A stretch of DNA of 64,000 nucleotides, taken from NCBI GenBank assembly GCA_023258975.1, contig JAHFRD010000004.1:62001-126000 (forward strand), read 5' to 3'. A program made the position numbers and the translations under genes. Origin of the DNA: Hydrogenophilales bacterium (GTDB lineage: Bacteria; Pseudomonadota; Gammaproteobacteria; Burkholderiales; Thiobacillaceae). The notes below the pieces were generated by a model. The model had not been told where the DNA came from. It saw only the letters and a list, made by a program, of their open reading frames with translations, and did not search any database. The number at the start of each line of letters is the position of its first letter. Positions within the stretch are counted from its first letter, which is position 1. Below, piece by piece: positions 1 through 64,000 of the stretch.

Positions 1-1
1 G

Positions 2-3000
2 ATGGGCGATACCTGGGGCGATTACGTGCGCATGCTCAACCAGGCCATGCTGCTGGTGTCCGAGCAGGGCAGCCCGGTGCGCGACATCCGCACCCTGATG
101 GCGACGGTTCACGACCGGTATCCCGATTGGCGCCCCGCTTCCAACCTGAGCGGCCGCCTGCTCGACAGCGCAACCGGCGCGGCCCTGGCCAACGTGGAAC
201 TCGCCGCTTACCGCGCCACCGCGCGAGGCGTGGTACTGGGCGGTTACTCGACCACCGACGCCAACGGTTATTTCACCCTGAGCGGCCTGCAACCCGGCGC
301 CTACAGCCTGACGCTGTCCGGCGGCGGGGTGTATGACATGAACCGCAACGGCGTGGACGACAGTGGCGAACTCAACGCCGCCGGCAATGCGCCGTTCGGC
401 CTGCCGAGCTTCGATGTCGGCTTCAGCGCCGACCGCGACGCCGGCAACGTCTACGTGCTCAACACCACCCGGGTGGCGCACACCGATGATTCCGCGCCGG
501 TGCTGGCTACCGCGCCGGATGGTACGCCGCACATTCTCTGGCTGCGCGACGGGCGCGCCTGGCACGCCTGGTATGACGGCAGCAACTGGGTTGACGCCGT
601 GGCGGTTTCCGGCGCCGGCGCCTCCGACCTCAGCCTGGTCGCGGCGGGCAATCTGCTCGACGCTTCCAACCCCGGCCTGATCGCCGTGTGGCAGCAGAAC
701 GGCGGCAACAGCGCCCTGGGCGGCAACGACTCCGAAATCTGGTACGCGGTCGCGCGGCCTCGGGTCGGTGGCGGCTACCAGTGGAGCGAGCCGATCCGGC
801 TCACTCATGACAACGTGTCTGATCGCGGCATTGACGTCGTGGTCGTCGGCGGTGGCCAGGTGCTGATCGTCGACAAGAAAGAGGATGTGGCGATCCAGGA
901 CGACGCCGACATCTATTACTACCTGGTCGACGTGGCGACCGGCGGCGTGGTCTGGACGGCTTCGCCGGTCGTTCTGCAACCGTCGCTCACCGTGGCCTAC
1001 AGCTACGACAAGGAATACGGCCCCTGGAGCGCGCTGGGCATGGAAGTCGGTGCCTCCATCGGCCTCACCGGCAGCGCCACGCAATCCGGCTGCGCGGCCA
1101 GCGTCAGCGTCGGCGGCAAAGCCGAACTGACCCTGGAAAGTGACAATCTCGGCATCACTCTGGAAGGCCACGGCAACCTGCAAGCCGACTGGGGTGTCGA
1201 TCTGGTCGCTCACGACTGGGACTTCCACCAGGCCACCGCCAGCATCGGCATCAGCGGCGAACTGGATTGGAAGAACGGCCTGCTGAAGATGCTCGGCGCC
1301 ATTCCGACGCCGGCCACCAAGGCCGCCGCCACCTTCATCGAATGGGCTACCGCGCTGATCAATTCCACCGGTCTGGTCGAAGCCAGCAATGGCATCAAGG
1401 GCAGCATCGGCCTCGATTTCAGCGGCCTGCAATGGACCATCGCCGAACCCTTCCCGAGTTGGGTCTGGCCGAACGTGATCGCGGAAGCGGCGGTGAACGC
1501 CAGCGTCAAGGCGTATGCCGGTGTCCAGGTCAAGGATAACGATGACTGGAAACTGGAAGTCGAGGGCGGCATCGTCGCAGCCGTGAATGTCTACCCGACC
1601 GTCGAGTTGACCAAATTGGGTGGCGAGATCGGCATCACCCTCACCCTGGACGGATGGGATCTGAGTCCCGATCCGTGGTTCCTCGGCTATGAGAAATCCA
1701 GTCTCATCACCCTGGGCGACGGCGGCATGGGCACGCCGCTCTACCTCATGTCCTGGAACCCGGGACTGCTGATCGGGAGCAACGCCAACTACAGCGACAG
1801 CGTCAGCCGCAGCCTGCTCGCGAACGTCGCCTCCGATGTCGCCAAAGACGGTTCGCCGGCTCTGGCCAGCGACTCCGGCGGCACCTACGCGGCCTGGACC
1901 CACGGCACTGGTGACATCGGTAGCGAGGTGCGGGTTTCCAGCTACACCGGCGGCGCCTGGAGCGCCCCGGTCACGATCGCCGGCAGCGTGGGCTTCAACA
2001 GCAACGTCAACACCATCACCGATGCCAACGGCAGACGCATGGCCGTCTGGGCCAACGCGGCCACCAGCGGCCTCGGCCACGACTCCGACCTGGATGCCAT
2101 CCAGGCCGCGCGCGACGCCAACGACGTGATGTATTCCCTCTACGACAGCGGCGCCGGCGTCTGGTCGACGCCCGCCCTGCTGGCGGCCACCGCTGGCCGC
2201 GACGCCAGCCTGACGCTGACCCGGGATGCTTCCGGAAACGTGGTGTTGGGCTGGATACACACCGGCGCGGACGATATTCAGCATCTGGTCAGCGCTACCT
2301 GGAATGGCACCGGCTGGACGGCTCCGGAAACCATCGCCAGCAATGCGCATCTCGGCCAACTTGAACTCGGCCTGGTCGGCAACCGCCTCACCGCGTTCTG
2401 GACCGAGGACGTCAGCGCGGCCGGCGACTCCAGCCAGACCAGCCTGCGCGGCGCCAGCTACAGCGGCGGTGTCTGGTCGGGCGCGAGCGCTTTCTCGCCG
2501 GCCCTGTTGTCCGCCTCGCTCGGCGTCACCGGCGCCGCCACGAGCCAGGGCTTCAGCCTGGCCGGTAGCGAAGTGCCGCTGCAAGGCGAATCCCTGGCCG
2601 GCATCCTGTTCGGCCCGCCGCCGGACGAATGCTTCAAGTGCAAGCCCGAGGACATCAAGAAAGTCACGGAAAGCGCGCCCAACTGCCGCCCTGGCGGTGG
2701 TACCGACGTGCAGTACGACCCCGAGAAATGCCTGGAACGCACCATCATCTACGCCCCCTGCGCCGTGCGCCCGCGCGACCCCAACGACATCCTCGGGCCG
2801 AACGGCTTCGGCGATGAAAACTGGATCACCGCCACCCAAACCCAGGCCTACACCATCCGCTTCGAAAACGCGGCGGATGCCACCGCTCCGGCGCAACAGG
2901 TGGTCATTACCCAGGTGCTGGATAGCGACCTCGACGCCCGCACCTTCCGGATCGACGATTTCGGCTGGGGTGATTTCCGCCAGGAACTGGGCGCCAATCG

Positions 3001-6000
3001 CTCCTACTTCACCGGGCGTCTCGATTTCACGGCGACCACCGGTTACTACGTGGATGTGGCGGCCAGCGTGGATGTGCCCAGCGGCACCCTCACCTGGACC
3101 ATGACCACCATCGACCCGGCCACCGGCGAAATGCCCGCCGACGCCGGCATCGGCTTCCTGCCGGTGAACGACACCGTCTACAACGCCGAACACCAGGTCG
3201 TGGTGGAAGGCACTCATCGCGGCGAAGGCTTCGTTTCCTACACCGTGCGGCCGAAGAACGGCACCGCCACCGGCGCCGTGGTGGATGCCCAGGCGACCAT
3301 CGTGTTCGATACCCAGGGTCCGATCGAAACCCCGGCCATTGCCGCGACCCTGGACGCCGGCGCGCCCAGTAGCCAGGTCAACGCCCTGCCCGCCGGCATC
3401 GCGCCGACTTCCGGCGGCGGCGCCGAATTCCTGGTGACCTGGGGTGGCGAGGACGACACGGGCGGTTCCGCCATCGCCGACTACACCATCTATGTCTCCG
3501 TGGATGGCGGCGCGTTCAGCATCTGGCAGCTCAATACCGCGTTGACCGAAGCCCTCTACAGCGGCACCGCCGGCCATTCTTACGCCTTCTACAGCACCGC
3601 GCGCGACAACGCGGGCAACGAGGAGGCGATCCCGGCCGGCGCTGACGCGGGAACCGTGATCGTCGGCGGCGTCGGCACCCTGTCCGGCATGAAGTTCGAG
3701 GACATGGATGGCGATGGTGTCAAGGACGCGGGCGAAGCCGGCCTGTCTGGCTGGACCCTCTATCTCGATGCCGACGGCAACGGTGCGCTGGACCCCGGCG
3801 AACTCAGCACCGTCACCGGCACGGATGGTTCCTACAGTTTCAACGATCTCGCCGCCGGCAACCATGTCGTGGCCGAACTGGCGCGGGCCGGCTGGATCGC
3901 CACCACCCCGGTGAGCGGCAGCCGCGCGGTCACCGTCGTGGGCGGCCAGACAACCACCGCCGACTTCGGCAATTTCCATCTCGCCCAGATCGGTGGCATC
4001 AAGTTCAACGATCTGAATGCCAACGGCATCATGGATGGCGCCGAAACGGGCCTTTCGGGCTGGACCATCAACCTCGACAGGAATGGGGACGGCAGCATCG
4101 AAACCACCGCCACCACCAACCAGTATGGTTACTACCGCTTCACCGACCTCGGCCCCGGCACCTACGTCGTGACTGAAGTATTACAAACCGGCTGGCTGCA
4201 AACCAACCCGGCCGGCGGCGGCTACACGGTCACGCCTTATTCCGGCGAGGATTCCGGCTCCAACGACTTCGGCAACGTGATGGCCGCCAGCATCAGCGGC
4301 CGCAAGTTCGAGGACGTCAACGGCAATTCCGCCTGGGACGCGGGCGTGGATCGCGCCCTGGCCGGCTGGACCATCTATCTCGACGGCAACGCCAACGGCG
4401 TGCTGGAAAGCGGCGAGCGTTTCACCGTGACCGACGCCGACGGGCTCTACCGCTTCGACAACCTGTTGCCCGGTGGCTACACCATCGCCGAAGTCATGCA
4501 AGCCGGCTGGGTGCAGACCTACCCCGCCATCGTGTCCGGCAGTGAATCGCCGCAAGTCACCCTTACCGGTTCCGAAGCGCTGCTCGCGCTTCCGGCGGAA
4601 CTGGTTCTGGAGGATGTCAGCGCCGCGCAGGTGCTTGGCAACACCCTCGCGGCCAGCCTCACCCATCTCGACGCCTACCGGGCGGATAGCCGCTTCGCCA
4701 GCCTGAACGGCGCCGGCATCAGCACCGTCGTGATCGACACCGGCATCGACCTTAACCATTCATTCTTCGGCCCGGACAGCGACGGCAACGGCGTCGCCGA
4801 CCGCATCGTCTATCAGTGGGACTTTGCCGATCACGATGGCAACGCCTCCGACCACAACGGCCACGGCTCCAACGTTTCCAGCCTGATCGCCTCCTCCGAC
4901 GCAATGGCCAGGGGCGTCGCGCCCGACGCCAGTCTGATCGTCCTCAAGGTATTCAGCGATGCCGGCGCCGGCAACTTCGGCTACCTGGAACAAGCCCTGC
5001 AATGGACGCTGGCCAATATCGCCACCTGGAACATCGGCGTCATCAACCTGTCGCTGGGCGATGGCGAGAACTGGGCGAATGCCGCCTCGATGTATGGCAT
5101 TGGTGACGAACTGGCGGCCCTGGCCGACAGCGGAGTCATCATCACCGCCGCCGCCGGCAACAGCTACTACCAGTACAACGGACAACTCGGTGTCTCCTAC
5201 CCGGCCGCCGATCCGGCGGTATTGGCGGTGGGCGCCGTCTGGAGCGGCGACTTTGGTGGCGAATACCACTACGGCAGCGGCGCCATCGACTACAGCAGCG
5301 GCACCAACCGGATCGCCGCCTTCTCGCAGCGCGACAACGACCAGCTCGACGTGTTCGCCCCCGGCACTCGCCTCCTCGGCGCCAATGCCACGGGCGGCAC
5401 GGTGACCATGTACGGCACCAGCCAGGCCTCGGCATACCTCGCCGGTATCGCCACACTGGCGCAGGATGTGGCCCAGGCCAACCTCGGCCGCAATCTCACC
5501 ACGGCCGAGTTCGCCAGCCTGCTGGCCAGTACCGGCGGCAGCATCCTGGACGGTGACGATGAGAACGACAACGTCGCCAATACCGGCCTCAGCTTCCATA
5601 CCCTCGACATGCTCGCCCTGGCCGAGGGCATCATCAGCCTCGGCACGGGTGGCGGCGGTGGCGGCGGTTCCAGCGGCACGGGCGGCAGCGGCGCCGGCTT
5701 CATCGCCGGCCCGGCCACCCACCGCGTCACCCTCGCGGCCGGCGACCATGTAAGCGGCCGGGACTTCGGCAATTTCCGGCTGGGCGAGATCGGCGGGACA
5801 TTGTTCGACGACTTCAATGCCGATGGCATCGACAACAGCGGCGACAGCGGCCTCGGCGGCTGGACGATCTATCTCGACGACAACCACAACGGCGCGCTCG
5901 ATGCCGGTGAAGCCAGCATGGCCACCGGCGGCGATGGCGCTTATCTCTTCACCGGCGTCGGCCCCGGCACGCATCGGGTCGGCATTTTCGACCCGGGTGG

Positions 6001-9000
6001 CTGGGGCTACACCACCGCCAGTTTCTTCGATGTATTCATGGAAAGCGGCGGCGTCGCCAGCCGCGATTTCGGTGCCAACCGGACTCCGACCGTTGTTGAC
6101 GACAACGCCGGCGGCGATGAGGATCAGGCCATCAACGGCAACGTGTCGGGCAACGACAGTGATCCGGACGGCCCGGCTTATACCGCCCAATTGGTGGACG
6201 ATGTCATTCACGGCAGCCTGCTCCTGAACGCCAACGGCGGCTTCACCTACGCACCCGACGCCGACTGGCATGGCGAGGATCGCTTCACTTACCGGGTGAG
6301 CGACGGCGTCAGCCTGAGCAACCTCGCCACGGTGATCCTCACCGTCAACCCGGTCAACGACGCGCCCACGGCCGACCCGGTGCTCGCCCAGAACGTTGAC
6401 GAAGGCCAGACTCTCAGCCTCACGGTGGTCGGCCATGACGTGGACGGCGACCCACTCAGCTACAGCCTGCTCAACGGCCCCGGCGCCATCGACCCGGTCA
6501 GCGGCGCCTACCGCTTCACCGCCCTCGACGGCAACGCCAGCCACACCGTCGGCATGCGGGTCGGCGACGGCCACGCAGACAGCTTCTTCGATGTCTTCTT
6601 CGACATCAGCGTCCACAACGTCGCGCCCACCCTTGGCGTAACCGGAGCCGGTAGCGCCCAGGCCGGCGTCGCCTACAGCGTGAACCTCGGCGCCAGCGAT
6701 CCGGGCCAGGACACCCTGACTGGATGGAGCATCGACTGGGGCGACGGCACCATCAGCAGCCTGATCGGCGCCGCCACCAGCGCCAGCCACACCTACGCCA
6801 CGGCCGGCAACTACAGCATCCTCGCCAGCGCGACCGACGAAGATGGCACCTACGCCGTCAGCGGCCCCACCGTCAGCGTCAGCGCGGCGGCCAACCACGC
6901 GCCCACGGCCGATACCGTCAACAACCAGAACGTTGACGAAGGCCAGACTCTCAGTCTCACGGTGGTCGGCCATGACGTGGACGGCGACCCACTCAGCTAC
7001 AGCCTGCTCAACGGCCCCGGCGCCATCGACCCGGTCAGCGGCGCCTACCGCTTCACCGCCCTCGACGGCAACGCCAGCCACACCGTTGGCGTGCGGGTCG
7101 GCGACGGCCACGCGGACAGCTTCTTCGATGTTTTCTTCGACATCAGCGTCCACAACGTCGCGCCCACCCTCGCCATCAGCGGCCCGGCGACCGGCCATGA
7201 AGGCCAGGCCTACAGCCTCGCTCTCGGCCACAGCGATCCGGGCCAGGACACCCTGAGCGGATGGAGCATCGACTGGGGCGACGGCACCCAGGGCGCGTAC
7301 CCCGGCGATGCCGGCGGCGCCAGCCACGTCTACGCGGTCGGCGGCCACTTCACCATCCACGCCACCGCCAGCGACGAGGACGGCACCTGGAACGCCAACA
7401 GCCTCGGTGTGGAGATCGCGGCCATGAGCTTCCAGGTCACCGGCTTCACGCAATTCGACAGTGGCTTCCATCTCGACTTCAACCACGCGGTGGATCTCGG
7501 CGTGCTCAACCTCTACAACGCCGCCAGCAATCCCCTGGGCGACGCCGATCTCGTCCTCACCCGCCTCGGCGCTCCCAGCCCGATCCGGGGCAGTCTGGTG
7601 CTCGATCACGACCTGCAAGGCGCCACCTTCATCAAGACCAAAGGCCTTCTCGATGCCGGCGCCTACACCCTCACCCTCGCCAGCCGCGCCGATGGTTGGA
7701 AAGACAGTGGTGGTGGACTGCTCGACGGCAACCGCGACGGCCTCGCTGGCGGCAACTACGTCGCCACCTTCGATGTCGCCGCCTCCAGCAGCGCCATCCT
7801 CGCCATCGGTGAAGTCCTGGCCGGCCCCGGCCAGTCCCTGACCGGCTACGCCCCGATCAACCAGGTGCCGCTCGACGGCCTGCCCATCACCCTCGGCAAC
7901 GCAGCGGGTGTCACCAGCCTCAGCTTCGACCTCGCCTACGACCCGGCCCTGCTCGACATCACCAGCGTCGGCTTTGCGGCCGGCGTCAGCGGCGGCTACA
8001 GTCTGGGCACTCCCGGCGTGGTTCACATCAGCCTCACCACCCCCAGCCTGGGCACCGGCGCGGTCGACATCGCCCGCCTCTACGGCGGCGTCCCGGCCAA
8101 CGCCCACACCACCAGCCACTACGGCGCCAAACAGGTGCTCGACCTCGGCAACGTCAGCGCCAGCCGCGCCCTGCGGATCGACGACGGCCTCCTGGTCAAC
8201 GCCTACCCCGGCGACGCCAGTGGCAACGCCGCCTACGACACCCTCGACATCAGCTACATGCTGCGCGTCATCGGCGGCGCCGACAGCGGCTTCGGCGCCT
8301 ACCCGCTGGTCGACTCCAGTGTCATCGGTGACATCAACCGCGACCAATCCTTCAGCTCTGCCGACCGTCTGTTGTTCGCCAGCGAACTCGACTGGCTGAC
8401 CACCGGCAACGCCGCCAAGGATCGCAAGGAAATCGTCGCCCTGCCCAGCGGTATCGGCCCCATCACCTTCACCGGCGCCGATCCGCTGGTCGATGTTCCG
8501 CGTGACCTTGACGCCACGGCCGGCGGCCTGGTCACCGTCCCGGTGCGGCTCGACATCGCCGACCAGCTCGAACAGGTGCAATTACAACTGGCCTGGGACG
8601 CCAGCCAACTCGAACTGGTCGAAGTCCGGCGCGGCAGCCTCACCGGCGGTTTTGACAACTATGTGGAAAACCGTCAGGCCGGCAGCCTCTACGTCGACAT
8701 GAGCAGCCTTACCCGGCTGCCGGGCGGCGCGGGCACCCTGCTCGAACTGGTCTACCGGGTCGCGCCCACCGTTAGCGGCGTGGTGGAAGTCAACCTGCAA
8801 TGGGCTCAACTCAACCAGACCCACCTCACCCTCAACCCCGCCCCGCAAGCGGGCGCCGACCCCACCGACGGCGCGATCCGGGTTACCCTCGCGGCCACCC
8901 CGGACAGCCCGGTGACGCCGCCCGTTCCCGCCACTCCGGAACGCCTGGCCGCACAAGCGGGCGGCGCCGGCCCGGTGATCGACTTCGCCGGCCGCTACAA

Positions 9001-9136
9001 CGGTTTCGAGTTCAAGCAAAGCGGCGAGAAAGACTGGCTGGGCGACTGGCTCACGGATGACAAGAGCAGGAGGCCCAACCTCGAAGCGCTGCGGATTCAG
9101 CCCAAGGTCGCGCCGAGATTGAGCGCGCGGTTATAA
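2..9136 (+). CDS. Giant secreted multidomain protein with nested subtilisin domain and cohesin/dockerin C-terminus (5' truncated)
   Basis: The gene runs off the left edge; 3044 residues are visible and no signal peptide is seen. Order by residue: carboxypeptidase-regulatory-like fold (about 45-140); two blocks of propeller-like repeats (about 155-330 and 600-850) around a beta-rich stretch; a CFKCK cysteine patch (about 880) leading to a DUF11/DUF7619-like region; Fn3-like; SdrD-type B repeats from about 1220; an S8 subtilisin domain (about 1510-1900) with Asp1579, His1621, Asn1720 and Ser1807 (GTSQAS); a fourth B repeat; a cadherin-like domain; two 179-residue cadherin/PKD repeats; cohesin-like (about 2600-2730), dockerin-like with two Ca-loop motifs, second cohesin-like (about 2827-2960); and a Trp-rich tail. 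The role is inferred to be a surface or extracellular protein with protease activity. The export operon just downstream is the likely partner. Confidence 0.85.
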   Translation: MGDTWGDYVRMLNQAMLLVSEQGSPVRDIRTLMATVHDRYPDWRPASNLSGRLLDSATGAALANVELAAYRATARGVVLGGYSTTDANGYFTLSGLQPGAYSLTLSGGGVYDMNRNGVDDSGELNAAGNAPFGLPSFDVGFSADRDAGNVYVLNTTRVAHTDDSAPVLATAPDGTPHILWLRDGRAWHAWYDGSNWVDAVAVSGAGASDLSLVAAGNLLDASNPGLIAVWQQNGGNSALGGNDSEIWYAVARPRVGGGYQWSEPIRLTHDNVSDRGIDVVVVGGGQVLIVDKKEDVAIQDDADIYYYLVDVATGGVVWTASPVVLQPSLTVAYSYDKEYGPWSALGMEVGASIGLTGSATQSGCAASVSVGGKAELTLESDNLGITLEGHGNLQADWGVDLVAHDWDFHQATASIGISGELDWKNGLLKMLGAIPTPATKAAATFIEWATALINSTGLVEASNGIKGSIGLDFSGLQWTIAEPFPSWVWPNVIAEAAVNASVKAYAGVQVKDNDDWKLEVEGGIVAAVNVYPTVELTKLGGEIGITLTLDGWDLSPDPWFLGYEKSSLITLGDGGMGTPLYLMSWNPGLLIGSNANYSDSVSRSLLANVASDVAKDGSPALASDSGGTYAAWTHGTGDIGSEVRVSSYTGGAWSAPVTIAGSVGFNSNVNTITDANGRRMAVWANAATSGLGHDSDLDAIQAARDANDVMYSLYDSGAGVWSTPALLAATAGRDASLTLTRDASGNVVLGWIHTGADDIQHLVSATWNGTGWTAPETIASNAHLGQLELGLVGNRLTAFWTEDVSAAGDSSQTSLRGASYSGGVWSGASAFSPALLSASLGVTGAATSQGFSLAGSEVPLQGESLAGILFGPPPDECFKCKPEDIKKVTESAPNCRPGGGTDVQYDPEKCLERTIIYAPCAVRPRDPNDILGPNGFGDENWITATQTQAYTIRFENAADATAPAQQVVITQVLDSDLDARTFRIDDFGWGDFRQELGANRSYFTGRLDFTATTGYYVDVAASVDVPSGTLTWTMTTIDPATGEMPADAGIGFLPVNDTVYNAEHQVVVEGTHRGEGFVSYTVRPKNGTATGAVVDAQATIVFDTQGPIETPAIAATLDAGAPSSQVNALPAGIAPTSGGGAEFLVTWGGEDDTGGSAIADYTIYVSVDGGAFSIWQLNTALTEALYSGTAGHSYAFYSTARDNAGNEEAIPAGADAGTVIVGGVGTLSGMKFEDMDGDGVKDAGEAGLSGWTLYLDADGNGALDPGELSTVTGTDGSYSFNDLAAGNHVVAELARAGWIATTPVSGSRAVTVVGGQTTTADFGNFHLAQIGGIKFNDLNANGIMDGAETGLSGWTINLDRNGDGSIETTATTNQYGYYRFTDLGPGTYVVTEVLQTGWLQTNPAGGGYTVTPYSGEDSGSNDFGNVMAASISGRKFEDVNGNSAWDAGVDRALAGWTIYLDGNANGVLESGERFTVTDADGLYRFDNLLPGGYTIAEVMQAGWVQTYPAIVSGSESPQVTLTGSEALLALPAELVLEDVSAAQVLGNTLAASLTHLDAYRADSRFASLNGAGISTVVIDTGIDLNHSFFGPDSDGNGVADRIVYQWDFADHDGNASDHNGHGSNVSSLIASSDAMARGVAPDASLIVLKVFSDAGAGNFGYLEQALQWTLANIATWNIGVINLSLGDGENWANAASMYGIGDELAALADSGVIITAAAGNSYYQYNGQLGVSYPAADPAVLAVGAVWSGDFGGEYHYGSGAIDYSSGTNRIAAFSQRDNDQLDVFAPGTRLLGANATGGTVTMYGTSQASAYLAGIATLAQDVAQANLGRNLTTAEFASLLASTGGSILDGDDENDNVANTGLSFHTLDMLALAEGIISLGTGGGGGGGSSGTGGSGAGFIAGPATHRVTLAAGDHVSGRDFGNFRLGEIGGTLFDDFNADGIDNSGDSGLGGWTIYLDDNHNGALDAGEASMATGGDGAYLFTGVGPGTHRVGIFDPGGWGYTTASFFDVFMESGGVASRDFGANRTPTVVDDNAGGDEDQAINGNVSGNDSDPDGPAYTAQLVDDVIHGSLLLNANGGFTYAPDADWHGEDRFTYRVSDGVSLSNLATVILTVNPVNDAPTADPVLAQNVDEGQTLSLTVVGHDVDGDPLSYSLLNGPGAIDPVSGAYRFTALDGNASHTVGMRVGDGHADSFFDVFFDISVHNVAPTLGVTGAGSAQAGVAYSVNLGASDPGQDTLTGWSIDWGDGTISSLIGAATSASHTYATAGNYSILASATDEDGTYAVSGPTVSVSAAANHAPTADTVNNQNVDEGQTLSLTVVGHDVDGDPLSYSLLNGPGAIDPVSGAYRFTALDGNASHTVGVRVGDGHADSFFDVFFDISVHNVAPTLAISGPATGHEGQAYSLALGHSDPGQDTLSGWSIDWGDGTQGAYPGDAGGASHVYAVGGHFTIHATASDEDGTWNANSLGVEIAAMSFQVTGFTQFDSGFHLDFNHAVDLGVLNLYNAASNPLGDADLVLTRLGAPSPIRGSLVLDHDLQGATFIKTKGLLDAGAYTLTLASRADGWKDSGGGLLDGNRDGLAGGNYVATFDVAASSSAILAIGEVLAGPGQSLTGYAPINQVPLDGLPITLGNAAGVTSLSFDLAYDPALLDITSVGFAAGVSGGYSLGTPGVVHISLTTPSLGTGAVDIARLYGGVPANAHTTSHYGAKQVLDLGNVSASRALRIDDGLLVNAYPGDASGNAAYDTLDISYMLRVIGGADSGFGAYPLVDSSVIGDINRDQSFSSADRLLFASELDWLTTGNAAKDRKEIVALPSGIGPITFTGADPLVDVPRDLDATAGGLVTVPVRLDIADQLEQVQLQLAWDASQLELVEVRRGSLTGGFDNYVENRQAGSLYVDMSSLTRLPGGAGTLLELVYRVAPTVSGVVEVNLQWAQLNQTHLTLNPAPQAGADPTDGAIRVTLAATPDSPVTPPVPATPERLAAQAGGAGPVIDFAGRYNGFEFKQSGEKDWLGDWLTDDKSRRPNLEALRIQPKVAPRLSARL
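6360..7433 (+). repeat. 537-bp in-frame tandem duplication (cadherin-like plus PKD unit)
   Basis: Two units (6360-6896 and 6897-7433) share the same register over 537 bp (179 residues). The first about 270 bp of each unit are nearly identical at DNA level (NVDEGQTLSLTVVGHDVDGD onward). The second halves keep the PKD core GWSIDWGDGT but differ more. This looks like a recent internal duplication or gene conversion within the giant gene. Confidence 0.9.
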
Positions 9137-9166
9137 GGTAAGGTGTCGCGACGAGTTGCATGAAAG

Positions 9167-9187
9167 CCCCCTCCCGTGTGGAGGGGG
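9167..9187. repeat. GC-rich hairpin after the giant gene
   Basis: CCCCCTCC and GGAGGGGG are perfect arms around a 5-nt loop. The hairpin lies about 30 bp after the stop of the giant gene and upstream of the DUF3467 gene. There is no T-run, so it is more likely a small repeat or mRNA 3' structure than a canonical terminator. Confidence 0.5.
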
Positions 9188-9243
9188 GATTCCCGAGGCG
9201 CCACAAGGCGCGAATTTGAGAGAAGCCCAGAAAGGAGTAGTCC

Positions 9244-9543
9244 ATGGCCAACACCCCCGAACAAGTTGTTGCGAAACCCGCCGAAGCCGCCGCGAGCCCG
9301 CATGTGAAGTGGAATGTCGAGCATCTGAAGAGCAGCTACGTCAACTTCGCGAACGCCAACTCGACGCGCGAGGAGGTGGTGATGAACTTCGGGCTGAACA
9401 CGAGTTGGGATCGCGGCCAGCCAGAAGTGGAAATCGAGCTGGCGCACCGCATCGTGATGAGCCCGTTCGCCGCCAAGCGCCTGGCGGAACTGCTCAACAA
9501 ACTGATGGGCGAGTACGAGAGCCGCTATGGCGAGTTGAAGTAA
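9244..9543 (+). CDS. DUF3467 family protein
   Basis: A 99-residue soluble protein with no signal peptide. The central block (SSYVNFANANSTREEVVMNF ... HRIVMSPFAAKRLAELL) is the DUF3467 pattern, and the function of that family is unknown to me. An AAAGGAG ribosome site precedes the ATG. The gene sits between the giant secreted protein and the export-like operon and is closed by its own perfect terminator. It is therefore either the last gene of the giant-protein transcript or a monocistron. A chaperone or accessory role in the export system is only a guess from position. Confidence 0.8.
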   Translation: MANTPEQVVAKPAEAAASPHVKWNVEHLKSSYVNFANANSTREEVVMNFGLNTSWDRGQPEVEIELAHRIVMSPFAAKRLAELLNKLMGEYESRYGELK

Positions 9544-9565
9544 ACCCCCATCGGGCGCCGAACAC

Positions 9566-9592
9566 GGGACGGTGCGACCGTCCCTTTTTTTT
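9566..9592 (+). terminator. Rho-independent terminator after DUF3467 gene
   Basis: GGGACGGT, a GCG loop and ACCGTCCC are followed by eight T residues. It begins 23 bp after the stop codon and separates the giant gene/DUF3467 from the downstream operon. Confidence 0.9.
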
Positions 9593-9709
9593 GCGCGGCG
9601 CCAATGTGGCCCGCGATGCCACACCCGCGAGCGTTCCCTGGGCGTATCGCATTCCCTCCGGCCAATCGGCGCGCTACTCTCCTCCTTCATCGGTTTTCAG
9701 ACGACAGAT

Positions 9710-11563
9710 ATGCAGTCTCGCAACGACGCCGTCGCTTCCTCTCCCGATACCCCGCCGCCCGTCGCGCCTGCGGATTTCTGGCAGGCGCTGGCGCAAGCCC
9801 GCAACGCCGAGCAACTTTGCCAGGCCTGGCTGCCCATCCTGTGCGGCATGCTCCAGCGGGCGCGGGGTGGCTTGCTGTTGCTGCGGGACGGCGATGGCAG
9901 TTTCGCGCCGGCCGCGTTGTGGCCGGAGGCGGCGGATCTGTCCTATCTGCGCGGCGTGGCCGAGGAATCGTTGAATACCCGCCAGGGTGTGATACAGCGG
10001 GACGATGACGGCCAGACCCGCTTTGCCTATCCCCTGCTGAACGGCGACGAGCTGTTCGGGGTGGTGATCCTGGATTTGCTCGCGGCGGACGAGATGGCGC
10101 TCACCCATGCCCGTCGCCTGCTGCACTGGGGCGCGGGCTGGCTGATCGACCTGTCCAACCGGCACGCGTTGCTGGAACAGGAGGCGCGTCTGGAGCGTTC
10201 GGCCTACCTATTTGATCTGGCGTTGGCGGCGCTGTCCGAGTCCGATTTCGGCAAGGCCAGCCTGGCCGTGGTGAACCGCCTGGCGCAGCGCTTTCATTGC
10301 CATCAGGTGTTGTTCGGCCTGGAGAAGGGCAAGACGGTGCGGGTGGAAACGGTGTCCCATTCCGCCTGGTTCGAGGAAAAGGCCAATCTGGTCAACCTCG
10401 CGGCGCAGGCGATGAACGAGGCTTTCGACCAGCGTTCCCGCATCGTCGTGCCGGAGCCGGAATCCGGCGCTTCCCTGATTACCGCGGCCTGCCGCCGTTA
10501 CCTGGAAGACAGCGGTGGCCATGCGCTGTGCGCCCTGCCACTGGAAGCCGGCAACCGGGTGGTGGGGGTGTGGCTGCTGGAGCGGGATGAGCCATTCTCG
10601 GACGAGGAACGGGACGTGCTCGATGCCCTGACCCTGACCGTCGGCCCGATTTTGGAACTCAAGTTGAACGCCGAGGAGTCGTTGTTCAGCCATGCGCGTC
10701 GTTCCTGGAACCACGGCCTGCGCAAGTTCACCGACACCTCGCGCCCGGGGTACAAGTTGCTGGCCATCGTCATCGCCGCCTTGCTCGCCGGCCTCGCCAT
10801 TTATGAAACCGATTACCGCGTGGCTTCGCGAGCGGTGGTGGAGGGTGCCACGCAGCGCGTCGCGGTGGCGCCGTTCCAGGGTTACCTCCAGAGCGCGCCG
10901 AAGCGGGCGGGCGACGTGGTGCGCGCTGGCGAAGTGCTGGCGACCCTGGAAGACAAGGACTTGCGCCTGGAGAGAGTGCGCTGGGAAGCGGAGCTGGAAG
11001 TTTCCCTGCGCAAGGAACTGGAGGCGATGGCCAAGGGCGAACGGGTGGAATTGCGCCTGGCTACCGCCCAGGCCAACCAGGCGCGCGCCCAGCTCGATCT
11101 GGCCCAGGAAAAACTGGCGCGCGTGCGGGTGCTGGCGCCCTTCGACGGCGTGGTGGTGCGCGGCGACCTGTCGCAGCAACTCGGCTCGCCGGTGGAGCAG
11201 GGCAAGGTGCTGTTCGAACTGGCGCCGCTGGAAGCCTGGCGGGTGATCCTGAAGGTGGACGAGCGTGATATCGCCGATGTGCGCGCCGGCCAGTCGGGCG
11301 AACTCATGCTCACCAGCCTGCCCGGCCAGTCCTTCCCGTTCAAGGTGAAAAAGGTGACGCCGGTGGCCACCGCCGAGGAGGGCCGCAACTATTTCCGGGT
11401 CGAAGCCGGATTGACCCTGAAACAGGGCGCCAGCCTGCCCAAGCTGCGCCCCAACATGGAAGGTGTGGGCAAGGTGGAGGCCGGCGACCAGAGCCTGTTG
11501 TGGATATGGACGCACCGGCTGAGTGACTGGCTGCGCCTGACCCTGTGGCGCTGGATGCCATGA
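9710..11563 (+). CDS. GAF-domain / HlyD membrane-fusion hybrid protein
   Basis: The ATG at 9710 gives 617 residues; an upstream in-frame start would overlap the terminator, so it was not used. The first about 330 residues are cytosolic and resemble two GAF sensory folds. One transmembrane helix follows (about 345-367, LLAIVIAALLAGLAIYE), then an HlyD-type adaptor with barrel-sandwich halves (VAVAPFQGYLQSAPKRAGDV; APFDGVVVRGDL) and a short coiled hairpin. The protein therefore appears to join cytoplasmic sensing to a periplasmic adaptor. It is first in an operon with the M50-HlyD, SecA-like and HlyD genes. The ligand of the GAF folds is unknown. Confidence 0.8.
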   Translation: MQSRNDAVASSPDTPPPVAPADFWQALAQARNAEQLCQAWLPILCGMLQRARGGLLLLRDGDGSFAPAALWPEAADLSYLRGVAEESLNTRQGVIQRDDDGQTRFAYPLLNGDELFGVVILDLLAADEMALTHARRLLHWGAGWLIDLSNRHALLEQEARLERSAYLFDLALAALSESDFGKASLAVVNRLAQRFHCHQVLFGLEKGKTVRVETVSHSAWFEEKANLVNLAAQAMNEAFDQRSRIVVPEPESGASLITAACRRYLEDSGGHALCALPLEAGNRVVGVWLLERDEPFSDEERDVLDALTLTVGPILELKLNAEESLFSHARRSWNHGLRKFTDTSRPGYKLLAIVIAALLAGLAIYETDYRVASRAVVEGATQRVAVAPFQGYLQSAPKRAGDVVRAGEVLATLEDKDLRLERVRWEAELEVSLRKELEAMAKGERVELRLATAQANQARAQLDLAQEKLARVRVLAPFDGVVVRGDLSQQLGSPVEQGKVLFELAPLEAWRVILKVDERDIADVRAGQSGELMLTSLPGQSFPFKVKKVTPVATAEEGRNYFRVEAGLTLKQGASLPKLRPNMEGVGKVEAGDQSLLWIWTHRLSDWLRLTLWRWMP

Positions 11564-11588
11564 GGTTGCCGCCAATGAGCAGGTTGCC

Positions 11589-13736
11589 ATGAGCGAGGCG
11601 CTGTTTTCGACCAACTGGTATCGCGTCGCCGATCTCAGGCCACGCTTGCGCGGCCATATCCGCATCCATCGCCATGCCTACCGGGGCGAGATCTGGTACG
11701 TCGTGGAAGACCGGGTCGCGGGCAAGTATCACCGTTTCAATCCGGCCTCCTACAAGGTAATCAGCCTGATGGACGGCCAGCGCGACATGAATCAGGTCTG
11801 GGCGCGCCTGACCGCCGAGTTGGGGGAAGACACACCGGATCAGGAAGAGGTGATCCGCCTGCTCGGGCAGCTTCATGGCGCCGACCTGATCCAGTGCGAC
11901 GTCACGCCGGATGTGGCGGAATTGTTCGAGCGGCGCGGCAAGCAGGAACGCAAGAAGCTGCTGAACCGCTATCTCAACCCGATGTCGCTGCGCTTTCCGC
12001 TGCTCGATCCGGACAGGCTCCTCGACTGGGCCAACCGCTGGCCGCATCCATACAAAGGCGGCTGGGGCATGTTGATCTGGCTGGCGGTGGTGCTGCCGGC
12101 CGCGTTCCTCGCCCCCATGCACTGGCCCGACCTCACCGAGAACTTCTCGGAACAATTGCTGGCGATGGATAACCTGCTGCTGATGGCCGTGGTGTTTCCC
12201 CTGCTCAAGGGTTTGCATGAAATGGGGCATGGCCTCGCGGCCAAGTCGCGCGGTGGTGAAGTGCACGAGATGGGAATCATGCTGCTGGTGTTCTTCCCCA
12301 TTCCCTATGTGGAAGCGTCCAGTTCCTCCGCTTTCGTGAAGAAGACCGAGCGCATGCTGGTGGGCGCGGCCGGCATGCTCACCGAGCTGTTCGTCGCCGC
12401 CCTGGCGTTCTATCTCTGGGTGATGCTGGAGCCGGGTCTGGCGCGTTCACTGGCTTACAACACCCTGATTCTGGCCAGCGTCTCCACCGTCCTGTTCAAC
12501 GGCAACCCCTTGCTGCGCTACGACGGCTACTACATCTTCGCGGACTGGGTCGAGATTCCCAATCTGGGCAGCCGCTCCACCCAATACTGGCGCTATCTGG
12601 CCGAGCATCATCTGTTCGCCGTGCCCGAGAGCGAGCCGCCGCCGGCCACAGCGGGCGAACGCCGCTGGTTCCTCGCCTACGCGCCGCTGGCGTTCGCCTA
12701 TCGCATGTCCGTGCTGTTCGGCATCGCCCTGTTCGTGGCGCAGCAATACTTCATCATCGGCGTGTTGCTGGCGCTCTGGGGGATGTTCGCCAGCATCGGT
12801 ATTCCCCTGTTCAAGATGGCCCGCGCGCTGTTCACGGAACCGCGCTTCGCCGCGCGCGGCATGCGTATCCGCAAGGTGCTGGGAGGCGCCGCCCTGGGGC
12901 TCTATCTGTTGCTGTTCGTGTTGCCCATGCCCTACCACACCCACGCCGAGGGGGTGCTGCGCTTGCCGGAACAGGCAATCCTGCGCGCCGAAGCGGCCGG
13001 GTTCGTCTCGCGGATACTGGCTCGCCCCGGAGCTCCTCTGCATCCCGGTACCGCCGTGCTGGAGAGTAATGATCCGGATCTCGCGGCCGACCTGGGCGTG
13101 CAACTTGCCCGGTTGGGAGAGGTACGCGCCCGTTATGACGCCGCCTGGGGCGTGAAGCCGGCCGAAGCCGCGCGCCTGGAAGAGGCAATGCGGCGCGAAC
13201 AGGCCGCCGTCGATCGCCTGCGCGAGCGCATGGCCCGCCTCACCCTGCATGCCGGCGCTTCCGGCAGGTTGTTGCTGGAACATCCCGACGATTTGCCTGG
13301 GCGTTTCCTGCAACAGGGCGAGGTCGTCGGCTATGTGGTGGGCAGCTATGTTCCCGTGGTGCGCGTGGTGGTGCCGCAGGAAGACGTCGACCAGATCCGC
13401 CTGGAGACTCGCGACGTGGTGGTGAAGCTGCCGCAGAACCTCGCCGCCACCTGGCCCGCGCGCCTGCTGCGCGAAGTCCCCGCCGCCGGCCACGAACTGC
13501 CCAGTGCCGCCCTTGGCCAGAGCGGCGGCGGCGACATCGTGCTCGACCCTGGCGACAAGGAAGGCACCAAGACCCTGCAATCGGTCTTCGAGTTCGAGCT
13601 CGCCCTGGAACAGGCGGCGCCCGCGCGTTTTCTCGGCAGCCGCGTCCATGTGCGCTTCGAACACCCCGCCACCCCCCTCGGCACACGCGCCTGGCGTGGC
13701 GTGCGCCGGCTGTTCCTGTCGCGCTTCCATGTTTGA
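11589..13736 (+). CDS. PqqD-like / M50 site-2 metallopeptidase / HlyD fusion
   Basis: 715 residues. Residues about 5-105 resemble the PqqD-like peptide-binding fold (YRGEIWYVVEDRVAGKYHRF). A polytopic membrane region carries the zinc motif HEMGH (His210, Glu211, His214) and the third ligand region NGNPLLRYDGYY (Asp312), both expected of an intact M50 site-2 protease. Later transmembrane helices lead into an HlyD-like periplasmic part (about 455-690). The gene lies 25 bp after the GAF-HlyD gene. In known families PqqD-like domains bind leader peptides, so I infer that this protein recognises, and may cut, an exported substrate. That substrate is not proven. Confidence 0.8.
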   Translation: MSEALFSTNWYRVADLRPRLRGHIRIHRHAYRGEIWYVVEDRVAGKYHRFNPASYKVISLMDGQRDMNQVWARLTAELGEDTPDQEEVIRLLGQLHGADLIQCDVTPDVAELFERRGKQERKKLLNRYLNPMSLRFPLLDPDRLLDWANRWPHPYKGGWGMLIWLAVVLPAAFLAPMHWPDLTENFSEQLLAMDNLLLMAVVFPLLKGLHEMGHGLAAKSRGGEVHEMGIMLLVFFPIPYVEASSSSAFVKKTERMLVGAAGMLTELFVAALAFYLWVMLEPGLARSLAYNTLILASVSTVLFNGNPLLRYDGYYIFADWVEIPNLGSRSTQYWRYLAEHHLFAVPESEPPPATAGERRWFLAYAPLAFAYRMSVLFGIALFVAQQYFIIGVLLALWGMFASIGIPLFKMARALFTEPRFAARGMRIRKVLGGAALGLYLLLFVLPMPYHTHAEGVLRLPEQAILRAEAAGFVSRILARPGAPLHPGTAVLESNDPDLAADLGVQLARLGEVRARYDAAWGVKPAEAARLEEAMRREQAAVDRLRERMARLTLHAGASGRLLLEHPDDLPGRFLQQGEVVGYVVGSYVPVVRVVVPQEDVDQIRLETRDVVVKLPQNLAATWPARLLREVPAAGHELPSAALGQSGGGDIVLDPGDKEGTKTLQSVFEFELALEQAAPARFLGSRVHVRFEHPATPLGTRAWRGVRRLFLSRFHV

Positions 13737-13795
13737 TCGTGCGATGTCGGCGGCGGTGGTCTTCCTTCTTTTGCAAGAAGGGGGCGTCTTTTAGC

Positions 13796-15766
13796 ATGTC
13801 CTCCCTCCTTTCCCACGCCGAACTCTCCCAGGGCATCTATCCCGAGCGGGCCGATCCCAATGAGAGCGCCTTCGACCGCTGGACGCGTGGCGCGCTGGGC
13901 GGCGCGCTGCTGCGCTTGCGGCCGTTTCGGGCGCGGCTGGCGGCGTTGGCGAAACAGGCCGGGGCGGAGGCCGAGGCCGTGGCGCGACTGGAGGACGCCG
14001 AGTTGGCTACCCAGACGCGGGTTCAATCGCGTCAGGCCATGCTGGGGGGCAACCTCGCGCCGGCGCTGGCGCGGGTGCGCGAAGCCGCGCTGCGCAGCCT
14101 CGACAAGCGCCCTTTCGACAGCCAGTTGATGGGCGCGGCGGCGCTGATGGCCGGCAAGCTCGCGGAAATGCAGACCGGCGAGGGCAAGACCCTCACCGCC
14201 GCGCTGGCCGCCTGCGTGGCCGCCGCCTCCGGCGCGCCGGTGCATGTGGTGACGGTGAATGACTACCTGGCCGAGCGTGATGCGCGGGAAATGGCGCCGT
14301 TGTTCGAATTTCTCGGCCTCTCGGTGGGCACCATCGTCACCGGCATGAGCCTGGATGCGCGCCGCGCCGCCTATGCCCGCGACATCACCTACTGCACCAA
14401 CAAGGAACTGGTGTTCGATTATCTGAAGGATCGCGTCGCCGCCGGTGGCCGCGCCAGCCGCGCGCAAGTCCTGGCGCGCTCCCTGCTGGGCGGCGAGAAA
14501 CGGGCCGGGATGCTGTTGCGTGGACTGCATTTCGCCATCGTCGACGAGGCCGACAGCATCATGATCGACGAGGCGCGCACGCCCCTGATCCTGGCCGAGA
14601 AGGGGCCCACCAGCGGGGATCCGAAGATGTACAGGCAGGCACTGGCCCTGGCGCGCGAACTCGCGCTGGGCGAGCATTACGAGATGTCGCCGGCGCGGCG
14701 CGAACTGCATCTGACCGACGCCGGGCGCGCCGTGCTCTATCGGCGCGCCCGAGAGCTGGGCGGCACCTGGCTCTCGGGCAAGGCGCGCGAGCAACTGGTG
14801 TCGCAGGCGCTACGCGCGTTGCTCCTGTTCCATCGCGACCAGCACTACCTGGTATCCAGGGAGCGCAAGGTACAGATCATCGACGAGTACACCGGCCGCG
14901 TGCTCGAAGGGCGCACCTGGGAGCAGGGCTTGCACCAGATCATCGAAGCCAAGGAAAACTGCATGCTTTCCGAGCACAACCGCACCCTGGCGCGCATCAC
15001 CTACCAACGTTTCTTCCGCCGCTATCTGCGCTTGTCCGGCATGACCGGCACGGCGAAGGAGGTGGCCGGCGAATTGCACGCCGTGTATGGCCTGGAAGTG
15101 GTCGCCATTCCTCCCAACCGGCCCTGTGTCCGCATCCGCGAAGTGGATCGCTGCTGCCCGGGCGAAGCCGCCAAGTGGCGGGCCGTGGCGGAGGAGGCCG
15201 CGCAGCTTCGGGAACGCAACATGCCGGTGTTGATCGGCACCCGCTCCCTGGAGGCCTCGGAACAGTTGTCCGCCATGCTGGAACGGATGGCATTGCCGCA
15301 TCGCGTCCTCAACGCCCGCCAGGATGCCGAGGAGGCCGAGATCGTCGCGCGGGCCGGGCAGCCCGGCACGATCACGGTCGCCACCAACATGGCCGGGCGC
15401 GGCACCGATATTTGTCTCGGCGATGGCGTGGCCGCAGCCGGTGGCCTGCATGTCATCCTCACCGAATTCCACGACTCGCCGCGCGTGGATCGCCAGTTGA
15501 TCGGCCGCTGCGCGCGCCAGGGCGACCCCGGCCGCGCGCTCGCCATCGTTGCCTTCGATGACGCCCTGTTCCGTGAACACGGTGGCTGGCTTTATCGTTT
15601 GCTCACCCGATTCCCGAGCCATGCCCTGCCGCCCCTACCGCTCGCCTTGTTGCGTCAGCGTTGCCAGCACGCAGCCGAACGTATCCACGGCCGCGAACGC
15701 CGCGATACCCTGAAACAGGATCGCGACCTCGATACCCTGCTTGCCTTTGCCGGAAACCAGATATGA
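13796..15766 (+). CDS. Shortened SecA-like translocase ATPase
   Basis: Start chosen at ATG 13796 after a GAAGGGGG ribosome site, giving 656 residues (an in-frame TTG at 13733 is less likely). It has the SecA motor: Walker A QTGEGKT with Lys131, DEAD box at 250-253 followed by SIMIDEARTPL, a preprotein-crosslinking region, and NBD2 motifs (GMTGTA, TNMAGRGTDI, RQLIGRCARQGDPG). After NBD2 only about 100 residues remain, so the helical wing, most of the scaffold and the C-terminal zinc finger of housekeeping SecA (about 900 residues) are missing. It is therefore an accessory SecA-like ATPase, probably powering export by this operon. Confidence 0.88.
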   Translation: MSSLLSHAELSQGIYPERADPNESAFDRWTRGALGGALLRLRPFRARLAALAKQAGAEAEAVARLEDAELATQTRVQSRQAMLGGNLAPALARVREAALRSLDKRPFDSQLMGAAALMAGKLAEMQTGEGKTLTAALAACVAAASGAPVHVVTVNDYLAERDAREMAPLFEFLGLSVGTIVTGMSLDARRAAYARDITYCTNKELVFDYLKDRVAAGGRASRAQVLARSLLGGEKRAGMLLRGLHFAIVDEADSIMIDEARTPLILAEKGPTSGDPKMYRQALALARELALGEHYEMSPARRELHLTDAGRAVLYRRARELGGTWLSGKAREQLVSQALRALLLFHRDQHYLVSRERKVQIIDEYTGRVLEGRTWEQGLHQIIEAKENCMLSEHNRTLARITYQRFFRRYLRLSGMTGTAKEVAGELHAVYGLEVVAIPPNRPCVRIREVDRCCPGEAAKWRAVAEEAAQLRERNMPVLIGTRSLEASEQLSAMLERMALPHRVLNARQDAEEAEIVARAGQPGTITVATNMAGRGTDICLGDGVAAAGGLHVILTEFHDSPRVDRQLIGRCARQGDPGRALAIVAFDDALFREHGGWLYRLLTRFPSHALPPLPLALLRQRCQHAAERIHGRERRDTLKQDRDLDTLLAFAGNQI

Positions 15767-16668
15767 AAGAGCCCTTGCCTGCCCGCTCGTTCGCCCCCGT
15801 GGCCGAATCCAACCGCGTATTCCCCCTGTTCAGGAACCAGGGAAGCATGGCGTCGCGCTGGTTGAGCGCCTGCGCGGGGATGACGGCGGTGTTCGCGGTG
15901 GCGGCCTCCCATGCGGGCGATCGCGCCCATGCCTGCCTGATCGAGCCCTACCAGAAGATCGAACTGCGCAGTCCGGTGGAGGCGCTGATCACGCAAATCC
16001 GGGTGGATCGCGGAGCCACGGTGAAGAAGGGACAGGTGTTGGTGGAAATGGATACCGGCGTCGAGGAAGCCGCGCTGGCTGCCGCCAAATACAAGGCGGT
16101 GATGGAAGGGCAGATCAAGTCCGCAGAAACCCGGGTCGGTTACTCTCGCGGCAAACTGAACCGGAAGGAAGAACTCAACCGGATGAACTTCATCTCCGCT
16201 CAGGAACGCGACGATGCCTACAGTGAAATGCGCCTGGCCGAGGCCGAACTGCTCGACGCCAAGGACAACCGTGAGCTCGCCGCGCTGGAGTACAAACGCC
16301 TGCTCGCCCAGGTGGAACAGCGCCGCCTCACCAGCCCATTCAACGGCGTGGTCACCGAGCGCCTGCAACACCCCGGCGAACTCGCGCAAACCGGCGAGGG
16401 CGCGCGCGCCATCATGAAGCTCGCGCAAACCCATCCGTTGCGGGTTGAAGTCATATTGCCGGTGGCGCTCTATGGGAGCATCCACAACGGTACCCACGCC
16501 CGCGTGGAGGCCGAGCCGCCGCTCCAGGGCAGTTATCAGGCCACGGTGCGAATCGTCGACAAAGTGGTGGATTCCGCCAGCGGCACCTTCGGCGTCCGCC
16601 TCGAACTGCCCAATCCCAGGGGGGACATTCCGGCCGGGGTGAAATGCCGCGTTACGTTCGCCAGGTAA
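15763..16668 (+). CDS. HlyD-family periplasmic adaptor
   Basis: ATG 15763 overlaps the SecA-like stop (ATGA), giving 301 residues. An alternative ATG at 15847 has a GGGAAG site and leads straight into a signal-peptide-like segment (WLSACAGMTAVFAVAASHA). The mature part has the two lipoyl-like halves (ELRSPVEALITQIRVDRGAT; RRLTSPFNGVVTERLQHPGE), a coiled hairpin between them and a beta-barrel end. It is last in the export-like operon. No outer-membrane TolC-like partner is visible in the window. Confidence 0.82.
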   Translation: MKEPLPARSFAPVAESNRVFPLFRNQGSMASRWLSACAGMTAVFAVAASHAGDRAHACLIEPYQKIELRSPVEALITQIRVDRGATVKKGQVLVEMDTGVEEAALAAAKYKAVMEGQIKSAETRVGYSRGKLNRKEELNRMNFISAQERDDAYSEMRLAEAELLDAKDNRELAALEYKRLLAQVEQRRLTSPFNGVVTERLQHPGELAQTGEGARAIMKLAQTHPLRVEVILPVALYGSIHNGTHARVEAEPPLQGSYQATVRIVDKVVDSASGTFGVRLELPNPRGDIPAGVKCRVTFAR

Positions 16669-16708
16669 GTTCGCCAGCGGGCATCGCTTCGCCGCGTGGG
16701 CGTGGCCA

Positions 16709-16972
16709 TCAGCGTTCCGGTTCGCTCAACCCGCAGCTTTCATCCAGCTTGTTCATGCGCGTGGCGTAGATCCAGACCAGCGCCAGATAGATGATGAGCG
16801 TCCCCTGAGCGCCCATGTAGAAGGCCAGGGGAAATCCCGCGATGACGATTTCATTGAGTTCCCGCGCGTACCAGATGACCACGAAGGTCGCCAGAAACCA
16901 GATGGCGAGCAGCAGGCCGATCAGTCTGGTATTGCGTTGCCAATGTTCACGCTGTCTTTGCCTCTGGTTCAT
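16709..16972 (-). CDS. DUF4212 small membrane protein (orphan symporter small subunit)
   Basis: Start at MNQRQRQREHW gives 87 residues, with a GGAGAG ribosome site upstream. There are two transmembrane helices with the DUF4212 signature (LIGLLLAIWFLATF; GFPLAFYMGAQGTLIIYLAL; YATRMNKLD). This family is normally encoded immediately before a sodium:solute symporter as its small subunit. Here the next gene downstream is on the opposite strand and is an HlyD adaptor, so the large subunit is absent from the locus. It may be a relic or act with a distant partner. Confidence 0.8.
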   Translation of the reverse strand: MNQRQRQREHWQRNTRLIGLLLAIWFLATFVVIWYARELNEIVIAGFPLAFYMGAQGTLIIYLALVWIYATRMNKLDESCGLSEPER

Positions 16973-17155
16973 GCGGTCTCTCCATCGCGGCGCCAGCCGG
17001 CACTCGCCGCCAGAATAACTTACAAACAGCGGCCGGCGCGGCCACCGCAAGAGCGGGGGTCAAGCAAGCTCGCGCGAGCTGAAAAAAACGGTGGACGCGC
17101 GCCTTTCGAGTGAAACGCACCCGGGAACCCGGCATTCATGCGCGGCGTATCCGGC

Positions 17156-19474
17156 CTACTTGGTCAGCGCCAGGAACAGTTCCGGCAGTTTTTCCGGCAG
17201 ACGCTGGATGTTGTCGATCACCGTGTATTGATGGCCGAAGATGCCGCTGACGTATTCATCGGCTTTCGGGTCGAGGCTGATGCAGTAGGTGAAGATGCCG
17301 GCGCGGTCGAGTTCCTTCACGGCCTGGCGGGTGTCCTCGATCAGCAACTGTTCGTCGTTGGTGTCGACGTCCGAGGGTTGGCCGTCGGTGAGGATGAGCA
17401 TGAGCTTCTTGTCGGCGGGGCGTGCCTCCAGATAATGCGCGGCGTGGCGCAGGGCGGCCCCCATGCGGGTCGAATAACTGGCCTGCATGGCGGCCAGGCG
17501 GGCCTTGGCGTCGTCGCCCCAGCGTTCGCTGTAGCCCTTGATGTGCAGGTAGCGCACATCGTGGCGGGTATTGGAATGGAATCCGGCGATGGCGAAGGGG
17601 TCGCCCAGTTGTTCGACCGCCCAGGCCAGCAGCGAAACGGCTTCCTGGCTGAGTTCGAGGATGGTCTGCTCACTTGCGTCACCTCCGCCCGCCGCTTTCT
17701 CGTTGAGCGATTCCGACAGGTCGAGCAGCAGCATCACGGAGATGTCGCGGCCGTTGGTGCGGTGGCTCATGTTGATGCGCGGGTCGGGCGTGGCGCCGCC
17801 CTTGAAGTCGATCAGGGAGCGCAGCGCTACGTCGAGGTCGAGTTCGCTGCCTTCTTCCTGGTAGCGGATGCGTACCTTGTCCTGGGGTTTGAGCAGGTCG
17901 AGGATGCGTTTGAGGCGCTTGGCCAGGGCACCGTGCTTCAATAGCAGCTTGTCGATGTCGGCCGGGTTGCCTTTGGGGTGCAGCGCCTCGTAGACGCTGG
18001 CCCAGTCCGGGCGATAGGTCTGGCTGTGATAGTCCCATTCCGGGTAATGGCGCGGCGGCAGGCCGCTGGGTTCTTCCTCCCATTCGACCTTGCGATGGTC
18101 GTCGAACATCTCCTCGTCGTCGCTCTGCTCGTGGAAGCGCCACATGTGGCGATTGTCGTCGCGGTAGTCGATGACCGTGTCGGCGAAATGCACCTTGGCG
18201 AGCTGGTCGCTCTGGCGGCGGGTCTTGGCGACGTAGCTGATGGCGAGGCCGGCCATCTCCTCGGTGCCCGATTCCCCCTTGTCCATCAAGGCATGGAAGC
18301 GGCCGACAAAGTCGTTGAGATCGACGTCCCGGTAACCATGTTCCGGTTCGAGCAGGGCGCGCGACAGCATGGCCAGACGGTGGCGCAGGCAGGAGGTGGT
18401 TTCCGGGTCGCAGGCGCTTTCCAGCGGCCTCGGGTGCAGGTCCGAGAATAGCCGGCGCAGGCCCGGGTATTCGCGCATCGCCAGCATTTCGACGCGGGCA
18501 TCCTCGAAGAATTCGATGGCCATGCGCTGGAAGGGGCTGAAGTTGTCGGCGAAGAGGGGCGTGGTCCAGCGCCGGTGGGCGACCATATGGGCGAGGGTGG
18601 CGCGGTAACGGTCGATGCCGGCCACGCTGACCTCCTCACCCCCGGCCCCACTCCCGCCCTCGGGAGTGGGGAGGATGAAGTCGTCATACACATCCGGGAT
18701 GCGCATGCCCAGTTTGTCGTAATAGGGCACCGGCTTGCGCAGTTCGTCGAAGGCGGTGGAATAGGGAACCAGTTGCTCCGAATCGCGCCAGAGGCCGCGC
18801 AGGTAGAGATCGAGCTTGCGCTCCACGTCCATGAACAGGGTGCCGTGGCGCTCGCGTTGCAGCACGGCGCGGCTGTCCGCAGATTGCAGGCTGAAGTAGT
18901 CCTTTTGCCGATCCGGGTGGGTGCGGTAGTTGCGGATGCCGTATTCCACCCAGTTTTTCAAGCTGGACAGGGTCAACTGGCCCAGCAGAAACGGCGCCTG
19001 CGCGAAGAAATCGGGCAGTCCGGGGCTGGGGAAGGTGGTGTGGTGGCCGTGGATGGAACCCGTGGTGCGTTCCATGAAATCCAGGCAGATGTCCAGGTAG
19101 AGCCCCATCCGCTCCTGTGAGCGCAACTTGCGCGCCACCGGCGCCAGTGTTTCCAGGAAGGGGGTGATGGCGCGGCCGTTGGGCGATTTCTGCATGCGCT
19201 GGATCACGCCCATGATCGTGGGCAAGCCGCTTTCGCCAATGGCTTTGGCGGTGGAGGGCCACTCCTCCATGAACGCCAGCATTGGTTCGACGCCACGCCC
19301 CAGTTTGCCGATGACACGGGCGGCTTCCAGGTAGGCGTCGATGCCCTCGCGCGTGAGGATGGCCAGGGCTTCCGCCATGACGTCCTCGAATACGTCCGCG
19401 ATCGGCTTGAAGCCGGTGTCGAGCTGGGTCCAGTAGGCCCGCATCAGGGGGTGCTGGTATTCGGTTTCGGTCAT
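17156..19474 (-). CDS. cbbO: CbbO, von Willebrand-domain RuBisCO activase adaptor
   Basis: 772 residues from the MTETEYQHP start. The C-terminal von Willebrand A domain holds an intact MIDAS motif DLSES (Asp585), with the matching LILTDGQPSDVDTND segment further on. In the CbbQO activase, CbbO binds inhibited RuBisCO through its vWA domain while the CbbQ AAA+ ring remodels it. It is third in the minus-strand cbbM-cbbQ-cbbO operon, 136 bp after cbbQ. A short palindrome-bearing Gly/Glu-rich insert (LPTPEGGSGAGGEE) interrupts the protein at about residues 267-285. Confidence 0.95.
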   Translation of the reverse strand: MTETEYQHPLMRAYWTQLDTGFKPIADVFEDVMAEALAILTREGIDAYLEAARVIGKLGRGVEPMLAFMEEWPSTAKAIGESGLPTIMGVIQRMQKSPNGRAITPFLETLAPVARKLRSQERMGLYLDICLDFMERTTGSIHGHHTTFPSPGLPDFFAQAPFLLGQLTLSSLKNWVEYGIRNYRTHPDRQKDYFSLQSADSRAVLQRERHGTLFMDVERKLDLYLRGLWRDSEQLVPYSTAFDELRKPVPYYDKLGMRIPDVYDDFILPTPEGGSGAGGEEVSVAGIDRYRATLAHMVAHRRWTTPLFADNFSPFQRMAIEFFEDARVEMLAMREYPGLRRLFSDLHPRPLESACDPETTSCLRHRLAMLSRALLEPEHGYRDVDLNDFVGRFHALMDKGESGTEEMAGLAISYVAKTRRQSDQLAKVHFADTVIDYRDDNRHMWRFHEQSDDEEMFDDHRKVEWEEEPSGLPPRHYPEWDYHSQTYRPDWASVYEALHPKGNPADIDKLLLKHGALAKRLKRILDLLKPQDKVRIRYQEEGSELDLDVALRSLIDFKGGATPDPRINMSHRTNGRDISVMLLLDLSESLNEKAAGGGDASEQTILELSQEAVSLLAWAVEQLGDPFAIAGFHSNTRHDVRYLHIKGYSERWGDDAKARLAAMQASYSTRMGAALRHAAHYLEARPADKKLMLILTDGQPSDVDTNDEQLLIEDTRQAVKELDRAGIFTYCISLDPKADEYVSGIFGHQYTVIDNIQRLPEKLPELFLALTK
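18646..18671. repeat. In-frame palindrome inside cbbO
   Basis: Eleven-base perfect arms (CCCCACTCCCG / CGGGAGTGGGG) flank a 4-nt loop. The element is translated as a low-complexity PTPEGGSGAGGEE-type loop between two conserved-looking segments. It resembles the intergenic GC-rich hairpins of this genome, so it looks like a small repeat that landed in frame. Confidence 0.7.
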
Positions 19475-19480
19475 GGTTTT

Positions 19481-19608
19481 CTTCCTCCCCTCCCCCACCG
19501 GGGGCGGGGCCGGGGGAGAGGGAGCGGCGGTTGCTCGAATTACCGGCGGCGACAATGCCGGCGTTATTCCCTCTCCCCGACACTCTCCCACAGGGAGAGG
19601 GAGAAAAG
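19481..19608. repeat. GC-rich palindromic repeats between cbbQ and cbbO
   Basis: Runs of the type CCCTCTCCC and GGGAGAGGGAG occur as two inverted clusters within the 136-bp gap. They can form strong hairpins between the two activase genes. They resemble REP-like intergenic elements, and no gene is seen here. Confidence 0.55.
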
Positions 19609-19610
19609 CA

Positions 19611-20414
19611 TCACGCAAACGTCGCGTCGATGGCGTGGTCCAGGGTCTCGCGGATGTCGGCGTCGTCGGTGATGGGGCGCACCAGGGCCATGCGGCAGGC
19701 GTCCACGGGTTCGACGCCATCCTTGATCAAGGTGGCGGCATACACCAGCAGGCGGGTGGAGATGCCTTCGTCGAGGCCGTGGCCTTTCAGGTTGCGGGCG
19801 GTATGCGCGATCTTCACCAGCTTGCCGGCGGTGGCCGCGTCGAGGCCGGTTTCCCTGGCCAGGATGGTGGTTTCCAGGGCGGCGTCCGGGTAATCGAAAT
19901 CGAAGGCGGTGAAGCGCTGCTTGGTGGACTGTTTCAAGTCCTTCATCAACGATTGGTAGCCGGGGTTGTAGGAGATCACCAACTGGAAGTCGGGATGCGC
20001 TTCGATCAGTTCGCCACGCTTGTCCAGCGGCAGGGTGCGGCGATGGTCGGTGAGCGGGTGGATCACCACGGTGGTGTCCTGGCGCGCTTCGACGATTTCG
20101 TCGAGGTAACAGATCGCGCCGATGCGCGCGGCGGTGGTGAGCGGGCCGTCCAGCCAGCGGGTGCCGTTGGCTTCCAGCAGGTAACGGCCGACCAGATCGC
20201 TGGCGGTCATGTCCTCGTTGCAGGCCACGGTAATCAACGGCTTGTTCAGCTTCCAGGCCATGTATTCGATGAAACGGGATTTTCCGCAGCCGGTGGGGCC
20301 TTTCACCATGACCGGCAAGCGGTTGCGGTAGGCGGCTTCGTACAGCGCCACCTCCTTGCCCTGGGACTGGTAGTAGGGTTCCTTGTGGACTTTGTATTGC
20401 TCTTTGTCGGTCAT
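19611..20414 (-). CDS. cbbQ: CbbQ, AAA+ RuBisCO activase
   Basis: 267 residues from [15 protein letters not shown]. This ATG has GGAG eight bases upstream, whereas an earlier ATG six bases before lies too close to that site. It has Walker A GPTGCGKS (39-46), Walker B ICYLDEI and the MoxR/CbbQ-type C-terminal lid. The family forms hexamers that, with CbbO, remove sugar-phosphate inhibitors from RuBisCO using ATP. It follows cbbM after a terminator-like hairpin and a long inverted repeat, and precedes cbbO. Confidence 0.97.
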
Positions 20415-20433
20415 GTTCATGTCTCCAATCAAC

Positions 20434-20482
20434 CCGTCATTCCCGCGCGGCCCCGCGAGAGCGGGCCGCGCGGGAATGACGG
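20434..20482. repeat. Perfect 20-bp inverted repeat ahead of cbbQ
   Basis: CCGTCATTCCCGCGCGGCCC at 20434-20453 is matched by its exact complement at 20463-20482, with a 9-nt loop. The hairpin lies directly 5' of the cbbQ ribosome site in the mRNA. The CGTCATTCCCGCG core is a common type of proteobacterial intergenic repeat. Here it could stabilise the processed cbbQO message. Confidence 0.8.
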
Positions 20483-20503
20483 CTAAACGGCCATTCGCTG
20501 TCG

Positions 20504-20534
20504 GAAGAAAAACGCCCCCGGGCGGGGGCGTTCT
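20504..20534 (-). terminator. Terminator/attenuator after cbbM
   Basis: On the minus strand AACGCCCCCG, CC and CGGGGGCGTT are followed by a short T-run, starting about 25 bp after the cbbM stop. It would let most transcripts end after cbbM, with partial read-through into cbbQO. Confidence 0.85.
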
Positions 20535-20555
20535 TCCTGTTGCTTCACCATCGGA

Positions 20556-21935
20556 TTACTTGTGCACGCCCAGCTTCTCGCGCCAGCCGGGGAACAACTT
20601 GTCGGCGTCGCCCGGGAAGGATTCAAAGGCGCGAGCGAATTCCTTGTGCTCTTTCGCGAATTCGATCGGGTCGGCGCCGGCCTTCCAGCACTCGTAGGAC
20701 TGGCGCAGGGAGATCGCGCCGGCCGCCGGGCTGTCGATGTGGCCGTAGGAGCCGCCGCCGGAGGTGTTGATGACGTTGCCGTGGCCCAGGTTCTCGAAGA
20801 AACCCGGCAGACGCAGGGCGTTCATGCCGCCGGAGATGATCGGGGTGGTCGGCTTCATGCCGTGCCATTCCTGGTGGAAGTACGGGCCGTCCACGGAATC
20901 GCGCTCGATCATGTAGGCGATGATGCGGTCATCCTTGCCACCTTCCATCTTGCCGTAGCCCATGGTGCCGACGTGGATGCCGGAAGCGCCTTGCAGACGG
21001 GACATTTTGGACAGCACGAAGGCGGTGTAGCCGCGCACCGAGGAGGGCGAGGTCACGGCGCCGTGGCCGGCGCGGTGATAGTGCAGGTACTGGCCAGGGT
21101 ACTGGCGACGCGCGGTGGTCACCATGCCGGGGCCGCCGACGTAGCCGTCGACCAGGAAGGCCACCTTGTTGGCGTCGGCACCGAAGGTTTCCAGGATGAA
21201 GTCGGCGCGGGCGCACATCTCGTGGTAATCGTCGGCGGTGATGTTGGCGGAGAACAGCTTGGCCTGGCCGGTCTCGTCCATGGCGCGCTTCATGGCGTCA
21301 TAAACCAGAGGGAACACTTTCTTGACCGGGCAGAACACCTGGTTGCCCTGGGGTTCGTCGTTCTTGATGAAGTCGCCACCCAGCCAGAACTGGTAAGCGG
21401 CGTGAGCGAACGGCTCGGGACGCAGGCCCAGCTTGGGTTTGATGATGGTGCCGGCGATGTAGCCGCCGTTGACGCGGGGGCGACCCAGGATGTCCCACAG
21501 GTCGGTGATGTCCTTGGAGGGGCCGTCGAACTGGCGCAGCATGGACCAGGGCACATAGAAATCCTGCATCTGCAGGTGTTTCACGTCGCCCATGCCCTGG
21601 TTGTTGCCGATGGCCAGGGTCAGGAAGGACACGATCATGGCGCGGCCGTCGGTGACGTTGCGGTCGAACAGGTCGTTCGGGTAGGCGACCTTCATGATGC
21701 CCTTGGCTTCGTCGATGAAGTACACCAGCGCGTCGACACCCTTGGTGAAGTCGTCGGTGGTGGAGACTTCGACGTTGGTGCCGGTGGAGGACTCGGCGGC
21801 GATGTGCGCCGCGACTTCCAGGTAGCCATACCCCGTGGCCGGCTGCATGTGGTAGGCGACGAGAATGTGCTTGTCGCCCTTGATGAGGTCTTCTTCCTTC
21901 AGGCTGAGGTCGGCGTAACGCGCGGACTGATCCAT
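20556..21935 (-). CDS. cbbM: Form II ribulose-1,5-bisphosphate carboxylase/oxygenase
   Basis: 459 residues, the normal form II length. It has the active-site lysines Lys166 and Lys168 (KPKLG), the carbamylation segment [10 protein letters not shown] with Lys191 and Asp193/Glu194, His287 (HYHRAGHG) and loop-6 Lys329 ([11 protein letters not shown]). It carboxylates ribulose bisphosphate in the Calvin cycle. There is a TAGGAG ribosome site. It is first gene of the cbbMQO operon, divergent from cbbR, and form II enzymes suit high-CO2, low-O2 conditions. Phosphoribulokinase lies 42 kb away on the plus strand. Confidence 0.99.
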
Positions 21936-22023
21936 GACTTGCTCCTAATGAGATGCGTTTGTACGGAGTTGAACTATTCCGGGGCTGTGTTGTTGCGTCT
22001 AACCCCTACCTGGAATGGGGCGA

Positions 22024-22095
22024 ACTATAGCAACCGCTCAACATAAGAAAAATTCATGAATTCTGATGGAGGCCATAAGCATTTACTTATAATGA
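22024..22095. promoter_or_regulatory. cbbM/cbbR divergent control region with two CbbR-box candidates
   Basis: The 164-bp gap between the divergent genes is AT-rich. A minus-strand -10 candidate TATAGT (22024-22029) has no good -35, as expected for an activator-dependent promoter. Two sites fit the CbbR/LysR pattern TNA-N7-TNA (T-N11-A): 22044-22056 and 22083-22095. The second abuts the cbbR start and overlaps an ATAAG-N6-CTTAT palindrome (22075-22090), suggesting autorepression. The match is by eye only. Confidence 0.6.
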
Positions 22096-22099
22096 AAGT

Positions 22100-22993
22100 A
22101 TGCTCCACCTGACCCTGCGCCAACTCCAGGTATTCGAATCCGCCGCCCGCCATCTCTCCCTGTCGCGCGCGGCGGAAGAGCTGCATTTGTCGCAGCCTGG
22201 CGTTTCCATGCAGTTGAAAAAGCTCGCCGAGGTGGTGGGACACCCTTTGCTGGAGCAGACCGGCAAGCGGGTGAAGCTCACCGACCAGGGCCAGGAACTG
22301 GTGGCCACCGCGCGCGAGATCCTGGGCGCGGTCAAAAGCTACGAACTCTCCATCGTGGCGCGCCAGGGGCTCACCGGCGGCAATCTGCGCATCGTCGCCA
22401 TCACCACCGCCAGTTACTTCATACCACGCCTGCTGGGTGAGTTTTCCAAACGGCATCCGGGCGTAAAAGTGTCCTTGCGCGTCACCAATCGCGAACAGGT
22501 GCTGACCAGCCTGACCGCCGGGCTGGACGATCTCTACATCCTGGGGCAACCGCCCGAGGGGCTGGCGGTCACCGCCATTCCCTTTCTGGAAAATCCGCTG
22601 GTGGTATTGGCAGCGCCCGATCATGTACTGGCCCGGACAAAACACATTCCGCTCGCCCGCCTGGCGCAGGAGCCCTGGCTGCTGCGCGAGCCGGGCTCCG
22701 GCACGCGCAAGGCGGTGGAACGCCTGTTCGCCGACCACGGCTTGCGCCTCGCCCCGCGCATGGAACTGGGCAGCAACGAGGCGATCAAGCAGGCGGTGCT
22801 GGCCGGCCTGGGCATTTCCGTGGTATCCCGCCATACCCTGACGCTGCACGCATCGGGCCAGTTCGCCATTCTCGACGCGGTCGGCTTTCCCATCCCGCGC
22901 CAGTGGTATGCGGTCTACCCCGCCGGGCGCATGCGCAGCGTGGTGGCGCGCACCTTTCTCGACTTTCTCTTATCCGATGGAAACAAGCCATGA
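22100..22993 (+). CDS. cbbR: CbbR, LysR-type regulator of the CO2-fixation operon
   Basis: 297 residues: an N-terminal winged helix-turn-helix (LRQLQVFESAARHLSLSRAA ... LSQPGVSMQLKKL) and a C-terminal LysR substrate-binding fold. Divergent placement against cbbM is the classic CbbR arrangement; in known systems it senses metabolites such as NADPH or RuBP. The stop overlaps the start of the following methyltransferase gene (ATGA). Confidence 0.93.
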   Translation: MLHLTLRQLQVFESAARHLSLSRAAEELHLSQPGVSMQLKKLAEVVGHPLLEQTGKRVKLTDQGQELVATAREILGAVKSYELSIVARQGLTGGNLRIVAITTASYFIPRLLGEFSKRHPGVKVSLRVTNREQVLTSLTAGLDDLYILGQPPEGLAVTAIPFLENPLVVLAAPDHVLARTKHIPLARLAQEPWLLREPGSGTRKAVERLFADHGLRLAPRMELGSNEAIKQAVLAGLGISVVSRHTLTLHASGQFAILDAVGFPIPRQWYAVYPAGRMRSVVARTFLDFLLSDGNKP

Positions 22994-24324
22994 CCAAACC
23001 GGCTGCCCACAAACCCCGAAAATCCTCCGCGAAACCCGCGCGCAAGGGCGGTGAAATCGTGGGCAAGCCCGCGCCCACGTCCCTGCCCGCCCTGGCGACC
23101 ACCCTCGACGTGCTCGAACGGGTACTCGAATTCGAGCGGCCGGCCGACGCCGTGCTCTCCTATACCTTCCGCAACGACCACGCGATGGGCAGCCACGACC
23201 GCGCCTTCATCGCCGAAGCGGTCTACGGCGTGCTGCGCCGCCTGCGCGGCCTGCAAGCCATCGCCGCACCCGCCACCCCGCGCCGTCTGCTCCTGGCCTG
23301 GCTGGCGCGGCATGGCGGCATCAACATGCGCCAGTTCGAGGGCGCGGTGAAAGACGACGAACTCGCCTGGTTGAAGGAAATGAAGTCCGCCGATCTGTCC
23401 GTGCAGCCGGAAGCCGTGCGCCTGGAATTGCCGGACTGGCTGTATGAGCGCCTGCATGCCCGCTTCGGCGATCACCTGCCGGTGCTGGCCGAAGCGCTCA
23501 ACCGCCCGGCCCCGCTCGACCTGCGCGTCAACACGCAGAAGATGGCGCGCGACGACGTGATGAAGATGTTCGCCACTGAAGGCATCGCCGCCACGGCGAC
23601 GCCCTATTCACCCCTCGGCCTGCGCCTGCAAGGCAAACCGGCGTTGCAGAAACATCCTTTGTTCATCGAGGGCGGCGTCGAGGTGCAGGACGAAGGCAGC
23701 CAGTTGCTCGGACTCCTGCTCGCCCCCAAACGGGGCGAAATGGTGTGCGATTTCTGTGCCGGCGCCGGTGGCAAGACCCTGCTGCTGGGCGCCCTGATGG
23801 CCAACACCGGGCGCCTCTATGCCTATGACGTGTCGGAAAAGCGGCTCAACAACATGAAGCCGCGCCTGGCGCGTTCCGGCCTGTCCAACGTCCACCCGCA
23901 ACTCATCGCCCACGAGCGCGACCCCAAGATCAAACGTCTGGCCGGCAAATTTGACCGCGTCCTGGTCGATGCCCCCTGTTCCGGCCTCGGCACGCTGCGC
24001 CGCAACCCGGATCTGAAATGGCGGCAAAGCCCGGAATCGCTCGTTGAACTCACGGCCAAGCAGGCCGCCATCCTGGAATCCGCCGCGCGCCTGATAAAAG
24101 CGGGGGGGCGTCTGGTCTATGCCACGTGCAGCCTGCTGGAGGAAGAGAACGAAGCCATCGTGCAGGCCTTCCTCGCCGCGCATTCGGACTATCGCCAGGT
24201 TCCGGTGGGCGAGGTGCTGGCGGCGCAGAACATCGCCCTGGAAATGGGCGACTATCTGCGCCTTGATCCCGCCATCCATAACACCGACGGCTTTTTCGCC
24301 GCCGTGCTGGAACGGGCGGCGTGA
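22990..24324 (+). CDS. RsmB/NOP2-type RNA m5C methyltransferase
   Basis: 444 residues from the ATG overlapping the cbbR stop. A Lys/Ala/Pro-rich N-terminus (about 1-35) leads to a NusB-like helical part. The Rossmann methyltransferase domain has the SAM loop DFCAGAGGKTLL, the motif IV cysteine in VDAPCSGLGTLRR and the catalytic cysteine in YATCSLLEEEN. These two cysteines define RNA cytosine-5 methyltransferases. It could be RsmB (16S C967) or a paralogue; an adjacent fmt gene, usual for rsmB, is absent. It is probably co-transcribed with cbbR. Confidence 0.88.
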   Translation: MTKPAAHKPRKSSAKPARKGGEIVGKPAPTSLPALATTLDVLERVLEFERPADAVLSYTFRNDHAMGSHDRAFIAEAVYGVLRRLRGLQAIAAPATPRRLLLAWLARHGGINMRQFEGAVKDDELAWLKEMKSADLSVQPEAVRLELPDWLYERLHARFGDHLPVLAEALNRPAPLDLRVNTQKMARDDVMKMFATEGIAATATPYSPLGLRLQGKPALQKHPLFIEGGVEVQDEGSQLLGLLLAPKRGEMVCDFCAGAGGKTLLLGALMANTGRLYAYDVSEKRLNNMKPRLARSGLSNVHPQLIAHERDPKIKRLAGKFDRVLVDAPCSGLGTLRRNPDLKWRQSPESLVELTAKQAAILESAARLIKAGGRLVYATCSLLEEENEAIVQAFLAAHSDYRQVPVGEVLAAQNIALEMGDYLRLDPAIHNTDGFFAAVLERAA

Positions 24325-24878
24325 ACACGCGCCTCCCCGTCTTCATCGCCCTGATGTTCGGGGCGAGCCTGGCGGGTGCTGGCGAACCTCTGCAACTCTC
24401 CGCGCGCGGCACCGCCCAGGTGGCGTTCACGCCGGGCGACGAGGCCGCCACCCTGGTGGTCGAGGCCGTGCGCAAGGCCAGGCGCCAGGTGCTGGTGCAG
24501 GCGTACAGCTTCACCCACAAGGACATCGCGCAGGCACTGGTCGATGCCAGGCATCGGGGTGTGGACGTGCAGGTCATCGCCGACCCCGTCCAGCACGAAC
24601 GCGGCGCCACCAGCGTGGTCGCCTGGCTGGAGGGGCAGGGCGTGCCGGTGTGGATGGATGGCGAACATGCCGCCGCGCACAACAAGGTGATGGTGATCGA
24701 CACCGGCACGCCGGATGCAGCGGTCATCACCGGTTCCTTCAATTTCACCCACGCCGCCCAGTACCGCAACGCGGAAAACCTGCTTCTGCTGCAAGGGCAC
24801 CCGGCGCTGGCCGAAGCCTATGCGGCGAACTGGCGGCGCCACCGCATCCATTCCCTGCCCTATCGGGGCGGGCGCTGA
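24321..24878 (+). CDS. Secreted single-HKD phospholipase D family nuclease
   Basis: The GTG start overlaps the preceding stop; 185 residues. A signal peptide (VFIALMFGASLAGAGE) is followed by one PLD domain with the HKD signature HNKVMVID and the downstream GSFNFTHAA. Single-HKD proteins of this size resemble the Nuc/EndA nuclease group that works as a dimer in the periplasm. The substrate is not determined. It is third in the cbbR-methyltransferase-PLD run. Confidence 0.85.
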   Translation: MNTRLPVFIALMFGASLAGAGEPLQLSARGTAQVAFTPGDEAATLVVEAVRKARRQVLVQAYSFTHKDIAQALVDARHRGVDVQVIADPVQHERGATSVVAWLEGQGVPVWMDGEHAAAHNKVMVIDTGTPDAAVITGSFNFTHAAQYRNAENLLLLQGHPALAEAYAANWRRHRIHSLPYRGGR

Positions 24879-24911
24879 AATGACGTGGAGTGATCTCCCC
24901 CTGAAGGGGGC

Positions 24912-24944
24912 AAGAAACACTTGGGGCGGCCCCAGGCGTTTCTT
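24912..24944. repeat. Nested inverted repeat upstream of dksA
   Basis: Outer arms AAGAAAC / GTTTCTT enclose an inner TGGGG-CGG-CCCCA palindrome. It lies 34 bp after the PLD gene stop and about 25 bp before the dksA -35 box. It may end the upstream transcript without a T-run, or be a REP-like element. Confidence 0.55.
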
Positions 24945-24969
24945 GAGAGGGCAATTGCCAGGGAGCCGT

Positions 24970-24996
24970 TTGACACTCGCGCGAACATGGCATAAT
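24970..24996 (+). promoter_or_regulatory. Candidate sigma-70 promoter of dksA
   Basis: TTGACA (24970-24975) and CATAAT (24991-24996) are separated by 15 bp, slightly short. They lie 45 bp before the GTG start of dksA. Confidence 0.55.
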
Positions 24997-25040
24997 CCGC
25001 GCCTATTTTTTCACCCCCATCATTTTTGAAGGAGTCGAGC

Positions 25041-25583
25041 GTGGCAACAGCAGCCAAGAAAGCGGCCAGCACTTCCGCGATGGACACCGCAAAACCCAAG
25101 GCGGCGGCGAAACCCAAGGCGGCCACGAAAGCCGCCCCCAAGGCCGCCCCCAAGACCGCCGCGAAGGTCGCCGCCGGCATCACCTGCGACGCGGACCTGC
25201 ACAAGATGCCCGAGGCCGACTACATGAACGAGGCCCAGCTGGCCTACTTCAAGGCCAAGCTGGTAACGATGCGCGACGAAATCCTCGATAACGCTCGCGA
25301 AACCGGCGAGCACCTCAAGGAAAACGAAGTCTTCGCCGACCCCAACGACCGCGCCACGGTGGAAGAAGAAAACATGCTGGAACAGCGCGTGCGCGACCGC
25401 GAACGCAAGCTGCTCAAGAAAATCAACGCCTCCCTCGCCCGCATCGAGGACGGCACTTATGGCTACTGCCTGGAAACCGGCGATCCCATCGGCATCCCCC
25501 GCCTGCTCGCCCGCCCCACGGCGGAGCTCTCGATCGAAGCGCAGGAAAAGCACGAGCGTCTGGAAAAGCTCTACGCGGACTGA
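25041..25583 (+). CDS. dksA: DksA-type RNA polymerase-binding transcription factor
   Basis: GTG start at 25041, six bases after GGAG; 180 residues. Residues 1-45 are an Ala/Lys-rich extension. The DksA coiled coil follows, with the acidic tip region in NEVFADPNDRATVEEE. The C-terminal zinc-finger region reads YGYCLETGDPIGIPRLLARP and then TAELSIEAQ, so only one of the four zinc cysteines of E. coli DksA is kept. Such cysteine-poor DksA forms occur in alpha- and betaproteobacteria. It works with ppGpp on RNA polymerase. A terminator follows. Confidence 0.93.
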   Translation: MATAAKKAASTSAMDTAKPKAAAKPKAATKAAPKAAPKTAAKVAAGITCDADLHKMPEADYMNEAQLAYFKAKLVTMRDEILDNARETGEHLKENEVFADPNDRATVEEENMLEQRVRDRERKLLKKINASLARIEDGTYGYCLETGDPIGIPRLLARPTAELSIEAQEKHERLEKLYAD

Positions 25584-25600
25584 ACGTTCGCCGCTCTGAA

Positions 25601-25625
25601 AAAGGCCGCGAGAGCGGCCTTTTGT
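25601..25625 (+). terminator. Rho-independent terminator of dksA
   Basis: AAAGGCCGC, GAGA loop and GCGGCCTTT run into TTTTG, starting 18 bp after the dksA stop. Confidence 0.9.
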
Positions 25626-25665
25626 TCTTTGTAACCACGGTTTGCAATCGTAGACGGCCCGCTTT

Positions 25666-25716
25666 CGGGCCGAACAGCGCTTGCCGAGCTACCCCGGTCA
25701 GCAGAATATCCGCCCA
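25666..25716 (+). repeat. Left copy of imperfect direct repeat flanking the accessory island
   Basis: The first 20-odd bases (CGGGCCgAACAGCGCTTGCC) and the last 12 (GAATATCCGCCC) match the copy at 28189-28239 without gaps; about 39 of 51 positions agree overall. The two copies bracket the HicBA, XRE, membrane protein and lipoprotein genes. Confidence 0.7.
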
Positions 25717-25806
25717 ATTGCTAGCGTGCCCTGCTGGAAGGCATGATCGTGAAGTGCCGGACCCAGCAGTGAGTGGTCGGCTTGGTAGCTAATGGAGGAT
25801 GCCCGG

Positions 25807-26037
25807 ATGGAACAGATCGTGAACTTGCATGTGGAGAAGCTGCCCGAGGGGGTGTATCTGGCCACTTCGGAAGACATACAGGGTCTGGTCGCCCAAGGCC
25901 GTACGCTGCAAGAGACCCTGGAGATCGCACGGGATGTGGCCCGACGCTTGATTGAGGCCCGCGCGGAACGAGAAGGGTTGCCCACCCTGGCGCCATTGCA
26001 GGAGGCTTTCGACTATCCACTGGTGGTCAGCGCTTGA
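25807..26037 (+). CDS. HicB/DUF1902-type antitoxin
   Basis: 76 residues from ATG 25807, eight bases after GGAGG; an ATG 15 bp earlier overlaps that site. A partial HicB-like fold is seen (VEKLPEGVYLATSEDIQGLV, then a helix ETLEIARDVARRLIEARAE). It is short for HicB and lacks a clear DNA-binding C-terminal domain. It precedes hicA by 17 bp in antitoxin-first order and probably neutralises that toxin. Confidence 0.8.
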   Translation: MEQIVNLHVEKLPEGVYLATSEDIQGLVAQGRTLQETLEIARDVARRLIEARAEREGLPTLAPLQEAFDYPLVVSA

Positions 26038-26054
26038 ACCGGGGGCACGGTTAA

Positions 26055-26279
26055 ATGGGGCGGCTTGCGGGCTTCAACTACCGGGAAATTGTCAAGCGCC
26101 TGCGTCAACTCGGCTTCGAGTTCGACCGCCAGGCCGCCGGTTCCCATGAGATTTGGTACTGCCCCGCCAGCAACCGCTACACCACCATCCCCAACCATCC
26201 CGGCGACATGCCGGAAGGCACACTTCGGGCCATCCTCAAACAGGCCGGCATCGATCCGGAAACCTTCTTGAGGAAATGA
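26055..26279 (+). CDS. hicA: HicA-type mRNA interferase toxin
   Basis: 74 residues with the double-stranded RNA-binding-like HicA fold: YREIVKRLRQLGFEFDRQAAGSH followed by the strand TTIPNHPGDMPEGTLRAIL. The conserved His of the GSHEIWY motif is the expected catalytic residue. There is no good ribosome site, so translation is probably coupled to hicB. Such toxins cut mRNA in stress. This is one of two HicBA pairs in the window. Confidence 0.88.
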   Translation: MGRLAGFNYREIVKRLRQLGFEFDRQAAGSHEIWYCPASNRYTTIPNHPGDMPEGTLRAILKQAGIDPETFLRK

Positions 26280-26425
26280 GCAGCTTGCATTCGGCGGAAT
26301 ATGCGTAGCTATTCCCTACCGTGACAAGGGTGTTCTGCCTTACGCGCGTTTCAACGCGACGACAATGCATCCGCGAGAGCTTGAACCCTGCCTGTAGGAG
26401 GCGCTTCAGGCTCCAATACTGCACG

Positions 26426-26761
26426 TCACCCGGGCGATGCCGCCATGAGGTCATCCAGGGCCTGACGCAGCCGTTTCCGCCGGGCATCGTTTAGCGACCA
26501 GATGTCCCGGATGAAAGCGGCGAGTTCGTCGTCGGAGCAGTAGAAGTAAGCGGCAGGGACAGAGAGAACCCCTGCGATCTTCTCTGCCAGCAAGACTGGC
26601 GGCTCATGAATGCCGGTCTCGTAGCGGCTGATGCGTGCGCTGCTCGACGATTCGTCCAACCCGATCAGCACGCCAAGCCGGTCCTGGGCGATCTCGGCAC
26701 GGATACGGCTCTCGCGGAGGCGCTTCCCGAAGACGGTCAGGGCAGGCTTGCTTCTTGGCAT
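26426..26761 (-). CDS. XRE-family helix-turn-helix regulator
   Basis: 111 residues. The HTH covers about residues 10-72 (FGKRLRESRIRAEIAQDRLG ... SARISRYETG). The C-terminal tail (YFYCSDDELAAFIRDIWSL) is typical of small phage- or island-type Cro/CI-like proteins. It is transcribed alone, between HicBA and the membrane-protein gene. A perfect palindrome lies 32 bp upstream, a likely autoregulatory operator. Confidence 0.87.
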   Translation of the reverse strand: MPRSKPALTVFGKRLRESRIRAEIAQDRLGVLIGLDESSSSARISRYETGIHEPPVLLAEKIAGVLSVPAAYFYCSDDELAAFIRDIWSLNDARRKRLRQALDDLMAASPG

Positions 26762-26792
26762 CCTGCAATATTCGTAAATACCACTTGATCCG

Positions 26793-26813
26793 ACTCTACG
26801 AAATACGTAGAGT
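26793..26813. promoter_or_regulatory. Palindromic operator candidate for the XRE regulator
   Basis: ACTCTACG, AAATA and CGTAGAGT form a perfect 8-bp-arm palindrome 32 bp upstream of the regulator start. The arms and spacing suit a dimeric XRE repressor. Confidence 0.6.
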
Positions 26814-26956
26814 TGTTTGCGCAGACAATCTCAGGGAAAGGTTTGGGTGATAAGCGGACTGCTCACTGCTTTGCCGAAGGAGGTGCTTGAAATCTCCCCT
26901 ATATCACCCGCGCCGTAGACGCGGGCATTCCGACAAATCGCGTAAGGAAGGCTGTC

Positions 26957-27292
26957 ATGCAAAAAGGTCTTGGTATCGCCGCACTGGTTCTCTCCATCAT
27001 CGCCATGTTCGTCCCCTTCCTCGGAAGCTGGCTCACTATCCTTGTTGCCGTCTTCGCCGCCTTCGCGTATGGCCCCGGCCTGGCACTCGCAATTGCGGGG
27101 ATCGTCATTGACCTGATCCACCTCTTTCTGTTCTCCCCGCTCCTCTGGGCAACCGGCGGGGTGGCCGCCATCGCAGGCGGCGAGGGCTCGCGAACTTTCA
27201 TGGCCCTGCCTTGGATTCTCATAGCCATCCAGGCTGCTGCGCTCCTGTTTCTATTCATCATGAACGGCAAGCAGAAGGCTACTGCTGCCTGA
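26957..27292 (+). CDS. Small hydrophobic membrane protein
   Basis: 111 residues, preceded by AAGGAAGG. About three to four transmembrane helices cover most of the protein (IAALVLSIIAMFVPFLGSWL; LAIAGIVIDLIHLFLFSPLL; WILIAIQAAALLFLFI), with a short basic C-terminus. I do not recognise the family. It lies in the accessory island 18 bp before the lipoprotein gene, so the two may form an operon. Confidence 0.75.
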   Translation: MQKGLGIAALVLSIIAMFVPFLGSWLTILVAVFAAFAYGPGLALAIAGIVIDLIHLFLFSPLLWATGGVAAIAGGEGSRTFMALPWILIAIQAAALLFLFIMNGKQKATAA

Positions 27293-27310
27293 TCAACGCG
27301 AGGTGATGCG

Positions 27311-27961
27311 ATGTTCTCAAGCTTCCGATTTATGCCTGTAGCCAAGTATGCCGCGTGTATCGTCACTGTTTTGCTGTTAGCGGGGTGCGCCGGAGTGGGA
27401 TTAGTAACCTTGGCAGCGACAACTGCGGCTCAGGGATCCATGCTTGTGGGAGCCACCAAGGATAACGGTATCGTTACTACGTTTGACGAGAAGACCTTCA
27501 CCCCCAAGGTGCGGGACACGCTCGCGGGGGCGGGCCACTGGGCCATGGCCGCCGAAGACGAGACCGATGCCAAGTTCGGCGACATCCTCGAATCTCGGGG
27601 CGGCATCCACGTCAAATTGCAGAAACTTCCTCGGAAGAGCAAAGAGATGATGGTTTCTGAACGCCGCGAGGCACTGGCCGGCATGTGTACTGATCTGCGG
27701 CCGGATATTGCGCTCATATTTGCTTCCAACCCTCGTAAAGAGACAGGCACCTTCGGCCAAGCGCTCATGGGACGGACTCAGTACGATCTCACAGGGACAG
27801 CATACCTACTTTCATGCGGCAGTATGGTTCACCAGACTTTCGACTACTCGGTTCGGCTCGACATCGGCCATTTCTACGGTGCAGGGAATTCGCCGGCGGA
27901 GATAAACATGCGTGTTGTCGAGCAATTCGCCGACAAGCTTCTCGTGGCAATGGGGAAATGA
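27311..27961 (+). CDS. Hypothetical lipoprotein
   Basis: 216 residues with a type II signal peptide and lipobox LLLAGC (Cys about residue 26). The mature part (KVRDTLAGAGHWAMAAEDE; ESRGGIHVKL; LRPDIALIFASNPRKETGTF) resembles nothing I can name. Codons ending in A/T are more frequent than in neighbours, and the gene lies in the repeat-bounded island, so horizontal origin is plausible. A GAGGTG site precedes the ATG. Confidence 0.78.
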   Translation: MFSSFRFMPVAKYAACIVTVLLLAGCAGVGLVTLAATTAAQGSMLVGATKDNGIVTTFDEKTFTPKVRDTLAGAGHWAMAAEDETDAKFGDILESRGGIHVKLQKLPRKSKEMMVSERREALAGMCTDLRPDIALIFASNPRKETGTFGQALMGRTQYDLTGTAYLLSCGSMVHQTFDYSVRLDIGHFYGAGNSPAEINMRVVEQFADKLLVAMGK

Positions 27962-28262
27962 AGGAGGGGAAGCGCGTCTGTCATGTAGAGACACACGCTA
28001 CCTCTTCCGGTCTCATCTGGCGGTGCCGGATGCTCCATTAGGCGAATGATTGACGGGAACTCCAGCGTCCACATTCAGTGCGACAACAATACGCCCGCCT
28101 GGTTGACCGCCTCCGCCTTGGTCTGGGCTTGTCTGCAACAACAAGTTTTAACAACATGATCGGCCCGCCGGCAGCCGAACAGATCTCGCGGGCCAAACAG
28201 CGCTTGCCCCTGCGCCCCACTCGGCCGAATATCCGCCCCATCGAAAAACAAGGGAGTGCCGC
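27962..28262. other. Intergenic region before comM
   Basis: These 301 bp hold no convincing gene; a short 62-codon open frame near the end lacks a ribosome site. The right copy of the island repeat (28189-28239) lies here, and the comM ribosome site AAGGGAG is at its end. Confidence 0.6.
28189..28239 (+). repeat. Right copy of imperfect direct repeat flanking the accessory island
   Basis: Ungapped partner of 25666-25716. It lies 24 bp before the comM start, suggesting that the ancestral order was dksA-repeat-comM and that the intervening 2.5 kb was inserted. Confidence 0.7.
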
Positions 28263-29747
28263 ATGAGCCTGGCCGTTGTCACCAGCCGCGCCCTGGCCGG
28301 CATGGATGCGCCGGAGGTGGCGGTGGAAGTGCATCTCGCCAATGGCCTGCCCAGCATCACGCTGGTCGGCCTGCCGGAAGCGGAAGTGAAGGAGGCGCGC
28401 GACCGGGTGCGCGCCGCCCTGCTGCAATCCGGCTTTGAAATCCCGCAGCGGCGCATCACCATCAATCTCGCGCCGGCTGACCTGCCCAAGGAATCCGGCC
28501 GCTTCGACCTGCCCATCGCCATCGGCCTGCTCGCCGCCTCCGGGCAACTGCCCGGCAACCGCCTGCATGAATTTGAATTCGCCGGGGAGCTGGCGCTCAC
28601 CGGGCAACTGCGCCCGATTCGCGGCGCCCTGGCGATGATGCTTTCCGCCGCCCGATCCGGCCGCGCCTTTCTCCTGCCGCAAACCAGTGCCCTGGAAGCC
28701 GCGCTGGTGGAGGACGCCGAAGTCCACGGCGCCGATAGCCTGCTCGCCGTGTGCGCACATCTGGCCGGGCGCACGCCGTTGCCTCGCACCGCCGCCCCCG
28801 CAGCCGGAACGCCGCCACCCTATCCCGATCTGGCCGACGTGAAAGGCCAGCAGGCCGCGCGGCGCGCCCTGGAAGTCGCGGCGGCGGGTGGCCATTCCCT
28901 GCTCATGAGCGGCCCGCCCGGCACTGGAAAATCCATGCTCGCCAGTCGCCTGCCCGGCATCCTGCCGCCCATGACCCAGGCCGAGGCGCTGGAATCCGCC
29001 GCCGTTCTCTCGCTGACCGGCGGCTTCCGCCCGGAAGCATGGAAAGCTCGCCCCTACCGTGCGCCTCACCACTCCGCTTCCGGCGTTGCCCTGGTTGGCG
29101 GCGGCAATCCGCCGCGCCCCGGCGAGGTCAGCCAGGCCACGCACGGAATCCTGTTTCTCGACGAACTCCCCGAGTTTTCCCGCGCCGCCCTGGAAGCCCT
29201 GCGCGAGCCTCTGGAAGCCGGCCACATCACCATCTCGCGCGCCGCGCATCAGGCCGACTTCCCCGCGCGTTTCCAGTTGGTGGCGGCGATGAACCCCTGC
29301 CCCTGCGGCTATCTCGGCCACCCTTCCGGAAAATGCCATTGCAGCCCGGAACAGGTCGCGCGCTATCGCGGCCGCCTCTCCGGCCCCCTGCTCGATCGCA
29401 TCGACCTGCACATCGAAGTCCCCGCCCTGCCGGAAGCCGAGTTGACCAGCGCCCAGGGTGGCGAGCCATCCGCCACGGTACGCCTCCGAGTCACCGCCGC
29501 GCGGGAGCGGCAACAAACACGCCAGAACAAACCCAACGCCCAACTCGCCGGCCGCGAGATCGACCGCCATTGCCCGCTCGACGCCCTCGGCGAAACGTTG
29601 CTCAAACAAGCCATCACCCGCCTCAACCTCTCCGCGCGCGCGTACCACCGTGTGCTTAAACTGGCGCGCACGGTGGCTGACCTGGCCGGCCAGGAACAGA
29701 TCAGCGCCGCCCACCTCGCCGAAGCGATTCAGTACCGGCGCGGGTGA
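28263..29747 (+). CDS. comM: ComM/YifB family Mg-chelatase-like AAA+ ATPase
   Basis: 494 residues: an N-terminal Lon-substrate-like domain (about 20-130), Mg-chelatase AAA+ core with Walker A GPPGTGKS (about 218-225), Walker B LFLDELPEFS, the zinc-type cluster NPCPCGYLGHP and a C-terminal helical domain (LNLSARAYHRVLKLARTVAD). ComM is a helicase that promotes branch migration in natural transformation. Length and motifs are complete. It is probably monocistronic. Confidence 0.93.
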   Translation: MSLAVVTSRALAGMDAPEVAVEVHLANGLPSITLVGLPEAEVKEARDRVRAALLQSGFEIPQRRITINLAPADLPKESGRFDLPIAIGLLAASGQLPGNRLHEFEFAGELALTGQLRPIRGALAMMLSAARSGRAFLLPQTSALEAALVEDAEVHGADSLLAVCAHLAGRTPLPRTAAPAAGTPPPYPDLADVKGQQAARRALEVAAAGGHSLLMSGPPGTGKSMLASRLPGILPPMTQAEALESAAVLSLTGGFRPEAWKARPYRAPHHSASGVALVGGGNPPRPGEVSQATHGILFLDELPEFSRAALEALREPLEAGHITISRAAHQADFPARFQLVAAMNPCPCGYLGHPSGKCHCSPEQVARYRGRLSGPLLDRIDLHIEVPALPEAELTSAQGGEPSATVRLRVTAARERQQTRQNKPNAQLAGREIDRHCPLDALGETLLKQAITRLNLSARAYHRVLKLARTVADLAGQEQISAAHLAEAIQYRRG

Positions 29748-29748
29748 A

Positions 29749-29783
29749 CAAAAAAATGCCGCGCCCGTGGTCAGGCGCGGCAT
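29749..29783 (-). terminator. Terminator between comM and the GH5 gene
   Basis: Stem ATGCCGCGCC / GGCGCGGCAT with an 8-nt loop. The A-run at 29749-29755 reads as a T-run on the minus strand, so it ends the GH5 transcript and may act weakly for comM. Confidence 0.85.
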
Positions 29784-29804
29784 GCTTTGCGGCTTCGGGC
29801 GGCC

Positions 29805-31952
29805 CTACTGCCCGGCGTTCTGGGCGCGGAACAGGTCGGCCACCGCCTGATTGACATAATCGGGATCGGGGTAGCCGTAGAGATTGCCGTAGAGGCCCCA
29901 CTGCGTGCTGTGCCAATCCCAGTTCTGGCCGGAGGCGCCGTACTTGGCCATCAGATCCAGGGTATCCGACATCCAGGCCTGGCCGCCGCGATCCGCAGTG
30001 TAGTTGCGGCGCGACTGGCCGAACTCGCTGATATTGATGGGCACGTTATGGTCCAGCGAAAACTGGAAACCGTAATCGAGCAGGCTTTGTTCCAGATAGG
30101 CCTTGTCGTAGGCGGTCGGCGTCACATACGACTTGTTGTTCTGCAACTGGATGCCCATCGCGCCGGTGCCGCCGGTGGCGCTGGTGCCCTTGATCCATCC
30201 GGAAATCTGGTAGCTGTAGCCTTGCCGCACCGAGAAAGTGAGTTTGGGCATTTTCACCAGATATTTGCCATTGGCGTTGGAGATGCTTACCGAAGCGGAG
30301 CCGCTATGCCCGGTGGTCTCGATCACCTTGCCGCCGGTGGTGCCGGAGAGGCGCTGCGTGGTGGTCAGGCCGGTGAAGGACTGGAAGGGGTCATGGTTTT
30401 CCAGCAGATACACGTTGGCCGGTGCCTTCTCCATGTCGATGTTCTGCACCACGCGCACCAGGACTCCAGCGGGGTCGTATTCCCTGATCTGGAAGTCGTC
30501 GAAGGTCACCTTGCCGGTATTGGTCGTAGCGATGAACACCGGGACGGCGGCGATCACGCCGGCGTTGTTGATGGCGAAGCGCTTGCCTTCGTACCAGGCC
30601 CAGGCGCTGGTTCCGGTCGGTATCGGCGTATTTTCCAGCAGCGTTCCCGTCGTGGTATCCCACGACCACGGCAGCGCCATCGAAGTACGGTCGCCATAGC
30701 GCATGTTGGAGTCGCCCAGGTCGCCGCCGTAGCTCAACTGCGAGCTGTGCAGCCAGTGGTCGTAGTTATGGAAGTCGTACAGCACATTGCCGTCGCTGAC
30801 CAGCGGCGGTGTCATGCAGTCGTTGGCGAAGCAGCTTTCCACCTGCGCCAGATGGCGGCTGTCCTGGCTGCGGATGGCGTTGACCAGGGTTTGCGCCAGC
30901 GCCGTCCACTGCGCCTGGTTGGCCGGTTTCGGCTCGTTGAGCAGGTCATAGCTGGCAATGGTCGGCTCGTCCTTGTAGCGCCGGGCGATTTCCGTCCACA
31001 ACGCCTTCAGCCGATCCTGGCAGGAACCGGCGCCATTGCCGGCGCTCCAGAACGTGCCGGCGTAGTCTGGCCCCTGGAAGCCGCACTGCGGCGCGTGCAT
31101 GTCCAGAATGATGCGCACCCCGGCGTTGCGCGCCCAGACGATCTGCTTGTTCAGCCAGTCCCAGCCTTCCTGCTTGTAGACGTAGGGCGCGGCGTTGTCC
31201 TCGAACAGGAGATACCAGGCATTCAGGCGCACCACGTTCATGCCGGCCTGCTTGGCCAGCGCGTAGTCTTCCTGATCGAATTTCTTGCCACCCAGCACCG
31301 ATTCAGCCGTCTCGCCCTCGTCACCGTAGGCGAAGAAGTTGGTGCCGAGCAGGCGGATCGGCGTGGCCGCCGCGCCCACCACCAGCTTGCGTCCGGAAGC
31401 GCGCACAAAGTCGGTCGCGGCCCCGGTCGGGGCATAGGCGACCGGCGGCTCCAGGCTGGCGTCGTCGACGAAGAACTCCACCCCCACCGCCGGGCCGTTG
31501 ACATAAAGCTGGGCCAGCGTCGCCGTGCCGGTGGGGCTGTGGCGGTAATAGCCGCCCAGCTTCACCCACTTGCCAGGCGCCACGGTGCGGGAATCGAGGG
31601 AAAGGTATTTTGTGCCGGAGGCGTCCACCAGCTTGATGCCGAGAGAGTAGGTGGCGGAAACATCCTGCCGGGTGCGCACCCAGACGCGCAGATCATGGCC
31701 ACGGCCCGCTTGCAGCTTGTCGAGGATATTCTGGGCGACCCCCATGTACGTCGCGGTGCGGCCGGAAATCAGCGCCGACTGGCTGCCGCCGTGGGCCGCC
31801 TCGGTGGTCGCGTTGATGGGATAACTGGCGCCGTAGGCGACCCAGCCATTGCCGTTATTCGGCGCCTCGAAACCCGGGTTGATCAGTACATTGGCCGACC
31901 ACGCGGGCAGGCTGGCGAACAGGCTTAGATACAGCAGATTTTTCTTGAACAT
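29805..31952 (-). CDS. Secreted GH5-family glycoside hydrolase with carbohydrate-binding domains
   Basis: 715 residues. A signal peptide (LLYLSLFASLPAWSA) is followed by a CBM4/9-like beta-sandwich (about 21-170) and a GH5-type TIM barrel from about 195. The acid/base is Glu340 (DLLNEPKP) and the nucleophile is Glu643 (INISEFGQ). Between the two about 200 residues (about 405-610) form a second carbohydrate-binding-like beta-domain inserted in the barrel. It should cut a beta-linked glucan or mannan outside the cell. It lies just downstream of the type II secretion-like operon on the same strand and is a likely substrate of it. Confidence 0.87.
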   Translation of the reverse strand: MFKKNLLYLSLFASLPAWSANVLINPGFEAPNNGNGWVAYGASYPINATTEAAHGGSQSALISGRTATYMGVAQNILDKLQAGRGHDLRVWVRTRQDVSATYSLGIKLVDASGTKYLSLDSRTVAPGKWVKLGGYYRHSPTGTATLAQLYVNGPAVGVEFFVDDASLEPPVAYAPTGAATDFVRASGRKLVVGAAATPIRLLGTNFFAYGDEGETAESVLGGKKFDQEDYALAKQAGMNVVRLNAWYLLFEDNAAPYVYKQEGWDWLNKQIVWARNAGVRIILDMHAPQCGFQGPDYAGTFWSAGNGAGSCQDRLKALWTEIARRYKDEPTIASYDLLNEPKPANQAQWTALAQTLVNAIRSQDSRHLAQVESCFANDCMTPPLVSDGNVLYDFHNYDHWLHSSQLSYGGDLGDSNMRYGDRTSMALPWSWDTTTGTLLENTPIPTGTSAWAWYEGKRFAINNAGVIAAVPVFIATTNTGKVTFDDFQIREYDPAGVLVRVVQNIDMEKAPANVYLLENHDPFQSFTGLTTTQRLSGTTGGKVIETTGHSGSASVSISNANGKYLVKMPKLTFSVRQGYSYQISGWIKGTSATGGTGAMGIQLQNNKSYVTPTAYDKAYLEQSLLDYGFQFSLDHNVPINISEFGQSRRNYTADRGGQAWMSDTLDLMAKYGASGQNWDWHSTQWGLYGNLYGYPDPDYVNQAVADLFRAQNAGQ

Positions 31953-32115
31953 GGCATTCCCCTGATTGATTGGACGATGAGCCTTTCATCGCGCCGCCTC
32001 CCCCGAGAACCGAACAAGCCGATACAAGACCCGGGAAGGAAGTTACCAGACCTCGATGTCTTGATAACGCCGGGTTTCACTTTTTTCATTGGATAAAGAT
32101 TGCCCCGCCGCGCCA

Positions 32116-32634
32116 TCACCTCTCGGGCATGGCGATGAATACCCAGTCCGCGTAGTGGCTGGCGCCTTCGAACGGGGCGTATTCCTTGGGGAAACCGGCG
32201 GTTTTGCGCGGGGGGGCGGAGGAGGCGCTATACAGGCCCCGGATGCCTTGCCTTTCGTCGCGCACCAGTACCCAGTCGCCGCCGGTGATGGGGTCGGGCC
32301 AGAGGCGGCGCAGGTGGCGCACGGTGTGGGGGAAGCGCGGGTCGGCCAGGAGGTCTTGCAGTTTCCCGGGGTAGCGTTTGTCGGCGCCCGGGCTGAGTCG
32401 GTGGTAGCTGGCGAGGGCGCGGCGGTATTGATCGCCGATGAACAGGAGTTCGGCTTCCTTTTCCCGCTGGCCGACCGTTTTCCAGACGACGCCCGCAGCG
32501 GCCAGCCCCGCTCCCAGAATGGCGACCAGGAAAAGGAGGCCGAGCAGGGTGAAGCCGGTCTGGCGATGAAGATCAGCCCCACGAGCCGGCAAGGATGCCG
32601 GCGCTACAGGGGATGGCCACCTACCAGTCCGCAT
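32116..32634 (-). CDS. Type II secretion pseudopilin-like protein lacking Glu5
   Basis: 172 residues from ATG 32634, which overlaps the previous gene by 14 bp. A 27-residue leader, partly encoded by a genomic palindromic repeat, precedes the prepilin site G-FTLLGLLFLVAILGAGLAAAG. Position +5 is Gly rather than Glu, a feature known for the GspK tip pseudopilin. The globular part includes YPGKLQDLLADPRFPHTVRHL, typical of GspG-like folds. It is last in the secretion operon. Minor tip-pseudopilin function is inference. Confidence 0.75.
   Translation of the reverse strand: MRTGRWPSPVAPASLPARGADLHRQTGFTLLGLLFLVAILGAGLAAAGVVWKTVGQREKEAELLFIGDQYRRALASYHRLSPGADKRYPGKLQDLLADPRFPHTVRHLRRLWPDPITGGDWVLVRDERQGIRGLYSASSAPPRKTAGFPKEYAPFEGASHYADWVFIAMPER
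32585..32607. repeat. GCCGGCA-type palindromic repeat in a pseudopilin leader
   Basis: GCCGGCAAGGATGCCGGCGC followed by TAC is identical to the copies at 56311-56366. It is a small mobile-looking palindrome that here contributes codons for the leader peptide. Confidence 0.75.
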
Positions 32635-33007
32635 AGGGTCTGCCGTCGGCGCCTTCGCCTGCCGCGCCGCTTTTCACGTCGCGCACGCCGATGCCTTCCT
32701 CGCCGGGTTCCGTCGTCCAGGTGTCGGCCTGGCCGGTGAGGGGGTCGGTCGGGAGGACGCGCAGGTAGTGTTCCCGCGCCAGGGTTTCCAGGCTGGCGGG
32801 CCAGGCGCCCTTGTCGGCGTGGTACTGGTCGAGGGCATCGCGCAGGGTGGCGAGGTTTTCCCGCAGGACGGCTTCCTTAGCGCGGTCCACATGCTGGAAA
32901 TAGCGCGGCGCGGCGAGGGAGAGGAGCAGCGCGAGGATGGACAGCACCACCAGAAGTTCGACCAGGGTGAAGCCGCGCCTGGCGCCTGACGTCCGAGACT
33001 TCACCAT
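32621..33007 (-). CDS. Type II secretion pseudopilin (GspG/H-like)
   Basis: 128 residues with a classical prepilin leader and site, ARRG-FTLVELLVVLSILALLLSL, including Glu5. A helix (YFQHVDRAKEAVLRENLATL) and the GspG-like segment WPASLETLAREHYLRVLPTD PLTG follow. The start overlaps the upstream gene by 7 bp. It needs a prepilin peptidase (GspO/PilD), which is not in this window. Confidence 0.85.
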   Translation of the reverse strand: MVKSRTSGARRGFTLVELLVVLSILALLLSLAAPRYFQHVDRAKEAVLRENLATLRDALDQYHADKGAWPASLETLAREHYLRVLPTDPLTGQADTWTTEPGEEGIGVRDVKSGAAGEGADGRPYADW

Positions 33008-33528
33008 TCCCGAATCCTCACGCCGTTGAGGCCGACCTTTTCCGACCGGGAATGGACGTCGAACACGTCGTCGCCCGCCCTGGGATCGTCCGGCGGACTG
33101 GCATAGGCGCGTTTGTCCCAGGTTTCGGCGGCGCCGATGTCGCCGGAGGGGGCGAAAGGGTCACGTGGCAGGCGGCGCAGGAAGTAGAGGGGGCGGCGGT
33201 CGGGCCGGGTGATGTCGGGCACGCCCGCGACCAGGTGTTCCAGGGTCGGCGGGTAGCCGGAGGCATCGGCGGGGGATTCGATGCGTTTGTCGAGCGCGGC
33301 CTGGCGGTAGGCATCCAGCGCGCCGCGTATCTGGCGCAGGGCCAGGCGCAGTTCGGCCTCCTTCTGGCGTTGCCGGGTGACTTCCAGCAAGGGCGCCGCC
33401 ATCCAGGCGAGGACGCCGACGATGGCGACGGCCACCACCAGTTCGATCAGGGTGAAGCCGGCCGATTTGCCCCCCCCCTTTTTTGGAAAGGGGGGAGAAA
33501 GGCGGCGGGGTGCCGGGGCGGCAGTCAT
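33001..33528 (-). CDS. Type II secretion pseudopilin
   Basis: 175 residues. The site KSAG-FTLIELVVAVAIVGVLAWMAA has Glu5. The leader is long (about 24 residues) because a C/G-run hairpin is read in frame as PPFPKKGGGK. The rest (RQRQKEAELRLALRQIRGAL, then YPPTLEHLVAGVPD and RRLPRDPF) is GspG-like. The start overlaps the secretin stop by 4 bp, so translation is coupled. Confidence 0.83.
   Translation of the reverse strand: MTAAPAPRRLSPPFPKKGGGKSAGFTLIELVVAVAIVGVLAWMAAPLLEVTRQRQKEAELRLALRQIRGALDAYRQAALDKRIESPADASGYPPTLEHLVAGVPDITRPDRRPLYFLRRLPRDPFAPSGDIGAAETWDKRAYASPPDDPRAGDDVFDVHSRSEKVGLNGVRIREW
33473..33495. repeat. C/G-run hairpin in a pseudopilin leader
   Basis: CCCCCCTTT, a TTTGG loop and AAAGGGGGG form a perfect 9-bp stem read in frame. 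Length changes in the homopolymer runs would shift the frame of the pseudopilin start, so it is a possible slippage site. Confidence 0.6.
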
Positions 33529-35426
33529 TGCGCAAGCGGCGGAACCATGACCACCGGCAGCGACTCCTGTTCCTGGGCGGGTTCACCTGTGGCCGGCGCG
33601 GGCCCGGAACGGCTGGCGCGCGCGCGCAGGGGCTGGTCGCTGGTCTGGGCTTCGGTGCCGGCGAAGAATTCGGCGTCGGCCAGTTCCGGGCGCTCGATGT
33701 TGCGCAGGATGCGCGGGGTGATGGTGAGGACGATCTCGGTCTTGTTGAGTTCGTCGCGGTTGCTGGAGAACAGGCGGCCGAGGATGGGCAGATCGCCCAG
33801 GCCCGGCACCTTGCTGGCCCCTGCGCGGTCCTCGTCGGAAATCAGGCCGGCCAGCACCTGGGTTTCGCCGTCCTTCAGGCGCAGCACGGTATTGGCGTTG
33901 CGGCTGCCCAACTGGTAGGTGAGGGTGCCGGTGGCGCTCTTCACTTCCTTGACGATGTTGGAGACCTCCATGCCGACCTTGATGGTGACGTCGCCTTCCA
34001 GGCCGACCTGCGGCTCCACGTCGAGCTTGAGGCCGACGTCGAGATAGGACACCGATTCGCTCACCACCCCGGTGGAGGTGGTGTTGGAGGTGATGACTGG
34101 CACCTTGTCGCCAACGTGGACCCTGGCCTTTTCCCGGCTCTTCACCCGGATGCGCGGGTTGGCGAGGATGTTGACGTCGCTGGCGTCCTTGCGCAGGTTG
34201 ACTGCGGGGGCGGGGCTGACCGAAATGTTCGACGAATTGAGATTGTTCGGAAGTATTTGCCGCAAGGTCAGGGGAAGGGTGGATTGAATCTGGGTTGTGG
34301 TCGAAACCGGCGCGCCGACAGCACCGGCTACTACCGATGTGTTGTTCACAACGTTGAGTACGGAAAGTTGATTCGGCCACTGCATCCCCAGATCCTGCAA
34401 GCGGCTGCGCTTCACTTCCATGATCTCCACATCCAGCATCACCTCGGCGTCGGGGCGGTCCGCCATCCGCACCAGTTTTTCCGCCAGCCTCACCACTTCC
34501 GGGGTGTCGCGCACCGCCACCATGTTCAGTTTTTCATCCACGTACACATCCTTGATGCGCGCCATCGTGCGCAGCAGCGTCATCACATTCTTGGCGTCGG
34601 CGTGGGCGAGGAAGAAGCTTTTCACCACCTGTTCCTGGTAGTCCTTCACCTTGTTGGGCTGGTTGGGGTAGATCAGCACGGTGTTGGGATTGAGCACCTT
34701 CTTCGCCAACTGGCTGGTGGCGAGCAGCGCGTCAAGGGCGTCGGTGATGGGGGTATCGCGCGCGAACACGGTGGCGCGCTGATCCGCCCGCACGTCCTTG
34801 TCGAACACGAAATTCAGGCCGGACTGGCGGCTCAAGGCATCGAACACCTGTTTCAGCGGCGCGTCGCGGAACTCCAGGCTCACCGGGCGACGGTAGCCGG
34901 CGCCCAGTTGCGGGATGTCGATGCCGCGTGCCAGCCCCGCCTGCTCCTCGGCCTGCTTGAGCAGACGCAACGCCTCCAGGTTGCCCGGTTCCCGCGCCAG
35001 CACGGCGCGCAGACGGGCGCGCGCCGCTTCCAGCTCATTCTTCGCCAGAGCCTCGGCCGCCGCCTTCAGCAGCGCCTGATTGTCCAGCCGCGCCTGAAGG
35101 GCGCCGAGAGCGCCGGCGACGCGGCCGTCGTCGCCATATTGCCGCGCCAGTTCCCGGTAAGCGGCGGCGGCTTCCTCCAGCTTGTCGGCGCGGGCCAGGG
35201 CTTCGGCGTCGAGCAGCCCCTTGCGCCGCAGCGCCTCGCGCGCCCGCATCAGCGCGGTGCGGTACTGCGCATTGCCGGGATGTTCGGCCACGGATTTTTC
35301 CAGCGCGGCCAGCCCGGCCGCGTCCTTGCCCTCGGCCAGCAGCCTTTCGCCTTCTCGGAAGGCGGGGTCGCCGGCGCATCCGGCCAGGGCCAGGACGCTG
35401 GCGACGATCAACAACAGCCGTTTCAT
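33525..35426 (-). CDS. Secretin lipoprotein of a type II-like secretion system
   Basis: 633 residues. The lipobox LALAGC gives a lipidated N-terminus and is followed by TPR-like helices (about 25-160), a short secretin/TonB N0-like domain (SLEFRDAPLKQVFDALSRQS), an N1-type region, then the secretin domain with VPVITSNTT and the conserved VPGLGDLPILGRLF near residues 550-565. The Pro-rich tail is short. It builds the outer-membrane channel. The TPR-plus-secretin layout is closer to MshL/PilQ-type or variant GspD proteins than to E. coli GspD. Overlaps of 4 bp occur at both ends. Confidence 0.88.
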   Translation of the reverse strand: MKRLLLIVASVLALAGCAGDPAFREGERLLAEGKDAAGLAALEKSVAEHPGNAQYRTALMRAREALRRKGLLDAEALARADKLEEAAAAYRELARQYGDDGRVAGALGALQARLDNQALLKAAAEALAKNELEAARARLRAVLAREPGNLEALRLLKQAEEQAGLARGIDIPQLGAGYRRPVSLEFRDAPLKQVFDALSRQSGLNFVFDKDVRADQRATVFARDTPITDALDALLATSQLAKKVLNPNTVLIYPNQPNKVKDYQEQVVKSFFLAHADAKNVMTLLRTMARIKDVYVDEKLNMVAVRDTPEVVRLAEKLVRMADRPDAEVMLDVEIMEVKRSRLQDLGMQWPNQLSVLNVVNNTSVVAGAVGAPVSTTTQIQSTLPLTLRQILPNNLNSSNISVSPAPAVNLRKDASDVNILANPRIRVKSREKARVHVGDKVPVITSNTTSTGVVSESVSYLDVGLKLDVEPQVGLEGDVTIKVGMEVSNIVKEVKSATGTLTYQLGSRNANTVLRLKDGETQVLAGLISDEDRAGASKVPGLGDLPILGRLFSSNRDELNKTEIVLTITPRILRNIERPELADAEFFAGTEAQTSDQPLRARASRSGPAPATGEPAQEQESLPVVMVPPLAQ

Positions 35427-35896
35427 GGGGTGATCCTCAATGTCTGCCGCAGGTTCAGGGCGGTCCAGGTGAAGGTGAGCGCGTCGTCGCTGGCCTGGTC
35501 GAGATGCCAGCCGGCCAGCGCCTCGCCGACCCGCGCTTGCAGCACGCGCTCGCCCTGGGCCAGAAAAACCACGTCCTTGCCGCCTTCCCGCCAGCGCCCC
35601 AGGTACTGGAACGGCAGGGGCGGCGCCATCGGCGGCGGCGGTGGCGGCTCCACCATCCCGCGTGCTGGCGGCGGGGGCGGCCGCCAGGATTGCGGCGGGA
35701 ACAGGTCGGCGTTCATCGGGCCGAGCGCGTTTGCGGATGCCGGGACGCTTGCGGTGACTTGAGCCACGACGACCGGCGCGGGAGCCCGCCCCGGTTTCGC
35801 CACGGCGCCCACCACTTCCGCCGCTGGCCGCGGCCAGAAGGCGGCGGCCAGGGTCGCGGCCAGGGCCAATGTGAGCAGGATTTGGCGCGGCTTCAT
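35423..35896 (-). CDS. GspC/PilP-like inner-membrane secretion protein
   Basis: 157 residues: an N-terminal membrane anchor (ILLTLALAATLAAAFWP), a long Pro-rich periplasmic linker (WRPPPPPARGMVEPPPPPP) and a small beta-domain (FQYLGRWREGGKDVVFLAQG). This layout fits proteins that link the inner-membrane platform to the secretin. Family membership rests mainly on position and layout. Confidence 0.72.
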   Translation of the reverse strand: MKPRQILLTLALAATLAAAFWPRPAAEVVGAVAKPGRAPAPVVVAQVTASVPASANALGPMNADLFPPQSWRPPPPPARGMVEPPPPPPMAPPLPFQYLGRWREGGKDVVFLAQGERVLQARVGEALAGWHLDQASDDALTFTWTALNLRQTLRITP

Positions 35897-36435
35897 CGCG
35901 CCGCCTCCAGGTTCAACACGAAGCGCAGACGCGCGTCCAGTTGCGTCGCGCCGATGTCGTCGCGCGTCAGTTCCAGGCTTTCCAGAAGCAGCGCCGGGTT
36001 TTTTTCGAGGACTTCCGCGAGGAAGGCGCGCAGGGCCGGATACGTGCCGCTGACCGGCAAGTCGATACGCAGGCGTCGGCCGGCTTCACCCACCTTGCTG
36101 GTCTCCGCGTAGCGGCCCTCGTCGAGGCTCAGGTCGTGATGGCGGGCGGCGGCGAACAGGGTGGGCAAGGCGGTTTCCATGCGTTCATGGGGTAGGGCAA
36201 GCGGCTTCGGCGCGCGCTCGGCCGCAAGCGGCAAGAGGGCGCGGCGGGCGGCTTCGGCCCGCCGGGTGGCCACCTCGTCTTGCAGCGGCGCGTTGACCAG
36301 CGGGTCGGCCGCCAGCGCGGCCGCCAGCAACGCGGCCCCCAGCGCGCCGGGCCAGCCCAGGCGGGCGAGCTGGAACTGGAGCCGGGCGAGGCTTGCTGAA
36401 CGGGCCGATGGCGGTGCCGGCGTCACGTTTTTCAT
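35893..36435 (-). CDS. GspM/PilO-like platform protein
   Basis: 180 residues from MKNVTPAPPS. One transmembrane helix (WPGALGAALLAAALAADPL) is followed by a short coiled segment (EVATRRAEAARRALLPL) and a ferredoxin-like domain (LRIDLPVSGTYPALRAFLAE). This is the layout of PilO/GspM. Overlaps of 4 bp on both sides show tight coupling. Confidence 0.72.
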   Translation of the reverse strand: MKNVTPAPPSARSASLARLQFQLARLGWPGALGAALLAAALAADPLVNAPLQDEVATRRAEAARRALLPLAAERAPKPLALPHERMETALPTLFAAARHHDLSLDEGRYAETSKVGEAGRRLRIDLPVSGTYPALRAFLAEVLEKNPALLLESLELTRDDIGATQLDARLRFVLNLEAAR

Positions 36436-37610
36436 CGCGCCCCCCAATCCAGCCGAATCTCGAAGCGCAGCGGTTGTTGCGCGTCCTCGTGGCGAACCGT
36501 GTGTTGCACCAGGCTGGCGTTGCTGAACCCGGCGTCGCCGCGCAGGGCCTTGAGCCAGTCCAGCATGTCGGCCTCGGAACGCGCCTCGGCGGTGATGCGC
36601 GCCTCGCCGCGCGCGGCGTCGCCGCGCAGGGACAACAGGGCGATCCGCGCCGGTCTTTGGCTTTCCAGCCGATTCAGCAGATCGCCCCAGGGCCGCGCCG
36701 CCGGGGCGTCGGTGGTGGTGGGCTGCTGGCGCGGCCGGGCGGATACGGATGCGGGGGCGGCGGCGGGAAGGGCGGCGAGTTGTTCCGCCAGCGTCATGTG
36801 GTGATTGCCGGCCAGCGCGGCCAGGCCCAGGCCCGCCGCCAGCAGCAGCCACGCCGCGAGGGGCTGCTGCTGGCGGGTCGGCAGGAAATCCAGCGCGCCG
36901 CACCCGGAGGGAAGCGCGGCTTCGGGCGCGTTGGCGAGCACGCGGGCGCCATTCCAGTCGCCCGCCACCCCGGTGCCGACCAGGCGCAACGGCGCATCTC
37001 CCAGGCCATCGACCAGTTCCGCGCGCGCCAGCAGGCCGGCCAGGGCTTCCGGCCCGCCGCGCGCGCTTTCGAGCGCGACCGGCTCGCCGCGCGCCAGGCT
37101 GACCAGGGTGAGGCGCCCGGCCTCCGCCAGAAGCAGGCGAGCCGCGCCGTGCCCGGCGTGGCGCGCCAGCGTCGGCGCCACCCAGGAAGTCACGGTGGCG
37201 GCGGCGAGGCCCGCTTGCGCCAGGGCGCGCAGGAGTTCCGCCCAGTGCCCGGCGTCGATGCCGGCGGCCAGGATGGGTACGCCGGCCGGGGCGGGGCGGA
37301 AGGCGAGGCGCCAGTTCGCGGCCAGTTCGCCGAAGCGTTCCGCCACCTGGCTTTCCACCCAGCCCCGGCTTTCCTCGAAATTCAGCCGGGTGGGTGCGCC
37401 GGGCAGCAGCCAGAGCGGAGCGAAATGCGAGGACAGGAGGATCGTCACGCGGCCAGCCGGCTTGTGGCTTGCCAGCAAGCCGGGCAATGCCGCCAGGACG
37501 CCGGCCCAGCCGGGGTCGCCGATGTCGGCGGCGTGCGGGGCGCCGCCCGCGCGCAGGACGACGCGGTCGGGGGCGAGGTAAAGCTGAACCCTACCCCACG
37601 AAGGTGACAC
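36432..37610 (-). CDS. GspL/PilM-N-like platform protein
   Basis: GTG start at 37610 (VSPSWGRVQLYLAPDRV), 392 residues, overlapping the gspE stop by 20 bp. An N-terminal actin-like cytosolic half (about 1-250) precedes one transmembrane helix (PLAAWLLLAAGLGLAALAG, about 275-295) and a periplasmic PilN/GspL-like domain. It should join the ATPase to the inner-membrane platform. The start is uncertain, as longer in-frame options lie inside gspE. Confidence 0.7.
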   Translation of the reverse strand: MSPSWGRVQLYLAPDRVVLRAGGAPHAADIGDPGWAGVLAALPGLLASHKPAGRVTILLSSHFAPLWLLPGAPTRLNFEESRGWVESQVAERFGELAANWRLAFRPAPAGVPILAAGIDAGHWAELLRALAQAGLAAATVTSWVAPTLARHAGHGAARLLLAEAGRLTLVSLARGEPVALESARGGPEALAGLLARAELVDGLGDAPLRLVGTGVAGDWNGARVLANAPEAALPSGCGALDFLPTRQQQPLAAWLLLAAGLGLAALAGNHHMTLAEQLAALPAAAPASVSARPRQQPTTTDAPAARPWGDLLNRLESQRPARIALLSLRGDAARGEARITAEARSEADMLDWLKALRGDAGFSNASLVQHTVRHEDAQQPLRFEIRLDWGAR

Positions 37611-39294
37611 GGTTCGCCTCCTCCAGCGTGGTTTCGCCCAGCCGCACCAGATCCAGCGCGGCTTCGCGCAAGGGGCGCACGCCGGCGCGGGCGGCGGCTT
37701 CCTTGAGCTGGCGGATGGGCGCGCGGGCAACGATGAGTTCGCGCAGTTCGTCGTTCAGGCGCATCAGTTCGGCGATGGCGCGGCGGCCCTTGTAGCCGCT
37801 GCCGCGACAGTGGGCGCAACCTCGGCCCGCGCGGAAGTCCCAGCCGGCGGCGTCAGAGATGCCGGAGAGCGCCAGGAGTTCGGCGTTCGGCGCGGCCGGC
37901 GCGGCGCAATTCGGACAGTTGACCCGCACCAGGCGCTGCGCGAGAACGCCGTTGAGGGCGGAAACCAGGCTGTAGGGGTCGACGCCCATGTGCATGAAGC
38001 GGCCGATCACGTCGAACACGTTGTTGGCATGCACGGTGGTGAACACCAGGTGGCCGGTGAGCGCGGACTGGATGGCGATCTGCGCGGTTTCCGGGTCGCG
38101 GATCTCGCCCACCATGATCTTGTCCGGGTCGTGCCGCAGGATGGAGCGCAGGCCGCGCGCGAAGGTGAGGCCCTTCTTCTCGTTGACCGGGATCTGCAAC
38201 ACGCCGGCCAACTGGTATTCCACCGGGTCTTCGATGGTGATGATCTTGTCGCGCCCGGTATTGATCTCGGAGAGTGCCGCATAAAGCGTCGTCGTCTTGC
38301 CGGAACCCGTGGGGCCGGTGACCAGGAACATGCCGTAGGGTTCGCGCGTCAGGCGGCGGATGGATTCCAGCGCCGCGCCCGCGAAACCGAGGCGTTCCAG
38401 GGTGATGCCGGAAAGCGTGTCGTCGAGTTGCTGGCGGTCGAGCACGCGCAGCACGGCATCCTCGCCGAACACGCCGGGCATGATGGAGACGCGGATGTCC
38501 ACCTCGCGGCCGCGCAGCTTCACCTTGAAACGGCCGTCCTGGGGAATGCGCCGCTCGGCGATGTCCAGTTCGGCCATCACCTTCACCCGCGAGATCACCT
38601 GTTCCGCCATCTCGCGCCCGGCAGGCTGGGCGATGCGGTTGAGTACGCCGTCGATGCGGTATTTGATGGTCAGTCCCTGGGCGTCGTTTTCCAGGTGGAT
38701 GTCGGAAGCGCCGCTGGAGAGCGCGTCGTACAGCGTGGAATGCACCAGTTTGATGATCGGCGAGGCATCGGCGCCGATGGCCTGCAGCGAGAGTTCCTCG
38801 GCGCGGCCATCGTCCCCGCTCGCGGCGGATTCGCCCAGCACGCCGTCCATCGCCTTGAGGTTCACCTCCAGGCGATGCAGCCAGGCCAGGATGTCCTCGC
38901 GCCGCGCCAGGGCGGGGCGGAAAGCAAAATTGAGGCGGCGCTCGGCCCATTCCAGCAACTCGGGTTTGAGCGGGTCGGCGAACACGAACCAGAGGTTGCC
39001 GTCGCCGTCGCGGCAGGCGGCACACTCGCGCGCCAGGGAATGCGCGAACGGCAGCAGATCGAAGGCGGGCGCCATGTCGCGCAGCTTCGCCATGTCCAGC
39101 GCCGGGAAGGAAAAAGCCTCGGCCAGGGCGCGCGGAAAGGCCTTGGCATCCAGCCCGGCCAGGCGTTCCAGCGCGGCCAGCGGCGTTTCGCCGTGGGCGA
39201 TGGCCTGCTCGCGAGCCTGGCGGATGAGATCGGAGGTGATCCGTAGCGCGGGCATCCCTGCCTGCGAGTGGGCGGCTTCGGCGTGCAGATTCAT
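37591..39294 (-). CDS. gspE: GspE-type secretion ATPase
   Basis: 567 residues. An N1E-like domain (about 20-150) is followed by the ATPase core with Walker A GPTGSGKT, the Asp box (IITIEDPVEYQL), Walker B (IMVGEIRDPETA), the His box and the tetracysteine zinc cluster CPNC ... CAHC followed by GSGYKGR. All key motifs are present. It powers pseudopilus assembly. The start overlaps the gspF stop by 4 bp. Confidence 0.95.
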   Translation of the reverse strand: MNLHAEAAHSQAGMPALRITSDLIRQAREQAIAHGETPLAALERLAGLDAKAFPRALAEAFSFPALDMAKLRDMAPAFDLLPFAHSLARECAACRDGDGNLWFVFADPLKPELLEWAERRLNFAFRPALARREDILAWLHRLEVNLKAMDGVLGESAASGDDGRAEELSLQAIGADASPIIKLVHSTLYDALSSGASDIHLENDAQGLTIKYRIDGVLNRIAQPAGREMAEQVISRVKVMAELDIAERRIPQDGRFKVKLRGREVDIRVSIMPGVFGEDAVLRVLDRQQLDDTLSGITLERLGFAGAALESIRRLTREPYGMFLVTGPTGSGKTTTLYAALSEINTGRDKIITIEDPVEYQLAGVLQIPVNEKKGLTFARGLRSILRHDPDKIMVGEIRDPETAQIAIQSALTGHLVFTTVHANNVFDVIGRFMHMGVDPYSLVSALNGVLAQRLVRVNCPNCAAPAAPNAELLALSGISDAAGWDFRAGRGCAHCRGSGYKGRRAIAELMRLNDELRELIVARAPIRQLKEAAARAGVRPLREAALDLVRLGETTLEEANRVTFVG

Positions 39295-40475
39295 TCGATG
39301 CTCCCGGCCAGTTCAAAAATGGGCAGATACAGCAACACCACGATCAGCCCCACCAGGAGGCCGATGACGGCCATCAGCAGGGGCTCGAACACACGGGTGA
39401 AACTTTCCACGAAACGGCTGGTTTCCTCGTCGTGGAAGCTGGCGAGGTTTTCCATCATCTCGCCCATCTGCCCGCTTTTTTCCCCCACGCGCAGCAGGCG
39501 CGCGGCCACCGGGGTGGTGAGGCCGGCCTGTTGCATGGCTTCTGAAATGGGCTGGCCGGCGCGGATGTGGCCGGCGGCGACCGCCACGCGCGAACGCAGT
39601 TCCACCGCCAGCAGGCCGGCAGCCATGTCCAGCGCGGGCAGGATGGGTGTGCCGCCGGAGAGCAACATGCCCACGGTGCGATAGAAACGGGTGAGCTGGA
39701 ATACGCGCAGACGCTCGCCCAGGCCGGGCAGGCGCCAGGCCAGGCGCGCCACGGCGGCGCGCGCGGCGGGGCGGGACGCGGCCCAGGCCAGGGTGAGCGC
39801 GGCGCTCGTGAAGCCCAGGGCGGCGGCCAGCCCGTGCGCGTCGATCCAGACGCCCAGGCCCATCAACGCGCGCGAGGCCCAGGGCAGGCGCTCCAGGTGG
39901 TCGGCGTAGATGGAGGCGAAGCGCGGCGTGACGAAGCCGACCAGGAACAGCGCCACCAGACCGCCCAGAACCAGGAGCATGAGCGGGTAGATCGAGGCGG
40001 ACACGACCTTGCGGCGCACCGTGTCCACCCGTTCCTGCCAGGCCACGTAGCGCGCCAGCGCGGGCGCCAGGTCGCCGCTGCGTTCGGCGGCGCGCGCGCT
40101 GGCGGCGTACAGGGCGGGAAACACGGCGGGGAAGTGGCCCAGCGCGGCGGAGAAGGCTTCCCCCTGCCGGAGCCGCTCCAGCACTCCGGCCAGCACCTGG
40201 CGGGGTTCGCTCCGGGTTTCCTTTTCGAGCAGGGTCTGCAGGGCTTCGATCAAGGCCAGGCCGCTGGAGAGCAGGGCCAGGAGTTCGCGCGTGAACAGCA
40301 CCAGGGGGAAGCGCGAGCGTCGCGTGAACAGGCTTTCCAGCCCCCGGTCGGGCCGCACCGCGAGCACGGTCAGCCCCTCGCCGCGCGCGGCTGCGGCAGC
40401 CTCGGCGGCGCTGGCGGCTTCCAGGCGCAGGCTGACGCGGCCGGAGGCGTTGAGGGCGCGGATATGGAAGATCAT
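39291..40475 (-). CDS. gspF: GspF-type inner-membrane platform protein
   Basis: 394 residues from MIFHIRALN. Two GspF domains, each with a cytosolic helical bundle (FTRELLALLSSGLALIEALQ; FYRTVGMLLSGGTPILPALD), and three transmembrane helices (LMLLVLGGLVALFLVG; the middle one; LLMAVIGLLVGLIVVLLYLP). Standard length. It recruits GspE and supports pseudopilus growth. Confidence 0.93.
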   Translation of the reverse strand: MIFHIRALNASGRVSLRLEAASAAEAAAAARGEGLTVLAVRPDRGLESLFTRRSRFPLVLFTRELLALLSSGLALIEALQTLLEKETRSEPRQVLAGVLERLRQGEAFSAALGHFPAVFPALYAASARAAERSGDLAPALARYVAWQERVDTVRRKVVSASIYPLMLLVLGGLVALFLVGFVTPRFASIYADHLERLPWASRALMGLGVWIDAHGLAAALGFTSAALTLAWAASRPAARAAVARLAWRLPGLGERLRVFQLTRFYRTVGMLLSGGTPILPALDMAAGLLAVELRSRVAVAAGHIRAGQPISEAMQQAGLTTPVAARLLRVGEKSGQMGEMMENLASFHDEETSRFVESFTRVFEPLLMAVIGLLVGLIVVLLYLPIFELAGSIE

Positions 40476-40509
40476 TCCGGTTCGCCCGACCCGTGTTCCC
40501 GCGCGCCCC

Positions 40510-40938
40510 TCATTGCCAGCTCGCGATGTCCGTGTCTTCGCCGCTACCGCCGGCCTGGCCATCGCGGCCGAAGGACCAGAGGTCGTATTCGCCATGCTCT
40601 CCCGGCTGCCGGTATTGGTAGGGGTGGCCCCAGGGGTCGTTGGGCACGGCCTTTTTCAGGTACGGCCCCTGCCAGCGCGCCTCGCCGACGGGGGGTTCGT
40701 TGAGCGCGGCGAGGCCCGGCCGGGACGGCGGGTAACGCCCCACGTCGAGCCGGTATTGGTCGAGGGCGTCTTCCAGCGCTTTCACCTGCGCGCGCGCCAC
40801 TTTCACCTCGGATTTGCCCACCTGGGCGAAATAGCGCGGCGCCACGTAGCCGACCAGCAGGCCCAGGATGACCAGGACCACCAGGAGTTCCAGCAGGGTG
40901 AAGCCGGCGCTGCGGCGTACTCGGTGAGGTTGTTTCAT
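40510..40938 (-). CDS. gspG: GspG major pseudopilin
   Basis: 142 residues from MKQPHRVRRSAG; an ATG three codons earlier overlaps the upstream stop. The prepilin site RRSAG-FTLLELLVVLVILGLLVG has Glu5. The GspG hallmark tail is present: RPGLAALNEPP, GPYLKKAVPNDPWGHPYQY and EYDLWSFGRDGQAGG ending in the calcium-site-like EDTDIASW. It is first of the core secretion genes. Confidence 0.93.
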   Translation of the reverse strand: MKQPHRVRRSAGFTLLELLVVLVILGLLVGYVAPRYFAQVGKSEVKVARAQVKALEDALDQYRLDVGRYPPSRPGLAALNEPPVGEARWQGPYLKKAVPNDPWGHPYQYRQPGEHGEYDLWSFGRDGQAGGSGEDTDIASWQ

Positions 40939-40943
40939 GGCGC

Positions 40944-41714
40944 TCATTTTGCGAATGCCTTGCTGAACATGGCGCCCAGGCCCCAATCGGCGCTGCCGTT
41001 GGAAAAGCCCTTGACGGCATAGGTCTGGAGTTTCATGCCACCGCCGAACTTGTGCACCCAGTAGGCGGTGGCCTCGTTGCTGGCGACGCCGCTCGCCGTG
41101 CTGGCCTGGCGGCGATCCCACATCAGGCCGAGGCTGTTTTCGGAAGATTTCTTGTAGCCCAGTCCCAGCGTGCCGCCCCAGACGTTTTTCAGGTTGCTTC
41201 CGGCCGGATCGCCGGTGACGCGATAGGACACGGTGGCGAAAGGCGTCCAGGCGCCGGCCGGGTAATACAGATCGGCCAGCGCGGTGTAGTCGTTTTTCCC
41301 GCTGCCCAGGCCGGTGTCCGCCGTGGCCAGCTTGGCTTTGGCGGTCAGATCCAGCAAAACGCCCAGTACCGGTTGTTCGAACAGGCTGTGGCTGTAGCTG
41401 GCCACCACATCGCCCATGCCTTCCTGGCTGGTCTTGGCTCCGGCGCCGTCATAGACCGGGCGGCCGGCGGCATCGACCCCGATCAGGTTGCCGCCGCCGG
41501 GCGCGCGAATGCGCAGCCAGGGGACGGTCAGCTTGAAGATGGACGCGCCGGTCTCGTATTTGGTGGTAAGCGGGACATACCAGATCTCGGTGGACTGGCT
41601 GGCGCCATATTTGCCGTTGCTGTAATCCAGCCCGCTACTCAACGTGAAATCTCCCGCGCCGGCCGGCAAGACGGGCAAGGACAACAAAAAAACAACGGTA
41701 ATCAATCTTTTCAT
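40944..41714 (-). CDS. Outer-membrane beta-barrel protein (transporter/MetA-pathway-like)
   Basis: 256 residues with a signal peptide (VVFLLSLPVLPAGAG) and alternating amphipathic strands throughout (FTLSSGLDYSNGKYG, ASIFKLTVPWLRIRAPGG, VSYRVTGDP, WVHKFGGGMKLQTYAVKG). It resembles proteins called Phenol_MetA_deg-type transporters. Its stop overlaps the alternative gspG start, and it follows the DUF5666 gene by 18 bp, so it belongs to the secretion operon. Role unknown. Confidence 0.75.
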   Translation of the reverse strand: MKRLITVVFLLSLPVLPAGAGDFTLSSGLDYSNGKYGASQSTEIWYVPLTTKYETGASIFKLTVPWLRIRAPGGGNLIGVDAAGRPVYDGAGAKTSQEGMGDVVASYSHSLFEQPVLGVLLDLTAKAKLATADTGLGSGKNDYTALADLYYPAGAWTPFATVSYRVTGDPAGSNLKNVWGGTLGLGYKKSSENSLGLMWDRRQASTASGVASNEATAYWVHKFGGGMKLQTYAVKGFSNGSADWGLGAMFSKAFAK

Positions 41715-41732
41715 CTCGGCATCTCCTTTTCG

Positions 41733-43139
41733 TTATTTTTCAGGCCTTTCCACTTTCTCGGGCTTTTCTATCTTCTCAGGCTTCTCTATTTTTTCAGGTT
41801 TTTCTATCTTTTCAGGCTTCTCGACTTTTTCAGGCTTCTCGATCTTCTCGGGCTTCTCTATTTTTTCGGGTTTTTCTATCTTTTCAGGCTTCTCGACCTT
41901 CTCGACCTTCTCGATCCGCTCGACCGCTTCAATCTTCTCCACCCTCTCCACTTTCTCCTTTCTTTCACTTGCCGTGGCAATCGTGGTGGCGGCTTCCTCG
42001 CGCTCCCGGCCATCGCGCGACGACCCCGCTCCGGCATTGCCTTCCCGACCGCCACGTCCGTCAGGGCGCGCCGCGTCGAAGCGCATGATCTCCAGCGCGC
42101 CGTTGTCTGCTGCCCGCGCTTCCACCCTGACCCACTCGCCCGGCCTGGCGGTGATCGCGATCCCGGGCTTCACGGCCATACGGGCATAGCCAATGTCCAG
42201 CGCCGCCGCGTCCGCGCCACCTTGCATCACGCCCTGCAACACCAGCCGTTCCGGCTTGGCCGGGAAATCCAGGGTGGGCGCGACGCGGGCCTGATGCACC
42301 ATGAGGACATCGTTTTTCAGGACGCCGGAGAGTTGTATTTCCCGCGCGACCGGCAGCGACTTCACGCCGACGACGTTGAGCAGGCCGATCCGCGCCACGT
42401 TGCCGGACAGATAATCCAGCGGCGCCGTCAGCGACACCTGTGCCCTGGGGCTGATGCGTTCCACCAGGGTGGCCTGTACGCTGCCGGATGCGTCGCGCAG
42501 GCCGCTGACCCGGACGAAATTACCCGGCTTCGGCGGCGAGCCCCGCCCATGTCCCGGCAGCACATCCTGTGGCGCCATGCGCACCATCTGGCCGAGGACG
42601 ACGAAATGGTCGCCCTCGGGCGCTACCCAACTGACCGGCCCCACCAGCGCGGAGATGAGCGCGATGCGGCGCGCCCGCAGGGTGGTGCCGCCGCCTTCGG
42701 CGTCCACCGAGACCAGTTGGCCGATGGCGAGTTGTCCACTGTTGCCCGCCTCGCCGTCGATGCTGACCGGGGTGTTCGTGTCGTAAGTCACGCGCAGGCC
42801 ATTGACGCAGATGCTGCCGAAGCCGGTGATGACGCCCACGATCCCGGTGCCACCGCTACCGCTGCCGTCCACGCGCGCGCCGGTGCCGCCCGTGCCGGTG
42901 CCATCACCCTGGTGGCCGGTTCCACCCGTGCCGGCGCCATCACCCTGGTGGCCGGTGCCGCCCGTGCCGGTGCCATCACCGCCGTGGCCGCTGCCGCCCA
43001 TGCCGCCGCCGTCCAGGTTCAGGCCGGGCAGCGCGCAAGGATTGGCCCGCGCTCCGCCGGACAGAGACAGCAGGCCGAGGATCAGCCCGAGGATCAGGCC
43101 GGGTGTCAGGCCAAACCGCAGCGCATGCAGGGCGCGCAT
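41733..43139 (-). CDS. DUF5666 secreted protein with Lys-Pro-Glu hexapeptide tail
   Basis: 468 residues. A signal peptide (LTPGLILGLILGLLSLSGGARA) is followed by a Gly/Thr-rich repeat zone (GTGGTGHQGDG repeated, about 45-95), DUF5666-like OB-type beta-domains (VITGFGSICVNGLRVTYDTN; GPVSWVAPEGDHFVVLGQMV and later copies) and a highly charged C-terminus of EKPEKI/EKPEKV hexapeptides. ATG overlaps the DUF6502 stop. Being encoded at the head of the secretion operon it may be a substrate or a surface-exposed accessory, which is an inference. Confidence 0.83.
   Translation of the reverse strand: MRALHALRFGLTPGLILGLILGLLSLSGGARANPCALPGLNLDGGGMGGSGHGGDGTGTGGTGHQGDGAGTGGTGHQGDGTGTGGTGARVDGSGSGGTGIVGVITGFGSICVNGLRVTYDTNTPVSIDGEAGNSGQLAIGQLVSVDAEGGGTTLRARRIALISALVGPVSWVAPEGDHFVVLGQMVRMAPQDVLPGHGRGSPPKPGNFVRVSGLRDASGSVQATLVERISPRAQVSLTAPLDYLSGNVARIGLLNVVGVKSLPVAREIQLSGVLKNDVLMVHQARVAPTLDFPAKPERLVLQGVMQGGADAAALDIGYARMAVKPGIAITARPGEWVRVEARAADNGALEIMRFDAARPDGRGGREGNAGAGSSRDGREREEAATTIATASERKEKVERVEKIEAVERIEKVEKVEKPEKIEKPEKIEKPEKIEKPEKVEKPEKIEKPEKIEKPEKIEKPEKVERPEK
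41736..41900 (-). repeat. Hexapeptide-coding 18-bp tandem repeats with 72-bp higher-order period
   Basis: Nine consecutive PEK-type units follow the pattern I-I-I-V twice, so the array also repeats every 72 bp (for example matching stretches near 41781 and 41853). Codons GAA/GAG and AAA/AAG are mixed within units yet conserved between 72-bp blocks. It is coding and has no spacers. Confidence 0.85.
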
Positions 43140-43990
43140 CAGCGTGGTTCCCCGCGCTGTGGCTTCTCGTCTTCCGCGTAGTAGTAGACGCCGAAGGCCA
43201 TGCGCCGGCTGGCGTCCGCGCGCCCGATGTCGGCTTCCTGCAAGGCCAGCGCCTTGCGGTTGATTTCCTGCATCGCGTCGATCGCCAACTCGCGCGACAG
43301 GGCGCGCAGTTGCTCGACCGATTGTGGCGAGAGGCCGTCGCAATAAACGCTGCGCTCCAGGAAGGGGGGCTGGCCGTCGAGCAGGTTGTGCGTCGTCGCC
43401 GCCAGGTGGTCACCGATGTTCTTGCCCAGGTAGAAGCTTTTCTCTTCCAGGCCGCGCGCCGGCACGAAGGCGTGTTCGACCAGATGCACGCGGTCGTCGG
43501 CGTCCAGGGTGACCACGCCCAGGCGCAGCCATTCATCGAGCACGGCGCGCGGGCGGATGTCCTTGCTGACGCTTTCCACCAGGCGTTCGAACGACACCTC
43601 GCCGCCCTGGCTGGCCAGGCGCGGCAGCCCCAGGGGACGGCGTTGGCTGTCGAGAAACGCGGCATCGGCGCACCAGCGCGAGACCACCTGGGCGCCCAGG
43701 GAAACCACGGTCGAGGGCGGCGCCCGCAGCAACCTCTCCTCGCGCAGGCGCTTGACCTCGCGGCGATGCACGCCGGAAAGCAGGCTCACCCGGCTATCGG
43801 TGACCGAGGCGCCGTCGTCGGGGAAATCCCGCGCGGCGACATCCACGAACACGCCCTTGGCGAGGTCGCAGAACGCCACGTAATTGACGCCGAAGGTCAT
43901 CAACAGGCGCGCCAGCGGCCGCAGCAGCCGCTGTACCGCCCGCAACAAGGACGGCGAGGTGACCAGGGTGGCTTGGGTGGGCATGTCCAT
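43139..43990 (-). CDS. DUF6502 family protein
   Basis: 283 residues, no signal peptide. An N-terminal helical part (LLRAVQRLLRPLARLLMTFG, then AFCDLAKGVFVDVAARDF) resembles a winged-helix region (SLLSGVHRREVKRLREE), and this is followed by a conserved region with LVEHAFVPARGLEEKSFYLG. The DUF6502 call is from recall of this pattern. It is the first gene of the minus-strand operon leading through DUF5666 into the secretion genes. A regulatory role is possible from the HTH-like segment. Confidence 0.7.
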   Translation of the reverse strand: MDMPTQATLVTSPSLLRAVQRLLRPLARLLMTFGVNYVAFCDLAKGVFVDVAARDFPDDGASVTDSRVSLLSGVHRREVKRLREERLLRAPPSTVVSLGAQVVSRWCADAAFLDSQRRPLGLPRLASQGGEVSFERLVESVSKDIRPRAVLDEWLRLGVVTLDADDRVHLVEHAFVPARGLEEKSFYLGKNIGDHLAATTHNLLDGQPPFLERSVYCDGLSPQSVEQLRALSRELAIDAMQEINRKALALQEADIGRADASRRMAFGVYYYAEDEKPQRGEPR

Positions 43991-44137
43991 AGTTGAAATC
44001 GTATCAAGCGTGTCTCTCCGATACGCTCCATACGTTGGGTCTTTTTCCTGAATGAACCTATTGAAAAGTGTTTCCCACGATAACCCTCCAGACCATTCCG
44101 GCTCGCGTTGATCCTATTTTCCGCAGTTGCAGGTGCC

Positions 44138-44195
44138 GTAGGAGCGGGCTTGCCCGCGATAGAACGCGGCCATTCGCGGGCAAGCCCGCTCCTAC
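44138..44195. repeat. REP-like inverted pair
   Basis: A 22-bp element starting GTAGGAGCGGGCTTGCCCGC (44138-44159) is followed after 14 bp by its perfect inverse (44174-44195). Each arm also contains an internal GCGGGC-TT-GCCCGC palindrome. The sequence is of the REP type well known in Pseudomonas-like genomes, where TnpA-REP transposases spread it. Confidence 0.85.
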
Positions 44196-44382
44196 GAGTG
44201 ACGTTTCCACCCACCCCGCAGGTGAAGCGAACAATCACCGGTCATGCCTTTCCCACGCGGCTTTCGAGCGTTTTGCGTATGACCAACCGCAGTTTCCAGG
44301 TTGATTCGTTTGCGGATGCCGTGATTCCATCCACCTGTTGGGCTTTCCACGCGCCTCGCATGGAAAGTCCGACAGGTTCATG

Positions 44383-44414
44383 AAAAAGCGGGCGGGAACC
44401 CTCCCGCCCGCTTT
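44383..44414 (-). terminator. Terminator of the multihaem cytochrome gene
   Basis: Perfect 13-bp arms AAAGCGGGCGGGA / TCCCGCCCGCTTT with a 4-nt loop; A residues at 44383-44387 give the T-run on the minus strand. It ends 16 bp from the cytochrome stop. Confidence 0.88.
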
Positions 44415-44430
44415 CCATGATTCGTCAGCC

Positions 44431-46614
44431 TCAGTTTCCTTTCGGTCCGTTGTGGCAGTCGTAGCAGCCAACTTTCTGGCCGGCGGCGAAGTTCACCGTC
44501 TTGCCATCGGCATTGAAGCTGCGCGCGACTTTTACCGTGGAGAGCACGCTGCCGCGGTAATCGGCGCCGTGGCAGTAGGCGCAGGCCGCCGTCCCTTTCT
44601 CGGCGACGCTCTTGTGGCCACTGACCCAGGCGTTGCCCGGCGTATGCATGCCATGCGGCCCCTTGTCGGCGGTCAGCGGTACCGTTTTGTGGCAGGCGCT
44701 GCATTCACCGATGGTGCCGGCCCGGCCCTGCACGTCTTTGGACAACACGTTGTCGTTGGCGTGGGAGCTGGGATACACGGCATGAGTGGAACCGTGGCAG
44801 GACTCGCATTGCAGGCCGCCGTGGCCCTTGCTGAAGCGATACAGGCTGAAACCGTTGCCGGGAACGTTGGCGTTCGTGGCAAAGCGGGTATCCAGCCACT
44901 TCTTCAGAATGCCGGTGCCGCTGACCGCGGCCAGATCACGCTTGCCGTCGTGGTGGCAGGACTGGCAGTTGGGCTGATCGAGCCAGCCGGTGCGGGTGGC
45001 GCTGCCGACGTTGGACATGGTGCCGTGGCAGCTCTGGCAATCCATCGCCGGCTGGCCGTTGGCCAGCGTCGCGTTGCCCATCGCGCCGCGCAGGCACTTG
45101 GTTTGCGAGCCGGGGTGGCACTGGTAGCAGGCGTTGCGGTTGTTGATGCTGTCCAGCACCTGGCCGGTGGCCGCGTCCTTGACCAGGGCGTGGTGGCTGT
45201 GGATGCTGGCGGTCAGGGGTTTGATGCCGGCCACGCCGGTGCCGGGCAGGGCGTTGGAGGCGTGGCAGGCGGCGCACAGGATGGGCTTGCCGGCGGCGGC
45301 GGTGGCGGCCAGGCCGGCGGCGCCATAGCCCTTGGCTTTCAGCGCGTCCTGATAGGCCTTCACCTTCAGTGACTTTTCGTCATGCAGCGCCAGGATGTTC
45401 TTCTTGTAGTCCCGTTCCGGATAGGGGTCGTTGGCCCAGCCGACGGCGGGCTTGGCGGCGGCGCCGGAGTTCGAGGCATGACACGCGGCGCAACTCATTT
45501 CATCGGAAACCGGCAACACCACGCGAGCCTGGGCCAGTTGCTTGCCGCTGGCATCACGCGCGACCACCTTGACCATGGGGTAGAAATTCTTGCGGCCGGC
45601 GTCGTCATACGGGGTGATCGGAATGCCGTCGGCGATGAACTGGCCGCTGGCCGCCTCGAAACTGAGCGCTCGCGGCGTGAATGACGGCGCGGCATTGCCG
45701 GTCAGGCCGATGTCGTCCGCCAGCTTGGCGCCGTAGAGGGGCTGCGCATACATCCAGAAATTGGTCTTGGTCGAGGAGATGCTGTTGGTCGAGCCATCCA
45801 GGTCGGCCATGGCCTCATAGGTCAGGGTGACGCCGGAGGTGACCAGCTTGTTGTTGGCGCTGTCCACCAATTGCGCGTGCAGATTGTTGAACGGCGGCAG
45901 GATGGAGAACACCGAGTAGTCGCCATCCATGCAGTGCATGCCCAGGTCGTTCCAGGCCACCAGGGTGTGGGAGGTGCCCGGGACGCCACCCGCGCCACCG
46001 CCTGTGCCGCCGCTGCTGGACTGGGTAACCGTGACGGGGATGGATAGCGTGGTCTTGCCGTCCTTGATCGTGATTTTCGCCGTGCCCACACTCAGGGCGG
46101 TGACTTTCACGCGCGTATCGGAAACCTCGACCGTGGCGACCCGGGTGCTGGAGGAACTCGCGCTCGGCTTGCCGGAAACGTTGGACAGGGCGATGTTCGC
46201 CTCGGCGCCGGGCTGCATGCTCAACGAGCCCGGGCTGGCGCTCATGCTGGCCGGTGGGGGCGGCGCCGCCACCGTCACGGAAACCGTCACGCTGTTGCGG
46301 GAGTCGCGCACGGTCAATTCAGCGGTTCCGGCGGCTTTGGCGCTGACCTGAATCGTTCCTCCGGACAGGCTGGCGGTGGCGACCTTCGCATTGGACGTGC
46401 TCACTTTCACGCCACCGGAGGCATTGGACAGGCTGACCGTCGCCGAGCCGCCCACGGTTAACGCCAACGACGCGGGGGTCGTTTGAAGCACGGGTTTGGA
46501 CGATTTGGCCTTGCTGGATCCCTCAAGTTCGGAATCCGCCCGGGCGGGTTGTGCCAGCAACAAGATTGGCGCCAGTAGCAGCGCCAACCAATGGATAGTT
46601 CGCGTAGATGTCAT
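44431..46614 (-). CDS. Nine-haem c-type cytochrome with N-terminal Ig-like domains
   Basis: 727 residues from MTSTRTIHW after a CAGGAGG ribosome site. A signal peptide (LALLLAPILLLAQPARA) is followed by two Big2-type Ig-like domains (about 40-120 and 125-200), a Gly-rich linker, a beta-domain with AWNDLGMHCMDGDYSVFSIL and a C-terminal electron-transfer region with nine CXXCH sites (CAACH twice, CYQCH, CQSCH twice, CESCH, CSACH, CAYCH, CYDCH). It should act in the periplasm or at the cell surface. The donor and acceptor are not evident from neighbours. Confidence 0.9.
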   Translation of the reverse strand: MTSTRTIHWLALLLAPILLLAQPARADSELEGSSKAKSSKPVLQTTPASLALTVGGSATVSLSNASGGVKVSTSNAKVATASLSGGTIQVSAKAAGTAELTVRDSRNSVTVSVTVAAPPPPASMSASPGSLSMQPGAEANIALSNVSGKPSASSSSTRVATVEVSDTRVKVTALSVGTAKITIKDGKTTLSIPVTVTQSSSGGTGGGAGGVPGTSHTLVAWNDLGMHCMDGDYSVFSILPPFNNLHAQLVDSANNKLVTSGVTLTYEAMADLDGSTNSISSTKTNFWMYAQPLYGAKLADDIGLTGNAAPSFTPRALSFEAASGQFIADGIPITPYDDAGRKNFYPMVKVVARDASGKQLAQARVVLPVSDEMSCAACHASNSGAAAKPAVGWANDPYPERDYKKNILALHDEKSLKVKAYQDALKAKGYGAAGLAATAAAGKPILCAACHASNALPGTGVAGIKPLTASIHSHHALVKDAATGQVLDSINNRNACYQCHPGSQTKCLRGAMGNATLANGQPAMDCQSCHGTMSNVGSATRTGWLDQPNCQSCHHDGKRDLAAVSGTGILKKWLDTRFATNANVPGNGFSLYRFSKGHGGLQCESCHGSTHAVYPSSHANDNVLSKDVQGRAGTIGECSACHKTVPLTADKGPHGMHTPGNAWVSGHKSVAEKGTAACAYCHGADYRGSVLSTVKVARSFNADGKTVNFAAGQKVGCYDCHNGPKGN

Positions 46615-46678
46615 GAAAGCCTCCTGACCAAAAAAAATCAAGGATGAAAATCCCCCATGCCAACGACATGGTGAAGCC

Positions 46679-46707
46679 ATCATATGTGTAAATAATTCAC
46701 ACGTCAA
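46679..46707 (-). promoter_or_regulatory. Promoter of the multihaem cytochrome with operator-like spacer
   Basis: On the minus strand TTGACG, exactly 17 bp, then TATGAT, about 65 bp upstream of the start codon. The 17-bp spacer itself has TGTG/CACA ends (TGTGAATTATTTACACA), resembling a CRP/FNR-superfamily half-site pair. The surrounding 306-bp gap (46615-46920) holds no gene. Confidence 0.65.
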
Positions 46708-46920
46708 AAAAGTTCATGTATTCAAGCGGCGCAGAGCGTGGATACAAGAATGAAAAACAGGATTATCCGCGTGGATTGTTTACACGAAACGGGCGTTTCG
46801 GGAGCCGCGCGGACACGCGTAGCGGTCTTGCGTGAATGCCACGGGCGCTTATCCATCGCGGCGTTCCCGGAATCCAAAACGGCCGACTGCCTGTTTCCAG
46901 GTTCCAGCGGAGCAGGGCAC

Positions 46921-48168
46921 TCAGAACTGGTAGGTGGTCTGGAGCAGGAACAGGTTCCAGTCGGGTGAGGTGTTGCCGGGAACCCACTGGCCGTTGCTCA
47001 GGTTGTCCGCCGGTGGCAGCCACAAAGTCCCATGCGCGCGATGCGCCTCGCCGGCCAGCAGCCAGTGCTTGTCCATGCGGTAACGCAAGCCGAGGGTCCA
47101 CCCCCTGGCGAAGCGCGACCAGGCCGGTTTGCCGGCGTTGACGGGGTCTGCGGCATAGGCGATTCCATCCGGATCGTTCTTGTCCGACAGGAAGACGTCA
47201 TGACGCAGCAGCGCTTCCCAGCGTGGCGCGAAACGCCATTGGGCCTGCAAGTACCAGGCGTTGCCGGTATTTTGGGCGTCCAGGTTGGGGATGCTGGTGC
47301 TGTCGAAACGGTTATGGAAGCTGTTGCGTGTCCATTCCCCCGAAAGGGATACCCGCTCGCCATTCCATTGCATGGACAAGGCCGAGAACCTGAAATCGAG
47401 ACGGCCGCCATTCCAGACGTCCGCGCTACCGGGCCGGTATCGGGCGGTTCCTTGCGCGTGGCTGATCAGGGCGCGTAGCCGGCCACCGTCATGGTCATAG
47501 GCCAACTGGCCGGAAAAGGCCTCATTCTCTCTGGTGTATAGCGTGCCCGCGAACAACGAACGGTCACCCAGCAAGGTCCAGAAGGTGTTGTCGCCACGGA
47601 CATTCGGCTTGATCTGGGAAAGGCGCAGGGTGACGCTGTCGCCTCCCAGGGCGCGCTCCGCTTCCATGTGAATGCCGGTGGCGGACTGGGTGAGTTGGCG
47701 CAGGGAGTCCGGATAGATGGATTGCGGCGCCAGGATGCCCGGCCGTGTCATTGGCGTGTCGCGCATGTCGTTGTATAGCCCGTAGGGCACCTTGATCTTG
47801 CCCAGCATGAGCGTCAGGTGGCCCGCCTCGCTTTCCAGCGGGGTGTAGGCGGCATAGAGATAATCGGTCTCGACGCGGTTTTCTTCGGATTCGCCTCCGC
47901 GCCGGTAGATGGCCTGTCCCGAGAGCAGCCATTGCGAATGTGGCCGCCAGGACACGCCGGCGCCGACTTCCGTGTAGTCGGCCGACAGCTTTCCACGGGT
48001 ATCACCGAAAAAATTGTTCTTTCCGCTGCTTGTGGTCAGGCGCTGGCTGACAAATCCCTGGGCGCGCAGATCGGCCTCATCGGCATGCGCCAACGTGACG
48101 AGCGGCGGCATCGCCAGAGCCAGAACGGCGGCGAGATCAGCGCACAGGTAACGCGCGTACTTTGTCAT
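46921..48168 (-). CDS. Outer-membrane porin
   Basis: 415 residues from MTKYARYLCADLAAVLAL, with a signal peptide ending near LAHADE. The rest is a beta-barrel: alternating strands such as VGAGVSWRPHSQWLLSGQAI, YLYAAYTPLESEAGHLTLML and GWTLGLRYRMDKHWLLAGEA, ending in the terminal-Phe signature LLQTTYQF of outer-membrane proteins. The solute is unknown. The start overlaps the upstream PBP-like gene by 32 bp, so the two form an operon. Confidence 0.85.
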   Translation of the reverse strand: MTKYARYLCADLAAVLALAMPPLVTLAHADEADLRAQGFVSQRLTTSSGKNNFFGDTRGKLSADYTEVGAGVSWRPHSQWLLSGQAIYRRGGESEENRVETDYLYAAYTPLESEAGHLTLMLGKIKVPYGLYNDMRDTPMTRPGILAPQSIYPDSLRQLTQSATGIHMEAERALGGDSVTLRLSQIKPNVRGDNTFWTLLGDRSLFAGTLYTRENEAFSGQLAYDHDGGRLRALISHAQGTARYRPGSADVWNGGRLDFRFSALSMQWNGERVSLSGEWTRNSFHNRFDSTSIPNLDAQNTGNAWYLQAQWRFAPRWEALLRHDVFLSDKNDPDGIAYAADPVNAGKPAWSRFARGWTLGLRYRMDKHWLLAGEAHRAHGTLWLPPADNLSNGQWVPGNTSPDWNLFLLQTTYQF

Positions 48169-48562
48169 TGTTGAGAACTCTCCCGATATAACCGATCGCG
48201 CCCGGAACCGAGGCGACCCGCTTGCGCATTTCCGCTTCATTCGCGACCTGAACCGGCGCCTGGCCTATGCCTGTGTAGATGGCGCGATCCCAGGCGTTGC
48301 GCAACTGGTATGGATACAAATCCAGGATGCCCTTGGTCATTTCCTGGTGCAGGGGGGATTCGTCCGGCAAGACGAAAATCCGGATGGCGCTGCCATCTTC
48401 CCAACGCGTTACCCTGGCTCCGAAGATCAAGCGCGCGAGCGGGCGCGATATCTCGGTTTCGGCAACTCCGGGATGGACGATCAGATCGACACCCCATGCC
48501 AGCCTCGCGGTGAACAGGGTGAGCGCCGCGAGGACCGCCGGAAATAATGCGCGGTGGATCAT
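48137..48562 (-). CDS. Short PstS-like periplasmic binding domain protein
   Basis: 141 residues, with a signal peptide (LFPAVLAALTLFTARLAWG). The remainder (RLIFGARVTRWEDGSAIRIF, then RNAWDRAIYTGIGQAPVQV and VASVPGAIGYIGRVLNNDKV) matches the small phosphate-binding-like domain group, about half the length of true PstS. Such genes often pair with a porin of the same operon, as here. No ABC transporter genes are nearby, so transport function is doubtful. Confidence 0.78.
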   Translation of the reverse strand: MIHRALFPAVLAALTLFTARLAWGVDLIVHPGVAETEISRPLARLIFGARVTRWEDGSAIRIFVLPDESPLHQEMTKGILDLYPYQLRNAWDRAIYTGIGQAPVQVANEAEMRKRVASVPGAIGYIGRVLNNDKVRALPVR

Positions 48563-48602
48563 CAGGCCCCTGGAGTCGGTGCGCGGTGAAGGGTGATCTC
48601 AA

Positions 48603-48614
48603 GGGGAATTCCCC
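48603..48614. promoter_or_regulatory. 12-bp perfect palindrome in the divergent psiE/PBP gap
   Basis: GGGGAATTCCCC lies in the 131-bp gap between the divergent PBP-like and psiE genes. It could be an operator for both; no PHO-box pattern was recognised. Confidence 0.35.
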
Positions 48615-48693
48615 CTTTCTTGTCGTTGGCTGCATATCGGCGCCGGCATCCACCTCGGGTAGCATGCGCGCCTGCGAGAAAGGAGAGACCACC

Positions 48694-49092
48694 ATGCGCC
48701 AGAACACCTTCACCCATCACGCTCAGACCCTCCTCGGTTTCATCGAGTATGTCGGCCTGACCGTCATCACGATTGCCACGGTCATTGCCGGTTATATCGA
48801 AGTTGGCCACATGGTGGCGGCGAGCACGGTCACCCTCTCCGATCTTCTGCTGATGTTCCTGTACCTGGAAATTCTGGCGATGGTGGCCATGTACTTCGAG
48901 TCCGGCAAATTGCCGGTGCGCTTTCCCATCTATATCGCCGTCGTCGCCCTGGCGCGTTATCTGGTGCTGGACATGAAGAACCTGGACATGTGGCACATGA
49001 TCGGAGTGGCGGCGTCCATTCTCCTGCTCACCCTGGCGGTTCTGATCCTGCGTTACGGCCATGTCCGTTATTCCTATAACGAGCGCGAGTAG
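48694..49092 (+). CDS. psiE: PsiE family membrane protein
   Basis: 132 residues from the ATG after AAGGAGAG. Four transmembrane helices (FIEYVGLTVITIATVIAGYI; LLLMFLYLEILAMVAMYFES; PIYIAVVALARYLVLDMKNL; ASILLLTLAVLILRYG) with the PsiE-type YFESGKLPVRFPIYI segment. PsiE is phosphate-starvation-inducible in E. coli but its function is unknown. Divergence from a phosphate-binding-like gene is suggestive but not proof of shared control. Confidence 0.87.
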   Translation: MRQNTFTHHAQTLLGFIEYVGLTVITIATVIAGYIEVGHMVAASTVTLSDLLLMFLYLEILAMVAMYFESGKLPVRFPIYIAVVALARYLVLDMKNLDMWHMIGVAASILLLTLAVLILRYGHVRYSYNERE

Positions 49093-49114
49093 GGAAGGAG
49101 GCGCGCCTACCGGT

Positions 49115-50164
<1,050 letters not shown>

Positions 50165-50181
50165 TCAAGGGACTCGTTGAA

Positions 50182-51528
50182 TCAGGTGAGGTAGCGCCAC
50201 CCGATGTAGAAATGGCTGATCGCGATGCTCGACAACATGAGCGGGAACGCGCCCAGCATGAAGGGAAGGAAGCGGATGGGCTGGCCGGAGCGTTCGGCGA
50301 AGCCGGCGACCACCAGATTGGCGGAGGCGCCGACCAGGCTGCCGTTGCCGCCCAGGCAGGCGCCCAGGGCGAGCGCCCACCACAGCGTCTCCAGGTTGGC
50401 CGCGCCCACCACCGGCCCGAGGTTCTGGATCACCGGAATCATGGTGGCGACGAAAGGGATGTTGTCCACCACCGCCGAGATAATCGCCGAAGCCCAGAGG
50501 ATGACGTAGGCGGTGAGCGCCAGTTCGCCGCCGGTAAAGCTGACCAGGGCCTCCGCCGCCAGCTTCAACGCGCCGGCCTTTTCCACGCCCGCCACGACGA
50601 TGAACAGGCCGACGAAGAAAAAGATCGTCACCCACTCCACTTCCGCGAAGCTCTTGTGCACCAGTTCCGACTGCTGCTCCGCGTCCCGCCCCAGCGCCCG
50701 GATCAACAGCAGCAGAGCGGCGCCGAACAGGGCGATGGTGGCCGGCTCCAGGCCGAGGGCGTGGGCGAATACAAAGCCGGCGATGGTCAGCGCCGTGACC
50801 GCCAGGGACTGTTTGAGCAACAGCGGGTCGGTGATGGCGGCGCGTTCGTCGAATGCCATGACCTGCGCGCGCTGTTCCGGGCTGGCATGCAGCTTGCGGC
50901 CCCAGAACCACCAGATCGGCAACAGTGTCAGCAGAAAGACCAGCAACGCGATCGGCGCCATGTTGAGGACGAAATCATTGAAGGTGAGGCCGACCGCCGA
51001 ACCGATCATGATGTTGGGCGGATCACCGATCAGCGTCGCGCTGCCGCCAATGTTGGAGGCGAAGATGATGGTGAACAGGTAGGGATAGGGCGAAATGCGC
51101 AACGCGTCGGTAATCAGCAAGGCGACCGGGGCGACCAGCAGCACCGTGGTGACGTTGTCCAGCAGCGCCGAGAACAGCGCCGTGACGACGGCCAGCATCA
51201 ACATGAGGCCCCAGGGATCGGCCTTCACCAGTTTGGCGGATCTCACCGCGACGTACTGAAAAACACCGCTTTTCTGGGTGATGGCGACGATGACCATCAT
51301 GCCGGTCAACAAGCCGATGGTATTGAAGTCGATGCCCTGAACCGCCTCGGTCTGATGCAGCACGCCGCTCATGATCATCACCCCGGCGCCCAGCAGGGCG
51401 ACGATGGCGCGGTTGATGCGCTCGGTGACGATGACCGCGTAAGTCAGCACGAAGATGGCCAGTGAAACCAGCAACGGCCCCAGGCCGAAGAGGACTTCCG
51501 TGGCAACGGGATGCGCGGCGCCGTGCAT
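50182..51528 (-). CDS. ArsB/NhaD ion-transporter superfamily membrane protein
   Basis: 448 residues with about 11-12 transmembrane helices. It has the superfamily marks: FSALLDNVTTVLLVAPVALL, SNIGGSATLIGDPPNIMIG and a second-half repeat SAVVDNIPFVATMIPVI with GACLGGNGSLVGASANLVVA. These duplicated re-entrant motifs are shared by NhaD Na+/H+ antiporters and ArsB/P-type permeases. Sodium/proton antiport is most likely, but the ion is unproven. It begins 1 bp after a CBS-domain gene. Confidence 0.85.
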   Translation of the reverse strand: MHGAAHPVATEVLFGLGPLLVSLAIFVLTYAVIVTERINRAIVALLGAGVMIMSGVLHQTEAVQGIDFNTIGLLTGMMVIVAITQKSGVFQYVAVRSAKLVKADPWGLMLMLAVVTALFSALLDNVTTVLLVAPVALLITDALRISPYPYLFTIIFASNIGGSATLIGDPPNIMIGSAVGLTFNDFVLNMAPIALLVFLLTLLPIWWFWGRKLHASPEQRAQVMAFDERAAITDPLLLKQSLAVTALTIAGFVFAHALGLEPATIALFGAALLLLIRALGRDAEQQSELVHKSFAEVEWVTIFFFVGLFIVVAGVEKAGALKLAAEALVSFTGGELALTAYVILWASAIISAVVDNIPFVATMIPVIQNLGPVVGAANLETLWWALALGACLGGNGSLVGASANLVVAGFAERSGQPIRFLPFMLGAFPLMLSSIAISHFYIGWRYLT

Positions 51529-51529
51529 C

Positions 51530-51994
51530 TCAGGCCGCGTCCGACCGGGTGGACAGGAAGTGCATCAAGTCGCGCTGGCCGAGGAGGCCGACCAATATCC
51601 CCGCGTCATCGAGTACCGGCAGCGGCCCGTGCGCGCGCGTCAGCAGCAGCGCGGCTTCCAGCAGCGGCGTGGCCACATGCAAGGGCTTTGCCCGCGCGTC
51701 CAGCAGCAGGGCCGCCGGCTGATCGAGGAGAGCCTGGAAATGATCCAGCAGCATGGGCAAGGCATCGCCGGCGAAGGCGAGGTCGTTCAAGCCCTGCTCG
51801 GCGCGCGCGGAGACGGGAACCACCCGTTCCAGAGCCATGCCGACGCCGGCCAGGCCGACGAATCGCCCAGCAGCGTCCACCAGGGCGACCTGATCGATGC
51901 GCTGTTCGAACATCAGCCGCAATACCGCTCGAACCGGGCTATCCACGGACAGGATTTGCGGCTTGGAATCCAGGGCTAATGCGCGCAGAGGCAT
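51530..51994 (-). CDS. CBS-pair domain protein
   Basis: 154 residues from MPLRALALDS. Two CBS motifs (ILSVDSPVRAVLRLMFEQRI DQVALVD; PLHVATPLLEAALLLTRAHG PLPVLDDAGILVGLLGQRDL). CBS pairs bind adenosyl nucleotides. Only 1 bp separates it from the transporter start, so it may be a regulatory subunit of that transporter. Confidence 0.82.
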   Translation of the reverse strand: MPLRALALDSKPQILSVDSPVRAVLRLMFEQRIDQVALVDAAGRFVGLAGVGMALERVVPVSARAEQGLNDLAFAGDALPMLLDHFQALLDQPAALLLDARAKPLHVATPLLEAALLLTRAHGPLPVLDDAGILVGLLGQRDLMHFLSTRSDAA

Positions 51995-52095
51995 GGAGGT
52001 GGAAGGGGATCGAAATGGCCGCGATGATAGGAAGGCGCGGCGGCGGGCGAATTGGAGAGGGCGCGTAAGGGGAACGCGTACACAAGCGCCGGCGG

Positions 52096-52764
52096 TCAGG
52101 ACTTGGCCGACCAGGCCCTGATGCGTTCCGCCGCCCACTCGCGCCCACCCAGCCCGAAGGCCAGGGACAGGGCGAGCACCAGGCCGCCGAAGGCGATGGC
52201 AAAGGCCACGGTGAGCATGCGCACGCCGATATCCAGTTGTTCCAGGGCGATGAACAGGGCGAACACCTGCAACGCATACTCCACTCCGGTGCTCAGGAGC
52301 AGCGCGGCCGGCACTTTGATGCCGTTGAGCCAGGTAAACAGCAGGCGGTTGATGAAACGCGCGAACAAGGTGCCGAATACCAGAATCAGGATGGCCACCA
52401 CCACATTGGGCAGGAACAGCGCCACACGGTTGACCAGGCCCGCCACCGCGTCCAGGCCCAGGCTGTTGGCGGCGGAGACGGCGACCACCAGAAGCACCAG
52501 CCAGTAGACGGTTCCCGCGATCAGGCCGGCCAGCGAAAGCTCCACCCCGCCTTGCCGCAACAGGGCTTCCAGCCCGGATTTTTCCGCCATGCGGCCGAAG
52601 CCCAGTGCTTCCAGGCCACGCCGTACCCCGGCGCGCAACACGCGGGCAGCCAGCCAGCCGGCCAGCAGCAGCACCAGCGTCGCCAGCAGCTTGGGCAGAA
52701 AGATCGCGATCTGGCTCCAGAAGGCTTGCAGGGAGGTCAGGAACAGGTCGATCTGGTTTTCCAT
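52096..52764 (-). CDS. Mechanosensitive-channel-like TM-helix protein
   Basis: 222 residues with five or so hydrophobic helices (FLPKLLATLVLLLAGWLAAR; LIAGTVYWLVLLVVAVSAA; FLPNVVVAILILVFGTLFAR; YALQVFALFIALEQL; FAIAFGGLVLALSLAFGLGG). The repeated amphipathic pattern with GLGGREWA is of the conserved TM-helix family found beside MscS channels. The soluble MscS beta-domain is missing. It follows the MarR-like gene by 1 bp. Confidence 0.77.
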   Translation of the reverse strand: MENQIDLFLTSLQAFWSQIAIFLPKLLATLVLLLAGWLAARVLRAGVRRGLEALGFGRMAEKSGLEALLRQGGVELSLAGLIAGTVYWLVLLVVAVSAANSLGLDAVAGLVNRVALFLPNVVVAILILVFGTLFARFINRLLFTWLNGIKVPAALLLSTGVEYALQVFALFIALEQLDIGVRMLTVAFAIAFGGLVLALSLAFGLGGREWAAERIRAWSAKS

Positions 52765-52765
52765 C

Positions 52766-53359
52766 TCATTTCTCCAGGTTGGTTGGGCGCAGCTTGGGAG
52801 CCGGCCGCGAAACGGACTCTTCGGGCCGTGCCCGCAAGATGTCCGCCAAAGGATTCAGGGCCGCCCGATCCTCACGGAACGGCAGGCTTTCGGTAACCGC
52901 GCGCATGGAGACGATGACCTGTTCCAGGGCCGTGTCCGGCAGGCACTCCAGCGCGGCCTTCAGCACGCCCTGGCCATATTCCGGCGCGGTATCGACGATG
53001 CGCTGGCCGTCGACCGTCAGGAAATGGATGGCGGATTGCGCCGCCACGGGGATTTCCACTCTCACCAGGCGCTTTTCCAGCAACTCACGCAGCAAGGCTT
53101 CCGCCTTCTGGCGATGGACGGCCATGCTCTTGGCCAGGTCCACCGCGCGCATGCCGGGCGTCTGCCCAAGCTCCCAGAGCGTCCAGAGTTGCGCGCCGCC
53201 GATGCCGTGGCGCGCCTCCACCCACTCGGCATGGCGTCTGACCGCGTCCAGCATCACGCGAAACAGCTTGAGCGCGCCACGGATGGTTTCCTTGCGCCGC
53301 GCGCGCGACACGGCGGCGTCCTCGTTGTGTTCGTATTCTTCGAATTTTTTTGCTGGCAT
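52766..53359 (-). CDS. MarR-type winged-helix regulator
   Basis: 197 residues from MPAKKFEEYEHNED (an ATG three codons earlier is also possible; neither has a clear ribosome site). The winged helix (AQLWTLWELGQTPGMRAVDL ... HRQKAEALLRELLEKRLVRV) is MarR-like. A C-terminal extension (about 130-197) lacks an obvious domain. It is co-transcribed with the channel-like gene and may control it. Confidence 0.72.
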   Translation of the reverse strand: MPAKKFEEYEHNEDAAVSRARRKETIRGALKLFRVMLDAVRRHAEWVEARHGIGGAQLWTLWELGQTPGMRAVDLAKSMAVHRQKAEALLRELLEKRLVRVEIPVAAQSAIHFLTVDGQRIVDTAPEYGQGVLKAALECLPDTALEQVIVSMRAVTESLPFREDRAALNPLADILRARPEESVSRPAPKLRPTNLEK

Positions 53360-53531
53360 GGCGCGCATTTTCGGCCGGTGCGCCAGGCAAGGCATTCGTC
53401 TCGCCACGTAAGGGATTCCCATACATGAGGCGCGAGATTCGTTTATGAACCCGCGCGCGTCAGGAAAACGCAGCTATTCCGCCGCTATCCCGTAAGAGAA
53501 TCCCATCCGGGTGTCCACAATCGCAGCGGGC

Positions 53532-54149
53532 TCAGGCCGCGTCCTTCGGCTCGCTGTCCAGGCACATGCGCACCAGTTCCGGCAGGCTGCGCGCCTGCAT
53601 CTTTTCCATCATGCGGGCCTTGAACACCTCCACCGTGCGCGGGCTGATTTCCAGCAAGGCGGCGATTTCCCGATTGGGTTTGCCGGCCACGGCCAGGTCC
53701 ATGACCTGGCGCTCGCGTTCCGACAGGCGTGCCCTGCGCGCGGCGATTTCCTCCGAATAGGTGTGTTCCGCGTGTTGCCGCGCGTCGCACGCCACGGCTT
53801 CGCGCACCGCTTCCAGGAGCGCGTCTTCCGCGTAGGGTTTTTCCAGGAAATCCACCGCGCCGGCCTTGAGCGCGGCGCGGGCATGTGCGATGTCGCCGTG
53901 GCCGGTGAGAAACACCACCGGCAGGCGCGACCCGCGCCGGGCCAGCGCCTGTTGCAGATCCAAGCCATCCATGCCGCCCATGCGCAGATCCAGCAACAGG
54001 CAGCCGCGCCAGTCCGGACTCCACGCCGCCAGGCATTCTTCCGCGCCGGCAAAGCTGCGGCAGCGGAAACCGCGAAAATTCAACAGCAGCGCGAGCGAGT
54101 CGCGCACGGCGTCATCGTCGTCGACGATGGTGATGATGGGTTCGCTCAT
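53532..54149 (-). CDS. FixJ-family response regulator
   Basis: 205 residues: a receiver domain with DDDD acidic pocket, phospho-acceptor Asp54 (LLLDLRMGG), Thr82 and Lys104 (FLEKPY), then a LuxR/FixJ helix-turn-helix (LSERERQVMDLAVAGKPNRE IAALLEISPRTVEVFKARMM). The start overlaps the kinase stop by 4 bp, so it is the cognate regulator. Targets are unknown. Confidence 0.94.
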   Translation of the reverse strand: MSEPIITIVDDDDAVRDSLALLLNFRGFRCRSFAGAEECLAAWSPDWRGCLLLDLRMGGMDGLDLQQALARRGSRLPVVFLTGHGDIAHARAALKAGAVDFLEKPYAEDALLEAVREAVACDARQHAEHTYSEEIAARRARLSERERQVMDLAVAGKPNREIAALLEISPRTVEVFKARMMEKMQARSLPELVRMCLDSEPKDAA

Positions 54150-55723
54150 GTGCGTATCGGCAGGGTGAAACAGAAACGCGTGGGGCGCATATTGTCCTGC
54201 CAGAGCTCGCCGCCGTGGGCTTCCACCAGGGTGCGGCTGATCGCCAGGCCCAGGCCCATGCCCTCCGGCTTGTTGGTGGCGAAGGAGTCGAACAAGCGCT
54301 CGCGCATGTCCGGGGCCACGCCGGGCCCGCTGTCGCGCACGCAGAAACGCAGGCGGTTGCCGTCCAGGCGGCGCACGGTGATGACGATGCTCCGTGTTTT
54401 CGGGTCGCCGCTCTCGATGGCCTCGATGGCGTTCACCAGCAGGTTGTGCAGCACGGTGCCCATCTGCACCCGGTCGGCCATGAACTGCGGCAGTTCGCCG
54501 TGCAGATCGAGGGACAGCGCGATGCCGGCGCGCTCGGCGCGGCGCCGCGCGGGGGCGAGGCCCTCCTCGATGACTTCCTCGGCGCTCAGGAACTCCAGGC
54601 GCAGGCCGCCGCCACGGAAGAACTCGCGCAGGCGATGCACCACCTGGCCGGCGCGGGTGGCTTCGCGGTCGATCTTGGCCAGGGTGTCGGCGAGCAGGGC
54701 GCCGTGCCGCTCGGGCGCGTCGAGCATCGCCTGCCCGGCGCGCGCGTAGTTGGCCAGGGCGGACAAGGGCTGGTTGAGTTCATGGGCGATGGCCTGCGTC
54801 ATCTCGCCGGCGGCAGCCAGGCGCATGGCCTGGTTCAACTCGGCCTCGCGCTGATGCAGTTTTTCTTCCGCCGCGCGCCGCGCGCTCACGGTCATGCCCA
54901 GGAACAGGCCGGTGATGGTCAGCCCCAGCATCAGCATCTGGAACTCCACCACCGCGACGGCATGCAGTCCGCGCCAGGCGAGAATCGCGTTGAGGCCGAT
55001 ATGCGCGAACGCGAGCGCGGCGGTGGCCCCCTGGATGCCGTGGCGCATGGCGATCCAGATCAGCGGCAGGAACAGGAGGTAGAAGAATTTGAATTCGTCG
55101 GTGTATTTGAGGCCGAAGATCACCGCCAGGGCGACGGCGATGGTGACCGCCTGCAGGAACATTTCGCGAGTCGGGCGCCAGCCGCGCCAGGCGACCCAGT
55201 CGTGCCCGGCATGAACCAGCACCAGGGGCGCGATGATGAGCAGGCGGATCAAGGCGCCCACCCAGTAGTTCACCAGATCCGCGCCCCAGGCCCAGACATC
55301 GGGCGCGGCCTCCGGGCTGCGCGCGAACACATGCACGCCGGAATCCAGCCAGGCGCCGAGCACGGCCGCCAGGAGAAACCAGGACAGGTCGCGCTGGCTG
55401 GACAGGCGGGCGTCGATCCTGAGGCCGCGCGTCAGCCAGGTGCTGATCCCCAGCAAGCCCAGCATCAACAGGGTGGCCGCCCACAACGCCGCCAGCCAGT
55501 TGCCGGGCGCGCCGTAGATGGGCAGGCTCAACAGGAAGGTGACGGCGATCAGCCAGGGCGCGTAGCGCGCGCCATACAGCAGCAGGAAGGCCAGGGAGAG
55601 GCCGAGCGGCGGCGTCCACGGCGCCAGCGCCAGCGGCAGGACGGTCTGCGGGTTGCTCGCGGCGTCCAGCCCGAGGCTGCACAGGGCATAGGCGAGCAGG
55701 ACTTTCCAGGAAACGGGAAACAC
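54146..55723 (-). CDS. MASE1-type membrane sensor histidine kinase
   Basis: 525 residues. An N-terminal eight-to-nine-helix MASE1-like membrane sensor (about 1-275) is followed by a coiled linker (ARRAAEEKLHQREAELNQAM), the HisKA box IAHELNQPLSALANYARAG with His314, and the HATPase motifs N (NLLVNAIEAIESGD), G1 (DSGPG) and G2 (GMGLGLAISR). No haem PAS domain is present, unlike FixL. It pairs with the FixJ-type regulator. The stimulus is unknown. Confidence 0.92.
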   Translation of the reverse strand: MFPVSWKVLLAYALCSLGLDAASNPQTVLPLALAPWTPPLGLSLAFLLLYGARYAPWLIAVTFLLSLPIYGAPGNWLAALWAATLLMLGLLGISTWLTRGLRIDARLSSQRDLSWFLLAAVLGAWLDSGVHVFARSPEAAPDVWAWGADLVNYWVGALIRLLIIAPLVLVHAGHDWVAWRGWRPTREMFLQAVTIAVALAVIFGLKYTDEFKFFYLLFLPLIWIAMRHGIQGATAALAFAHIGLNAILAWRGLHAVAVVEFQMLMLGLTITGLFLGMTVSARRAAEEKLHQREAELNQAMRLAAAGEMTQAIAHELNQPLSALANYARAGQAMLDAPERHGALLADTLAKIDREATRAGQVVHRLREFFRGGGLRLEFLSAEEVIEEGLAPARRRAERAGIALSLDLHGELPQFMADRVQMGTVLHNLLVNAIEAIESGDPKTRSIVITVRRLDGNRLRFCVRDSGPGVAPDMRERLFDSFATNKPEGMGLGLAISRTLVEAHGGELWQDNMRPTRFCFTLPIRT

Positions 55724-55744
55724 GATGCGTGGGGCGGGTGGCGA

Positions 55745-56299
55745 TCAGGCGCGCAAAACCGCGCCGGAAGACGGATCGAGGATGGTGGAAGGCGCGCGGC
55801 GGCGGCCGACACGCCCCGGCAATACCCGAACCCGTTGGCCAAAAGCCGCGCGGCAAGCGGCGGCGGTCTTCAGAGCGCGCCGGCCGGAGCGGTTGGCGCT
55901 GGTGGAAACCAGCGCCATTCCCAGCGCGCGGCACAGCCGCGCCGTCTCGGCATGCGCCGTCACGCGCACCGCCAGCTTGGCGTGGCGCCCGGTCAACCAG
56001 CGCGGGCAACGCCGCGACGCGGGCAGCAGCAAGGTATTCGGCCCCGGCCACCAGCGCGGAAAATGGCTGGCGAGCGCGTCGGCTGGCGGCCGCAGATAGC
56101 GCGAGAACTGGCGAAATTCGGAACCGATCAGGATCAGGCCCTTGGCTCGTGACCGCCCCTTCAACGCGAGAATTTTCTCCACCGCGCGCGCATTGCGCGG
56201 ATCGCAGCCGAGGCCGAAGCAGGATTCCGTGGCGTAGGCGATGACTCCGCCGCGTCTGAGCCAGGCGCGGATGCGGCGGGTGTCGGGGAGGGGGGTCAT
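55745..56299 (-). CDS. Sua5/YciO/YrdC-family threonylcarbamoyl-AMP synthase-like protein
   Basis: 184 residues from MTPLPDTRR. The YrdC fold signatures are GGVIAYATESCFGLGCDPRN, KGRSRAKGLILIG and the late SANRSGRRALKT. This family makes threonylcarbamoyl-AMP for the tRNA t6A modification. The length is that of TsaC, without the Sua5 C-terminal domain. It lies 86 bp after rsfS, separated by an inverted repeat. Confidence 0.85.
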   Translation of the reverse strand: MTPLPDTRRIRAWLRRGGVIAYATESCFGLGCDPRNARAVEKILALKGRSRAKGLILIGSEFRQFSRYLRPPADALASHFPRWWPGPNTLLLPASRRCPRWLTGRHAKLAVRVTAHAETARLCRALGMALVSTSANRSGRRALKTAAACRAAFGQRVRVLPGRVGRRRAPSTILDPSSGAVLRA

Positions 56300-56310
56300 G
56301 GAAGGCGGTG

Positions 56311-56366
56311 GCGCCGGCATCCTTGCCGGCTTCGTGGGGCTGAATGGCCGGCAAGGATGCCGGCGC
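56311..56366. repeat. Inverted pair of the GCCGGCA-type palindromic repeat
   Basis: GCCGGCAAGGATGCCGGCGC at 56347-56366 has its exact complement at 56311-56330 with a 16-nt loop. A third copy lies at 32585. It sits between rsfS and the sua5-like gene and could form a strong mRNA hairpin. Confidence 0.85.
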
Positions 56367-56385
56367 TACCTGTCCGCGCCATGCC

Positions 56386-56742
56386 TCAATGCGACTGCCG
56401 CGCCTTGCGCGCCGCGCCCCAGAGTTCCTCCAGGTTGTAATGCGCGCGCACTGTCGGGTGCATCACATGCACCACGACGTCGCCGGCATCCACCAGCACC
56501 CATTCGCCGACCTGCTCGCCTTCCACGCCGATGATCTCGGCGCCGGCCTCCCGCAGCATTTTCTGCGCGTTGTCGGCAAGCGATTTCACATGGCGGGTGG
56601 AGTCGCCGCTGGCGATGACCATCTTGTCGAACAGTGAGGTCAGGTGGCCCGCGTTGATGACCGTGATGTCCTTGCCCTTGATGTCCTCCAGGGCGGCGAC
56701 GGCGATCTTGGCGAGTTGTTCGGGGGTCGGGTATTCAGGCAT
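56386..56742 (-). CDS. rsfS: Ribosome silencing factor RsfS
   Basis: 118 residues from MPEYPTPEQL. It has the RsfS/DUF143 pattern: VAALEDIKGKDITVINAGHL, FDKMVIASGDSTRHVKSLAD and the late GEWVLVDAGDVVVHVMHPTV. It binds ribosomal protein L14 and blocks subunit joining in starvation. It overlaps nadD by 8 bp, the usual neighbour. Confidence 0.95.
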   Translation of the reverse strand: MPEYPTPEQLAKIAVAALEDIKGKDITVINAGHLTSLFDKMVIASGDSTRHVKSLADNAQKMLREAGAEIIGVEGEQVGEWVLVDAGDVVVHVMHPTVRAHYNLEELWGAARKARQSH

Positions 56743-57394
56743 AGAGATGGTTCTCGTTGAGGTAAGCGATGACGGCATCCGGCAACAGATAGCGCAGGCT
56801 CTCGCCGCGCAGGGCGCGGCCTCGAATCCGGCTGGCCGAGATGTCCAGTTGGGTAATGCCGTGAAGAAAGATCAGGCCGGACGGCTTTTTCAGGATTTCA
56901 CCGGCCTGTTCGGCGCGATGCGTGGCAAGCAGGCGACGCAAGGGATCGGGCAGCGCATCTTCCCACGCGGCGGTGGAAAAACCGGGACGATGCGCCACCG
57001 CGACATGCGCCAGATCGAACAGCCGCCGCCACTCGTGCCAGGTGGTCAGGCCGAGAAAGGCATCCGCGCCCATGAACAGCACCAGCGGCGTTTGTGCGCC
57101 GATCTCCGCGCGCAGTTCGGTCAGCGTATCGACGCTGTAACTGGGCGCGGCGCGGCGAAACTCCCGCTCGTCCAGGACGAAACGAGGATTCCCGGCGATC
57201 GCCAGCCGCGCCATTTCCAGACGGTGATTGGCTGCCGCGCTCGGCTGGCCGCGATGCGGCGGCCGCCCGGCGGGAATGAAACGCACCTCGCCGATGCCCA
57301 GGGCTTCCGCCAGTTCCTCGGCCAGACGCAGATGGCCGAAATGGATGGGGTCGAAGGTGCCGCCAAGGAGGGCAAGGGGAGCGGGGCGGATCAT
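56735..57394 (-). CDS. nadD: Nicotinate-nucleotide adenylyltransferase
   Basis: 219 residues. The nucleotidyltransferase motif GGTFDPIHFGHL lies at residues 11-22, and the C-terminal ISASRIRGR motif is present. It makes deamido-NAD in NAD synthesis. It is upstream of rsfS with an 8-bp overlap and 45 bp downstream of the hicA stop. Confidence 0.96.
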   Translation of the reverse strand: MIRPAPLALLGGTFDPIHFGHLRLAEELAEALGIGEVRFIPAGRPPHRGQPSAAANHRLEMARLAIAGNPRFVLDEREFRRAAPSYSVDTLTELRAEIGAQTPLVLFMGADAFLGLTTWHEWRRLFDLAHVAVAHRPGFSTAAWEDALPDPLRRLLATHRAEQAGEILKKPSGLIFLHGITQLDISASRIRGRALRGESLRYLLPDAVIAYLNENHLYA

Positions 57395-57439
57395 CTCAAT
57401 ATCTGCTTCCCGCCCCGAACAACAGTGGCGGAATGGCGC

Positions 57440-57619
57440 TCAATCATTGCCCAGTTTCTTGATGATCGACTTTGCCAGCAAATCATTGATCTCGTTATGT
57501 CGCGGCACTGGCTGCGACTGTCTTGTATTCGGGTTGGTATACCAATCGTGGCGCCCGCCGTTGCGAACCAGGAAACAGCCAAATTGCTCAAGTGCTTTGA
57601 TCAAGTCTCGCCTTTTCAC
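57440..57619 (-). CDS. hicA: HicA-type toxin (GTG start, 59 residues)
   Basis: Found by translating the minus strand from the GTG that directly follows the hicB stop (TGA-GTG). The protein starts MKRRDLIKALEQFGCFLVRN, then GGRHDWYTNP with the expected catalytic His, and ends near the PVPRHNEINDLLAKSIIKKL motif typical of HicA. It should cut mRNA when freed from HicB. It belongs to the second HicBA pair, lodged between proA and nadD. Confidence 0.9.
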   Translation of the reverse strand: MKRRDLIKALEQFGCFLVRNGGRHDWYTNPNTRQSQPVPRHNEINDLLAKSIIKKLGND

Positions 57620-57811
57620 TCAAGCCACCAGGAGTTCTTCGACTTTATGAACATAGGGAACCTGGCCCGATTCCAGGTCGACCAGCAAGTCCCTCAAATT
57701 ATCGACGAGTTCATCCTTACTGCCGGCCTGAGTCAGGTAGTCGGGATATTCGTTGAGAAACCCGAGAAAGAACTCGCCGTCCTGCCAGAAGGTGAATTTG
57801 ATCGCTCTCAT
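57620..57811 (-). CDS. hicB: HicB-type antitoxin
   Basis: 63 residues from MRAIKFTFWQDGEFFLGFLN with a GAGGT ribosome site. The HicB half-fold is visible (strands, then EYPDYLTQAGSKDELVDNLR and DLLVDLESG). A DNA-binding tail is not present, so autoregulation may need another protein. It directly precedes hicA without spacing. Confidence 0.86.
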   Translation of the reverse strand: MRAIKFTFWQDGEFFLGFLNEYPDYLTQAGSKDELVDNLRDLLVDLESGQVPYVHKVEELLVA

Positions 57812-57852
57812 GTCAACCTCGCAAAAAATATCAAGAAAGCATGCCAGTACAT

Positions 57853-59124
57853 TCACCCACGCACATGCCCATCCCCCAGCACCACCCACTTCTGGCTGGT
57901 CAGACCTTCCAGGCCAACCGGGCCGCGGGCGTGGATCTTGTCGGTGGAGATGCCGATTTCCGCGCCGAGTCCGTATTCGAAGCCGTCCGCGAAGCGGGTG
58001 GAGGCGTTGACCATGACGCTGGCGGAATCCACCTCGCGCAGGAAGCGGCGGGCGCGGCCGTAGTCTTCGGTGAGGATGGCGTCGGTGTGGTGGGAGCCGT
58101 GGGTGTTGATGTGGTGAACCGCCGCGTCGAGTCCGTCCACGACCTTGATGGCGATGATGGGGGCGAGGTATTCCTCGTCCCAGTCGGCCTCGACCGCCTG
58201 TTTCAGGCCGGTGACCCCGGCGCCTTGCAGGATGGCCAGCGCATCCGGGCAGCAGCGCATTTCCACGTTCTTTCCGGCCAGCATGGCGCCGATGCCGGGC
58301 AGCGCGGTGGCCGCCACCGCGCGCGCGACCAACAGGGATTCGGTGGTGTTGCAGGTGCCGTAGCGCTGGGTCTTGGCGTTCTCGACGATCTTCACGGCCT
58401 TTGCGAGATCGGCGCGGTCGTCGATGTAGACGTGGCAGTTGCCGTGCAGGTGCTTGATGACGGGCACCCGCGCCTCGCCGCTGATGCGCTCGATCAGTCC
58501 CTTGCCGCCGCGCGGGACGATGACGTCCACGTAGTCCTTCATGGTGATGAGTTCGCCCACCGCCGCGCGGTCGGTGGTTTCGATCACCTGCACGGCGGCC
58601 TCCGGCAGGCCGGCGGCGGCGAGCCCTTCACGCACGCAGGCGGCGATGGCCTGGTTGGATTGCAGCGCCTCGGAACCGCCGCGCAGGATGGCGGCGTTGC
58701 CGGATTTCAGGCACAGCCCGGCGGCATCGGCCGTCACATTGGGGCGCGCCTCGTAGATGATGCCGATGACGCCGAGCGGTACGCGCATCTTGCCGACCTG
58801 GATGCCGGAGGGGCGGAATTTCAGGTCGTCCATCTCGCCGACCGGATCGGGCAGGGCGGCGATCTGGCGCAGGCCCTCAGCCATGCCGGCGACGGTGTTT
58901 TCATTCAGGGCGAGGCGGTCGAGCAGGGCCGCTTCCAGACCGCGCGCGCGCGCCGCATCCATGTCCAGCGCGTTGGCGGCGAGCAGTTCGGCGGCGTCGC
59001 GTTCAATCGCGGCGGCCATCGCCAGCAGCGCCTGGTTCTTCTGGTTGGTGTCGGCGCGGGCGACGGCGCGCGAGGCGTCGCGCGCCTGGCGGCCGAGGGT
59101 TTGCATGTAGGTTTTGATGTCCAT
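57853..59124 (-). CDS. proA: Gamma-glutamyl phosphate reductase
   Basis: 423 residues from [10 protein letters not shown], whose ATG has GGAG seven bases upstream (an ATG two codons earlier is too close). The aldehyde-dehydrogenase fold has the catalytic cysteine in [12 protein letters not shown], the [10 protein letters not shown] segment and [13 protein letters not shown]. It makes glutamate semialdehyde for proline. It follows holA by 53 bp. Confidence 0.97.
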
Positions 59125-59177
59125 GTTCATTCTCCGAAGCGTCTTTCGGCCCGCGAGCGGGCCACCTACGGTGGGCG

Positions 59178-60203
59178 TTACATAAAGGCCGGCGCTTTGC
59201 CCTTGTTCATCAGGGCCAGGCCCAGTTGTTTCAGTTCGTCCCAGGCGTCTTCCCTGAGCAGTCCCTTGGCGGCGCGGTCGAGGCGCGAGAGACCGCGCAT
59301 GGCCCAGGCCAGTTTGCTCGGACCCGCGCGTTGCAGGGCGCGTTCCACCAGGCCTTGCCGGCTGTCCCAGACCCGCGCGGCCCGCATCAGCGCGGGCAGG
59401 TGTTCGCCGCGAGAAAGGCCGGCGGCGAGCCGGTAGAGCGTGCGCACCTCGCCGCCCAGCACCGCCAGCACGAAGGGCAGCGCCTCGCCTTCCGCCTGGA
59501 GGCCATCCAGCACCCGGCAAAATCGCGCGGCGTCGCCCTTGAGAAACGACTCGGACAGATCCGCCACATCATAGCGCGCGACATCGGTGACGGCGCCTCG
59601 CACGGCCTCGCGGTCCATCGGCCCGGGCGGCAGCAACAGCGCGAGCTTTTCGATCTCCTGATGCGCGGCGAGCAGGTTGCCTTCCACGCGCGCGGCCAGC
59701 CAGGCCAGGGTCTCACGGTCGGCCTTCAGGCCGTGGCGCGCGAGACGTTCACCGATCCAGTCGGGCAGGCGTTCCAGCGGCGGCGGCGCGGTCTGCAACA
59801 GGACGCCTTTGGATTCAAGCGCGCCGGCCCATTTCGTCGCCAAAGTGGCCTTGTCGAGTTTCGGCGCGGTGACCAGCAGCACGGTGTCGGCGGGTGGGTT
59901 GCCGGCCCACGCTTCCAGGGTCTTGCCGCCTTCGATGCCGGGCTTGCCGGTGGGCAAGCGCAGTTCGATCAGGCGGCGGCTGGAGAACAGGGAGAGGGAA
60001 TCGAAGCCGGCCAGCCAGCCTTTCCAGTCGAATCCGGTTTCACTTTGATAAGACTGGCGCTCGTCGTAGCCCTGGGCGTGGGCGGCGGCGCGAATGCGGG
60101 CGCACGCCTCGTCGGTCAGCAGCGGTTCGTCGCCGCTGACCAGCCAGATCGTCGCCAGACCGCGCTTGAGGTTGGCGTCGAGTTGCTCGCCGCGCAGTTT
60201 CAT
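59178..60203 (-). CDS. holA: DNA polymerase III delta subunit
   Basis: 341 residues. AAA+-like fold without a working Walker A, as usual for Hol[20 protein letters not shown] at the N-terminus, [34 protein letters not shown] and a C-terminal helical collar domain. It opens the beta clamp in the clamp loader. It lies 13 bp after lptE in the conserved lptE-holA order. Confidence 0.95.
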
Positions 60204-60216
60204 CCCGGCCGTTGCA

Positions 60217-60717
60217 TCAATGTTTTATGAACGACAAGCGACGCAGCGCCTGGCGCAGGGCGTCCTGTTCCATGCCGCGATTGAGGGCGGCCTCTTCGCT
60301 TTCCTTGGCGAGCACCTGATCGTCGTTGTAGGAGAACTCGCGTGTCAGATGAATGGGCGCGGCGGCGATCAATTCGGTTCCGGTGGCATCGAAGGCGGAC
60401 AGGTTGACCTGGTACTCCAGGCGGTATTCCCGCACCTTGCCGCCACCGGAGAGGGACAGGATGTTCTTGCCACGGGTTTCCGGAGAAATCTTGATGCGTA
60501 CCGGCGCGTCTTCACTCTTCGCCGCCAGTTTCTTCAGGCTGGTCAACGACTGGCGCAACCCCTCGCCCAATACGGAGCCGGCCGGCGCGTCGACATACGC
60601 GGCCGCGAACGGCAACTGGGCCTGGCCGCGCAACTGGAAACCGCAACCACTCAGGACACCGGCCGCAGCCAGGATGGCCAGGTATTTGATCGCGCCATGC
60701 TTCATGAACAGACCCAT
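60217..60717 (-). CDS. lptE: LPS-assembly lipoprotein LptE
   Basis: 166 residues. The start at 60717 has a GAGGAAGAG site; an internal Met5 is an alternative. The lipobox VLSGCGFQLRG is characteristic of LptE. The mature part has the LptE alpha/beta layout (FAAAYVDAPAGSVLGEGLRQ; LEYQVNLSAFDATG; ALRQALRRLSFI). It plugs the LptD barrel for lipopolysaccharide export and follows leuS by 9 bp. Confidence 0.95.
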   Translation of the reverse strand: MGLFMKHGAIKYLAILAAAGVLSGCGFQLRGQAQLPFAAAYVDAPAGSVLGEGLRQSLTSLKKLAAKSEDAPVRIKISPETRGKNILSLSGGGKVREYRLEYQVNLSAFDATGTELIAAAPIHLTREFSYNDDQVLAKESEEAALNRGMEQDALRQALRRLSFIKH

Positions 60718-60726
60718 CGCTCTTCC

Positions 60727-63351
<2,625 letters not shown>

Positions 63352-63364
63352 TCAGCCGCCTCGG

Positions 63365-63394
63365 GTGACAGGCCGGCGCGGGCGCGTTTATACT
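63365..63394 (+). promoter_or_regulatory. Candidate promoter of prk
   Basis: GTGACA (63365-63370) and TATACT (63389-63394) are spaced 18 bp, in the 212-bp gap between the divergent leuS and prk genes. A GGGGGAG ribosome site precedes the prk start. Confidence 0.5.
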
Positions 63395-63515
63395 CGCGCG
63401 CCCCATTGCGGTTTCGTCGGGGTGAGAAGCGAAACATCAAACGTGGTGGCGCGCGCATTCCGCCGACACGTTTCATCTTTCCCGTTTCATCTTTCACGTT
63501 TTTGGGGGAGCACCC

Positions 63516-64000
63516 ATGTCCAAGAAGCATCCCGTCGTCGTCGTCACCGGCTCGTCCGGCGCCGGCACCACCACCGTCAAGCGCGCGTTCGAACACATCT
63601 TCTCGCGCGAGAAGTTGACCGCCGCCGTCATCGAAGGCGACAGTTTCCACAGCCTGGGCCGCGCCGAATTCAAGGAGGCCATGAAGAAGGCGGAAGCCGC
63701 CGGCAATCACAGCTTCAGCCACTTCGGCCCGGAAGCCAACGACTTCGCCGGCCTGGAAAATCTGTTCAAGACCTATGGCGAAACCGGTGGCGGCCAGCGC
63801 CGTTACTACATCCACAGCGATGAGGAAGCGGCCGAACACAACGCCAAACTGGGCACCCACCTTACGCCGGGCGAGTTCACCCCCTGGCGCGACCTGCCCG
63901 GCGGCAGCGACATCCTGTTCTATGAAGGCCTGCACGGCCTGGTGAAGACCGATGCCGTCGATATGCCGAAACATGTGGATCTGGGCGTCGGCGTGGTGCC
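63516..64000 (+). CDS. prkB: Phosphoribulokinase, proteobacterial class (3' truncated by window edge)
   Basis: 161 residues are visible. The N-terminus MSKKHPVVVVTGSSGAGTTT holds the P-loop. The downstream IEGDSFHS, NHSFSHFGPEANDF and LGTHLTPGEFTPW segments are typical of class I (bacterial) phosphoribulokinase. It makes ribulose bisphosphate, the RuBisCO substrate. Frame and motifs are clear despite truncation. Confidence 0.96.
   Translation, partial: MSKKHPVVVVTGSSGAGTTTVKRAFEHIFSREKLTAAVIEGDSFHSLGRAEFKEAMKKAEAAGNHSFSHFGPEANDFAGLENLFKTYGETGGGQRRYYIHSDEEAAEHNAKLGTHLTPGEFTPWRDLPGGSDILFYEGLHGLVKTDAVDMPKHVDLGVGVV

Follow-up and report, generated by a model that had tools for sequence, protein, structure and literature searches.

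Isopeptide-type stalk domains that carry a large domain in a loop between their bond-forming residues are exemplified by Spy0125, in which a thioester domain sits in a CnaB-like domain, and RrgA, in which a von Willebrand A domain sits in a CnaA-like domain (available text of PMC12617251); the insertion of adhesion domains into such folds is already known. In the window, the whole 64,000-nucleotide stretch of Hydrogenophilales DNA analysed here, a split SdrD_B repeat has the same build, with 396 residues inserted between the columns of Glu1497 and Asn1924 (residue numbers follow the open reading frame of the window). The inserts of Spy0125 and RrgA, as that source gives them, are adhesion or isopeptide domains, whereas here the insert is a putative protease and the SdrD_B bond is only predicted. 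The engineered SpyRing, in which an enzyme is cyclised between SpyTag and SpyCatcher and which its makers, in the available text of PMC4748275, called ‘not known in nature’, is also similar: an enzyme lies between two parts of a CnaB-type domain under an isopeptide lock (PMC4748275), a lock which in the window is a prediction. In the SpyRing, tag and catcher are separate partners, the tag comes first, and the bond is Lys-Asp (Lys-Asp from the available text of PMC6539128), whereas the window protein runs from a catcher-like part through the enzyme to a tag-like part, with a predicted Lys-Asn bond.

SdrD_B is one of the families for which isopeptide bonds are predicted, Lys159, Glu218, and Asn248 being its example, and a substantial fraction of the SdrD_B bonds are predicted with low confidence (available text of PMC12617251). 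The B domains of SdrD, SdrG, and UafA (PF17210) share the predicted fold of the intact repeat described below, but those aligned here have Val at the lysine column, and a UafA isopeptide bond was accordingly dropped as a parallel; staphylococcal B domains depend on three calcium ions, and the available text of PMC6232131 describes no protease in them. With the S8 subtilisins (PF00082), the insert has in common the complete predicted fold and the catalytic residues; it differs in the lack of a recognised propeptide domain, in a DGDDENDN motif, and in being nested in another domain. The opposite nesting, in which a subtilase hosts a PA domain, has been described (available text of PMC5177683). 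In the literature surveyed (titles and abstract openings, subscription papers being mostly outside), no description was found of an SdrD_B or CnaB domain with a protease as its insert. The new element here is a predicted isopeptide triad split around a protease, with Lys and Glu ahead of it and Asn behind.

A subtilase within the third SdrD_B repeat

Our own SdrD_B model of 100 positions, derived from 47 full-length repeats including three of the window itself, covers repeats 1, 2, and 4 over positions 1–100 and the N-part of repeat 3 over positions 1–81 only. This N-part belongs to SdrD_B, scoring 31.3 bits against PF17210 (cut-off 29.7). The completion of repeat 3, THRVTLAAGDHVSGRDFGNF, is found 396 residues further on, in a C-piece that starts at residue 1906 with THRVTLAAG. 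Joining the two parts adds 13.5 bits and extends the coverage to positions 1–100, whereas none of 250 shuffled decoys gains more than 6.1 bits. The central claim of the original prediction, a subtilase inside one B repeat, is thus confirmed at the sequence level by the break at position 81, the completion to position 100, and the comparison with decoys. What it called the missing half after the insert proved to be the last 19 of the 100 positions, that is, the last fifth with the last strands; its insert of about 390 residues at 4530–5707 was re-measured as 396 residues at 4529–5716. There is no sign of a recent foreign insertion, given a GC fraction of 0.667 in the insert against 0.67 in the window's part of the gene, and a conserved build.

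Table 1. Features of the split repeat, its surroundings, and the downstream genes (window coordinates)
Feature	Position	Strand	Basis
Giant gene, 3' part	2..9136	+	open frame joined from L002 and the window; Pfam domains
SdrD_B repeat 1, intact, triad Lys-Glu-Asn	3674..3976	+	own repeat model 1–100; AlphaFold pLDDT 98
SdrD_B repeat 2, intact, triad Lys-Glu-Asn	3983..4276	+	own repeat model 1–100
SdrD_B repeat 3, N-part, strands 1–6, aa 1429–1509	4286..4528	+	own repeat model 1–81; strands in AlphaFold model
Lys1435, predicted isopeptide lysine	4304..4306	+	column common to other repeats; family prediction PMC12617251
Glu1497, predicted catalytic glutamate of isopeptide site	4490..4492	+	same columns; PMC12617251
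Insert, 396 residues, aa 1510–1905	4529..5716	+	separates the two parts of repeat 3
First linker, pLDDT <50	4532..4627	+	model residues 84–115
Subtilase S8 fold (predicted)	4616..5683	+	model residues 112–467 in best structural match; PF00082
Catalytic Asp1579	4736..4738	+	sequence and alignments
Catalytic His1621	4862..4864	+	sequence and alignments
Oxyanion Asn1720	5159..5161	+	sequence and alignments
Catalytic Ser1807	5420..5422	+	sequence and alignments
DGDDENDN motif of this S8 subfamily	5549..5572	+	74/76 rows; invariant in A1
Second linker, glycine-rich, pLDDT <50	5648..5701	+	model residues 456–473
SdrD_B repeat 3, C-piece, last strands	5717..5776	+	joined score; model strands 480–484 and 495–499
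Asn1924, predicted isopeptide asparagine	5771..5773	+	same columns; PMC12617251
SdrD_B repeat 4, intact, triad lost (Leu-Ile-Ala)	5783..6076	+	own repeat model 1–100
GAF-HlyD, PqqD-M50, SecA-like, HlyD	9572..16668	+	Pfam (M50 just under cut-off); partly conserved beside composite genes

The insert matches PF00082 at an E-value of 1e-29, and the full catalytic set, Asp1579, His1621, Asn1720, and Ser1807, stands at the very positions originally given; the same Asp, His, Asn, and Ser are found in all 74 aligned S8 domains. By predicted fold and by these residues, the insert is an S8 domain with putative protease activity. No propeptide domain was recognised by Pfam in the composite of N-part, insert, and C-piece at E-values up to 1. 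The DGDDENDN motif, 3' of the catalytic Ser codon, occurs in nested and non-nested S8 domains alike (74 of the 76 compared) as a signature of the subfamily, and is perhaps a metal site.

We modelled the composite with AlphaFold from 500 residues and 23 homologues (alignment A1), yielding a mean pLDDT of 82.7 and a pTM of 0.71, with values below 50 at the two predicted flexible linkers. The protease part of the model adopts a complete subtilisin fold, with a Z-score of 38.3 to TKSP over 286 residues (2.3 Å) and of 37.2 to Tk-subtilisin. The folding of Tk-subtilisin is aided by calcium. As the fold search with the whole composite was filled by subtilisins and silent on the B parts, an intact repeat was folded separately, using repeat 1 and 32 others (alignment A2). 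The resulting model shows strands at residues 2–10, 29–32, 46–48, 54–60, 63–69, 75–79, 84–89, 94–96, and 99–103, and its best solved matches are the B domains of UafA and SdrD, with Z-scores of 12.7–13.6 for the top four. In the split repeat, the predicted strands run as in the intact repeat up to residues 76–80 and then resume past the protease at 480–484 and 495–499. The structure prediction thus gives the flanking parts the strand pattern of an intact repeat, as the original prediction would have it. Since the two strand patterns agree, the protease is placed in the short turn that connects strands 6 and 7, and the strand pattern and model confidence lead us to infer that the N-part and the C-piece share one common sandwich. 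Acidic residues that may serve calcium binding are kept in alignments A1 and A2.

Taken together, we consider it fairly probable that the subtilase occupies the strand 6–7 turn of an SdrD_B (CnaB-like) stalk domain and hangs from it as a tethered side-branch protease, with a possible covalent ring and extracellular cutting. In this model, the chain past the protease would supply the missing last strands, such that the stalk domain still folds, and the protease would form a side loop on two flexible linkers. The B domain would transmit the load along the stalk and spare the enzyme, which may be active outside the cell and cut the matrix or neighbouring proteins near the stalk. Placing an enzyme in the side loop of a strong domain would be a natural, repeatable means of presenting a protease on a stalk. 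The original suggestion that activity is tied to repeat folding gains nothing from the models, in which both linkers have low confidence, the second is glycine-rich, and no rigid coupling is visible. A rival reading, raised in the original prediction, is self-processing: once exported, the subtilase would cut its own giant chain at the linkers or in adjacent modules and thereby mature it or release fragments. An enzyme with its catalytic set complete, placed between flexible linkers of the same chain and with no recognised propeptide domain, would suit such a role; yet the linkers vary in length and sequence among the homologues, no common cleavage motif is visible in A1, and a split held by its own sandwich would resist release. 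We regard self-processing as unlikely.

Conservation and origin of the nested arrangement

A scan of genome contigs gave 78 loci; its seeds were query peptides including those of the B repeats, and the share of nested rows is therefore not a frequency. The filter asked for a near full-length S8 domain, encoded in a single forward frame and bearing D[TS]G and GTS motifs; 76 of the 93 loci L004–L096 passed, 30 with an upstream B part and 46 without. The others were dropped owing to a match on the other strand, a split over frames, a cut at the edge, the lack of an S8 domain, or a missing motif (L005, L007, L008, L010, L011, L012, L014, L015, L016, L017, L018, L048, L051, L059, L069, L093, and L094). 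Of the 30 rows in which an N-part precedes the S8 domain, 29 have a completing C-piece, each outscoring 250 shuffled decoys; the sole failure is L037, with a divergent C-piece. These 30 rows include the window's own locus (L004) and a copy of L020 (L006). Leaving out both, the C-piece is present in 27 of the 28 other loci, comprising 11/12 from Pseudomonadota, 12/12 from Cyanobacteriota, and 4/4 from Planctomycetota (phylum per sequence record). Thus, the nested arrangement put forward by the original prediction is conserved in three phyla.

As a control, we joined the N-part of the window to the post-S8 stretches of all rows, one of the 46 non-nested rows yielding no score. The end of the model was reached in 29 of the 30 nested rows, with gains of 5.2–16.4 bits, against none of the 45 non-nested ones, with gains of 3.1–9.2 bits; 28 nested gains exceeded 9.2 bits, those of L037 and L058 being the exceptions. 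The view that there is no nesting, the stretch after the protease resembling a repeat end by chance, may draw on the shortness of the C-piece (about 20 residues), on the one row of 30 that fails, and on these two low gains. It was rejected on the shuffled decoys, outscored in 29 of the 30 rows, and on the non-nested rows, none of which reach the model end, and the agreement of the predicted strands in split and intact repeats also speaks against it, making a chance resemblance extremely improbable.

Full-length matches were found in 3 of the 22 other genomes of the same genus searched, one of them with two copies. The homologue sought in the original prediction, a relative of the giant in which this repeat is unbroken, was not found among these; all same-genus giants found carry the insert, and in two further genomes with the downstream gene cluster (G076 and G080) the contig ends before that part. 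The composite is rare, in that among 369 genomes of the class, with at most four candidates scored per genome, a match over both parts was found in the window's own genome only.

Several loci vary the arrangement. The N-part and the S8 domain lie about 200 residues apart in five cyanobacterial loci (L039, L056, L041, L047, and L050). In the two of these searched with Pfam, a Calx-beta domain fills the gap (L039:6190-8103 and L056:5992-7908), so that the split repeat there holds two inserted domains. On the Terrarubrum flagellatum plasmid NZ_CP091853.1 (L097:12001-13904), the composite spans the whole query in three pieces, and the annotation splits the gene into two overlapping coding sequences near locus positions 13332–13383, pointing to a frameshift inside the protease or an error of sequencing there.

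Between phyla, the N-parts of split repeats score a mean of 73 bits against each other and 55 bits against intact repeats. In 12 of the 12 proteins with both kinds of repeat, the top split match from another phylum outscores every intact repeat of that protein; on the other hand, the cross-phylum split match is itself outscored in several rows by an intact repeat from a different protein. No intact repeat passed our own filter in the available flanking sequence of any of the 12 cyanobacterial loci. LEPR-XLL was detected in 15 of the 24 genomes scanned and in none of the nine cyanobacterial ones. The likeness of N-parts across phyla, together with these negative results in Cyanobacteriota, is read as a composite unit moving between protein types.

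A single clade of nested rows was rejected by an AU test (p 0.0016), in which 27 rows were set against 22, with 22 far rows and three near-copies left out and with the tree already inspected beforehand. Nesting may thus reflect several insertions at one site, or one insertion followed by later un-nesting. This rejection suggests that the S8 domain has moved in and out of this context, and the 46 non-nested rows of the same S8 subfamily likewise accord with a tolerated insertion, in which the loop took up an S8 module by chance, nesting has no function, and the enzyme would do equally well beside the repeat. Such an origin is at odds with the same junction in three phyla and with split N-parts that resemble each other across phyla more than they do intact repeats, suggesting a unit kept as such; we hold it to be distinctly unlikely. 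A LEPR-like motif, as defined by our own pattern, precedes the protease in 18 of the 46 non-nested rows, often near the protein start (L042, L044, L046, L055, L061, L062, L064, L065, L071, L073, and others), and this S8 subfamily and the motif seem linked.

The predicted isopeptide triad around the protease

In the split repeat, the columns of the CnaB-type bond are filled, Lys1435 and Glu1497 preceding the protease and Asn1924 following it; the corresponding Lys/Glu/Asn spacings are 61/32 in repeat 1 and 58/33 in repeat 2. Seventeen of the 28 split repeats have Lys-Glu-Asn, and 11 did not score with a full triad, which is why we treat nesting as independent of the bond (in this tabulation, the tails of L037 and L058 were read out of register). 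In counts that ignore descent, Lys and Glu are both present in 17 split repeats, Lys alone in 0, Glu alone in 3, and neither in 8 (Fisher p 5e-5), and the p-values are 0.016 for Lys with Asn/Asp and 0.55 for Glu with Asn/Asp. Counted in the same way, again regardless of descent, the 43 intact repeats give 13/0/12/18 for Lys-Glu (p 1.6e-4) and 12/1/3/27 for Lys-Asn/Asp (p 3.5e-7). Covariation of Lys and Glu on the tree was set aside, the three supported independent pairs being too few; Glu changed the same way in 2.3 of them on average and never the opposite way. This pattern of co-retention fits a bond site.

A Lys1435–Asn1924 bond would link the first and last strands of the repeat and close a covalent ring around the protease, which would then stay attached even after a nick in a linker. 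Such a natural enzyme ring, in which an isopeptide bond cyclises the protease and a linker cut does not release it from the stalk, is a tentative proposal to which we give somewhat less than even weight. If true, it would amount to a natural SpyRing, and giant surface proteins would have a conserved means of presenting proteases. Since the triad flanks the protease, the covalent enzyme ring is testable in a single purified protein, and a demonstrated bond would yield Catcher/Tag-like pairs that are new and of Gram-negative origin, and would supply a case of enzyme cyclisation in nature.

The giant gene and its neighbours

Joining L002 to the window gives the whole host gene, an open frame of 7,978 codons that starts 14.8 kb before the window and stops at window positions 9134–9136; counted from the first ATG, the protein has about 7,961 residues. 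According to Pfam, it contains four PPC, three Big_5, eight CARDB, and four SdrD_B stretches, one S8 domain, Big_9, PKD, and a weak match to cohesin. LEPR-XLL (NF012209; 26 bits against a cut-off of 17, frame residues 62–81) lies at its N-terminus, which is outside the window. The giant is probably exported. The genes downstream include a SecA-like one encoding a short SecA paralogue of 677 residues, a housekeeping-type SecA of 938 residues being encoded elsewhere. A GAF-HlyD gene follows the composite gene in 10 of the 20 loci compared (L102, L103, L104, L019, L020, L025, L027, L092, L037, and L097), of which L102 and L019 belong to one genome and L104 and L020 to another. In L105 it follows the C-terminus of a giant at a contig end, and L106 ends inside PqqD-M50; the SecA-like gene follows in L102–L106 and is cut by the edge in L037. 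No gene of the cluster was seen at L026, L030, and L036 or next to the second copy in L107, nor in L021–L024, whose sequence stops early or shortly past the gene. The cluster is a candidate exporter, perhaps a hitherto undescribed one, of LEPR-XLL giants.

Near the C-terminus of the giant (window 7880–8065 and 8210–8389), two stretches rich in Asp and Asn, which resemble dockerin repeats by eye, come after the weak cohesin match (E 2.8e-8). Long minus-strand open frames overlap the region, including one of 1,273 residues at 4760–8581, and are presumed shadow frames. Across the genome, the S8 domain of the giant is the sole PF00082 match found, while SdrD_B has 25 matches, 21 of them in two other open frames. 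One frame of the same genome, 2,888 residues long (G000:C22:148729-156027), carries 17 SdrD_B repeats with an unbroken profile match and several identical scores.
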